Origin: Chitinophaga pinensis
GTDB lineage: Bacteria > Bacteroidota > Bacteroidia > AKYH767-A > OLB10
Assembly (NCBI GenBank): GCA_943332105.1
Contig: CALQOD010000018.1
Coordinates: 1 to 37,190 of the forward strand
Length of the DNA stretch: 37,190 nt
Reading direction: 5' to 3'
Shown: piece after piece, positions 1 through 37,190 of the stretch
Numbering within the stretch: the first letter of the stretch is position 1
Layout: each line of letters opens with the position of its first letter
Position numbers and translations under genes: made by a program
Notes under the pieces: model-generated
The model's database searches: none
The model's input: the letters and a program-made list of their open reading frames with translations, nothing else
Told to the model about the DNA's origin: nothing

Positions 1-65
1 AAAACGAATGGATTTTTTAATTTAGCATTGTGTAGTCTTGATGTTTTTATTCTCAAGCACTATAA

Positions 66-200
66 CCCCCGGCCTTCAATAAATATAAGGACAATGCTTC
101 GGTGCAGCAGATTTATTTTCTGTTGCGCCGATTTTCGGAAGTGAAGGAAGCGGCAAGTCTTGGATTTCGAGACAGTGAAAAAATTATTTTTAATAATTAA
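66..200 (+). pseudogene. Possible 3' end of a decayed or frameshifted gene
   Basis: In frame 3 an open stretch without a start codon runs from just after a TAA at 63-65 to a TAA at 198-200. Its translation (containing SVQQIYFLLRRFSEVKEAA) has the amphipathic look of a real helical C-terminus. Upstream, frame 1 is open from base 1 to 141 and would join frame 3 by a -1 shift at the run of five C at 66-70. This may be the remnant or frameshifted end of a gene that begins outside the window. I do not recognise the family. Chance openness in AT-rich DNA is a real alternative. Confidence 0.25.
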
Positions 201-223
201 ATTAATTATATAAATTTACGAAT

Positions 224-1453
224 ATGTTAGTACATCTAATCAGAACCAAGGGAGTAAGCGACGAATTGTATTTCGGTTGTTATGAATTTTTAAATCAGTT
301 TGTGGGACCATATAGTTTTGAGTTGAGTGATAAACCCAGAGAGATAACTATCAAAGATGAGATACGAATTGTAAAGCCGGACGACCCTAGATATGATATA
401 AAAGAAAAAATTCGATATAGTCAATATATGCCTCCAGCAGAAAGTAAAATTCAAGAGCGTAAATCTTGGAGAGATTTATTTCGAATCAACAATAAATATA
501 GGAAGTCAACAGATGATTTTGATTCGCAACGTAATGTTTTATCTGATGATAATCAATATCACTCTTCTTTTGAATCAGACGAAGCATTAGTTGCGGAAGA
601 CAGGCTAGATTATATAAGAACAGAGGCTCCATACATTGTTATTCTCTTAACAGAACACGCTAATCACGAAAACTGGTTTGTAGGGTATGACCCAAATCTG
701 AAAGGCAATTATTTTATTCATACCGATGGATGGGATCATTTTACTTCGGGAGATCCTCGCTATCCTGTCTGTTATCATATTGCAAGTACACTTTTAAAAC
801 ATGCAATGTTTGATAATCCTGAGGAGATGGGTAATTATATGCATTATCAATCCAAAGGGTGTATGATGGATTTTTGTCAGAATAAATCGGAAGTAATGTT
901 AAAGCTGCGCACAGCTGATGTTTGTCCTGAATGCCAGAATCTAATACGCGCAAAAAAAATTACCCATATGCAACTGCGTTATACGTTTGATGTGATGGAA
1001 GATATTCGCAGGCAGCTTTTATTTAAGGATCGATACGACTTGTTAAGACAAGCTACACCAATGCTAGTAAAGGGTCGCTCGCAAAAAATAGTTTTACCTG
1101 AAATGGGAATGTTGCAAATTGGTTTATCTCCAACAGAGCGTGCTGTTTATTTATTGTTTTTAAATCATCCCGAAGGAATACGGTTAGCAGAAATGGGAGA
1201 ATATAAAGGAGAATTACGAGGCATACTTAATAAAGTGAGTCCGAGTGATAGTAGAGAAACAATTGAAGGCCAGCTTGAGAATTTATGCGAATACAACAGT
1301 AATTCTTTGAGTGAGAAAATGTCGAGAATAAAAAGAAAGTTCGACGAAAAGCTTGGAGCAGCCATGTCGGAACATTATTACATAAAAGGCCCAAATGGCG
1401 GATTGAAAAAAATTGATTTAGACCGCAACTATTTACAGTACGAGGACAACTGA
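224..1453 (+). CDS. Uncharacterised protein with a C4 zinc-ribbon-like motif
   Basis: 409 residues, soluble, no signal peptide or membrane segment. Three parts can be seen. Residues 1-170 are an alpha/beta region. A central region has several His residues followed by a four-cysteine motif, C213-x4-C218-x15-C234-x2-C237, which looks like a structural zinc site. A C-terminal region (about 300-405) starts with SPTERAVYLLFLNHPEGI and ends in a basic segment; its helical pattern resembles a winged-helix or DNA-binding-like module. I recall similar three-part proteins as unnamed hypotheticals in Bacteroidota, but I cannot name a family or function. The ATG is the first in frame, and no Shine-Dalgarno is visible, as usual for this phylum. 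It converges on the DUF3050 gene with 71 nt between stops and no clear terminator. Confidence 0.8.
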   Translation: MLVHLIRTKGVSDELYFGCYEFLNQFVGPYSFELSDKPREITIKDEIRIVKPDDPRYDIKEKIRYSQYMPPAESKIQERKSWRDLFRINNKYRKSTDDFDSQRNVLSDDNQYHSSFESDEALVAEDRLDYIRTEAPYIVILLTEHANHENWFVGYDPNLKGNYFIHTDGWDHFTSGDPRYPVCYHIASTLLKHAMFDNPEEMGNYMHYQSKGCMMDFCQNKSEVMLKLRTADVCPECQNLIRAKKITHMQLRYTFDVMEDIRRQLLFKDRYDLLRQATPMLVKGRSQKIVLPEMGMLQIGLSPTERAVYLLFLNHPEGIRLAEMGEYKGELRGILNKVSPSDSRETIEGQLENLCEYNSNSLSEKMSRIKRKFDEKLGAAMSEHYYIKGPNGGLKKIDLDRNYLQYEDN

Positions 1454-1524
1454 TAATTACTTTAGTCAAAAAGTTGTTTTATGATGCCTTGTTCAGAAAA
1501 AATTGCAGATTAGCAGAGAAATTA

Positions 1525-2316
1525 TCAAATGACTAAACCATTAGATGTCTCACTGATTTTTTCCAATACAGAATCCCACAACAACTTTCTTGATTTTAAT
1601 GCAGCAATTGTAGCACTTGTGGCTTCTTCCCATTTAGTTTCATCATCACCACAAAGCTCTTGCGTCATTTCTAAAGCCAGATGCGAATGATGTCCACCAT
1701 CGACTTCTATATGTCGCGCGATGTAATAATGCAACGTCTCAAGCTGATCAGGGAATTGCGCTTTTAATGTTTTGATGATTTCTAAAAACATATCCGGAAT
1801 TAAATCTTCACGACCGAAAGTAAATACCGCAGCCACTACATGTGGTTTATTTGTTTGAATAAACTCAAACGTTTGATTTAAAAATTGATTCGGCCCACTT
1901 GGTAAATCAGATACTGCGATTGCTTCAGCAATTGTTTTTCCTGAATGAAGGTTGTGAATTAAATGGGAGATAGTTTTTGTATCGCAGCCAATTTCATTCA
2001 TGGCTTTTAAATACAATTCAAAATGACTAGTTCTGTTTCCGTGTTGGTCCACATCACTTTCTTCGCCAGTAACAATTTCATTAATTAAAAAACGGGTGTT
2101 GGCTGAACCGACTGCCATCCAGGGTAAGGTAGTGCAGGTTAAGTTGATCTGTAAATATTTTAACAGCGACATAAAATCCCACACTGCAAAAACGTGGTGT
2201 TCCATGAACGAATGAATATCGGTTAGGGAACTGATGGAAGAGTATAAAGGGTGATTTATTAATGCTTCTCGGTGAGGGGCAATGGTCGCTTTTAATTTTT
2301 GGATAGGGTGATTCAT
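1525..2316 (-). CDS. DUF3050 family protein (heme-oxygenase-like fold)
   Basis: 263 residues from the ATG at 2316 (MNHPIQKLK). An upstream in-frame ATG would add 27 residues that do not fit the family, so it was not used. The opening, with a His-rich stretch (SFMEHHVFAVWDFMSLLKYL), matches the DUF3050 family, all-helical proteins thought to adopt a heme-oxygenase/TenA-like fold. Other potential metal-binding residues occur near GREDLIPDMF and in HYYIARHIEVDGGHHSHLA. The repeated His/Glu/Asp placement suggests a di-metal site, but this is inference. Function is unknown. It is divergent from the lipoprotein gene at 2434, with 117 nt between the two starts. Confidence 0.85.
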   Translation of the reverse strand: MNHPIQKLKATIAPHREALINHPLYSSISSLTDIHSFMEHHVFAVWDFMSLLKYLQINLTCTTLPWMAVGSANTRFLINEIVTGEESDVDQHGNRTSHFELYLKAMNEIGCDTKTISHLIHNLHSGKTIAEAIAVSDLPSGPNQFLNQTFEFIQTNKPHVVAAVFTFGREDLIPDMFLEIIKTLKAQFPDQLETLHYYIARHIEVDGGHHSHLALEMTQELCGDDETKWEEATSATIAALKSRKLLWDSVLEKISETSNGLVI

Positions 2317-2433
2317 GACGTTAGAACAATAGAAGAGAAATTCAGTTTTGGTTGTTATTAAATTTATGCAAAAATGAACAATTATCATATTATTCACGGC
2401 ACTAAATATTTATCATTGCAAAAATATTACATT

Positions 2434-3000
2434 ATGAAAAACAAACACCTTTTATTTCTTTTGCTGATTTCTTTAATCGGCATTTCATCTTGTACGATGG
2501 AAAAAAGACAATATCAATCAGGTTATTATATCGATTGGAAAAACAATTCAAAAAATACCGCTGTTGAAAGAACAAGAAATGATAACTTAGATAAAATAAA
2601 TACAAAGACAATTGATCAGTCTCCCTTTTCGGCTTCTACGAATGAGGGTATTATTTTAACCTCTTCAAAAATTTCCGATGTTTCTACTATCAAAACCGAA
2701 CAAAAAGCAAATGAAGTAAAAGCTTCTGATAAAGCACAAACAAAACTTACAGTTAAAGACAAGGTCAAAGTAGTAAAGGCGGTCAATAAAACGAAAAAGT
2801 CAGCTAAGCGCGGAGATGCTGATGGGATTCCAACAATTTTGTTATTTGTCTTAGCAGTTTTATTACCTCCTCTTGCTGTTGGCCTAGTTACAGATTGGGA
2901 CCTGGAGCAAACATTAATAAGCCTCGGACTAACCTTTTTATGTTGGTTGCCTGGAATCATACACGCTATCATTGTAGTGGATAGAAACCGAAGTTATTAA
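2434..3000 (+). CDS. Lipoprotein with C-terminal Pmp3/YqaE domain
   Basis: 188 residues from the ATG at 2434. A longer reading from 2374 would bury the signal peptide, so it was not used. Residues 1-20 are a lipoprotein signal ending in ISSC (Cys20 would be lipidated). Residues 21-128 are a polar, Lys/Ser/Thr-rich linker. Residues 131-183 form two hydrophobic helices with LPPLAVGL and WLPGIIHA, the hallmarks of the Pmp3/YqaE (PF01679) family of small stress-linked membrane proteins. The combination of a lipid anchor, long linker and Pmp3 hairpin is unlike the bare ~50-residue Pmp3. It is followed after 2 nt by a DUF2752 gene, so the two are surely co-transcribed. A weak -7-like box (TATCATTG) is at 2411-2418. 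Confidence 0.85.
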   Translation: MKNKHLLFLLLISLIGISSCTMEKRQYQSGYYIDWKNNSKNTAVERTRNDNLDKINTKTIDQSPFSASTNEGIILTSSKISDVSTIKTEQKANEVKASDKAQTKLTVKDKVKVVKAVNKTKKSAKRGDADGIPTILLFVLAVLLPPLAVGLVTDWDLEQTLISLGLTFLCWLPGIIHAIIVVDRNRSY

Positions 3001-3002
3001 TC

Positions 3003-3293
3003 TTGAAGTATAAAATCCAATTGATATTGTTGCTGGTATTACCTATCATTTTGTGGGTACTACCAGCTTCTTTTTTTGATAAAGGTCAGAGTTTATGTTT
3101 ATCAGTTTTATTGCTTGATAAAACATGCTACGGTTGTGGTATTACTCGAGCTGTACAACATTGTATGCATGGCGATTTTTTAATAGGTTATCAGTTCAAT
3201 AGGTTGGTTATTTTTGTATTGCCATTGTTGATTTATTTATTGATCAAAATGATAGTTTTTAATTGGAAGATGATTAACCAAAAATCAAAATAA
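3003..3293 (+). CDS. DUF2752 family small membrane protein
   Basis: 96 residues. The start is TTG at 3003, two bases after the stop of the upstream gene, and no better ATG exists in frame. Two to three hydrophobic segments flank a conserved loop, LLDKTCYGCGITRAV, which holds the CxxCGxxR-type signature of DUF2752. Function is unknown. The family often sits beside small two-helix membrane proteins (TM2, CD225-like), and here its partner is a Pmp3-like lipoprotein, which suggests the pair works together in the inner membrane. The close spacing suggests translational coupling, which would help explain the poor TTG start. Confidence 0.82.
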   Translation: MKYKIQLILLLVLPIILWVLPASFFDKGQSLCLSVLLLDKTCYGCGITRAVQHCMHGDFLIGYQFNRLVIFVLPLLIYLLIKMIVFNWKMINQKSK

Positions 3294-3355
3294 GGATAGT
3301 AAAATAAAGAGCATTACTTTATTATTATCTATATTTATACTTTAATAATTTAAAA

Positions 3356-4090
3356 ATGATAAAAAATAATTTAACCTCCGTCCTTTATTCTGTTGCAATC
3401 ATCATTGCCGCTTTTGCTTTAGGCAATGCTATCAAGAATCGTAATAAACCCGACAATGTAATTTCAGTTACTGGTCTCGGAGAAATAAATTTCACTTCTG
3501 ATTTGATTGTTTGGGAAGGTTCTTTCGCTCGTCAGGATATGGATATGAAAGCAGCATCTGCCGCATTAAGTGCAGACAAATCCACCATTGAGAAATACTT
3601 GATTGCAAAAGGTCTCGATAAAAAATCATTGCTGTTTAGTTCTATTTCGGTTGAGAATTTAGCCACTTATCGTTACGGTACTAACGGTGAAGTGGTAGGA
3701 CAAGATTTCGCAGGATATAAACTCACACAGTCGGTTGAAATTACTTCTTCAAAAATTGATCAGGTAGAAGAAGTTTCGAGAAATATCACGGAGCTCATCA
3801 ACGAGGGTATTCAGTTAAACTCTCAGGCACCACGTTATTATTACACCAAGCTGGCCGATTTAAAACTTTCGCTGGTTTCAAACGCTACTAAAGATGCTAA
3901 GGAAAGAGCTGAAAAAATTGCCGAAAAATCCGGAAGCAGTATCGATAAATTGACCACTGCTCAAATGGGAATCATTCAGATTACCGGACAAAATTCGGGA
4001 GAAGATTATTCATGGGGGGGAGCATATAATACCACTTCAAGGGATAAAACAGCCTCGATTACGATGAAATTAAACTATAAACTGGACTAA
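3356..4090 (+). CDS. SIMPL (DUF541) domain protein
   Basis: 244 residues. An N-terminal hydrophobic anchor (about 10-27) is followed by a SIMPL/DUF541 domain that starts with NVISVTGLGEINFTSD. This is the typical beta-strand entry of the family, which forms periplasmic oligomers of unknown role; it was named for the mouse IRAK-interacting protein, and bacterial members include BP26 of Brucella. It has no enzymatic motif. It stands alone, with about 60 nt of AT-rich DNA upstream containing a TATATTTA near-match to the -7 box, and a clear hairpin terminator directly downstream. The family call is firm; the function is not known. Confidence 0.88.
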   Translation: MIKNNLTSVLYSVAIIIAAFALGNAIKNRNKPDNVISVTGLGEINFTSDLIVWEGSFARQDMDMKAASAALSADKSTIEKYLIAKGLDKKSLLFSSISVENLATYRYGTNGEVVGQDFAGYKLTQSVEITSSKIDQVEEVSRNITELINEGIQLNSQAPRYYYTKLADLKLSLVSNATKDAKERAEKIAEKSGSSIDKLTTAQMGIIQITGQNSGEDYSWGGAYNTTSRDKTASITMKLNYKLD

Positions 4091-4114
4091 TTCTCCCGTT
4101 TTTAACAATATTCG

Positions 4115-4141
4115 AAAGTCGCTCAAATGGGCGACTTTTTT
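4115..4141 (+). terminator. Intrinsic terminator after the SIMPL gene
   Basis: Arms AAAGTCGC (4115-4122) and GCGACTTT (4131-4138) enclose an 8-nt loop and run into a T tract. It separates the SIMPL gene from the suf promoter. Confidence 0.85.
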
Positions 4142-4210
4142 ATTTATTCGATATAATCAATCAACACGCTTTTCAGAGTGAAAATCTTTTTGGCTTCCTG
4201 TAAACATTTC

Positions 4211-4233
4211 CTATGTAGAATTGTTCTAAATAG
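4211..4233. promoter_or_regulatory. Inverted repeat, candidate operator of the suf operon
   Basis: CTATGTAGAA (4211-4220), spacer TTG, then TTCTAAATAG (4224-4233). The 10-bp arms have one mismatch. The centre TTG would be the -33 element, with the -7 box TATCTTTG starting 13 nt after the right arm. A dimeric regulator bound here would cover the -33 region. The core TAGAA-N3-TTCTA resembles Fur/PerR-family boxes in general layout, but the regulator is not identified. Confidence 0.55.
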
Positions 4234-4246
4234 GAAAATTTCATCG

Positions 4247-4254
4247 TATCTTTG
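4247..4254 (+). promoter_or_regulatory. Promoter -7 box of the suf operon
   Basis: TATCTTTG is an exact match to the Bacteroidota -7 consensus TAnnTTTG. It lies 19 nt before the ATG of sufA and downstream of the inverted repeat that carries the presumed -33 TTG (4221-4223). Confidence 0.7.
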
Positions 4255-4273
4255 TCCTCAAATTGTTAATAAA

Positions 4274-4600
4274 ATGATTACCGTAACAGAAAAAGCAATC
4301 GAAAAAGCACGCGATTTAATCAAGGAAGAGAATCGCCCTGTCGACTCATTTATCCGCGTTGGTGTAGAAGGCGGAGGATGCTCAGGTCTTTCTTATAAGC
4401 TTGAATTTGATAGTGTTGTCAACGATGGTGATAAGATTTTTGAAGATAAAGGGATGAAAATCGTTTGTGATAAGAAGAGCTTTTTATACCTCGTAGGCAC
4501 ACAACTCGACTTCTCCGACGGCCTTAACGGAAAAGGTTTTGAATTCCATAATCCTAACGCAAATCGTACCTGCGGATGCGGCGAATCGTTCGCTGTTTAA
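4274..4600 (+). CDS. sufA: SufA/HesB-type iron-sulfur carrier
   Basis: 108 residues, the usual size for A-type Fe-S carriers, from the ATG at 4274. The longer reading from 4178 would start upstream of the promoter -7 box and has no family similarity. The three conserved cysteines are present: Cys36 in GGGCSGLSY and Cys100/Cys102 in the C-terminal CGCG. Cys65 is extra. The protein accepts Fe-S clusters assembled on SufBCD and passes them to apo-proteins in the cytosol. It is the first gene of the suf operon, 21 nt before sufB. SufA is preferred over IscA or ErpA because of this context. Confidence 0.93.
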   Translation: MITVTEKAIEKARDLIKEENRPVDSFIRVGVEGGGCSGLSYKLEFDSVVNDGDKIFEDKGMKIVCDKKSFLYLVGTQLDFSDGLNGKGFEFHNPNANRTCGCGESFAV

Positions 4601-4621
4601 TTATTTTTAAAGATTTAGTAC

Positions 4622-6067
4622 ATGTCTGACGACTTAAAAATATTAGAAGATGTTGCAAACTCCGAATATAAATGGGGTTTCGTAAGTAATTTCGAAAGTG
4701 ATAATGCACCGAAAGGACTTAACGAGGATATAGTTCGCTTTATCTCAGCAAAAAAGAATGAGCCAGAATGGTTACTCGAATACCGCTTAAAAGCGTTTCG
4801 TCACTGGCAAACTATGACCGAGCCCGCTTGGCCAAATGTTGATTATCCGAAAGTAGATTTTCAGGATATCATTTATTACTCTGCACCAAAATCAAAAGTG
4901 CAGCTAGATAGTCTTGATGACTTAGATCCGGAAATCAAAGCAACATTTGATAAGCTTGGAATTTCACTCGAAGAACAAAAGCGTTTGGCTAATGTGGCTG
5001 TTGATGCTGTTATCGATTCAGTTTCCGTTAAAACAACTTTTCGTGAAGCACTTTTAGAGAAAGGAATTATCTTCTCTTCTTTTTCAGAAGCAGTGCATGA
5101 GCATCCAGAATTAATAAAAAAATATTTAGGTAGCGTAGTACCTTATACTGATAATTTTTATGCGGCGTTAAATGCTGCGGTATTTAGTGATGGTTCTTTC
5201 TGCTATATCCCGAAAGGTGTTCGTTGTCCGATGGAATTAAGTACGTATTTCCGTATTAACTCTGCAGGAACAGGTCAGTTTGAGCGAACATTAATAATTG
5301 CCGAAGAAGGTGCTTATGTAAGTTACCTCGAAGGATGTACAGCTCCTATGCGCGATGAGAATCAGTTGCACGCAGCTGTAGTAGAAATTGTTTCGCATGC
5401 AGAAGCGCAAGTGAAATATTCAACTGTACAAAACTGGTATCCGGGAGATAAAAACGGGAAGGGTGGCATCTTCAACTTTGTTACGAAGCGCGGAATTTGT
5501 TTAGGATATAAATCAAAAATTTCATGGACGCAAGTCGAAACGGGCTCTGCTATTACCTGGAAATATCCATCAGTAATTTTAAAAGGGGATAATTCAGTAG
5601 GAGAATTTTATTCTGTTGCAGTAACGAATAATATGCAGCAAGCCGATACTGGTACAAAGATGATTCATATCGGGAAAAATACAAGCAGTACAATTATTTC
5701 GAAAGGAATCAGTGGAGGAAGAAGTCATAATAGTTACAGAGGTTTAGTAAAGATTAATAAGAGTGCTGATAACGCAAGAAACTTTTCCCAATGCGATTCA
5801 TTATTACTAGGCGATCAATGCGGCGCACATACGTTTCCTTATCTCGAAGTAAGTAATAAGTCGGCGAAAGTAGAACACGAAGCAACGACCTCAAAAGTAG
5901 GGGAAGATCAAATATTTTATTGCAACCAACGTGGTATATCTACGGAAGATGCAGTAGGATTAATTGTGAATGGCTATTGTAAAGAAGTATTTAATAAGTT
6001 GCCAATGGAGTTTGCCGTAGAAGCACAAAAATTATTAGCCATCTCTCTAGAGGGTTCTGTAGGATAA
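4622..6067 (+). CDS. sufB: Fe-S cluster assembly scaffold SufB
   Basis: 481 residues, typical full length. It opens with [10 protein letters not shown] and contains conserved SufB stretches such as [19 protein letters not shown] and [20 protein letters not shown]. It ends in the right-handed beta-helix core plus the helical end that binds SufC ([18 protein letters not shown]). SufB is the platform on which sulfide from SufS/SufE and iron are combined, as part of the SufBC2D complex. It is the second gene of the operon, 30 nt before sufC. No oddities were seen. Confidence 0.97.
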
Positions 6068-6097
6068 AAATTTAATCAAGCGAAATTCAAAAAAGAA

Positions 6098-6862
6098 ATG
6101 TTAACGATAAAAGATTTAAAAGCTTCCGTTGAAGAAAAACAAATTTTAAACGGACTTAATTTCGAAGTGAAACCAGGTGAAGTGCATGCTATCATGGGTC
6201 CTAATGGCTCAGGTAAAAGTACGCTTGCGAGTGTGCTTGCAGGAAGAGAAGAGTATGAGGTGACAGAAGGAGAAGTGATGTTTAATGGGGAAGATTTATT
6301 AGAGATGAGTCCTGAAGATCGTGCCCGTGCAGGAGTGTTTTTAGCATTTCAATATCCTGTTGAAATTCCTGGTGTGAGCAACGCGAACTTTTTAAAGACC
6401 GCCGTGAACGAAGTGCGTAAATCGAAAGGTTTAGAAGCATTAGACTCGAAGCAGTTTTTAAAAATAATGCAAGAAAAAATGAAGTTGGTAGAGATGGATA
6501 AAGCGATGACGCAGCGTTCAGTGAATGAAGGATTCAGTGGAGGAGAGAAAAAGCGTAATGAGATTTTTCAGATGGCGATGTTAGAACCATCGTTAGCAAT
6601 TTTAGATGAAACAGATTCAGGGTTAGATATCGATGCTTTGCGTATTGTTGCGAATGGTGTGAATGCATTGAGAGATGGACAGCGTTCATTTATTGTGATT
6701 ACGCATTACCAACGTTTGTTAGATTATATCGTTCCTGATTTTGTTCATGTATTGTACAAAGGAAGAATTGTGAAGTCGGGAACAAAAGACTTAGCACTTG
6801 AATTAGAAGAAAAAGGCTACGACTGGATTAAGGAAGAAGTGGATGCAACTTTAAATGCATAA
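6098..6862 (+). CDS. sufC: SufC ATPase
   Basis: 254 residues, a soluble ABC-type ATPase that drives conformational change of the SufB/SufD pair. Walker A is GPNGSGKST (34-42), the signature is FSGGEKKR (146-153), Walker B is LAILDE (166-171, followed by TDSGLDIDA), and the switch histidine is His203. The ETDSGLD after Walker B is typical of SufC rather than of transport ATPases. The 3' end overlaps an ATG of sufD (6855), but the likely sufD start is five bases past the sufC stop. Confidence 0.97.
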
Positions 6863-6866
6863 TACG

Positions 6867-8174
6867 ATGAGCACTTTGCAAGAAACAAAAATTACAATTC
6901 TAAATTCTGCGGTTTTCGAGAACTGGGTAAATGCATCACCGAGAGTAGACGTTTTTGCTACAATTACGAAGGATGCTGCACAAGCTTTCTTGTTGCAGGG
7001 AATTCCTACTACGAAGCATGAAGAATGGAAATATACAAATGTTACTCGTTTAGCACAAACAGCTTTTCAAGTATCAAAGTCGAACGCTACGTTAACGACT
7101 TCAGGTGTTACGAATGAAAAAGTAACGGCAGATGCGATTTTAATTGTGATTGAAAACGGAATCATCAATAAGGCAGCTTCTAACATAGACGCCCTACCGC
7201 AAGGAATTCAAATAGGAAGCATTCACGATTTAAAAGATAATACAGCAATTCAAAAGCATTTTCTGCAACATGCCGATTATAAGTCGGAGCCCTTTGTTGC
7301 TTTAAATACCGCTACTTTTTTAGATGCAGTTTGTATTCTTGCTGATGCGAATGTGGAATTCAATACACCTATCCATTTGATGATTGTAAATACATCGAAT
7401 GAAGCGAATGTTTATATTCCTGTTCGTGTATTTGTAGCTGCGGAAAAAAATGCATCTATTCATGTTGTAGAAACATTTTCTTCTAAAGGAAATAATACAA
7501 CAGCATTTGTTAATGCAGTAAGTGAAGTAGTAGTTGCTGACAATGCAAAGGTGAATTATGTGAAGTTACAAGGCGAATCAGAAAATACAACGCATATCAA
7601 TTATCATCGTGTAGCAATGGCTCGCGATAGTTATCAGCATTTAACAACGTTGAGTTTAGGTGGAGGGCTTATCCGAAATAATTTAAATATTCGTTTAGGC
7701 GATATAAATGGAACTGCTTATCTAAACGGATTAACACTGGCTCGCAATACTCAATTAGTAGATCATCACACGGTAGTTGATCATGCTATGCCACATTGTT
7801 ACAGTAATGAGTTATACAAAAATTTGATCGATGATAAAGCACAAGGTGTATTTAACGGTAAAATTTTCGTTCGCAAGGATGCGCAAAAAACAAATGCGTT
7901 TCAATCGAATAAAAATTTGTTGTTAAGCAATGACGCAACCATGAATGCTAAACCACAGTTGGAAATTTTTGCCGATGATGTAAAGTGTTCACACGGCGCA
8001 ACAACTGGTCAGTTAGATGATGAAGCATTGTTTTATTTACGTGCAAGAGGAATTGGGGAAGAGGCAGCTCGCGCTTTATTAAATCATGCATTTGCTGCTG
8101 ATGTATTAGAAGGAATAGCGCATGAAGGCATCAAAAAAAACATGCTTGACTTTGTAAATCATAAATTAAATTAA
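6867..8174 (+). CDS. sufD: Fe-S cluster assembly protein SufD
   Basis: 435 residues from the ATG at 6867 (MSTLQETK). An ATG at 6855, four codons earlier and overlapping sufC, is also possible. Family features are TKHEEWKYTNVTRL near residue 50, the beta-helix core, and near the C-terminus KCSHGATTGQLDDEALFYLRARG, the well-known SufD/SufB end motif. It pairs with SufB in the SufBC2D scaffold and supports iron acquisition. It is 12 nt before sufS. Confidence 0.95.
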   Translation: MSTLQETKITILNSAVFENWVNASPRVDVFATITKDAAQAFLLQGIPTTKHEEWKYTNVTRLAQTAFQVSKSNATLTTSGVTNEKVTADAILIVIENGIINKAASNIDALPQGIQIGSIHDLKDNTAIQKHFLQHADYKSEPFVALNTATFLDAVCILADANVEFNTPIHLMIVNTSNEANVYIPVRVFVAAEKNASIHVVETFSSKGNNTTAFVNAVSEVVVADNAKVNYVKLQGESENTTHINYHRVAMARDSYQHLTTLSLGGGLIRNNLNIRLGDINGTAYLNGLTLARNTQLVDHHTVVDHAMPHCYSNELYKNLIDDKAQGVFNGKIFVRKDAQKTNAFQSNKNLLLSNDATMNAKPQLEIFADDVKCSHGATTGQLDDEALFYLRARGIGEEAARALLNHAFAADVLEGIAHEGIKKNMLDFVNHKLN

Positions 8175-8186
8175 TTTACTAAAACT

Positions 8187-9431
8187 GTGGAACAACCATT
8201 GGTAAAAAATGCTTTTGATGTGTTGGAAGTCAGAAAAGATTTTCCAATTCTTTCGGAGCTTCCTTATGGTAAGCCACTCGTTTATTTTGATAATGCTGCT
8301 ACTTCACAAAAGCCGCAAGTGGTGATTGATGCATTAGTAAACTACTACACGCATTACAACGCAAATGTTCATCGAGGAGTTCATTTTCTTTCGCAGAAAG
8401 CGAGTGATGCTTTCGATGGAGTGCGTGAAAAGGTAAGAGGATTTATTAACGCAGCCTCAGAGCGAGAAATTATTTTCGTACGTGGTACTACCGAAGGAGT
8501 AAATTTAGTGGCCGCTACTTACGGACGAAAAAATATTCGGCAAGGAGATACTATTTTAGTGAGCGCAATGGAACATCACGCCAACATTGTTCCTTGGCAG
8601 TTGCTATGTGAAGAGAAAGGTGCGCGATTGAATGTAATTCCCATGAACGATCAAGGTGAATTAGTTTTAGATACGCTGGATAAATTGCTAAATGATAATT
8701 GCAAGTTTGTTGCAGTATCGCATACGGCTAATTCGCTTGGAACAATTAATCCTATTAAAGAAATTATAGCTAAATCACACAGTAAAAATATTCCTGTGTT
8801 AGTTGATGGCGCACAAGCTGTAGCACATGATGAAGTAGATGTACAGGATTTAGATTGTGATTTTTTTGTTTTTAGTGCACATAAAATGTTAGGTCCAACT
8901 GGTATAGGTGCAGTATATGGCAAGCTACATTTATTAGAAGAGATGCCGCCTTATCATGGTGGAGGAGAGATGATCAAAAGTGTATCGTTTAAAGGTACGA
9001 CTTGGAACGATGTTCCTTATAAGTTTGAAGCGGGCACGCCCAATATTGCGGATGTAATTGCAATGGGTGCTGCGATAGATTATTGGAATACAATAGACAG
9101 ATCAGGAGCTCATGAGCAGGAAGCTGAATTATTGAATTACTGTACAACGTTATTAGCGGATATCCCATCCGTTAGAATTATTGGAACAGCAAAAAATAAA
9201 GCATCTGTTATCTCATTTATCGTTGATAAAGTCAATGCCATGGATGTTGGAATGTTTCTCGATACCAAAGGCATTGCAGTGCGTACCGGACAACATTGTG
9301 CGGAGCCGGTGATGGATTGGTTTGGAATTCCAGGGACTATTCGCGCTTCATTTATGTTTTATAATACTAAAGAAGAAATCGATTTCTTCATCGAGCAATT
9401 AAAAAAAGCCATTCAATTATTAGCCGTTTGA
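8187..9431 (+). CDS. sufS: Cysteine desulfurase SufS
   Basis: 414 residues with a GTG start at 8187. A PLP-dependent fold-type I enzyme that takes sulfur from L-cysteine to form a persulfide. The PLP lysine is Lys233 (FSAHKMLGPTGIG), the PLP-ring histidine is in SAMEHHANIVPW (130-131), and the catalytic cysteine is Cys371 in RTGQHCAEPVM. The short loop around that Cys and the SufE gene directly behind mark it as a group II desulfurase (SufS) rather than IscS. The stop is 1 nt before sufE. Confidence 0.96.
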   Translation: MEQPLVKNAFDVLEVRKDFPILSELPYGKPLVYFDNAATSQKPQVVIDALVNYYTHYNANVHRGVHFLSQKASDAFDGVREKVRGFINAASEREIIFVRGTTEGVNLVAATYGRKNIRQGDTILVSAMEHHANIVPWQLLCEEKGARLNVIPMNDQGELVLDTLDKLLNDNCKFVAVSHTANSLGTINPIKEIIAKSHSKNIPVLVDGAQAVAHDEVDVQDLDCDFFVFSAHKMLGPTGIGAVYGKLHLLEEMPPYHGGGEMIKSVSFKGTTWNDVPYKFEAGTPNIADVIAMGAAIDYWNTIDRSGAHEQEAELLNYCTTLLADIPSVRIIGTAKNKASVISFIVDKVNAMDVGMFLDTKGIAVRTGQHCAEPVMDWFGIPGTIRASFMFYNTKEEIDFFIEQLKKAIQLLAV

Positions 9432-9432
9432 T

Positions 9433-9858
9433 ATGCGTACCATTTCAGAGATAGAAAACGAAATTATAGATGACTTTGCCTTGTTTGATACATGGGAAGA
9501 AAAATATCAGTACATTATTGAAATCGGACAAAAGTTAAAACCATTAGCTGTTGAATTTAAAATTGATGAGAATAAAATCAAAGGTTGTCAGAGTAGTGTG
9601 TGGTTAACCGCTAATGAAAACAACGGCATCATTGAATTTTTTGCTGACAGTGATTCTGTTTTTGTGAAAGGAGAAATTGCGTTGTTGATGGAAGTGTTAT
9701 CAAATCAATCGCCGGAAGCAATAGTAAATACAGAATTAGGATTTATCGATCAAATAGGATTGCGTAGTCATATGGCGCAAACGCGTGCTAACGGATTAGC
9801 TGCAATGATTAAACAAATGAAATTATACGCTGTGGGATTTCAGCATAAGAATGTGTGA
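9433..9858 (+). CDS. sufE: Sulfur acceptor SufE
   Basis: 141 residues. It receives the persulfide from SufS on Cys52 in IKGCQSSVW, the canonical SufE active-site motif, and passes it to SufB. It begins with the usual EIIDDFALFDTWEEKYQYII helix pair. It is packed between sufS (1 nt) and the DUF59 gene (1 nt). Confidence 0.95.
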   Translation: MRTISEIENEIIDDFALFDTWEEKYQYIIEIGQKLKPLAVEFKIDENKIKGCQSSVWLTANENNGIIEFFADSDSVFVKGEIALLMEVLSNQSPEAIVNTELGFIDQIGLRSHMAQTRANGLAAMIKQMKLYAVGFQHKNV

Positions 9859-9859
9859 T

Positions 9860-10225
9860 ATGAGTGAAGAACAAAATAAGCCGGAAGAACTAACGAATGA
9901 TGGGATTGATATTCCAACTATTCCTTCATTGCGTGAACGAATCATCGCTACCTTAAAAACGTGTTATGATCCGGAAATTCCAGTAGATATCTGGGAGCTG
10001 GGATTAATTTACGAGATACGTATCAATGACGGGAATGATGTTCATATCATGATGACTTTGACATCACCTGCTTGTCCTGTAGCAGAAACATTACCTCCTA
10101 GTGTAGAAAATAAAATCAGTGAAATACTAGATGTAAATTCGGCGCGCGTTGAAATTACTTTTGATCCTTCGTGGGAAAAGGAAATGATGAGCGAGGAAGC
10201 GCGCTTAGAACTTGGAATGTGGTAA
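9860..10225 (+). CDS. DUF59/MIP18 family protein, SufT-like
   Basis: 121 residues from the ATG at 9860; an ATG at 9851 overlapping sufE is less likely. It has the MIP18/PaaD motif DPEIPVDIWELGLIY and the conserved Cys72 in TSPACPVAETLPP. DUF59 proteins, including bacterial SufT and eukaryotic CIA2/MIP18, help maturation or targeting of Fe-S proteins. Its place between sufE and DUF2480, with 1-nt gaps on both sides, supports a role as a SUF accessory factor. It lacks the additional domains of the longer SufT forms and corresponds to the lone-domain type. Confidence 0.88.
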   Translation: MSEEQNKPEELTNDGIDIPTIPSLRERIIATLKTCYDPEIPVDIWELGLIYEIRINDGNDVHIMMTLTSPACPVAETLPPSVENKISEILDVNSARVEITFDPSWEKEMMSEEARLELGMW

Positions 10226-10226
10226 T

Positions 10227-10736
10227 ATGAGCGAAGAACCCATTATCAATAAAGTAGAGCAAAGCGGGTTAATTACTATTAACCTGGAAGAGTTTTATCC
10301 CGAAGGTCAACGTAAGGTGATTGATATTCGTGAGCAATTGATAGAAGATGTATTGTTAAGAGAAAAATCGTTTCGCGAATATATTGCTACAAATGATTGG
10401 TCAATATACCAGGATTGTTACGTAGCCGTTCATTGTTCAGTAGATGCTGTGATTCCTCATTGGGCTTATATGCTTGTTGCATCTGCGATAGAGCCGTATG
10501 CAAAGCTTGTGTTTTTCGGTAATGCAGAGACGTTAGAATGTAAATTATTTGAGCAGGTAATTGATAACATGGATGTACAATCCTATCAGGATGCTCGTAT
10601 TATTATTAAAGGATGCTCTGATAAGCCTGTTCCAGCAGCAGCTTATTTTTACTTGACAGCTAAACTTCGTCCAATAGCAAAGAGTATTATGTTTGGTGAA
10701 CCTTGTAGTACAGTGCCTGTATTTAAAAAGAAATAA
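10227..10736 (+). CDS. DUF2480 family protein in the suf operon
   Basis: 169 residues from the ATG at 10227, one base after the DUF59 stop; an in-frame ATG at 10212 overlaps the upstream gene and is less likely. No signal peptide, so cytosolic. The DUF2480 family is found in Bacteroidota, and as I recall it typically follows suf genes. It holds five cysteines (64, 70, 105, 130, 160). The striking conserved pieces are CYVAVHCSVDAVIPHWAY (64-81), KGCSDKPVPAAAYFYL (128-143) and the C-terminal GEPCSTVPV. Two of these pair Cys with a Pro/Ala-rich helix start, as in two similar half-domains. Biochemical function is unknown; the operon suggests a part in Fe-S assembly or delivery. Confidence 0.85.
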   Translation: MSEEPIINKVEQSGLITINLEEFYPEGQRKVIDIREQLIEDVLLREKSFREYIATNDWSIYQDCYVAVHCSVDAVIPHWAYMLVASAIEPYAKLVFFGNAETLECKLFEQVIDNMDVQSYQDARIIIKGCSDKPVPAAAYFYLTAKLRPIAKSIMFGEPCSTVPVFKKK

Positions 10737-10740
10737 TTAC

Positions 10741-10748
10741 TAAATTTA
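10741..10748 (+). promoter_or_regulatory. Weak -7-like box before the TonB-C gene
   Basis: TAAATTTA differs from TAnnTTTG in the last base and ends 5 nt before the ATG. It would give the gene its own transcript in addition to suf readthrough (17 nt from the DUF2480 stop). Confidence 0.35.
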
Positions 10749-10753
10749 GTACT

Positions 10754-11146
10754 ATGAAAAAGTGGTTTGTCTTATTCTTTTCGCTGATGACATTAGGTGT
10801 TGCTGCACAGCAATTGCCAGAACATAGCCCAAGTAGAGACGATACTTTTATTGTAGTTGATCAGATGCCTGAATATCCCGGGGGAAATGAAGCTTTGCAA
10901 GAATACATCTCCTTAAATTTAAAATACCCTGCTTTGAAGGAAGTTTCCGGAAAAGTTTTCGTAAGTTTTGTAGTAGATAAAAAGGGAAAGGTAATCGATG
11001 TTAAAGTTAAGAATGAAGTCGATGCAGCCCTTGCAAAAGAAGCCATTCGCCTTGTTAAAGCAATGCCACTTTGGACACCTGGTAAGCTCGAAGGTAAGCC
11101 TGTAAATGTGCAGATGAATTTGCCAATTTATTTCAAGGCTAATTAA
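10754..11146 (+). CDS. Exported TonB C-terminal domain protein
   Basis: 130 residues. Residues 1-18 are a signal peptide with a likely cut after GVAA. Residues 40-130 are a TonB C-terminal domain: QMPEYPGGNEALQEYI, then KVFVSFVVDKKGKVIDVKV and PLWTPGKLEGKPVNVQMNLP. This is the standard Bacteroidota TonB-CTD pattern. Unlike true TonB it has no retained membrane anchor or proline-rich linker, so it probably floats in the periplasm and cannot by itself carry energy from ExbB/D. Its role is unknown. It lies 17 nt after the suf operon and just before the prenyl synthase, whose promoter starts at its stop codon. Confidence 0.85.
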   Translation: MKKWFVLFFSLMTLGVAAQQLPEHSPSRDDTFIVVDQMPEYPGGNEALQEYISLNLKYPALKEVSGKVFVSFVVDKKGKVIDVKVKNEVDAALAKEAIRLVKAMPLWTPGKLEGKPVNVQMNLPIYFKAN

Positions 11147-11154
11147 TACATTTG
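11147..11154 (+). promoter_or_regulatory. Promoter -7 box of the prenyl synthase gene
   Basis: TACATTTG matches TAnnTTTG exactly, directly after the stop of the preceding gene. A TTTG at 11119-11122 may serve as the -33, although the 24-nt gap is long. Only 7 nt separate it from the ATG, so the mRNA should begin at or within a base or two of the start codon. Confidence 0.65.
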
Positions 11155-11161
11155 CGCTCTC

Positions 11162-12139
11162 ATGGCTAATCAATTGGATCGTATTAAAGCTCCTGTAAAG
11201 GATGAAATGGAACTATTCGAAAAGAAGTTCCGCGTGGCTATGCAGAGTAAAGTTTCGTTGCTCGATAAAATCATGCATTATATTGTTAAACGAAAAGGGA
11301 AGCAAATGCGACCGATGTTTGTTTTTTTAACAGCAGGCATGACAGGCACCATTGGAGAATCATCGTATCGTGCTGCTTCGTTGATTGAGTTATTGCATAC
11401 CGCTACGTTAGTTCACGACGATGTTGTAGATGATAGTAATTTGCGCCGCGGATTTTTTTCTATCAATGCACTCTGGAAAAATAAAATTGCAGTGTTGGTA
11501 GGCGATTACCTTTTATCAAAAGGTTTATTACTGGCTGTTGAACACGAAGAATTTAATTTACTAAAAATTGTTTCTAACGCTGTGCGTCGCATGAGTGAAG
11601 GCGAGTTATTACAAATTGAGAAAGCACGCAAACTGGATATCACAGAGGAAGTCTATTATGAAATTATCGGAGCGAAGACCGCTTCTCTGATTGCTTCTTG
11701 TTGTGCTACTGGTGCGGCGTCAGTTGGATGTGATGCTGCAATGATACAGCGCATGCACGACTTTGGCGAGGCGGTAGGAATTGCTTTTCAAATCAAAGAT
11801 GATTTATTCGATTACGAAGAAAGTGTCAAGACAGGCAAGCCAAAGGGCATCGATATTAAAGAACACAAAATGACCTTGCCGGTTATTTATACCTTGAATA
11901 AAGTCAGCAGTGATGATAAGCGATTTATCATAAATACGATTAAACATCACTCCGACGATAGCAAAAAAGTGGAGCAGGTGATTCAATTAGTTTTATCCAA
12001 CGGCGGGCTCGATTACGCCCGCAACGCAATGTATGCTTACCAGCAAAAAGCGTTTGATCTCTTAACGGATATCCCTAACAGTGAGTACAAGACTTCTTTA
12101 ATGGAGTTGGTAAGGTTTACGACGGAGAGAAATCATTGA
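11162..12139 (+). CDS. Long-chain polyprenyl diphosphate synthase
   Basis: 325 residues, a trans-prenyltransferase. The first aspartate-rich motif is HDDVVDDSNLRRG (85-97) and the second is DDLFD (213-217). Small residues (Ala81, Thr82) at the fourth and fifth positions before the first motif fit a long-chain product, such as the octaprenyl or similar tail for menaquinone, so IspB-like or HepB-like naming is reasonable. It acts in the cytosol on isopentenyl and allylic diphosphates. Its last 12 sense codons plus stop (12101-12139) recur three more times downstream (12238, 13149, 13287), which marks this gene end as a recombination or integration site. It has its own promoter. Confidence 0.93.
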   Translation: MANQLDRIKAPVKDEMELFEKKFRVAMQSKVSLLDKIMHYIVKRKGKQMRPMFVFLTAGMTGTIGESSYRAASLIELLHTATLVHDDVVDDSNLRRGFFSINALWKNKIAVLVGDYLLSKGLLLAVEHEEFNLLKIVSNAVRRMSEGELLQIEKARKLDITEEVYYEIIGAKTASLIASCCATGAASVGCDAAMIQRMHDFGEAVGIAFQIKDDLFDYEESVKTGKPKGIDIKEHKMTLPVIYTLNKVSSDDKRFIINTIKHHSDDSKKVEQVIQLVLSNGGLDYARNAMYAYQQKAFDLLTDIPNSEYKTSLMELVRFTTERNH

Positions 12140-12153
12140 TTAATTTGAAAATT
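12101..12153 (+). repeat. 3'-end repeat copy A (the native gene end)
   Basis: The last 39 bases of the prenyl synthase gene plus 14 bases after the stop. It is the reference for copies B, C and D. It uses stop TGA and is followed by TTAATTTGAAAATT. Confidence 0.9.
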
Positions 12154-12155
12154 CA

Positions 12156-12230
12156 GACCTCCCTAAATCCCTCCAAAGGAGGGACTTTCTAAATTTTACT
12201 CCTCTCCTTTGGAGAGGCAGGGAGAGGTTT
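12156..12230. repeat. 75-bp double-hairpin intergenic element, copy 1
   Basis: Two small palindromes, TCCCTCC-AAA-GGAGGGA and CCTCTCC-TTT-GGAGAGG, are joined by an AT-rich spacer. The whole element is itself an imperfect inverted repeat starting GACCTCCC and ending GGGAGAGGTTT. A second copy of the same length is at 13205-13279. No coding potential. It resembles the short palindromic elements common between genes in Bacteroidota. Confidence 0.85.
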
Positions 12231-12237
12231 GAATCTG

Positions 12238-12290
12238 ATGGAGTTAGTGAGGTTTACGACGGAGAGAAATCACTAGTCAATTTGAAAATT
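12238..12290 (+). repeat. 3'-end repeat copy B
   Basis: Starts 137 bases after copy A. Read in frame it encodes the same terminal peptide MELVRFTTERNH and a stop. It differs from A only by synonymous changes (TTG/TTA, GTA/GTG, CAT/CAC) and by the stop (TGA/TAG). The region from here to 12368 holds a further copy of the TTAATTTGAAAAT tail at 12301-12313 and no gene. Confidence 0.88.
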
Positions 12291-12368
12291 TGATAATTGG
12301 TTAATTTGAAAATGAATTAAACTCAATTCTAATTTGATGTTGAACCCCCTAAGGAATTGCTCAGATCA

Positions 12369-12692
12369 TTAAAAAGAAATAACGCTAACTCCAATACTCA
12401 AACTACCTTCAATCACAATATTAATTTTTGAAGCAAGTTGTTGTAAAGTGAGATAAGTATTATCACTTGCGTTTAGAACTAAAACAGGCAACTGATATTT
12501 CTCAAAATTTTGCTGAAACTGTAAATTTTTATCGAAAGTAATGAGTGCATCAAAATTATTTTCAATTAGTAATTTCATAAGCGCACCATTTTTCTTCCCA
12601 TTCCAACCCATATCACGTACCGTGAAAACTTGATGGTTGGGGAAATCAGATTTTAAGCGCTTAGGTAAATTCTCATCAAGCAGCAGCTTCAT
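12369..12692 (-). CDS. DUF5615 PIN-like protein, probable toxin
   Basis: 107 residues. The opening MKLLLDENLPKRL with Asp6/Glu7, and the later DALITFDKNL with Asp48 and Asp54, are the acidic residues of the PIN-like DUF5615 fold, related to VapC ribonucleases. With the DUF433 gene that overlaps it by 17 bases it forms the well-known DUF433/DUF5615 toxin-antitoxin-like pair. Predicted action is RNA cleavage when unbound; this is family inference and not shown here. It is the second gene of the pair and lies between repeat copies B and C. Confidence 0.88.
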   Translation of the reverse strand: MKLLLDENLPKRLKSDFPNHQVFTVRDMGWNGKKNGALMKLLIENNFDALITFDKNLQFQQNFEKYQLPVLVLNASDNTYLTLQQLASKINIVIEGSLSIGVSVISF

Positions 12693-12918
12693 AAAGCTTA
12701 ATTATTTTTTCAGTCGAAAATAAATTTTCAGCTAATTCTAATACAGCTACAGCAGTTGATTTTTCTACTGTTGGAAAATCTTCTAGAAATTCATTTAGCG
12801 AGACCCCTTTTTCCAAATGACTGAATAAGGTAACCACAGGAACCCTCGTCCCTTTAAAAACAGGCTGTCCTGAAAGTATTTCTTGATCAATTGTAATGAA
12901 ATCTCTTACGTTTTTCAT
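12676..12918 (-). CDS. DUF433 protein, probable antitoxin
   Basis: 80 residues. ILSGQPVFKGTRVPVVTLFSHLEKG is the standard DUF433 opening (G-x-P-x-[FI]-x-G-T-R), a small helix-turn-helix fold found as antitoxin to DUF5615/PIN-like proteins. It probably binds its own promoter and neutralises the partner. The start is ATG at 12918, only 4 nt after an exact -7 box on the minus strand. The stop overlaps the toxin start by 17 bases, so translation is coupled. Confidence 0.88.
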   Translation of the reverse strand: MKNVRDFITIDQEILSGQPVFKGTRVPVVTLFSHLEKGVSLNEFLEDFPTVEKSTAVAVLELAENLFSTEKIIKLYEAAA

Positions 12919-12922
12919 ATTT

Positions 12923-12930
12923 CAAATATA
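12923..12930 (-). promoter_or_regulatory. Promoter -7 box of the DUF433/DUF5615 pair
   Basis: On the minus strand TATATTTG matches TAnnTTTG exactly and ends 4 nt before the ATG of the antitoxin gene, which predicts a leaderless mRNA. Confidence 0.65.
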
Positions 12931-13148
12931 CAAAAACAATTTGTTAAAATTATTAACTAGTAACTCCCATATGGCAAACGCGATAAGAAATGGGGAAAGA
13001 TATCTGAGATATCAATATAATTCAAAAATAACAACTTTCAAGTAACCAGGTCTATCCCTCTCTAATCCCTCGAAGTCTCGCAAAAGGGACTTATCTTTTT
13101 GTTAAAGAATAACAATTCTCTCCAGTAAAGTGTGCTTGCACTACTTTA
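12931..13148. other. Gene-free stretch with a decayed palindromic element
   Basis: Part of the gene-free interval 12919-13413. No coding sequence seen. At about 13048-13095 the order of motifs (AGGTCTATCCCTC, TAATCCCTC, AAAAGGGACTTATCTT) follows that of the 75-bp double-hairpin element, suggesting a decayed third copy. Repeat copies C and D and the second intact element follow at 13149-13339. Confidence 0.5.
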
Positions 13149-13201
13149 TTGGAGTTGGTGAGGTTTACGACGGAACGAAATCACTAGTAAATTTGCAAAT
13201 T
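13149..13201 (+). repeat. 3'-end repeat copy C
   Basis: Encodes LELVRFTTERNH plus TAG. Relative to copy A it has one first-codon change (ATG/TTG), then only synonymous ones (GTA/GTG, GAG/GAA, AGA/CGA, CAT/CAC) and TGA/TAG. It shares CAC-TAG with copy B. Confidence 0.88.
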
Positions 13202-13204
13202 ATA

Positions 13205-13279
13205 GACCTCCCTAAATCCCTCCAAAGGAGGGACTATGTAAATTTTACTCCTCTCCTTTGGAGAGGTAGGGAGAGGTTT
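13205..13279. repeat. 75-bp double-hairpin intergenic element, copy 2
   Basis: Same length and near-identical to the element at 12156-12230, with both inner hairpins intact. It lies between repeat copies C and D exactly as copy 1 lies between A and B. Confidence 0.85.
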
Positions 13280-13286
13280 TAATTTG

Positions 13287-13339
13287 ATGGAGTTGGTGAG
13301 GTTTACGACGGAGAGGAATCATTGATTAATTTGAAAATG
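13287..13339 (+). repeat. 3'-end repeat copy D
   Basis: Encodes MELVRFTTERNH plus TGA with only two synonymous differences from copy A (GTA/GTG, AGA/AGG), and the same TTAATTTGAAAAT after the stop. A right-end fragment of the double-hairpin element (CAGGGAGGGGTTT) follows at 13359. Confidence 0.88.
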
Positions 13340-13413
13340 TTTAATTTTTAAATTCAATCAGGGAGGGGTTTAAACCCACACCTATTTAAAATCACAATTA
13401 CTATTTAATATTT

Positions 13414-13725
13414 CTAGCTAATTGTTAAGGAAACAGTTTTACCTAAACCAATTTCTAATAGACGATATAAAGTAGATAACTGGATATCACTATGACCATT
13501 TTCTATTCTTGAAATAAAGCTTTTTCTGGTACCTGTTTTTTCAGCTAATTGCTCTTGTGTCATGTGAGAGAGCTTACGCTCTTCTTTAATTATTTCTCCA
13601 ATTGCAAATGCCTTCGCCTTAATTTCAAATTCAGTTCTTTTTTTAGTTCCTATCTTCCCATATTGCTTGGTAAGATGTTCATCGAAAGAAGTCACATTTT
13701 TATTTTTTTCTATTTTTTTTCTCAT
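13414..13725 (-). CDS. HigA-type antitoxin, XRE family
   Basis: 103 residues. An N-terminal basic stretch is followed by a Cro/C1-type helix-turn-helix at about 45-95 (LSHMTQEQLAEKTGTRKSFI, SRIENGHSDIQLSTLYRLLE). It sits downstream of a HigB-type toxin and overlaps its 3' end by 26 bases, the toxin-first order usual for higBA. It is likely an autorepressor and neutraliser of the toxin. It lies in the patch just after repeat copy D. Confidence 0.88.
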   Translation of the reverse strand: MRKKIEKNKNVTSFDEHLTKQYGKIGTKKRTEFEIKAKAFAIGEIIKEERKLSHMTQEQLAEKTGTRKSFISRIENGHSDIQLSTLYRLLEIGLGKTVSLTIS

Positions 13726-14074
13726 GACTCTTAATTTGTTTATTGTTAAAATATTCTTTTTTAATTTTCAAAGCTCGTTCTATTTCTGTGGTTGAAGTTT
13801 TCTGAGCTTTCTTTTGAAATCCATTAAATAGAACCACAATATTTCCATAATCAAAACAACAAAATATTCTATAAATATTACTGTTGAACTCTACTCTAAT
13901 TTCATACAAACCTTCAGCGCCTGATATATGATCAAAGAATTTTTTTGGAATTCTATCGGCTATCGTAATTACGTATAAAACTTGATCAATTTTATTTTTA
14001 ACTTTTTCTGGTTGTGAATCAAAAAAGGCAAAAAAATAATTTTTGTAGAAATGTAGTTCTCTTAATTTCTCCAA
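13700..14074 (-). CDS. HigB/RelE-type toxin
   Basis: 124 residues, with a TTG start at 14074. The stop TAA 12 nt upstream and the lack of any internal Met leave no other choice. ELHFYKNYFFAFFDSQPEKV opens the family; the core is GLYEIRVEFNSNIYRIFCCFD, then LFNGFQKKAQKT, the typical basic end of HigB/Gp49-like toxins that cut ribosome-bound mRNA. The 26-base overlap with higA suggests coupled translation. The -7 box of the promoter overlaps the upstream stop codon. Family is firm; activity is inferred. Confidence 0.9.
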   Translation of the reverse strand: MEKLRELHFYKNYFFAFFDSQPEKVKNKIDQVLYVITIADRIPKKFFDHISGAEGLYEIRVEFNSNIYRIFCCFDYGNIVVLFNGFQKKAQKTSTTEIERALKIKKEYFNNKQIKSHEKKNRKK

Positions 14075-14078
14075 TTTA

Positions 14079-14086
14079 CAAAGTTA
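14079..14086 (-). promoter_or_regulatory. Promoter -7 box of higBA
   Basis: TAACTTTG on the minus strand matches TAnnTTTG and ends 4 nt before the TTG start of higB. Its first three bases are the in-frame TAA that closes the reading frame upstream. Confidence 0.6.
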
Positions 14087-14330
14087 ACGAATAGTGGAAC
14101 AAAATGCAAGTAGTATTAATTTTAAAAAGAATAGAAATACCATTCAATTGAGGAGGTAAAGCAACTCTAAGCTCATTGATCTTGCACCGTTGATATGAGT
14201 CTGATTTAGTAAGATTCATTAAATGTTATTCTATTCTTAGGTACAAAATTAAGTCGCGGTACAAAGAATAGTCGGTTGATAAGTACTTATAGTCGTTTAA
14301 GTTTTTTCAATCGGATAATTTGAAACGTAT

Positions 14331-14350
14331 GACCCCCTTGAATCCCCCCT
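14331..14350. repeat. Left-end fragment of the double-hairpin element
   Basis: GACCCCCTTGAATCCCCCCT matches the left end of the 75-bp element in layout, preceded by ATAATTTGAAACGTAT, which resembles the sequence after the repeated gene ends. It marks the right border of the accessory patch before dnaG. The rest of 14087-14330 shows no gene. Confidence 0.45.
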
Positions 14351-14358
14351 AATTTTCG

Positions 14359-14366
14359 TATTTTAG
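14359..14366 (+). promoter_or_regulatory. Probable -7 box of dnaG
   Basis: TATTTTAG has one mismatch to TAnnTTTG and ends 4 nt before the GTG start. Confidence 0.4.
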
Positions 14367-14370
14367 CCTT

Positions 14371-16389
14371 GTGATAAATCAGGAAACCAAGGAGCGTATT
14401 TTAGAGGCCTGCCGCATTGAAGAGGTGGTGGGTGATTTTGTGTCGTTGAAGAAGCGTGGAGCTAACTTGCTCGGGGTTTGTCCTTTTCATAACGAGCGTA
14501 CGCCTTCGTTTACCGTGTCGCCTGCAAAAGGATTTTTTAAATGCTTCGGATGCGGTAAGGCCGGTGATTCGGTTACCTTCATGATGGAGCATGAGCAACT
14601 CTCGTTTCCAGAAGCATTACGTTACCTTGCTGGTAAGTATAGTATCACCATTGAAGAGGAAGCGCCATCTGCAAAAATGATGGAGGCACAATCGCAACGC
14701 GAGAGTTTGTTTGCAATGATGGATTTTGCAAAGAACTTTTACGTCGATTACTTGTGGAATAATGATGAAGGTATTGCCATCGGATTAAGTTATTTCAGAG
14801 AGCGTGGATTCACGGATGAGATTATACGGAAGTTTGAATTAGGATTTTCACCTGATAAATGGGATGGGCTTACTTCATCGGCAACTGGTGCAGGATATAA
14901 AGAAGAAATTTTAGAGAAGGCAGGATTGCTGATTATTAACGAACAAAAAAAATACGATCGCTTTCGTGGACGAGTAATGTTTCCTGTTGCCAGTTTAACA
15001 GGTCGTACGATTGCCTTTGGTGCGCGTATTTTAAAAACAGACCCGAAGAGTCCGAAGTATTTAAACTCGCCTGAGACAGAAATTTATTTCAAGAGTAAAA
15101 GTTTATATGGTATCTCGCATGCGAAGAAGTCGATTGTAGAAAAAGATGTTTGTTATTTAGTAGAAGGATATACCGATGTAATCTCTTTACATCAGGCAGG
15201 CATAGAAAACGTGGTAGCAAGTTCAGGTACCTCGCTAACGGTAGAGCAGATACGCTTAATTGGTCGTTATACAAAAAATATTACTGTGTTGTATGACGGA
15301 GATGCTGCTGGTATTAAAGCTTCGTTAAGAGGAATTAATTTAATCCTTGAAGAAGGAATGAACGTGCGTGTGGTTTTATTTCCTGATGGAGAAGATCCGG
15401 ACTCGTATTCACGAAAAGTTTCTACTGTTGAGTTATTAGAATATTTAACAAAATCTGCTGTCGATTTTATTTCATTCAAAACAAAATTATTATTAAGTGA
15501 TACAGCAGGCGATCCAATTAAAAAAGCAGGATTAATTCGTGATATTGTTGAGACGATTGCGGTAGTTCCGGATGCAATTTCAAGAGCAGCTTATCTACGA
15601 CAAGCATCAACTTTGATGGAGATGAGTGAAGGGGTGTTGATAGCGGAGATGAATAAAATTATTCGTACACGCAACAATCGTCAAACAGAGGAACAGCAAA
15701 CACCAGTGCAAAATCAGGCGGGGGAAATGCTTGATAGAATTGAGAAACAATACGAAGAAGAGCAATTGATCAATGATGAGCATAGTACCGAAGTTCACGA
15801 AGAAGAAATAATTCGTATTCTTTTAAATTATGCGGAAGAAATATTTCCTCTTCCAGATTTCAATAAATACGCAGCAGAGGATCCGGCTAAGGCGAAGCAA
15901 AAAAAGAAAGAGGTAGTTATCGAAAAACAAGAGTTGCAACATATTAAAGTGAAGGATTTTATTTTTGAAATTCTTAAAACGGATGGTATTAGTTTTACAA
16001 ACGAAGGATATGCAGGACTGTTAGCAGAGTTTGCTAATCTGATAACAAACGAAACAGACTATAATGCTCAAACCTTTATCAATAATTTAAATCCTGATTT
16101 GAAACCATTGGCAATTTCATTAGTCACACCTAAATATGAATTAGCTGATTGGAAATCGAAGGGAATAATTGTGCGATTAGATAAAGACAGAATCGATAAA
16201 ACCGTTGTAGATGCCATGGTTTATATCCAGAAAAAAATGGCCAATAAGAAAGCAATGGAGTTTCAAAATGAAATTAAAGAACGTTCAGAAGTGGGAGCAG
16301 ATATTGATGATTTACTTGCCCACTATCAGGAATTAATCAACCTGAAAATGGTTTTAAACCGAATCACGAATACTGTTATCAATAAGTAA
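14371..16389 (+). CDS. dnaG: DNA primase DnaG
   Basis: 672 residues with a GTG start. Lays RNA primers at the replication fork. The CHC2 zinc finger has Cys37, His40, Cys58 and Cys61; the Toprim core has EGYTD (265-269) and DGDAAG (309-314). The C-terminal part (about 450-672), which would bind the DnaB helicase, is charged and coiled-coil-like, as expected. The stop TAA abuts the stop of the convergent thioredoxin gene with no base between. Upstream is the toxin-antitoxin patch. Confidence 0.96.
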   Translation: MINQETKERILEACRIEEVVGDFVSLKKRGANLLGVCPFHNERTPSFTVSPAKGFFKCFGCGKAGDSVTFMMEHEQLSFPEALRYLAGKYSITIEEEAPSAKMMEAQSQRESLFAMMDFAKNFYVDYLWNNDEGIAIGLSYFRERGFTDEIIRKFELGFSPDKWDGLTSSATGAGYKEEILEKAGLLIINEQKKYDRFRGRVMFPVASLTGRTIAFGARILKTDPKSPKYLNSPETEIYFKSKSLYGISHAKKSIVEKDVCYLVEGYTDVISLHQAGIENVVASSGTSLTVEQIRLIGRYTKNITVLYDGDAAGIKASLRGINLILEEGMNVRVVLFPDGEDPDSYSRKVSTVELLEYLTKSAVDFISFKTKLLLSDTAGDPIKKAGLIRDIVETIAVVPDAISRAAYLRQASTLMEMSEGVLIAEMNKIIRTRNNRQTEEQQTPVQNQAGEMLDRIEKQYEEEQLINDEHSTEVHEEEIIRILLNYAEEIFPLPDFNKYAAEDPAKAKQKKKEVVIEKQELQHIKVKDFIFEILKTDGISFTNEGYAGLLAEFANLITNETDYNAQTFINNLNPDLKPLAISLVTPKYELADWKSKGIIVRLDKDRIDKTVVDAMVYIQKKMANKKAMEFQNEIKERSEVGADIDDLLAHYQELINLKMVLNRITNTVINK

Positions 16390-17541
16390 TTAACGGATTA
16401 ATTTTTTAATCGTTCTTTCAAATTCCAATTTATAAGCTTCATATTCTTTACCAGTAGCAGGTCCCGAAAATCCTGCATGCACCTTCACCACTTTCCCTTT
16501 TTCATCAATGAATAACGTAGTGGGAAAAGAAATAAAATCTCTTATTTGAGGAATAACTTTCATCACATTGTCTTTACCAGCAATACCTGCAATTAAAACA
16601 GGATATTTTAAATCGAGATTTTTTACAAAGCGTTCCGCACTCACTTTCGCTTTTGAAAAGTCAGCGCTACGTTCAAAGGCTAATCCGATAATTTCTAATC
16701 CTTGATCGTGATAGGTTTTGTAAATCTCATTAAAGTACTTTGCTTCATCCATACAGTTCGGACACCAAGAACCCATGAACTGAATGATGGTTGCTTTTTT
16801 CTGAAAGCGTTTATCTGCAATTGAAACGATGTTACTATCTAAATCAGGAAATGCAAAATTCAGCGCACCTTCTACATGTGTGATGGTATTAGGATCGCGA
16901 AGCTTTGCATTTTCATTTCTGCGTGCATGGAACGGAGCTTTATAAGTATTGCCTGAATAAAACATTCCTGAGATGGAATCATTTTTTACATCTGCGACAT
17001 AGAGCCACGCATGTGCACCATCAAATACACTTAATTTTAAAGTATTGCCAACTATAACGCCTTCGAGGTAACGATGATCGCCCGTTTCAGTTAAGAAGGT
17101 ACCAGTAACATGATTACCATCTTGATTGAATACTCCAATCGCAAGCGATGAATCAGGACTATCAACATCAAACCATGTTTCCCACTTACCTGTAATGTTT
17201 AACGTAGTATTTCCTTTATCAGGAAAGCGTTCTGTTACTCCTTTGTAACCAACAAAAACTACTTCAGGATTTCCCTTTTTACTGTAGTTAATCCATTTAC
17301 CACGCAAGCGATCACCTTCAATATGTAGTTTAATTTCTGAATCGAAATAAGGGGGACGAATAAAGAGCGAATCGCCACGTACATCGATAATTTCACAAAC
17401 AATACGTTCTTCTGCATTATGAATCACGAAAACAATATTGCCTTTCTCTTCTTTAAATTCAAAGTTAAATGGTAATGGCTGACCCGGAAGAAATAATTGT
17501 CCGAGCCACATGCCCAATAATAAACCAATATTGTAAACCAT
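16390..17541 (-). CDS. TlpA-like thioredoxin-fold protein, exported
   Basis: 383 residues. A short hydrophobic N-terminus is probably a signal peptide, though without the usual Lys/Arg. Residues 20-220 are beta-rich with repeated GKW/GxxxGxF patterns, like the N-terminal domain of Bacteroidota TlpA/DUF4369-like disulfide reductases. Residues 235-383 are the AhpC/TSA-thioredoxin domain with active site W259-C-P-N-C263. It probably reduces or exchanges disulfides in the periplasm. It is the last gene of a minus-strand run, 6 nt after the small lipoprotein gene. Confidence 0.88.
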   Translation of the reverse strand: MVYNIGLLLGMWLGQLFLPGQPLPFNFEFKEEKGNIVFVIHNAEERIVCEIIDVRGDSLFIRPPYFDSEIKLHIEGDRLRGKWINYSKKGNPEVVFVGYKGVTERFPDKGNTTLNITGKWETWFDVDSPDSSLAIGVFNQDGNHVTGTFLTETGDHRYLEGVIVGNTLKLSVFDGAHAWLYVADVKNDSISGMFYSGNTYKAPFHARRNENAKLRDPNTITHVEGALNFAFPDLDSNIVSIADKRFQKKATIIQFMGSWCPNCMDEAKYFNEIYKTYHDQGLEIIGLAFERSADFSKAKVSAERFVKNLDLKYPVLIAGIAGKDNVMKVIPQIRDFISFPTTLFIDEKGKVVKVHAGFSGPATGKEYEAYKLEFERTIKKLIR

Positions 17542-17547
17542 AATATT

Positions 17548-18081
17548 TTAGTTAATTACTCCTGTAATGAGATAGTATGAGGTGTCAGATAAAACAATTT
17601 TTTCTTTTGCGTAAATTGAAAAATAAGATAGCGGAACATATTCTATTTGTTGCTTAGAATAATAAAAAGTATTTTCTTTCATTCGTTCAATATAAATTCT
17701 TTTAGTGTTATTTTGATGATTAACAACAACGAACTTTCTTACTTCAGCCTTCGATTCTTTAGCGGTATAAGTGATAATTGAACTATCACCTTGTTGAATA
17801 GAATCAATGTTATAGTTTAAATATTTTTCAGCAATATTACAGGTAACAATTAATTCAAATTCTTTATTCCAGTCAACACTATCTAACTGCAATATTTCTT
17901 TTTTACCATTGTATTCTGCAGTTTTATAAAACTTATAATTATCTTTTTTAAGTAATATTATTTGACTTCTAATAAAGTCCGCACTATTAAATAGTTTTTT
18001 AGAATTATTTGTAACATCACTATTACAGCTATATATGTAAATTAAGCAACAAAAAATTATTCCGTTTAATGCGTTTTTCAT
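17548..18081 (-). CDS. Putative lipoprotein, unknown
   Basis: 177 residues. The N-terminus ends in IYSC (Cys19), a poor but possible lipobox. The rest is beta-rich without recognised motifs. It starts 1 nt after the stop of the TMTC-like gene and ends 6 nt before the TlpA-like gene, so it shares their transcript. It is the only clue to a joint envelope role. I do not recognise the family. Confidence 0.75.
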   Translation of the reverse strand: MKNALNGIIFCCLIYIYSCNSDVTNNSKKLFNSADFIRSQIILLKKDNYKFYKTAEYNGKKEILQLDSVDWNKEFELIVTCNIAEKYLNYNIDSIQQGDSSIITYTAKESKAEVRKFVVVNHQNNTKRIYIERMKENTFYYSKQQIEYVPLSYFSIYAKEKIVLSDTSYYLITGVIN

Positions 18082-18082
18082 A

Positions 18083-20182
18083 TTATAAATTTAATCCAAG
18101 TTCTCTAGCTTTAGCTAAACAATCATTTGCTTTGATGGTATCCCCCATATTTCTATAGGTAATACTTAAATTCACCCATGCCTTGCCGTTTGAAGGGTCG
18201 AGTTTAACGGATTCATTAAACCAGTATAAACAAGAATCCTTCACTCCCATTACTGCATAACAGTTCCCAAGATTATTATAAGCATCAGCATAAGAAGGAT
18301 TAATCGATAGTGCTTTTTTGTAATTATCAATTGCATAACGAAAATCATTTTTCTGTGCATAGATATTTCCACGGTTGTAATAGGCTTTATCAAAATCGGG
18401 TTTCATACTAATTGCTTTTTTAAAATTAGCAAATGATTCATCGTACATTTTGTTTTCACCTAAGTATAAAGCTAGATTGTTGTAGTTGTCTGGTGAAGCA
18501 GGATTTAATTTTAGTGAAGCTTTTAAATCTGCAATTGCTTTATCATACTGACCATTGTTGCCATAAGCAATACCTGCATTTGATAATTTTTCATCGGTGT
18601 CAAATGCTTTATAGCTTCGTGCTTGTTCAAGTGCATATACGGCATTTTTGAAATCATTTTTTTCTTTATATGCAATTCCTAAATTATACCAGGCATCGTT
18701 GTAATTCGGAATAATACTTACTCCTTTTGTGAGCTGTTCGATTGCTTGATCTAGATAAATGTTTTTCTGATTATTATCTTTTTCTTTTAACGCTTTTTCT
18801 ACAAGTAAAGCACTTCCATAAGCATAACGAATGCGTGCACTTTCTGGAGAAATTTTTACATCATGAGAAAGCAATGTGATATTATCTTTCCAATCATTAT
18901 TACGGGAATATGTTCGCGCGGAAAAAGCAAGTATAATTACGAGAAACAAAATGGTGGCGGTATTGGGTTTTAAAATTGTTGATGCTGATTTGTTTTTTGA
19001 ATCAGATACTTTAAGTAATTTATCAATTAATAATGCAGTTAACAAACAAAAACCGAAAGAAGCAGTATAGACAAATCGTTCACCCATCGTGGCTTCCAGT
19101 GTTAGGAATAAATTAGAAAGTAATGAGATACTTCCTAGGTAAAATAATATGGCAAATGCAACCAATGATTTTTTTGAAAATGAACGTAGTGTGAAAATGA
19201 GTCCGCCTATAGTTAAGGCCACCCCTAATAACGCTATCGGACTTCCGAAAGTAATGTTGGGAATCGTGTTGTAGGAATAATCAAATACCAATGACGCAGG
19301 TATTAATAATATTCCAACATATCTTGCAAGGATTCCGAACGCTGTTGCTAATTCCGATGCTTTATTGGGAGCTCCTACAAGCGAATTATTAATCAAGAGT
19401 ATTTCCTGTTCGCCAGTAAAAGTTCCTAATATGCGTGTTCTGATTAACATAAAAAAAACAAACAATGCAGCATAAGGAATAGATATTTTAATAATGCCGC
19501 TTATTTTTTTATCGGTAACAAACCATAACGCTAATGGATAGACTCCAAGCCAGGTTACACTGCTTTCCTTACTTAATAATGAGAGCATGAATGCAATGTA
19601 AGATAAAATAATCCAATGAATTTTATTTTTATCTATAAATTTAAACAACAATTGTAGGGCTAGTATTCCAAAGAAAAAGCTTAGTAATTCATCGCGACTT
19701 TTAATATTAGCGACTACTTCTGTATGAATAGGATGAGCTACAAATAACAAAGCAGCAGCAATAGGAATTAGGGGATGAAAGTTGTGAAGAATTCTTTTAA
19801 GTACAGAAAGTACAACGATAGATGTCAGCACGTAAAAAAGAATATTCACGATATGTCCTGCAAGGGGCGATCCATTACCAACTTGATACTCGACCGCGAA
19901 CATTGCAACCGATAAAGGACGATATAATCCTTCCTTCCGATCCCAGAATCCTGCTCGATAGGAATTCGTGAAAATTTCTTTGATTCCATCAACGCCTTTT
20001 TTGGTAAAGTTATTATTAGAGATTACCGTTCCATCGTCAACAGTGAAATCATGATTAATTGTGTTTGCATATAACAAGAATGAAAAAATAATTACTAGAA
20101 AATAAACGGGTGTCCAATTGAAAGGGGTATTATCTACCACCATTTTTTTATCAGGGATAATGGTCTTTGTTTTTTTGTTCAC
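18083..20182 (-). CDS. TMTC-like GT-C membrane protein with TPR repeats
   Basis: 699 residues with a GTG start; an ATG at residue 14 is an alternative. Residues 25-430 hold about ten membrane helices. FTVDDGTVI in the first outer loop is the acidic GT-C motif, and GLYRPLSV and HPIHTEVVANIKSRDELLS are signatures shared with TMTC-type O-mannosyltransferases. Residues 450-699 are about seven TPR repeats (NAWYNLG/DAYNNLG forms). It is likely a lipid-linked-sugar glycosyltransferase acting on exported proteins, but substrate and sugar are not known. It is 39 nt downstream of the L,D-transpeptidase and the first of a tight trio with the small lipoprotein and the TlpA-like protein. Confidence 0.85.
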   Translation of the reverse strand: MNKKTKTIIPDKKMVVDNTPFNWTPVYFLVIIFSFLLYANTINHDFTVDDGTVISNNNFTKKGVDGIKEIFTNSYRAGFWDRKEGLYRPLSVAMFAVEYQVGNGSPLAGHIVNILFYVLTSIVVLSVLKRILHNFHPLIPIAAALLFVAHPIHTEVVANIKSRDELLSFFFGILALQLLFKFIDKNKIHWIILSYIAFMLSLLSKESSVTWLGVYPLALWFVTDKKISGIIKISIPYAALFVFFMLIRTRILGTFTGEQEILLINNSLVGAPNKASELATAFGILARYVGILLIPASLVFDYSYNTIPNITFGSPIALLGVALTIGGLIFTLRSFSKKSLVAFAILFYLGSISLLSNLFLTLEATMGERFVYTASFGFCLLTALLIDKLLKVSDSKNKSASTILKPNTATILFLVIILAFSARTYSRNNDWKDNITLLSHDVKISPESARIRYAYGSALLVEKALKEKDNNQKNIYLDQAIEQLTKGVSIIPNYNDAWYNLGIAYKEKNDFKNAVYALEQARSYKAFDTDEKLSNAGIAYGNNGQYDKAIADLKASLKLNPASPDNYNNLALYLGENKMYDESFANFKKAISMKPDFDKAYYNRGNIYAQKNDFRYAIDNYKKALSINPSYADAYNNLGNCYAVMGVKDSCLYWFNESVKLDPSNGKAWVNLSITYRNMGDTIKANDCLAKARELGLNL

Positions 20183-20221
20183 GTTAAAGCAGCTTACTTA
20201 TCAGGTAAAAGTAAGTAAATT

Positions 20222-21805
20222 TTATTTTTTCGTGTTAATGGGGTGTTGTTCTTTATTCGAAGATGATATTTCTTTTTTTTCATCACCTTTTTTCTCCGCC
20301 TTTATTTCTTTAAGTCCTTTGAGCGGTTTTTGAATATAGTGATTGCTATCATAGAAAATAAACATATACGCGTTATGAGGTGTCCACCATCTTGTAAACT
20401 TCGACGGGTAATCATGCAAGCGAACACAGCCAAGGCTTATTGGAGTTCCCATAAATAATCCAGGACGTTTACCTCCCACTGCAAACTCATGAATACCATT
20501 TATAAAGCCTTTAGCACCTGGAAATTCATCTAAAGGAGTAATATGCATGAAATTAGGTAAATCAACAGTGCCACGATACTTAAGAACGCCACTCGTCCCT
20601 TTACCCATTATCTGATCGTGTCTTTTATCAATTGAATCATATTTAAGTTCTCTATCCCAAAAGCGAGAAGTAATTTTGTTTTGTGGTGCATAATAGCGAG
20701 GTTGTCCATCAAAATCATGCTGATTTGATTGTGGCGCTTTTGAGTTCTTAGAAGATGTTACAAATTGAGAAACTTTTATAATTGTATCATTTTGTATTTC
20801 GCATAAACATAAGCGTTGTCCAATGCAGTATGGTTTACCGTCAATGTAAATGATTGGATCTTTTTTCATTGGTGCAGTACGATACTTGTCTACATGTTGC
20901 AAGTAATTTTTTAATGTAATATAATCATTTGCCCAATTTATTTTTTCTGAATGCGATAAACCATTATACCAGACGTTAATGTTTTCAATTTTATTATAAT
21001 CAATGTGTTCTTTTTTGAGTACGGGAATTAATTTTTTAAACTCATTCAAACTATCATTTACGGCATATTCTTCAACACAACCCTTGCATTCACTTAAGCT
21101 ATTTGTAGTATTAAAGTCTGCCATAATGTACCGATTGCGTAAATTATTATCTTCTTTATAACTGTTATTGTATAAATCGTTTAATGAATAGTGCTTATTA
21201 TGTATTCGATCCATGTTTGTTAGTAGAGGAGCATAACATGGATTAATCAATAATATTTCTTCAGCATTTAAATTTGATTTAGAAAACATTTCGAAATCAA
21301 GAAACAGCATTCTTCTTTCATGGATGTCTTCTTTTTTTTCATTTTCAGAAGGGCATAAACGAATGCAGTTATTCCATTCGGAAACGTATTGTGTCTTTTT
21401 TGCGATTGTGTGAAAATGCGGATAAAGTATTTCTTTCCACAGTTTCGCGTATTTAGACTGTTCCACTTTTGTGATTAAAGAATTAATTGAAGAATCGTTT
21501 TTTAATTTTGAAACGGATATTTTTTTAAAGACAGGGAGATAATTTTCAAATTCATTATTAGATAATGAATCAGACAACTCAATTAAATGTTGAAGCGCAG
21601 TATTAAAATTATCAGCAATAATTACAGAATCGATGGCAGATTGAATTCCACCTTTATTATTTCTGAAGCCGACAGCCTGCTTTAATATCTGTACTTGCGT
21701 ATTATCAGAAAAAGTCAATATAAAAAACATCGCTATGGCGACGATAAACAATGCAGCTGTAGTAACGCCTATTTTTTTAGAAAGCAACATGTTCTTGAAA
21801 AGCAT
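20222..21805 (-). CDS. L,D-transpeptidase (YkuD family)
   Basis: About 527 residues from the ATG at 21805. The reading frame opens with a TTG at 21811 that lies inside the -7 box, so it was not used; an ATG at 21790 is also possible. One N-terminal membrane anchor is followed by a 300-residue helical, Cys-containing region, then the YkuD catalytic domain: His441 in GIHEFAVGG and Cys462 in ISLGCVRLHDYPS (numbering from the TTG). It would form 3-3 cross-links or anchor proteins in peptidoglycan. The tail is Lys/Glu-rich. It has its own promoter downstream of the pyrophosphatase terminator. Confidence 0.88.
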   Translation of the reverse strand: MLFKNMLLSKKIGVTTAALFIVAIAMFFILTFSDNTQVQILKQAVGFRNNKGGIQSAIDSVIIADNFNTALQHLIELSDSLSNNEFENYLPVFKKISVSKLKNDSSINSLITKVEQSKYAKLWKEILYPHFHTIAKKTQYVSEWNNCIRLCPSENEKKEDIHERRMLFLDFEMFSKSNLNAEEILLINPCYAPLLTNMDRIHNKHYSLNDLYNNSYKEDNNLRNRYIMADFNTTNSLSECKGCVEEYAVNDSLNEFKKLIPVLKKEHIDYNKIENINVWYNGLSHSEKINWANDYITLKNYLQHVDKYRTAPMKKDPIIYIDGKPYCIGQRLCLCEIQNDTIIKVSQFVTSSKNSKAPQSNQHDFDGQPRYYAPQNKITSRFWDRELKYDSIDKRHDQIMGKGTSGVLKYRGTVDLPNFMHITPLDEFPGAKGFINGIHEFAVGGKRPGLFMGTPISLGCVRLHDYPSKFTRWWTPHNAYMFIFYDSNHYIQKPLKGLKEIKAEKKGDEKKEISSSNKEQHPINTKK

Positions 21806-21808
21806 AAT

Positions 21809-21816
21809 CAAAAGTA
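21809..21816 (-). promoter_or_regulatory. Promoter -7 box of the L,D-transpeptidase gene
   Basis: TACTTTTG on the minus strand matches TAnnTTTG and ends 3 nt before the ATG at 21805. Confidence 0.5.
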
Positions 21817-21844
21817 AATAATAGTGGTAAGTAACAGAAATAAA

Positions 21845-21870
21845 AAAGGCCTTCTTTTCAGAAGACCTTT
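21845..21870 (-). terminator. Terminator of the pyrophosphatase gene
   Basis: An 11-bp stem with one mismatch (AAAGGCCTTCT with AGAAGACCTTT on the plus strand) and a 4-nt loop. On the minus strand it runs into TTTTTT. It lies 20 nt after the stop of hppA. Confidence 0.82.
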
Positions 21871-21890
21871 AAAAATATATTTAATTGGGT

Positions 21891-24335
21891 TTATTTTTTC
21901 TTGCAGCAATCTTTTTCACCACCCATTTTCTTTTGACATTCTTCTTTTGACATGTCTCCACATCCTTCCATATTACCTTCTTTGCATCCTTCCATTCCTT
22001 TGTGACATTCCATCATTGCGTTCATGCAAGCATCAGCTTTCATATGGCATTTGCCATTTTCCATCTTCACACATGCAGTGCTGTCTATTATTCCTGCTTG
22101 CATCCAAACTGCACACATAGATGAATCGATAATGCAATTACCTTCAGCATCTTTATCGCACGACATCATTGGTGTTCCGCATTCCATTTTATTTGAGGAA
22201 CAATTATCCATTCCTGTTTCACCACCATTAACAGCAATATATGGAGCAATTACTAATGATACAATCGACATTAATTTAATTAGAATGTTCATCGAAGGTC
22301 CAGAGGTATCTTTAAATGGATCACCTACTGTATCACCTGTAACAGAAGCTTTATGTGGCTCCGATTTTTTGTAGAACATCTCTCCGTTGATCATTACTCC
22401 TTTTTCAAATGATTTTTTTGCGTTATCCCATGCACCACCAGCGTTCGATTGAAAAATACCCATTAACACACCACTCACCGTTACACCTGCAAGTAAACCA
22501 CCTAACACTTCTGGTCCGAAAACAAATCCAACGATTAATGGCGTTATAAGCGCGATGGCGCCCGGCATAATCATTTCACGAATAGAGGCTTTAGTTGAAA
22601 TAGCAACACATTTTTCATATTCTGGCTTTGCTGTATAATCCATAATACCAGGAATTTCACGGAATTGACGACGAACTTCCTGTACCATATCCATTGCAGC
22701 TTTACCAACCGCTTGAATACATAATGCAGAGAAGATAAATGGAATCATACCTCCAACGAATAAACCAGCTAATACATCGGCCTTATAAATATCGATACTA
22801 TTAATTCCGGCAACGCCAACAAATGCTGCAAATAATGCCAATGATGTTAAAGCGGCAGAAGCAATCGCAAATCCTTTTCCTGTTGCTGCTGTTGTATTAC
22901 CAACCGCATCTAAATTATCAGTACGCTCACGAACTTCTGGAGGCAATTGACTCATCTCAGCAATTCCACCAGCATTATCAGCAATAGGACCAAATGCATC
23001 AATCGCTAACTGCATAGCTGTAGTTGCCATCATACCCGCAGCTGCAATTGCTACTCCGTATAATCCAGCAAAATAATAAGAAGTCATAATTCCCGCTGCT
23101 AATGTGATAACAGGAATTACAGTCGATTTCATTCCAACAGCTAAGCCACCAATGATGTTAGTAGCATGACCAGTAGATGATTGTTGAATAATTGAGTTCA
23201 CAGGACCTTTACCCATCGCTGTGTAATATTCGGTCACTATACTCATAATTGCACCAACCACGGTACCTACAACGATGGCCATAAAAACACCCATTTTTGT
23301 AAATGTTGCAGCTCTTAAAGTAATATCACCCTCTGGTAACATATAATCCACAATAAAATAAGAAGCAATAACCGTTAAAATCATGGATGCCCAATTACCA
23401 AGGTTTAATGCATTTTGTACATTCGATTTTTCATCTTTAATAGATACGAACCATGTTCCTACTATTGAGAAAATAATTCCTAATCCACAAATTACCATTG
23501 GTAATAAAATTGGCGACATCCCACCGAAGTTATCTGTTACTTCAACTTCTTGACCTAATACCATTGTAGCAAGAATAGTAGCCACATAAGAACCGAATAA
23601 ATCGGCACCCATACCAGCTACATCACCTACGTTATCACCTACGTTATCAGCAATTGTTGCTGGGTTACGAACATCATCTTCAGGAATTCCTGCTTCTACT
23701 TTACCTACTAAGTCAGCACCTACGTCAGCAGCTTTAGTATAAATACCACCACCAACACGGGCAAATAAGGCAATCGATTCAGCACCTAAAGAAAACCCTG
23801 TTAATACTTCAATAGAAGTAGAAACCGCATTGCTTCCTAGACCAGAAAATATGCTTAAAAATGCGATAAATAAACCTCCTAAACCAAGGATTGCTAAACC
23901 AGCAACCCCTAATCCCATTACGGTTCCACCTGTAAAGGAAACTTTTAATGCTTGCTTTAAACTTGTACGGGCAGCTTGTGTGGTACGTACATTCGCTTTT
24001 GTTGCGACTTTCATTCCGATATAACCTGCTGTAGCAGAGAACACAGCTCCAATAATAAAGGCGATAGAGATAATCCAACTAGAGTGAATTTCTTTTCCGT
24101 TTACCTCGTGAATGGTACCAGAGTATGCCAACAAGGCAGCAGCAATTGAAACGAAAATGGCTAATACTTTCCATTCAGCTTTTAAAAACGCCATTGCGCC
24201 ATCAGCTATATAACCAGCTAATTCTTGCATTTTTGCATCGCCAGCATCTTGTTTACTAACCCAAGCGGATTTAATAGCCATCACAATCAGGCCTACAATC
24301 CCAAGTACGGGAATCAAATAAATTATATTGTCCAT
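21891..24335 (-). CDS. hppA: Membrane-bound pyrophosphatase with Cys-rich tail
   Basis: 814 residues, longer than most of the family because of a tail. Residues 1-709 are the normal 16-helix pump: [35 protein letters not shown] and [17 protein letters not shown] carry the Asp/Glu/Lys set for Mg-PPi. [11 protein letters not shown], with Ala and Gly at the K+-dependence positions, points to a K+-dependent enzyme. Whether H+ or Na+ is moved was not settled. Residues 710-814 (bases 21894-22208) have 14 Cys and 14 Met, near-heptad Cys spacing and no hydrophobic segment; by family topology this tail would face the periplasm. A weak -7-like box (TAAATTCG) is at 24354-24361. A terminator follows. Confidence 0.95.
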
Positions 24336-24361
24336 AAGTTCATTTTAGGGACGCGAATTTA

Positions 24362-24706
24362 CCCCTTTTTGCCCTTTAAACCAAAAAATCGGGTTTATTA
24401 AATTCTCAAATTTAAAAGAGAAACGAGCCCAGAGAAGTCTGATAATAAAAATCAATAAAGAGTAACTACTGAAAATCAGCAGTTAAGCAATTAAAAAATT
24501 GTCGGACAAAGTAAATACAATGGGGCTGTGTATTATTGAAATAAAACAGTAAACGCGTAATAATAACCAGAATAATCAATTGCTCGTTTTTAAATTGATG
24601 CGTGGAAAGTTCTTATTAATCCGCACTTAAACAAATAGCAAGTGTAATTGGGCAACAAACAACAAACAATTGCAGCTATGGATTTTATCTATTAGATTTG
24701 TAATTA
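24362..24706. other. Intergenic region between divergent genes
   Basis: No gene seen. It contains an inverted repeat, AACTACTGA (24464-24472) and TCAGCAGTT (24476-24484) around AAA with one mismatch and no T tract, so it is not a terminator. The right end carries the promoter of the gene at 24707. A long leader or small RNA cannot be excluded. Confidence 0.4.
24670..24700 (+). promoter_or_regulatory. Promoter of the secreted Lys/Glu-rich protein
   Basis: TTG (24670-24672), 20 nt, then TAGATTTG (24693-24700): a full Bacteroidota -33/-7 promoter with good spacing. The -7 box ends 6 nt before the ATG. Confidence 0.75.
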
Positions 24707-25753
24707 ATGAATAAGCGCTTTATTTTTTTAATTTTAATTTTTCAATTTTGGAGTCATTCACTTTTTGCCTCTAAGCCTCAATCGTTATTAGTCCCTGTTG
24801 TATTTACTGTTGAAAATGGAAACTATGATTTGTCTTATGTTGTAGTTAAAAAAAATGGTGTCGCTTTGTTCACCAAAACTGGCGAAAAGAATATGAAGTT
24901 GAAGCTTGAATACGGCAACGAATATCTATTATGTTTTGGCAAAGAAGGATATATCACCAAACAAATTTTATTTAATACTAGTCTTCCCGAAGGTATAGAT
25001 ACTACTGCATTAGAACCCTATAAAATTGGTGTCAGAATTTTTAAGCAATACGAAGGAGTAAATATTGTAATTTATAATCAGCCAGTAGGATTTATTCATT
25101 TTATTCCAGAGGATGAAGGTTTTGGTTACGATACCGACTATACCAAATCTATTTTATCAGAATTGGAAGCGACAGAAAATATTCTGATTCAAAAATCGAA
25201 AGAAGAAAAGAAAAAGCAGGAGAATGATGCGTTGGATAAAAAGAAAGAAGTTAAGAAAGAATCAGAGAAGAAAGAAATAATTCCGGAAGTTAAAAAAGAA
25301 GTAGTCCAAGATTCTACATCAACTGAAACAGAGAAAAATAATCAAATTAAAGAGGTTACGGCAAATGATTCTCTACCAATTAAAAAAGCAAAAGTTGGTG
25401 AAGGTGAAGAGCAACCTATCACAAATCTTGGTATTGGCGACGGTGAAGATCAAAAAGGGGAAATAAGCATGGATAGTGGGGAAGACAAAGTGCAACAACA
25501 TTTATTTGTTGCCTCAGGCGAAGAGCCATTATCAGAAATCAAATCAGTTTTTCCGGAGAGTGAAACATTCACGCATATAATTGTAGAGAGGAATAGAAAG
25601 ATTACGGAAGTAGAGGTTTATTTTGAAGAAAAAAAATTAATTATTCGAAAAGTGGTTTATAATTGGGGCGGGGTTTATTATTATAATATTGATAATTTTA
25701 CCATCAGCGAAGACCAATTCTATTCAATAATTAAAAACAGCAAACAGCACTAA
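24707..25753 (+). CDS. Secreted protein with Lys/Glu-rich linker, unknown
   Basis: 348 residues. Signal peptide at 1-22 (ending LFAS). Residues 28-115 are beta-rich with NGVALFTKTGEKNMKL and GKEGYITKQILF, similar to the small Ig-like or carboxypeptidase-regulatory modules found at the front of many Bacteroidota envelope proteins. Residues 158-215 are a charged Lys/Glu linker. The C-terminal part (about 270-345) is a small beta domain with paired aromatic residues (NWGGVYYYNIDNF). Function unknown. It has a strong promoter and shares a TAATTA stop junction with the convergent LytTR gene. Confidence 0.82.
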   Translation: MNKRFIFLILIFQFWSHSLFASKPQSLLVPVVFTVENGNYDLSYVVVKKNGVALFTKTGEKNMKLKLEYGNEYLLCFGKEGYITKQILFNTSLPEGIDTTALEPYKIGVRIFKQYEGVNIVIYNQPVGFIHFIPEDEGFGYDTDYTKSILSELEATENILIQKSKEEKKKQENDALDKKKEVKKESEKKEIIPEVKKEVVQDSTSTETEKNNQIKEVTANDSLPIKKAKVGEGEEQPITNLGIGDGEDQKGEISMDSGEDKVQQHLFVASGEEPLSEIKSVFPESETFTHIIVERNRKITEVEVYFEEKKLIIRKVVYNWGGVYYYNIDNFTISEDQFYSIIKNSKQH

Positions 25754-26611
25754 TTATTTTGCTAGTCGGTTGGTTATCTCATTCGACAAACTACGGGAAA
25801 CTGGAACTTTAATTTTGCAATCTTTAAAATCAAGCAGATAGCCACGAGCGTTAGCAGATAACGAAACAACAAAATCAAGATTCACAACCCATTTTTTTTG
25901 ACAACGGTAAAAGGCAGTGTATTTTCTGAGCTCTTCGCGTGCTTCTTTTAATGTCATCATAAGTTTCAATTCACTCATTAATCCATTGTTAAAATAATAG
26001 GCAGCAACATATTTTTTATTTTCAGCTAAAAAAATCAACTCAGATACTTTTATTTTTTTCGTTCCATCAAAAGTTTTAAACTCAACTATTTCATCCTTTT
26101 GACTAGTCAAACGCTTTTTGAAATTCATGGAATTAGAAATAGCATCCGCTTCTTTATTCAAAGATTTCGAAAGGATTTTTTCGTTCATAAAAACATAAGC
26201 TCCAACAAAAGGCGCTAATGAAAAAACATTAATAATTGGGAATAATATAATGTTGTACAAATTATATTCTCCGACATAAAAGAAAGAATAAAATGCAACC
26301 AATATGGAAACAACAAAAACATTCCATAAAATGTAAATCACTTCTTTTCTGATAGCCCATTCCATTTCATTCCGCAGAGGAACAAAAAATTCTGGCAATG
26401 CTAATGCATTAAATAAAATAACACAAGTGGTTATGATACCACCGCAGATTGAAAACGATAAAACCTCACTCATATTTAGCGCAGCTAAATCGAGGGGCTT
26501 TAAAAAGAAAATAATGAAAGTAACAAAAAGGCCCCATGATAATGCGATGCCTGTTTTAATTAGTTTGTTTTGAAGAAGTGGGTAAGGGGTATTCGCTACT
26601 TTGTTAAACAC
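25754..26611 (-). CDS. Membrane-bound LytTR-type transcription regulator
   Basis: 285 residues. Four membrane helices (about 18-37, 52-72, 91-113, 118-142) are followed by a linker and a LytTR DNA-binding domain at 184-280 (ELIFLAENKKYVAAYY, FYRCQKKWVVNLDFV, KVPVSRSLSNEI). No receiver or kinase domain, so it is likely a one-component sensor in the inner membrane; its signal is unknown. It lies 9 nt after the SprE/PorW gene, so they are co-transcribed. It may regulate secretion or gliding genes, which is inference from position only. Confidence 0.88.
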   Translation of the reverse strand: MFNKVANTPYPLLQNKLIKTGIALSWGLFVTFIIFFLKPLDLAALNMSEVLSFSICGGIITTCVILFNALALPEFFVPLRNEMEWAIRKEVIYILWNVFVVSILVAFYSFFYVGEYNLYNIILFPIINVFSLAPFVGAYVFMNEKILSKSLNKEADAISNSMNFKKRLTSQKDEIVEFKTFDGTKKIKVSELIFLAENKKYVAAYYFNNGLMSELKLMMTLKEAREELRKYTAFYRCQKKWVVNLDFVVSLSANARGYLLDFKDCKIKVPVSRSLSNEITNRLAK

Positions 26612-26620
26612 AGTAAATAA

Positions 26621-29326
26621 TTATTTCAAATAATATTTTTGGAAGAATAAAGAATAAGCCGAAATGTTTTTAGTGCGGGCCAATTGTGCAAGGTTATCTT
26701 GAGAAATCACAAAATAAAATACTTTTGAAGGATCAGATTCTCCAATTGTTTCAGGCGATTTTAATATATCAACATAGTAATCCATGCCATTTTTTACTGA
26801 AGCAAAATCGGTAATCATGATATATTGATAAGCCAAATCAATATTGCCGTTTTTAACTTCTAATTTTTCGGTGGTATAGTTTACAGAATTAAAGCTTTTA
26901 ATTCTGTTCATAACCTCAGGAGTATTCAAAGAATTGTTTTTATACAATAGTAAAAAGTACTGTTTAATATCTGGAACGAAAACATAATTAGTGCTCGAAT
27001 CAATTAAATTTTGCAATGTGCTTGTTGTAATGGAAGTGTCCTTAGGCAACTCCTTAATATTCTTTCCGTGCATGAAATCAAGAATTTCTTTAGCACGGGT
27101 ACTTACTGAGTCTTTTGGATAAGTTCTAATTACATCTTCTAATGCTAATTCAAATTCTTGAGCTGTTTTTGTTTTACCTACTGCCATTGCCTTTAGCAAC
27201 GAAAACTTAGAGGCTAACTTACTATTCGGGAATAACGCATCTGACTCTTCCTTTCTTTCTATTACATCTTGATATTGACGATTAAGATATGCGCGATATG
27301 TGTTTTCATAGAAAACTTCTAACACGGCTGTTTTCTTTTTTAGTTCTTTATAATAATTCGGATTCGTAATCAATTTTGAGTATTCCGAATCAGGATAATT
27401 ATTTAATAAATAAGATTTATAAGTTTCAGCTTTTGCTGTATCACCTAAAGCCATTAATGTTCTATATAAATTATAGTAGCTCGGAAGCTTGTATTTACTA
27501 TCTGGAAAACGACTGTTCAGTAATTCAAAACTTTTAACGCTTTCAGGTAAATTATTTAACTGCTCACGATAGATAACTCCGCAGTTATATAACGCTTCAG
27601 TAACTTTTACATTAGACTCCTGAATAGATTGCGCTGTAGCAGGAATCATAGCTAAATATGCTTTTTGTCTTGCAACAGCATCTAACTTACTAATAGAATC
27701 ATTAATTGAAGATTGGTTGTTGGCTGTACTATCAATACCGTCATCGTTGTTTTCATCGCCATTTTCAATAGTTGCGTCTTTTTCACTTCTTCTCCAATTG
27801 TCCTCTAACTTTCGGGTTCCCCATTTTTTTAGAAATTCGTTATAGCCAAATGCAATAGAAGATTGATTGTAAAAATACCACGACCCTTGAGCTGTAGCGC
27901 CTGGACCATTTACATCTCTTACCTGACTTTTTAAATTTTTTTCTTCTAGAACTTTTTCTTCTTCAATTTTCTTTTTCTCTTCTTCTTCTTTTTTAAGTCT
28001 TTCCTTTTCGGAGTCTTCAAATGCTATTAATCTTTTGATTTTTTCTTCCCGTTCTTGCGGCGATAAACTAGCTAGCGATTGTAAGCTATCTTCCTGTTGA
28101 ATGACTTTTAGATTTTTAACTAATCGCTCTAAGCTATTTTTCTTTGACTGAATATCGATATAGTCAGGATGATCGTTGGTTAAATTAGTAAGACAGCTAT
28201 CATAATAGGCAGCAGCAGGAATATACTCAGGATGCTTGTAAAAAATATTTCCTAGTGCTAAATAACTTTGTGCAAGTTGTGAGGTATTACTGCTTGATGC
28301 ACGAATGGATTGATTTAATAAAGTTATAGCAAGTTGCTCTTCTTTTTCTTGTTGCGCAATTCCGGCTAAAGCATAATAAATTTGATCTTTATACTCTTCG
28401 TTCTTTTCGTCTCTCAACATTTTGTTTAACTCCTTCTTCACAATTTCTCCTGACCCACTGCTTACATCATAACACCTTGCCCTATTGATACGCGAATTAA
28501 ATGACATCTCATAAATGGGGTTCATTTTAATTACTTTTTCATAATTTGAAAATGCTTCCTGTAAACTATCTTGCTTTTGTAGTAATTGCGCCAATATGAA
28601 AGTATAGCGTGCACGGTCATCTTTTTTAATTGCTGTTGCAGATGCTTTTTTTAATGATTCAATCGCCCTAGGAACATCATCTTTCATTAAGTGATATTGC
28701 GCAACTGCTGCGTTATAATCGCCTTTTAAATTTTCTGGAAATTTTTTATCATTTTTTAAATAATCTAATAAATACTCAGCATCTACTGTTTTTCCTAATT
28801 CCAAATACGATTTACAGAGCCATAATAAAGCTTCTGGACGCAATTCGCTTTCTTTATATTCGGATGAAATGTATTGGAAAGTTTCTATCGAAGACCAAAA
28901 ATCGTGTTTGTAAAATTGAGCCTTGCCAATTAGAAGATAACAGTCATCAATCCATTTATTTCTTTCGTCTACTTTATTGTCTTTTTTACCTTTCAGCACC
29001 ATTGAATTCCTAGAAATAGCAATCGACACTTTTTTCATGGCCTCATCCATATCCGGGAAAACAGATTTTGCTTTGGTTAAGTCGCCATATTTAAAAATTG
29101 AAAGTACACGATCATATTTATCTTCGTGTGAAGTAGCCAAACTTGCCGAACCAGTACGAACCCGTTCACGGGCATTAAAGAAGAAATTGTAATGCGTAAT
29201 CATACCATGGTAGTTACAGCTAACCACATTATTTTTCTTTACGCTGCAAGAAGACCATATTACCGCAATAAAGAAGATTGCAATAAGGCCAGACAAATTT
29301 TTTATACCCCTTGAATTTATTCGCAC
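26621..29326 (-). CDS. SprE/PorW-type lipoprotein (type IX secretion)
   Basis: 901 residues with a GTG start at 29326. Lipoprotein signal ending in WSSC (Cys27). The segment from NYHGMITHYNFFFNARERV and KWIDDCYLLIGKAQFYKHDF is the SprE/PorW opening. Many TPR-like repeats cover about 110-410 and 560-760. A Glu/Lys-rich coiled coil lies around 435-475 and an acidic, Asn/Asp-rich stretch near 525-545. The family is needed for gliding and type IX secretion, as part of the outer-membrane-linked complex. The LytTR gene follows at 9 nt. No strict -7 box is seen upstream. Confidence 0.88.
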   Translation of the reverse strand: MRINSRGIKNLSGLIAIFFIAVIWSSCSVKKNNVVSCNYHGMITHYNFFFNARERVRTGSASLATSHEDKYDRVLSIFKYGDLTKAKSVFPDMDEAMKKVSIAISRNSMVLKGKKDNKVDERNKWIDDCYLLIGKAQFYKHDFWSSIETFQYISSEYKESELRPEALLWLCKSYLELGKTVDAEYLLDYLKNDKKFPENLKGDYNAAVAQYHLMKDDVPRAIESLKKASATAIKKDDRARYTFILAQLLQKQDSLQEAFSNYEKVIKMNPIYEMSFNSRINRARCYDVSSGSGEIVKKELNKMLRDEKNEEYKDQIYYALAGIAQQEKEEQLAITLLNQSIRASSSNTSQLAQSYLALGNIFYKHPEYIPAAAYYDSCLTNLTNDHPDYIDIQSKKNSLERLVKNLKVIQQEDSLQSLASLSPQEREEKIKRLIAFEDSEKERLKKEEEEKKKIEEEKVLEEKNLKSQVRDVNGPGATAQGSWYFYNQSSIAFGYNEFLKKWGTRKLEDNWRRSEKDATIENGDENNDDGIDSTANNQSSINDSISKLDAVARQKAYLAMIPATAQSIQESNVKVTEALYNCGVIYREQLNNLPESVKSFELLNSRFPDSKYKLPSYYNLYRTLMALGDTAKAETYKSYLLNNYPDSEYSKLITNPNYYKELKKKTAVLEVFYENTYRAYLNRQYQDVIERKEESDALFPNSKLASKFSLLKAMAVGKTKTAQEFELALEDVIRTYPKDSVSTRAKEILDFMHGKNIKELPKDTSITTSTLQNLIDSSTNYVFVPDIKQYFLLLYKNNSLNTPEVMNRIKSFNSVNYTTEKLEVKNGNIDLAYQYIMITDFASVKNGMDYYVDILKSPETIGESDPSKVFYFVISQDNLAQLARTKNISAYSLFFQKYYLK

Positions 29327-29425
29327 AATACTTACTTGGTTTATCTATCTATAGAGTAGAGAATGATACTACAAATATCGTAAAATTAGTCGATAATTTA
29401 AACAACGTTGCCTCGTAAAGAATAT

Positions 29426-29433
29426 TATATTTG
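29426..29433 (+). promoter_or_regulatory. Promoter -7 box of the M23-family gene
   Basis: TATATTTG matches TAnnTTTG and ends 5 nt before the ATG at 29439. The nearest TTG (29408-29410) is 15 nt away, closer than usual. Confidence 0.6.
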
Positions 29434-29438
29434 TACCG

Positions 29439-30314
29439 ATGTCAGTATCTAAAGCTAAAAGAAAAAAAATAGCACATATTCTTAAGAGCAAGTTTAGGTT
29501 TGTCGTAATGAATGACCAAACCCTAGAAGAGAAGTTTTCTCTTCGCCTAACTCCTATGAATATTATTGTAGTGGGGGGCTCGTTTGCATTGATTTTAATT
29601 ACGCTAACGATGTATCTGATTGCTTTTACGTCAATTCGAGAATATATACCTGGATATGCTGATGTTAATATGCGTAGAAATCTTATTAAAATGACGCTAA
29701 AAACAGATTCGCTCATGCAAAAGGTAAATGCTGATGAAAAGTATTTATCTAATCTTCTCGATATTATAAATGACAATGTTGATACAACTCTTCCTGACAA
29801 GAAAGTTGGTGCTGGTCAATTATATGATTCTATTCAGAAGCTTAATAAATCGGATGCAGATTCTCAATTACGCTGGCAAATTGAAAATCAAGAGCAATTT
29901 ACTTTAATTAATAATGGCGATAAAGCATTTTCTTCGGGGATTGGCAGCTATTCATTTTTTACCCCTTTAAAAGGGAACATTACCTCTAAATTCAGTACAG
30001 CTCAAAAGCATTTTGGAATTGATATAGTTGCTGGGCCTAATGAAGGAATTAAGTCCGCACTTGATGGAACTGTTGTGATGGCAAATTTTACCTCTGAAAC
30101 AGGTTATGTAATAGGAGTTCAACATTCTAATAACTTGTTTACCTTTTATAAGTACAATTCTGCGTTGTTAAAGTCTGCAGGCGATTATGTAAAGGCCGGT
30201 GAAGTAATTGCGATAATTGGAAATTCCGGAGAGTTTAGTAGTAGACCACATTTGCATTTTGAATTATGGTATAATGGTAATCCAGTAAATCCAATTGATT
30301 ATATCAATTTTTGA
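29439..30314 (+). CDS. M23-type (LytM) domain protein, site possibly altered
   Basis: 291 residues. One membrane helix at about 41-63, a coiled region, and an M23/LytM domain from about 170. The zinc-site residues are present: His191 and Asp195 in HFGIDI, and His271/His273 in HLHFELW. The position that holds the other catalytic His in LytM (YxH) reads FYKYN with Tyr239. The protein may therefore be a weak or non-catalytic cell-wall binder of the NlpD/EnvC-activator type. It is divergent from SprE and 7 nt before a lipoprotein gene. A His-to-Tyr change that still works is also possible. Confidence 0.85.
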   Translation: MSVSKAKRKKIAHILKSKFRFVVMNDQTLEEKFSLRLTPMNIIVVGGSFALILITLTMYLIAFTSIREYIPGYADVNMRRNLIKMTLKTDSLMQKVNADEKYLSNLLDIINDNVDTTLPDKKVGAGQLYDSIQKLNKSDADSQLRWQIENQEQFTLINNGDKAFSSGIGSYSFFTPLKGNITSKFSTAQKHFGIDIVAGPNEGIKSALDGTVVMANFTSETGYVIGVQHSNNLFTFYKYNSALLKSAGDYVKAGEVIAIIGNSGEFSSRPHLHFELWYNGNPVNPIDYINF

Positions 30315-30321
30315 TTAATCT

Positions 30322-30705
30322 ATGAAAGCAAGATTCGTTTTTGTATTGCTGTATCTTATAACTCAATTATCTTGTCAATCAGCCACTAAAAAAGAGCTAT
30401 CAATTCCCGCTGAAGATCAGTTTAAAAAGACTAGTGATAAAGAAGATAAAAATTCTTCAACTATGACAATTGAATCGGGAAATAGTTCTACTTTTACCCC
30501 TGCGAATACTTCGGGTAGTTTTTCTAAAGGCAAGGGGTCTGAAACGAAATTATCTACAGAAAAGCCAAATCGAAATAGTGTTTTGAAATTCAATACCCGA
30601 CCTTTACAACCACCTTTCGAATTTGTGGATGAACCCACAGACCCCGCCTTTATTTATTCTAATCCTGATGGATGTGAAACAATTGTACCCGACACTGTTA
30701 ATTAA
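30322..30705 (+). CDS. Small lipoprotein, unknown
   Basis: 127 residues with a lipobox LSCQ (Cys18). The rest is polar, Ser/Thr/Lys-rich and probably unfolded, ending in a Pro/Asp-rich piece (FEFVDEPTDPAFIY). It starts 7 nt after the M23-family gene, so the two are co-transcribed. No family recognised. Confidence 0.72.
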   Translation: MKARFVFVLLYLITQLSCQSATKKELSIPAEDQFKKTSDKEDKNSSTMTIESGNSSTFTPANTSGSFSKGKGSETKLSTEKPNRNSVLKFNTRPLQPPFEFVDEPTDPAFIYSNPDGCETIVPDTVN

Positions 30706-30745
30706 GCATTGTTTTCAATTAAATTAGCTGAAAATATTTTAAGTT

Positions 30746-31927
30746 TTGAAAAAACGAATTGCCATACTTGGTTCTACCGGTTCAATTGGAACACAAGCTT
30801 TAGAAGTTGTTGAACAAAATCCTGATTTGTTTGAAATAGATTGTTTAACGGCTAATTCTAATGCAGATTTATTAATTGCCCAGGCTATTAAATTTAAACC
30901 TAATAGCGTCGCGATAGCTGATGAAACAAAATATCAAATTGTAAAAGAGGCACTTGCTAATGAATCAATAAAAGTTTTTGGTGGCTATAATTCGATCGTC
31001 CAGCTTATGTCATTGGACACATTTGATTTAGTATTAACAGCCATGGTTGGTTTCTCAGGATTAGAACCAACGCTAGCGGCTATCCGAAATAAAAAAACCA
31101 TTGCATTGGCCAATAAAGAAACGTTGGTAGTAGCTGGGGATGTTGTAACAAAATTAGCAGCCGAAAACAATGTTGCTATTTATCCTGTTGATTCAGAACA
31201 CTCCGCAATTTTTCAATGTTTGTATGGCGAGTTTGGAAATCCAATTGAAAAGATAATTCTTACCGCGAGTGGCGGCCCTTTCAGAGGAAAAAAACTAGAG
31301 GAGTTAAGTTCAGTCACGCGCGACCAGGCACTGAAGCATCCCAATTGGACTATGGGAGCAAAAATCACTATCGATTCTGCAACTCTGATGAACAAAGGAC
31401 TGGAAATGATAGAAGCCAAATGGTTATTTGGATTATCACCTGATCAAATAGATGTTATCGTTCATCCTCAATCAATTATTCATAGTATTGTACAATTTGA
31501 AGATGGTTCAATGAAAGCACAAATGGGCCTTCCGGATATGAAGCTACCTATTCAAGTAGCAATGGCTTATCCACATAGAATTAAAAATAATTTTCCACGA
31601 TTTGATTTTTTTAATTATCCGAATTTAACATTCGAAAAACCGGATTTGGAAACTTTTCAGTGTTTAGTATTAGCAAAACATGCAATGAATAAAGGCGGTA
31701 ATTTACCTTGTATAATGAATGCTGCCAATGAAGAGGCTGTTGCTGCATTTTTAAATAGAGAAATCGGTTTTCTCACAATCGCAGAATCGATTGAAGAAGT
31801 AATGAATAGCGCTACATTTATTGCAACGCCTTCAATTGAAGATTACCAAAATTCGGATGCGGAAGCGCGAAGAATGTTCAAAGAAAATCTTGCGCGGAAA
31901 AAGTTTGTAATTTCACCAAATAATTAA
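30746..31927 (+). CDS. dxr: 1-deoxy-D-xylulose 5-phosphate reductoisomerase
   Basis: 393 residues; the start is TTG at 30746, as no upstream ATG fits. It converts DXP to MEP with NADPH, the second step of the MEP isoprenoid pathway, which ultimately supplies the prenyl synthase encoded at 11162. GSTGSIG (9-15) binds NADPH; PVDSEHSAIFQCL, SGGPFRGKK and HPNWTMGAKITIDSATLMNKGLEMIEA-type motifs form the metal and substrate site. It lies 22 nt before rseP, a common pairing in Bacteroidota. Confidence 0.96.
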   Translation: MKKRIAILGSTGSIGTQALEVVEQNPDLFEIDCLTANSNADLLIAQAIKFKPNSVAIADETKYQIVKEALANESIKVFGGYNSIVQLMSLDTFDLVLTAMVGFSGLEPTLAAIRNKKTIALANKETLVVAGDVVTKLAAENNVAIYPVDSEHSAIFQCLYGEFGNPIEKIILTASGGPFRGKKLEELSSVTRDQALKHPNWTMGAKITIDSATLMNKGLEMIEAKWLFGLSPDQIDVIVHPQSIIHSIVQFEDGSMKAQMGLPDMKLPIQVAMAYPHRIKNNFPRFDFFNYPNLTFEKPDLETFQCLVLAKHAMNKGGNLPCIMNAANEEAVAAFLNREIGFLTIAESIEEVMNSATFIATPSIEDYQNSDAEARRMFKENLARKKFVISPNN

Positions 31928-31949
31928 TTTAATTTTTAATAATACAAAA

Positions 31950-33287
31950 ATGGATGCATTGATAATGGCTGGGCAGCTTATTGCAGGTTTGGCAATTTTA
32001 GTTACTCTTCATGAGTTAGGACATTTTTTGGCCGCTCGCGCTTTTGGAATAAAAGTGGAAAAATTTTATTTATTCTTTGATGCCTGGGGATTTAAATTGT
32101 TCAGCTTTAAGAAAGGAGATACAGAATATGGTATTGGCTGGCTTCCATTAGGAGGCTATGTGAAAATTGCCGGAATGATTGATGAGAGTTTAGATACGGA
32201 ACAACTAGCAAAAGCCCCAGAGCCATGGGAGTTCAGAGCAAAACCAGCATGGCAACGTTTAATCGTTATGGTTGGTGGTGTTACAATGAATGTACTTTTA
32301 GGTATTATCATTTTCTCTTTTTCATTGCTTGAGTTTAAGAAAGAATATCTATCGATTAATGAGGTAAACAAAGGAGAGGGAATTTATGCGTATAGCCTTG
32401 GCCGTGAGTTAGGTTTTCAAAATGGGGATAAAATAATTGCAATCGATGGAAAGAAATTTGATCGTTTTGATGATGTACTTTCCTCACGAATTATGTTTGG
32501 GGCAACTGTAACAATTCAGCGTAGTAGTCAGACAATTGAGATTGAAGTCCCTTCTAACTTTTATCGTACTATTAGCAAGGTAGGGCGCTTAAATTTTATT
32601 GGATTTGGTAATCAAAAATTTACAGTAAGCACTATTGCTGATGATAGTCCTGCAGCGAAAGCGGGAATCAAACAAGGAGATCAGATAATTGCTATAACAG
32701 GAGAAAAAATTCTTGATACCGAAGATTTAAAAGCAAAGGTTTCTTCACATTGCAATAAGGCAATAGTTATTGATATTATTCGTGATAAAAAACCAGTAAC
32801 TATTTCTTGCATAGTTCGCCGAGATAGCACTATAGGTATTGGCTATTTCCCCGAGGCAATTGAGAATGCTAATTATCACATGACTCCTTATACACTAGGC
32901 AGTGCTTTTAAATTTGGATCTTCTGATGCCAAGGAGGCGCTGGTGTCTAACGTAAAGGGATTACGTAAAATTTTCACAGGGCAAGAGAAGGCAAGCGATT
33001 CAGTTCAAGGGCCAATTGGCATCGCACAGATTTATGGAGGTACATGGGAGTGGCCAAAGTTTTGGGCTATTACGGGACTTTTATCAATGGTATTAGCATT
33101 TATGAACATACTCCCTATTCCTGCATTAGACGGCGGTCATGTAGTGTTCTTAATAATTGAGAGCATTACTAGAAAGAAATTCAGCGATAAATTTATGGAG
33201 CGTGCACAAATTGTAGGGATGGTTATCTTATTAGCATTAATGGTATTTTCTGTTGTTAATGATATCTGGAAACATATTTTGAATTAA
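31950..33287 (+). CDS. rseP: Site-2 protease RseP
   Basis: 445 residues, inner-membrane zinc protease. The HELGH motif is at 21-25 and the second metal motif NILPIPALDGGH is at 386-397. Two PDZ domains lie at about 130-205 and 222-290. It cuts anti-sigma or signal-peptide substrates within the membrane. It shares its final base with an ATG of the next reading frame (TAATG), but that gene probably starts at 33305. Confidence 0.95.
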   Translation: MDALIMAGQLIAGLAILVTLHELGHFLAARAFGIKVEKFYLFFDAWGFKLFSFKKGDTEYGIGWLPLGGYVKIAGMIDESLDTEQLAKAPEPWEFRAKPAWQRLIVMVGGVTMNVLLGIIIFSFSLLEFKKEYLSINEVNKGEGIYAYSLGRELGFQNGDKIIAIDGKKFDRFDDVLSSRIMFGATVTIQRSSQTIEIEVPSNFYRTISKVGRLNFIGFGNQKFTVSTIADDSPAAKAGIKQGDQIIAITGEKILDTEDLKAKVSSHCNKAIVIDIIRDKKPVTISCIVRRDSTIGIGYFPEAIENANYHMTPYTLGSAFKFGSSDAKEALVSNVKGLRKIFTGQEKASDSVQGPIGIAQIYGGTWEWPKFWAITGLLSMVLAFMNILPIPALDGGHVVFLIIESITRKKFSDKFMERAQIVGMVILLALMVFSVVNDIWKHILN

Positions 33288-33304
33288 TGATTTTAGCAAA
33301 TAAA

Positions 33305-34054
33305 ATGCGTAAAACAATTCTTCTTATTTTATTGGTGTTTGTTTCTATCATTACCAATGCGCAGGATTCTGCTTCTACAAAAATTCTTTTATTGCCATTT
33401 AACCCTGATATGTATTTAAGTGATATCGAGCAAGATATTATTCAGAATACAAAAATGACTCCCCATGAGTACCGCGCTTATTTTCGTCGTGCGCTGGATT
33501 TAAAAATACAAGGCGAGTTAAAATCGTATAGGCCAACCGTTAGTTTAATGTCTGATAATGAAGGTGATGATAAAAATGAACTTCGTGAGTTCTATGCACA
33601 AGCAGGTTATAGCTATATAGAGTCTGTTGGGAAAGAAGTAGGTAAAGTAATAAGCAAGAAAAAAAGTCTTTTCGAAAAGAAAACAACAGAGGAAAAAGCG
33701 CCGCTTTATATTACAACACGAGGAGACGATAAATTCATGAATGCTGCTGTAACAGATAAAGATTTCTTTAATGGATTGCTTTCTGCTAATGGATGTAACT
33801 ATGCAGTATCGATAAATCAATTCGAGATAAAAACGAATTATAGTCTATGCATTGATTTATCAAAGGAGCTATATCGTAGAGAATTAATTATTCATTATTC
33901 AATTATAGACGCTAATTCAAAATTACTTGGGGGTAATTTCTTGGTTGTTTATTTTCCTTCAGATGTAAATAAGCCGCAGGAAATAGCAGATAAAACGTTT
34001 AAATCGGTTGCAGAAGCATTTCTAGTACAGTTAAAAGGGACAATTACTAACTAA
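33305..34054 (+). CDS. Exported protein of unknown function
   Basis: 249 residues from the ATG at 33305, which gives a clean signal peptide (cut after TNA). An ATG at 33287 overlapping the rseP stop would add six residues before it. The mature part begins KILLLPFNPDMYLSDIEQDI, recalling small periplasmic or cell-envelope sugar/peptide regulators, but I recognise no family. It follows rseP closely and is likely co-transcribed. No terminator is clear after its stop. Confidence 0.78.
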   Translation: MRKTILLILLVFVSIITNAQDSASTKILLLPFNPDMYLSDIEQDIIQNTKMTPHEYRAYFRRALDLKIQGELKSYRPTVSLMSDNEGDDKNELREFYAQAGYSYIESVGKEVGKVISKKKSLFEKKTTEEKAPLYITTRGDDKFMNAAVTDKDFFNGLLSANGCNYAVSINQFEIKTNYSLCIDLSKELYRRELIIHYSIIDANSKLLGGNFLVVYFPSDVNKPQEIADKTFKSVAEAFLVQLKGTITN

Positions 34055-34140
34055 AAAGACTAAAATACCCCTTGAAAATCAGCCTAATTAATAAACAAAC
34101 CTACTTATAAACAATTACTTGTTGGTTTTTTTAAAGAAAT

Positions 34141-34174
34141 TTTTGCTTAGTTTAATTATTTACATTTAAATTTG
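34141..34174 (+). promoter_or_regulatory. Strong promoter of the small barrel protein
   Basis: TTTTG (34141-34145), 21 nt, then TAAATTTG (34167-34174), both matching the consensus. A 26-nt A-rich leader precedes the ATG. Confidence 0.75.
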
Positions 34175-34200
34175 GCCAACCTTAAAACATAAAAAAACAA

Positions 34201-34938
34201 ATGAAAAAAGGATTACTTATTGTTGCAATGATGATTGGTGTTACCGCATCTGCACAAGACATGAACTCAAAAAAAGGAACACCAATCCTTCCTGAATCAG
34301 GCGATTGGAGCATTGGAATCGGCGCTAACTCATCTTTAAACTACTTCGGTAATTTATTGAATGGAAACACTGACAACAGCCCAATGTCATTTGACTGGAC
34401 GAATGGTAACGACAACGTTATCACTGGAAAAATGATGAAAGATGCGAACACTGCTTACCGTGGTCAACTTCGTATCGGATTTGGATCAACTACTACAAAT
34501 GAAGCTGATCCTGCTGATGGTGGTCTATCATCAACAAAAGTATCTCACATGAATATCAATTTAGCTGGTGGTATTCAAATGTACCGTGGAAAAGGTCGTC
34601 TTCGTGGATACTACGGTGGTGAAGTAGCTTTAGGATTAGGAAGTGGTACAGACACAACTTATTCATACAAAGGGACGGCTGCTGATGCTTCAGTAACTAA
34701 ACAAGATGATGGAGGTACTTTCTCTTTCGGAATTCGTGGATTTATCGGAGCAGAATATTTCTTCGCTCCTAAAATGTCTCTAAGCGGTGAATTTGGTTGG
34801 GGATTAGGTTTATCTTCTAAAGGCGAAGGTAAAACTGTAAGTGTAAATACGCCTGATGCTAAAACGGGCAAAACATCTTCATTCGGTTTAGATACTGACA
34901 ATGCAGGTGCTGCAATCAACTTAAACTTCTATTTCTAA
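34201..34938 (+). CDS. Small outer-membrane beta-barrel protein
   Basis: 245 residues. Signal peptide cut after ASA. The mature part alternates polar and aromatic/hydrophobic residues in strand-like fashion (GGIQMYRGKGRLRGYYGGEV, FGIRGFIGAEYFFAP) and ends in NLNFYF, the aromatic C-terminus of outer-membrane barrels. About eight strands are plausible. The gene uses more C-ending codons (AAC, TTC, TAC, ATC) than its neighbours, and it has a good promoter, an A-rich leader and a strong terminator, so high expression is likely. Ligand or role unknown. Confidence 0.85.
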   Translation: MKKGLLIVAMMIGVTASAQDMNSKKGTPILPESGDWSIGIGANSSLNYFGNLLNGNTDNSPMSFDWTNGNDNVITGKMMKDANTAYRGQLRIGFGSTTTNEADPADGGLSSTKVSHMNINLAGGIQMYRGKGRLRGYYGGEVALGLGSGTDTTYSYKGTAADASVTKQDDGGTFSFGIRGFIGAEYFFAPKMSLSGEFGWGLGLSSKGEGKTVSVNTPDAKTGKTSSFGLDTDNAGAAINLNFYF

Positions 34939-34963
34939 GAAATATAAAAGTTTAGAACTTTGG

Positions 34964-34996
34964 AAAAGGCCCCGTTATACGGGGCCTTTTCTTTTT
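34964..34996 (+). terminator. Strong intrinsic terminator after the barrel gene
   Basis: A perfect 12-bp stem (AAAAGGCCCCGT with ACGGGGCCTTTT), a 3-nt loop, then CTTTTTT. Confidence 0.92.
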
Positions 34997-35060
34997 TACA
35001 TAAACCCTTTTTATCCTACTTATTTTTTGGTTTCTTTGTAGTAAACAGAACCCCTATTTT

Positions 35061-35819
35061 GTGTCTGAAAGTTTCGAAATAAAGTTACCCCAGTTTGTTG
35101 GTCCGTTCGACTTACTCCTGTTCTTCATTGAGCGTGATGAGTTGGATATTCATGATATTCCTATTGCAACTATTACCAACGATTTCATAGAATATATGCA
35201 TCAAATGCAAACGATGAATATTGAATTGGCTAGTGAGTTTATTTTAGTAGCAGCAACACTGATGCGCATCAAAGCAAAAATGTTGTTGCCACGTTACGAA
35301 AAAGATGAGGATGGAAATGAAATTGATCCTCGCCAGGATTTAGTTCGTCAGCTGTTAGATTATAAGCAGTTTAAAGCAGCTTCCGAAGACTTGCGTTTGA
35401 TGGAAGATGAGCGCTTAATGCGCTTTGCGAGAGGAAATGTGCAACATGAACTATCTAAGCTGGGAACAACCACTGAAACAGGTTATGCCGGAGAGTTAAA
35501 TCAGCTAACGTTATATAAGTTAATCGCCACCTTTGAAAAGGTAATGTCGCGCTTTGAGGATAGCCAAAACCGAGTTATTCATACTGTATTACAGTCGCCA
35601 TATACAATCGACAATCAAAAGGATTATATCCTAACGCGAATGTCGCTAAAACCACAACAAAACTTCGCTGATCTGTTCGATGAATGTGTGAGTAAATTAC
35701 ATGCAGTATATACTTTTTTAGCTTTGCTTGAATTATTACAAAACAGAGTGTTTTTAATTTTCCTGAATGAAGGCTTTAACAACTTTGTAGTTTGTACGCC
35801 TGAAGCAGCTCCTCAGTAG
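35061..35819 (+). CDS. scpA: Segregation and condensation protein A
   Basis: 252 residues with a GTG start (MSESFEIKLPQF). KLPQFVGPFDLLLFFIERDELDIHDIPIATITNDF is the conserved ScpA N-terminus, of which only a part is quoted as recognition: FVGPFDLLLFFIERDELD. The kleisin subunit bridges the SMC dimer with ScpB in chromosome compaction. The C-terminal winged helix is the segment around YTFLALLELLQNRVFLIFL. scpB is not in the window. Confidence 0.95.
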   Translation: MSESFEIKLPQFVGPFDLLLFFIERDELDIHDIPIATITNDFIEYMHQMQTMNIELASEFILVAATLMRIKAKMLLPRYEKDEDGNEIDPRQDLVRQLLDYKQFKAASEDLRLMEDERLMRFARGNVQHELSKLGTTTETGYAGELNQLTLYKLIATFEKVMSRFEDSQNRVIHTVLQSPYTIDNQKDYILTRMSLKPQQNFADLFDECVSKLHAVYTFLALLELLQNRVFLIFLNEGFNNFVVCTPEAAPQ

Positions 35820-35842
35820 TTTTTTTATTATATAATTGTAAT

Positions 35843-35850
35843 TATATTTG
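35843..35850 (+). promoter_or_regulatory. Promoter -7 box of the lipoprotein/barrel gene
   Basis: TATATTTG matches TAnnTTTG exactly, 22 nt before the ATG at 35873. Confidence 0.65.
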
Positions 35851-35872
35851 TCAAAATTAAAATCATATAATT

Positions 35873-37012
35873 ATGAAGAAAGCAATTACATTTATTTTTA
35901 CTATTACTTTATTAGCATCTTGTAATGTTGTAACTAATAGCCTAAAAACATCACAGCGAAAAATAAATCGCCAAGTTGAAACAAATGCAATAAATACAAG
36001 ATTGGTTAATAAACCTATTTTAGCAGAATTGGAAATTGGTATAGAAAGGATTACATCTATTTATAAGACAACTAATCAAGATATTGCAAATTCAGTAATA
36101 ATGTCGGGTCAATCAGATTCTAAAAAGTCTACATTTTTAACAACAGCTAGTGAAAGCATGAAAAATGAAGCAAAAAATCGGGCTCAATTTAAATTTATTG
36201 AGGATAATAAATGTGATTATGTCGTTGACCCGATTTATAAAATTGAAACAGAAAGTACCTCTGGTTCATCAATTGTAACAATAACGGTAGAAATTGCTGC
36301 ATATCCCGCAAAATATAAAAAGTTTACGCAACCTGATAGTTTGCCTAAAAGTGTATTTGAATTTGGTAGATTAGATAGCAGAGAAATTCCATTAAGCACA
36401 ACTTCAAATACTTCAAACACTACAAGAAATGAATCTAAGAGTGAGAGTGGAATTTTATTTGGAGGTAATTATAGTAATTTGCCAAAAAATGCCCTTGCGC
36501 TAACTTATGGTTCAAATTTATCAAAGTATAATCAACCTAGTTTTGGAGGCACTTTGGGATTTTATAAGATTAGTCCGTTGAGTGAAAAACTAGGACTCAG
36601 AACAGAGCTTTTATTATCATACAATCGATTAAAGTATGATTTTGCACAAGCCTTTTTAGATAATTATGGTGTTGATTCAATTCAATCATCAAACGATTAT
36701 TATAATTATTCTGCAATGAGGATTGAAGTTCCAATTTTATTTAATTTAAAGGCAGGAAAAAATTTAGAACTCCAAGGAGGATTATCTATTAATTATAATT
36801 TAAAAACACAAGAAAGTTATAAATTTTCTGTGTTCGGAGTTAATTATGAAGGCAAAAAGAAAATTGATGTTGATAAAAGAATAGGTTCGGGAGTTATTTT
36901 GGGTGGATATTTACAATCAAATTCAAGTTTTGGAGTTGGGTTGAGACAGCAATTTGGCATTGGTAAGGAAAAATGGTCAATAACTAGTTTAATGATAGGA
37001 TTTAAATTTTAA
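35873..37012 (+). CDS. Lipoprotein with C-terminal outer-membrane barrel
   Basis: 379 residues. Lipoprotein signal with LASC (Cys17). Residues 40-150 are a soluble domain with NKCDYVVDPIYKIETE, then a Ser/Thr-rich linker (about 170-195), then a barrel-like half from about 200, with strand patterns such as GFYKISPLSEKLGLRTELLL, LELQGGLSINYNL, ending in SLMIGFKF, an aromatic C-terminus. A lipid-anchored barrel is uncommon but known in Bacteroidota. Function unknown. It ends before a long perfect hairpin. Confidence 0.82.
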   Translation: MKKAITFIFTITLLASCNVVTNSLKTSQRKINRQVETNAINTRLVNKPILAELEIGIERITSIYKTTNQDIANSVIMSGQSDSKKSTFLTTASESMKNEAKNRAQFKFIEDNKCDYVVDPIYKIETESTSGSSIVTITVEIAAYPAKYKKFTQPDSLPKSVFEFGRLDSREIPLSTTSNTSNTTRNESKSESGILFGGNYSNLPKNALALTYGSNLSKYNQPSFGGTLGFYKISPLSEKLGLRTELLLSYNRLKYDFAQAFLDNYGVDSIQSSNDYYNYSAMRIEVPILFNLKAGKNLELQGGLSINYNLKTQESYKFSVFGVNYEGKKKIDVDKRIGSGVILGGYLQSNSSFGVGLRQQFGIGKEKWSITSLMIGFKF

Positions 37013-37018
37013 ATGAAG

Positions 37019-37069
37019 CTTAAAAATATAAAGAAAGGGGTGATAAGCCCCTTTCTTTATATTTTTAAG
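37019..37069 (+). terminator. Long perfect hairpin terminator
   Basis: A 22-bp perfect stem (37019-37040 with 37048-37069) and a 7-nt loop TGATAAG, with a GC core (AAAGGGG/CCCCTTT) and A/T outer part on both sides. It can work in both directions. Confidence 0.88.
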
Positions 37070-37087
37070 AACATTTAAATCAAGATA

Positions 37088-37190
37088 ATGCTGAATGAAC
37101 ATCGTAAAATCCTAAAGCAGTTTTCACCAGGAAGAATTATCTTTCCTATATTGCTTGGATTAGGCGTTGCAGTATGGTTGTTTTTGAGAG
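37088..37190 (+). CDS. N-terminus of a YbhN/UPF0104-like membrane protein (partial)
   Basis: 34 codons from the ATG to the window end, reading MLNEHRKILKQFSPGRIIFP then a hydrophobic segment, LLGLGVAVWLFLR. The layout of a short basic start followed by the first membrane helix fits the lysylphosphatidylglycerol synthase transmembrane-like (YbhN, UPF0104) family of Bacteroidota. Only the first helix is available, so the call is tentative. The gene is cut by the window edge. Confidence 0.5.
   Translation, partial: MLNEHRKILKQFSPGRIIFPILLGLGVAVWLFLR

Follow-up and report, generated by a model that had tools for sequence, protein, structure and literature searches.

Results

The suf locus and its promoter

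The window, by which we mean the whole stretch of 37,190 nucleotides that was analysed, is one contig of a 2.77 Mb assembly made up of 147 contigs. Its forward strand carries an apparent operon for Fe-S cluster assembly, the extent of which was judged from gene spacing, with the order sufA-sufB-sufC-sufD-sufS-sufE-DUF59-DUF2480. It opens with sufA (4274-4600), encoding an A-type carrier (Fe-S_biosyn), and continues with sufB (4622-6067), sufC (ABC ATPase, 6098-6862), sufD (6867-8174), sufS (class-V aminotransferase family, a cysteine desulfurase by context, 8187-9431), sufE (9433-9858) and the genes for a FeS_assembly_P protein (DUF59, SufT-like, 9851-10225) and a DUF2480 protein (10227-10736), the latter closing the operon. 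The start of sufA was set at the ATG at 4274, where protein alignments begin in all 24 loci with a match (23 genomes), which left the longer GTG start offered by the ORF list unsupported. Upstream, a terminator-like hairpin with a T tail (4114-4139, forward strand) closes the preceding SIMPL-domain gene. The suf promoter itself consists of a TTG -33 element (4221-4223) and an exact -7 box, TATCTTTG (TAnnTTTG, 4247-4254), 23 nt past the TTG on the same strand, which we take to be the Bacteroidota promoter form. Elsewhere in the window, a DUF3050 gene near suf (1525-2397, reverse strand) showed a weak match to iron-containing haem-oxygenase-like enzymes and, independently of it, two toxin-antitoxin-like gene pairs were found on the reverse strand, DUF5615/DUF433 at 12369-12918 and a Gp49 (HigB-like) gene followed by an HTH_3 (HigA-like) gene at 13414-14074.

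A long palindrome centred on the -33 element

The original prediction had placed a 10-3-10 inverted repeat with one mismatch over the -33 element, 13 nt upstream of an exact -7 box, and all three statements were borne out: the arms occupy 4211-4220 and 4224-4233, with the TTG as the centre of the palindrome. The repeat extends beyond this first description into a 14-3-14 palindrome with 13 of 14 positions paired, TTTCCTATGTAGAA-TTG-TTCTAAATAGGAAA (4207-4237, no strand assigned, as for the two elements that it contains). These are a 19-bp Fur-type box, ATGTAGAATTGTTCTAAAT (4213-4231), and the core TAGAATTGTTCTAAA (4216-4230).

To estimate the chance expectation, 2 Mb of DNA with the dinucleotide statistics of the window were simulated. 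Repeats of the 10-3-10 type with at least 9 pairs arose 166 times (about 3 expected per window) and the window has 7, so that the repeat as first described is by itself not remarkable. Palindromes of the 14-3-14 type with at least 13 pairs arose only twice (about 0.04 per window), and 11 cases (about 0.2 per window) were obtained for 14-bp arms with at least 13 pairs when any spacer from 0 to 8 was allowed. Two 14-3-14 palindromes are present in the window, the suf site and a GC-rich one at 34962; the latter (34962-34992) and a stretch at about 37020-37070 are long, GC-containing, terminator-like hairpins. When the 31-base pattern of the suf site was searched with the central three bases and the mismatched pair left open and up to 3 mismatches allowed, it was found once in the genome, against none for the control.

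As a yardstick independent of our own data we used the 19-bp Fur consensus published for Riemerella anatipestifer, which is taken from work that included EMSA of four promoters (PMC5609570). The box ATGTAGAATTGTTCTAAAT matched it at 17 of 19 positions and was the top match within the window, the runner-up reaching 14/19.

Conservation of the box at suf loci

Conservation was assessed in a family set of 24 genomes, all of which proved to have sufB, in an order set of 39 (the same 24 and 15 further genomes), and in the best 80 of 584 SufB relatives from named genomes, most of them labelled as Bacteroidota groups including Chitinophagales and Cytophagales. Box matches were compared with 200 dinucleotide shuffles of the same regions, giving p values with a floor of 0.005 that serve as guides, since the genomes are related. 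In the sufA promoters of all 12 genomes searched from the genera g1 (n = 7), g8 (n = 4) and g9 (n = 1) the core TAGAATTGTTCTAAA formed 15 consecutive invariant columns, with diverging flanks. Loss of the arms in orthologous promoters that kept the -7 box had been named beforehand as the pattern that would speak against an operator, and the relatives gave an invariant core in 12 out of 12 of these promoters. The proposed alignment of sufA upstream regions held in part, as the arms were kept at sufA in g1, g8 and g9 and were not found at sufA in the other genera of the family. Among the remaining 12 family genomes, 11 had a match of 15-17/19 located 4-21 nt before sufB, in ten cases within the sufA-sufB gap and in G001 at a sufB for which no adjacent sufA was found.

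A box with shuffle p ≤ 0.05 was thus counted at suf in 23 of the 24 family genomes (the miss being G013) and in 14 of the 15 further order genomes (all but G034, with ten of the boxes in the gap and four at sufA), i.e. in 37 of 39 genomes, either at sufA or directly before sufB; the suf box of the window's own genome reached p = 0.005, the floor of the test. Among the best 80 of 584 SufB relatives, p ≤ 0.05 was obtained in 43 loci and p ≤ 0.01 in 28, and a significant box was absent from the other 37 of the 80. At least 15/19 positions matched upstream of the first suf gene in 35 of 79 of these loci (one had too little upstream DNA) versus 7 of 223 other intergenic ORF upstreams of the same loci. 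Many suf boxes in the range L186-L265 read T/A or C/G second from the centre (ATTTAGATT-N-AATCTAAAT, AGTCTAAAT). Such second-position variants outside the window's clade are possibly weaker Fur sites, acting after the uptake genes.

Position of the box relative to the promoter

TTG stands at the centre of every one of the 12 sufA boxes in the window's clade, and in 11 cases an exact TAnnTTTG follows 22-23 nt after the end of this TTG, the twelfth (L007) having one base changed in the -7 box. The 63 sites with at least 15/19 matches were then classed by rule. Thirteen were of the -33 type and 11 of these had G at position 11 of the box, compared to 3 of the other 50, L007 included (Fisher 4e-8, uncorrected for kinship). 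In a further 23 sites the box starts 2-7 nt past a -7 box, close to the start of transcription, and here position 11 was A in 22 cases. This base pattern suggests an operator that is adapted to the -33 element wherever the two overlap.

Boxes between sufA and sufB

The boxes in the sufA-sufB gap were considered separately (23 sites: 10 from the family, 3 from named loci and 10 from the order, with some near-duplicate genomes such as L186 and L274). A T run precedes the box in 18 of the 23, with 8-9 T in 17 sites and 6 T in one. The distance from T run to box was exactly 13 nt in 16 sites (L017, L018, L020-L023, L186, L187, L269, L270, L273-L275, L277, L278 and L282) and 8 nt in 2, with the distance from the sufA stop codon to the box varying from 21 to 138 nt in those 16; of the 54 suf boxes elsewhere, one shows the 13-nt spacing. 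The T8-N13-box layout suggests a roadblock terminator, in which polymerase coming from sufA would stall against Fur with a U8 hybrid and release, so that sufA would always be made and sufB onwards only at low iron. A stem of at least 5 pairs, at least 3 of them G-C, precedes the T run in 5 of the 18 sites, and ordinary terminators may operate at those five. The main alternative is that the T run is an element of a sufB promoter.

The motif at iron genes

The exact 15-mer TTAGAANNNTTCTAA had 37 sites in the family against 19 for the reversed pattern, which means that single exact matches can be due to chance. Of these sites, 26 were located at suf (8), feoAB (7), TonB receptors (6), imelysin clusters (3) and haem oxygenase (2), the identity of neighbours having been checked with Pfam on the FeoA and FeoB of the window's own genome and on selected representatives of the remaining classes. 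Some sites look like a single locus met twice because it falls at two contig ends; this concerns the haem-oxygenase pair and, in G005, two of the six at TonB receptors. The remaining 11 sites had no clear iron link: they lie at the 3' end of what we read as a transporter-like gene (G003, G004), inside or at the end of a coding sequence (G018, G019), beside neighbours of no known identity (G010, G011), beside a DUF6662 gene (G014) and, in four g10 genomes, by an unassigned protein followed by one that we read as Rieske-like. Tandem Fur-type boxes about 60 bp apart were seen before a TonB receptor in two genomes (G015:C197:7253-7328 and G016:C138:8142-8216).

A 21-mer was derived from the family sites. 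With up to 2 mismatches, 58 forward matches were obtained against 2 for the control over 34 genomes (summed by hand), and in the 15 order genomes not used in the derivation there were 23 forward matches against 0 for the reversed-pattern control; with up to 3 mismatches, the family yielded 81 against 22 (summed by hand). In the window's own genome alone no enrichment was observed, either for the 21-mer at up to 3 mismatches (1 match versus 4 in controls) or for a loose 13-mer (163 versus 250), and the inference therefore rests on comparison between genomes. Seven perfect 13-mer sites were present in this genome: the suf site and one upstream of feoAB (TAGAATGATTCTA), which were kept as its two good sites, two inside coding sequences (C63, C104), one before a large exported-looking protein (C1:124539), one within an ORF of the window (C18:27309) and a seventh at C27:28341. 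The original prediction had proposed a scan for the palindrome near iron or peroxide genes, and the targets that could be recognised were iron rather than peroxide genes.

The Fur protein and its apparent loss together with the box

A single Fur-family (PF01475) match was found in the window's own genome (G000:C33:24254-24610), and its closest solved relatives were Fur proteins, followed by PerR. Its best NCBIfam match was the Fur equivalog (71.6 versus a cut-off of 146), and it fell below every NCBIfam cut-off. Alignment gave H51, E99, H107, H109 and E120 as metal ligands, E99 being read, for this protein only, from the alignment to the solved relatives. Compared with Bacillus PerR (2fe3), Glu occupies both regulatory Asp positions, and the Arg found in the recognition helix of E. 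coli Fur is replaced by the PerR-type Asn. Recognition-helix and ligand residues are described as Fur/PerR discriminators in the available text of PMC8638967. We infer that this mixture of residues would explain how a PerR-like box with TTA ends could be read by an iron sensor. The Asn helix was present in 22 of the 26 Fur-family proteins that were aligned (out of 29 loci), the other four (g5, g10) being PerR-like with Asp. In G027 (C103:16972-17309) fur was matched in two separate pieces, as from a sequencing error or recent fur decay; the suf box of this genome matches at 17/19.

Three of the 39 order genomes had no Fur match (G003, G013 and G034), and the intact suf box was absent exactly from G013 and G034. 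The third, G003, keeps the box without a Fur match; it also lacks purA, which lies two genes past fur in the window's own genome, and for this reason its fur probably falls in an assembly gap. In G013, relA, STAS and purA follow each other in order with no fur between them, in the place where G004 and G017 have fur. G034 is listed as 98% complete, and in its congener G035 a Fur match is present along with a box of 17/19. The absence of the box from G034 was predicted from the missing Fur before its promoter was read, and the promoter then gave 11/19 (p = 0.99) with a right half-site left. This half-site and a 13/19 match in G013 may be remnants of the suf box. Calculated by hand, the probability of such co-loss is 3/741 with G003 counted as Fur-less and 1/703 with G003 left out, figures that come from just two Fur-less genomes, of different families, with fur synteny checked in G013 alone.

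Discussion

Which regulator reads the box

The original prediction, a repressor site controlling suf with no clear fit to the IscR site, is supported; of the regulators that it named, Fur fits best, and Rrf2/IscR and PerR fit worse. We propose, with a probability of about 0.83, that the palindrome is the operator of the genome's single Fur and that Fe(II)-Fur represses suf by covering the -33 element. A Fe(II)-bound Fur dimer would occupy about 4213-4231, over the TTG, RNA polymerase could then not engage the promoter, and the suf operon would be off at plentiful iron. When iron drops, Fur would leave and suf would be turned on together with feoAB and other iron-uptake genes. That Fur binds at suf, that Fe(II) is its co-repressor and that it represses instead of activating are deductions.

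The alternative that survives best, although we consider it unlikely, is that Fur binds the site but activates, or forms one layer only, most of the control of suf being left to a different pathway that depends on iron or clusters. Data from R. anatipestifer lend it some weight. In strain YM, suf genes went up under iron limitation whether or not fur was intact, a sign that control in that organism is independent of Fur, and feoAB was lower in the fur mutant. Against activation, the window box covers the -33 element, a position favouring repression, and rhuB, with the same motif, is repressed in R. anatipestifer: in the sections at hand of that report Fur binding needs Fe2+ and the fur mutant was derepressed more than 20-fold (PMC10986502). 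The RNA-seq table of strain CH-1 includes a single 'iron-sulfur binding protein', without a suf name, that goes up when iron is limited, and in a paper on Elizabethkingia, TCA-cycle genes and/or those of Fe-S protein synthesis were reported as higher in iron-rich cells. Because of the R. anatipestifer and Elizabethkingia data, and of the nearly half of the named loci without a significant box, Fur control of suf looks frequent but not universal, and it may be one of several layers.

Repression of suf through the palindrome by an IscR-like Fe-S sensor of the Rrf2 family is improbable. Rrf2 proteins control isc/suf in other bacteria, Caulobacter among them according to the text available for that case, and the window's own genome does encode one Rrf2 protein with a cysteine cluster. 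This protein, however, is far below the cut-offs (58.7 versus 207.55 for IscR and 47.1 versus 110.65 for suf_reg_Xantho), there is no suf gene in the 5 kb around its gene, and three genomes (G002, G009, which is 88% complete, and G014) have the suf box yet no Rrf2 match; the recurrence of the motif at iron-uptake genes and its match to the Fur box also speak against such a sensor. A PerR-type peroxide sensor, with H2O2 derepressing suf, is of similarly low probability. The box does resemble PerR boxes (TTATAATNATTATAA) and the recognition helix has the PerR-type Asn, but the only Fur-family protein found has Glu at both positions where Bacillus PerR has its regulatory Asp, and the recognised targets are not peroxide genes. 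PerR-like paralogues with Asp at the second of these positions were seen in g10 and g5, and the g1, g8 and g9 genomes have one Fur-family match each, apart from G003 with none. A chance palindrome or a structural DNA element serving no regulator is hardly credible, common as 10-3-10 repeats are in AT-rich DNA, given the 15 invariant columns in 12 promoters, the recurrence at feoAB and before sufB, and the shuffle and other-gene controls.

Returning to Fur as the repressor of suf, one may tentatively go further and ask whether it governs Fe-S assembly across much of Bacteroidota in two ways, by a -33 block in the window's clade and by a metal-dependent roadblock terminator in its relatives; we regard this broader scheme as possible, with the odds against it.

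Comparison with known systems

A described suf operator in Bacteroidota, or this site and its spread, was not found in the open-licence literature, most subscription journals being outside the scope of the search. The proposal points to the probable regulator of Fe-S cluster assembly in a large phylum and to the likely logic of that control, and the presence or absence together of box and fur gene makes a simple genetic test. An operator fused to the -33 element illustrates how a promoter element of Bacteroidota can be housed within a repressor site, and for repressor-dependent termination the relatives, with their T8-N13-box layout, provide a testable case.

The PerR box of Bacillus and its relatives has 7-1-7 geometry and TTA ends and is read by a recognition helix with Asn. 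The window box and its presumed regulator share these three traits; unlike in Bacillus PerR, the ligands here are Glu (Fur type) and the targets are iron genes. The suf operon of E. coli is reportedly repressed by Fur, as Outten is said to have described in 2004. The Fur box of E. coli is GATAATGATAATCATTATC, and IscR and OxyR also act on suf in that organism. Here, in contrast, the box is of the TTAGAAT type and the genome's own Rrf2 is below the IscR cut-off. A Fur operator on a suf promoter is thus a known kind of control: as in the window, the Fur site lies at the sufA promoter of E. coli, where mutation of the putative site raises suf expression, in the accessible part of that work (PMC2682760).

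A further likeness is with R. anatipestifer, of the same phylum, whose Fur box is the same 19-bp inverted repeat (17/19) with iron-uptake targets in the available text of the two studies (PMC5609570, PMC10986502). The 11 boxes of Table 5, in the part of the source at hand, name no suf gene, whereas here the box is on suf, over the -33 element, with TTG at its centre (PMC5609570). Porphyromonas gingivalis Har, a Fur orthologue, is likewise the single Fur-family protein of a member of Bacteroidota; it is a hemin-binding protein without the HxH sensor motif, whereas our Fur has HDH (PMC4222909).

For the sufA-sufB boxes of the relatives, yeast Pol I terminators offer a similar layout, as the polymerase halts in T-rich DNA, 15 bp short of the roadblock site, with the difference that an RNA hairpin is also needed for release (PMC12366685). 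In Chlamydia, YtgR belongs to another repressor family and acts on another operon, and the text at hand mentions no fixed T run; as with the sufA-sufB boxes, its site in the trpR-trpBA gap is that of an iron-dependent repressor placed in an operon past the first gene, and YtgR ends transcription at this operator inside trpRBA in an iron-dependent manner (PMC6504234).
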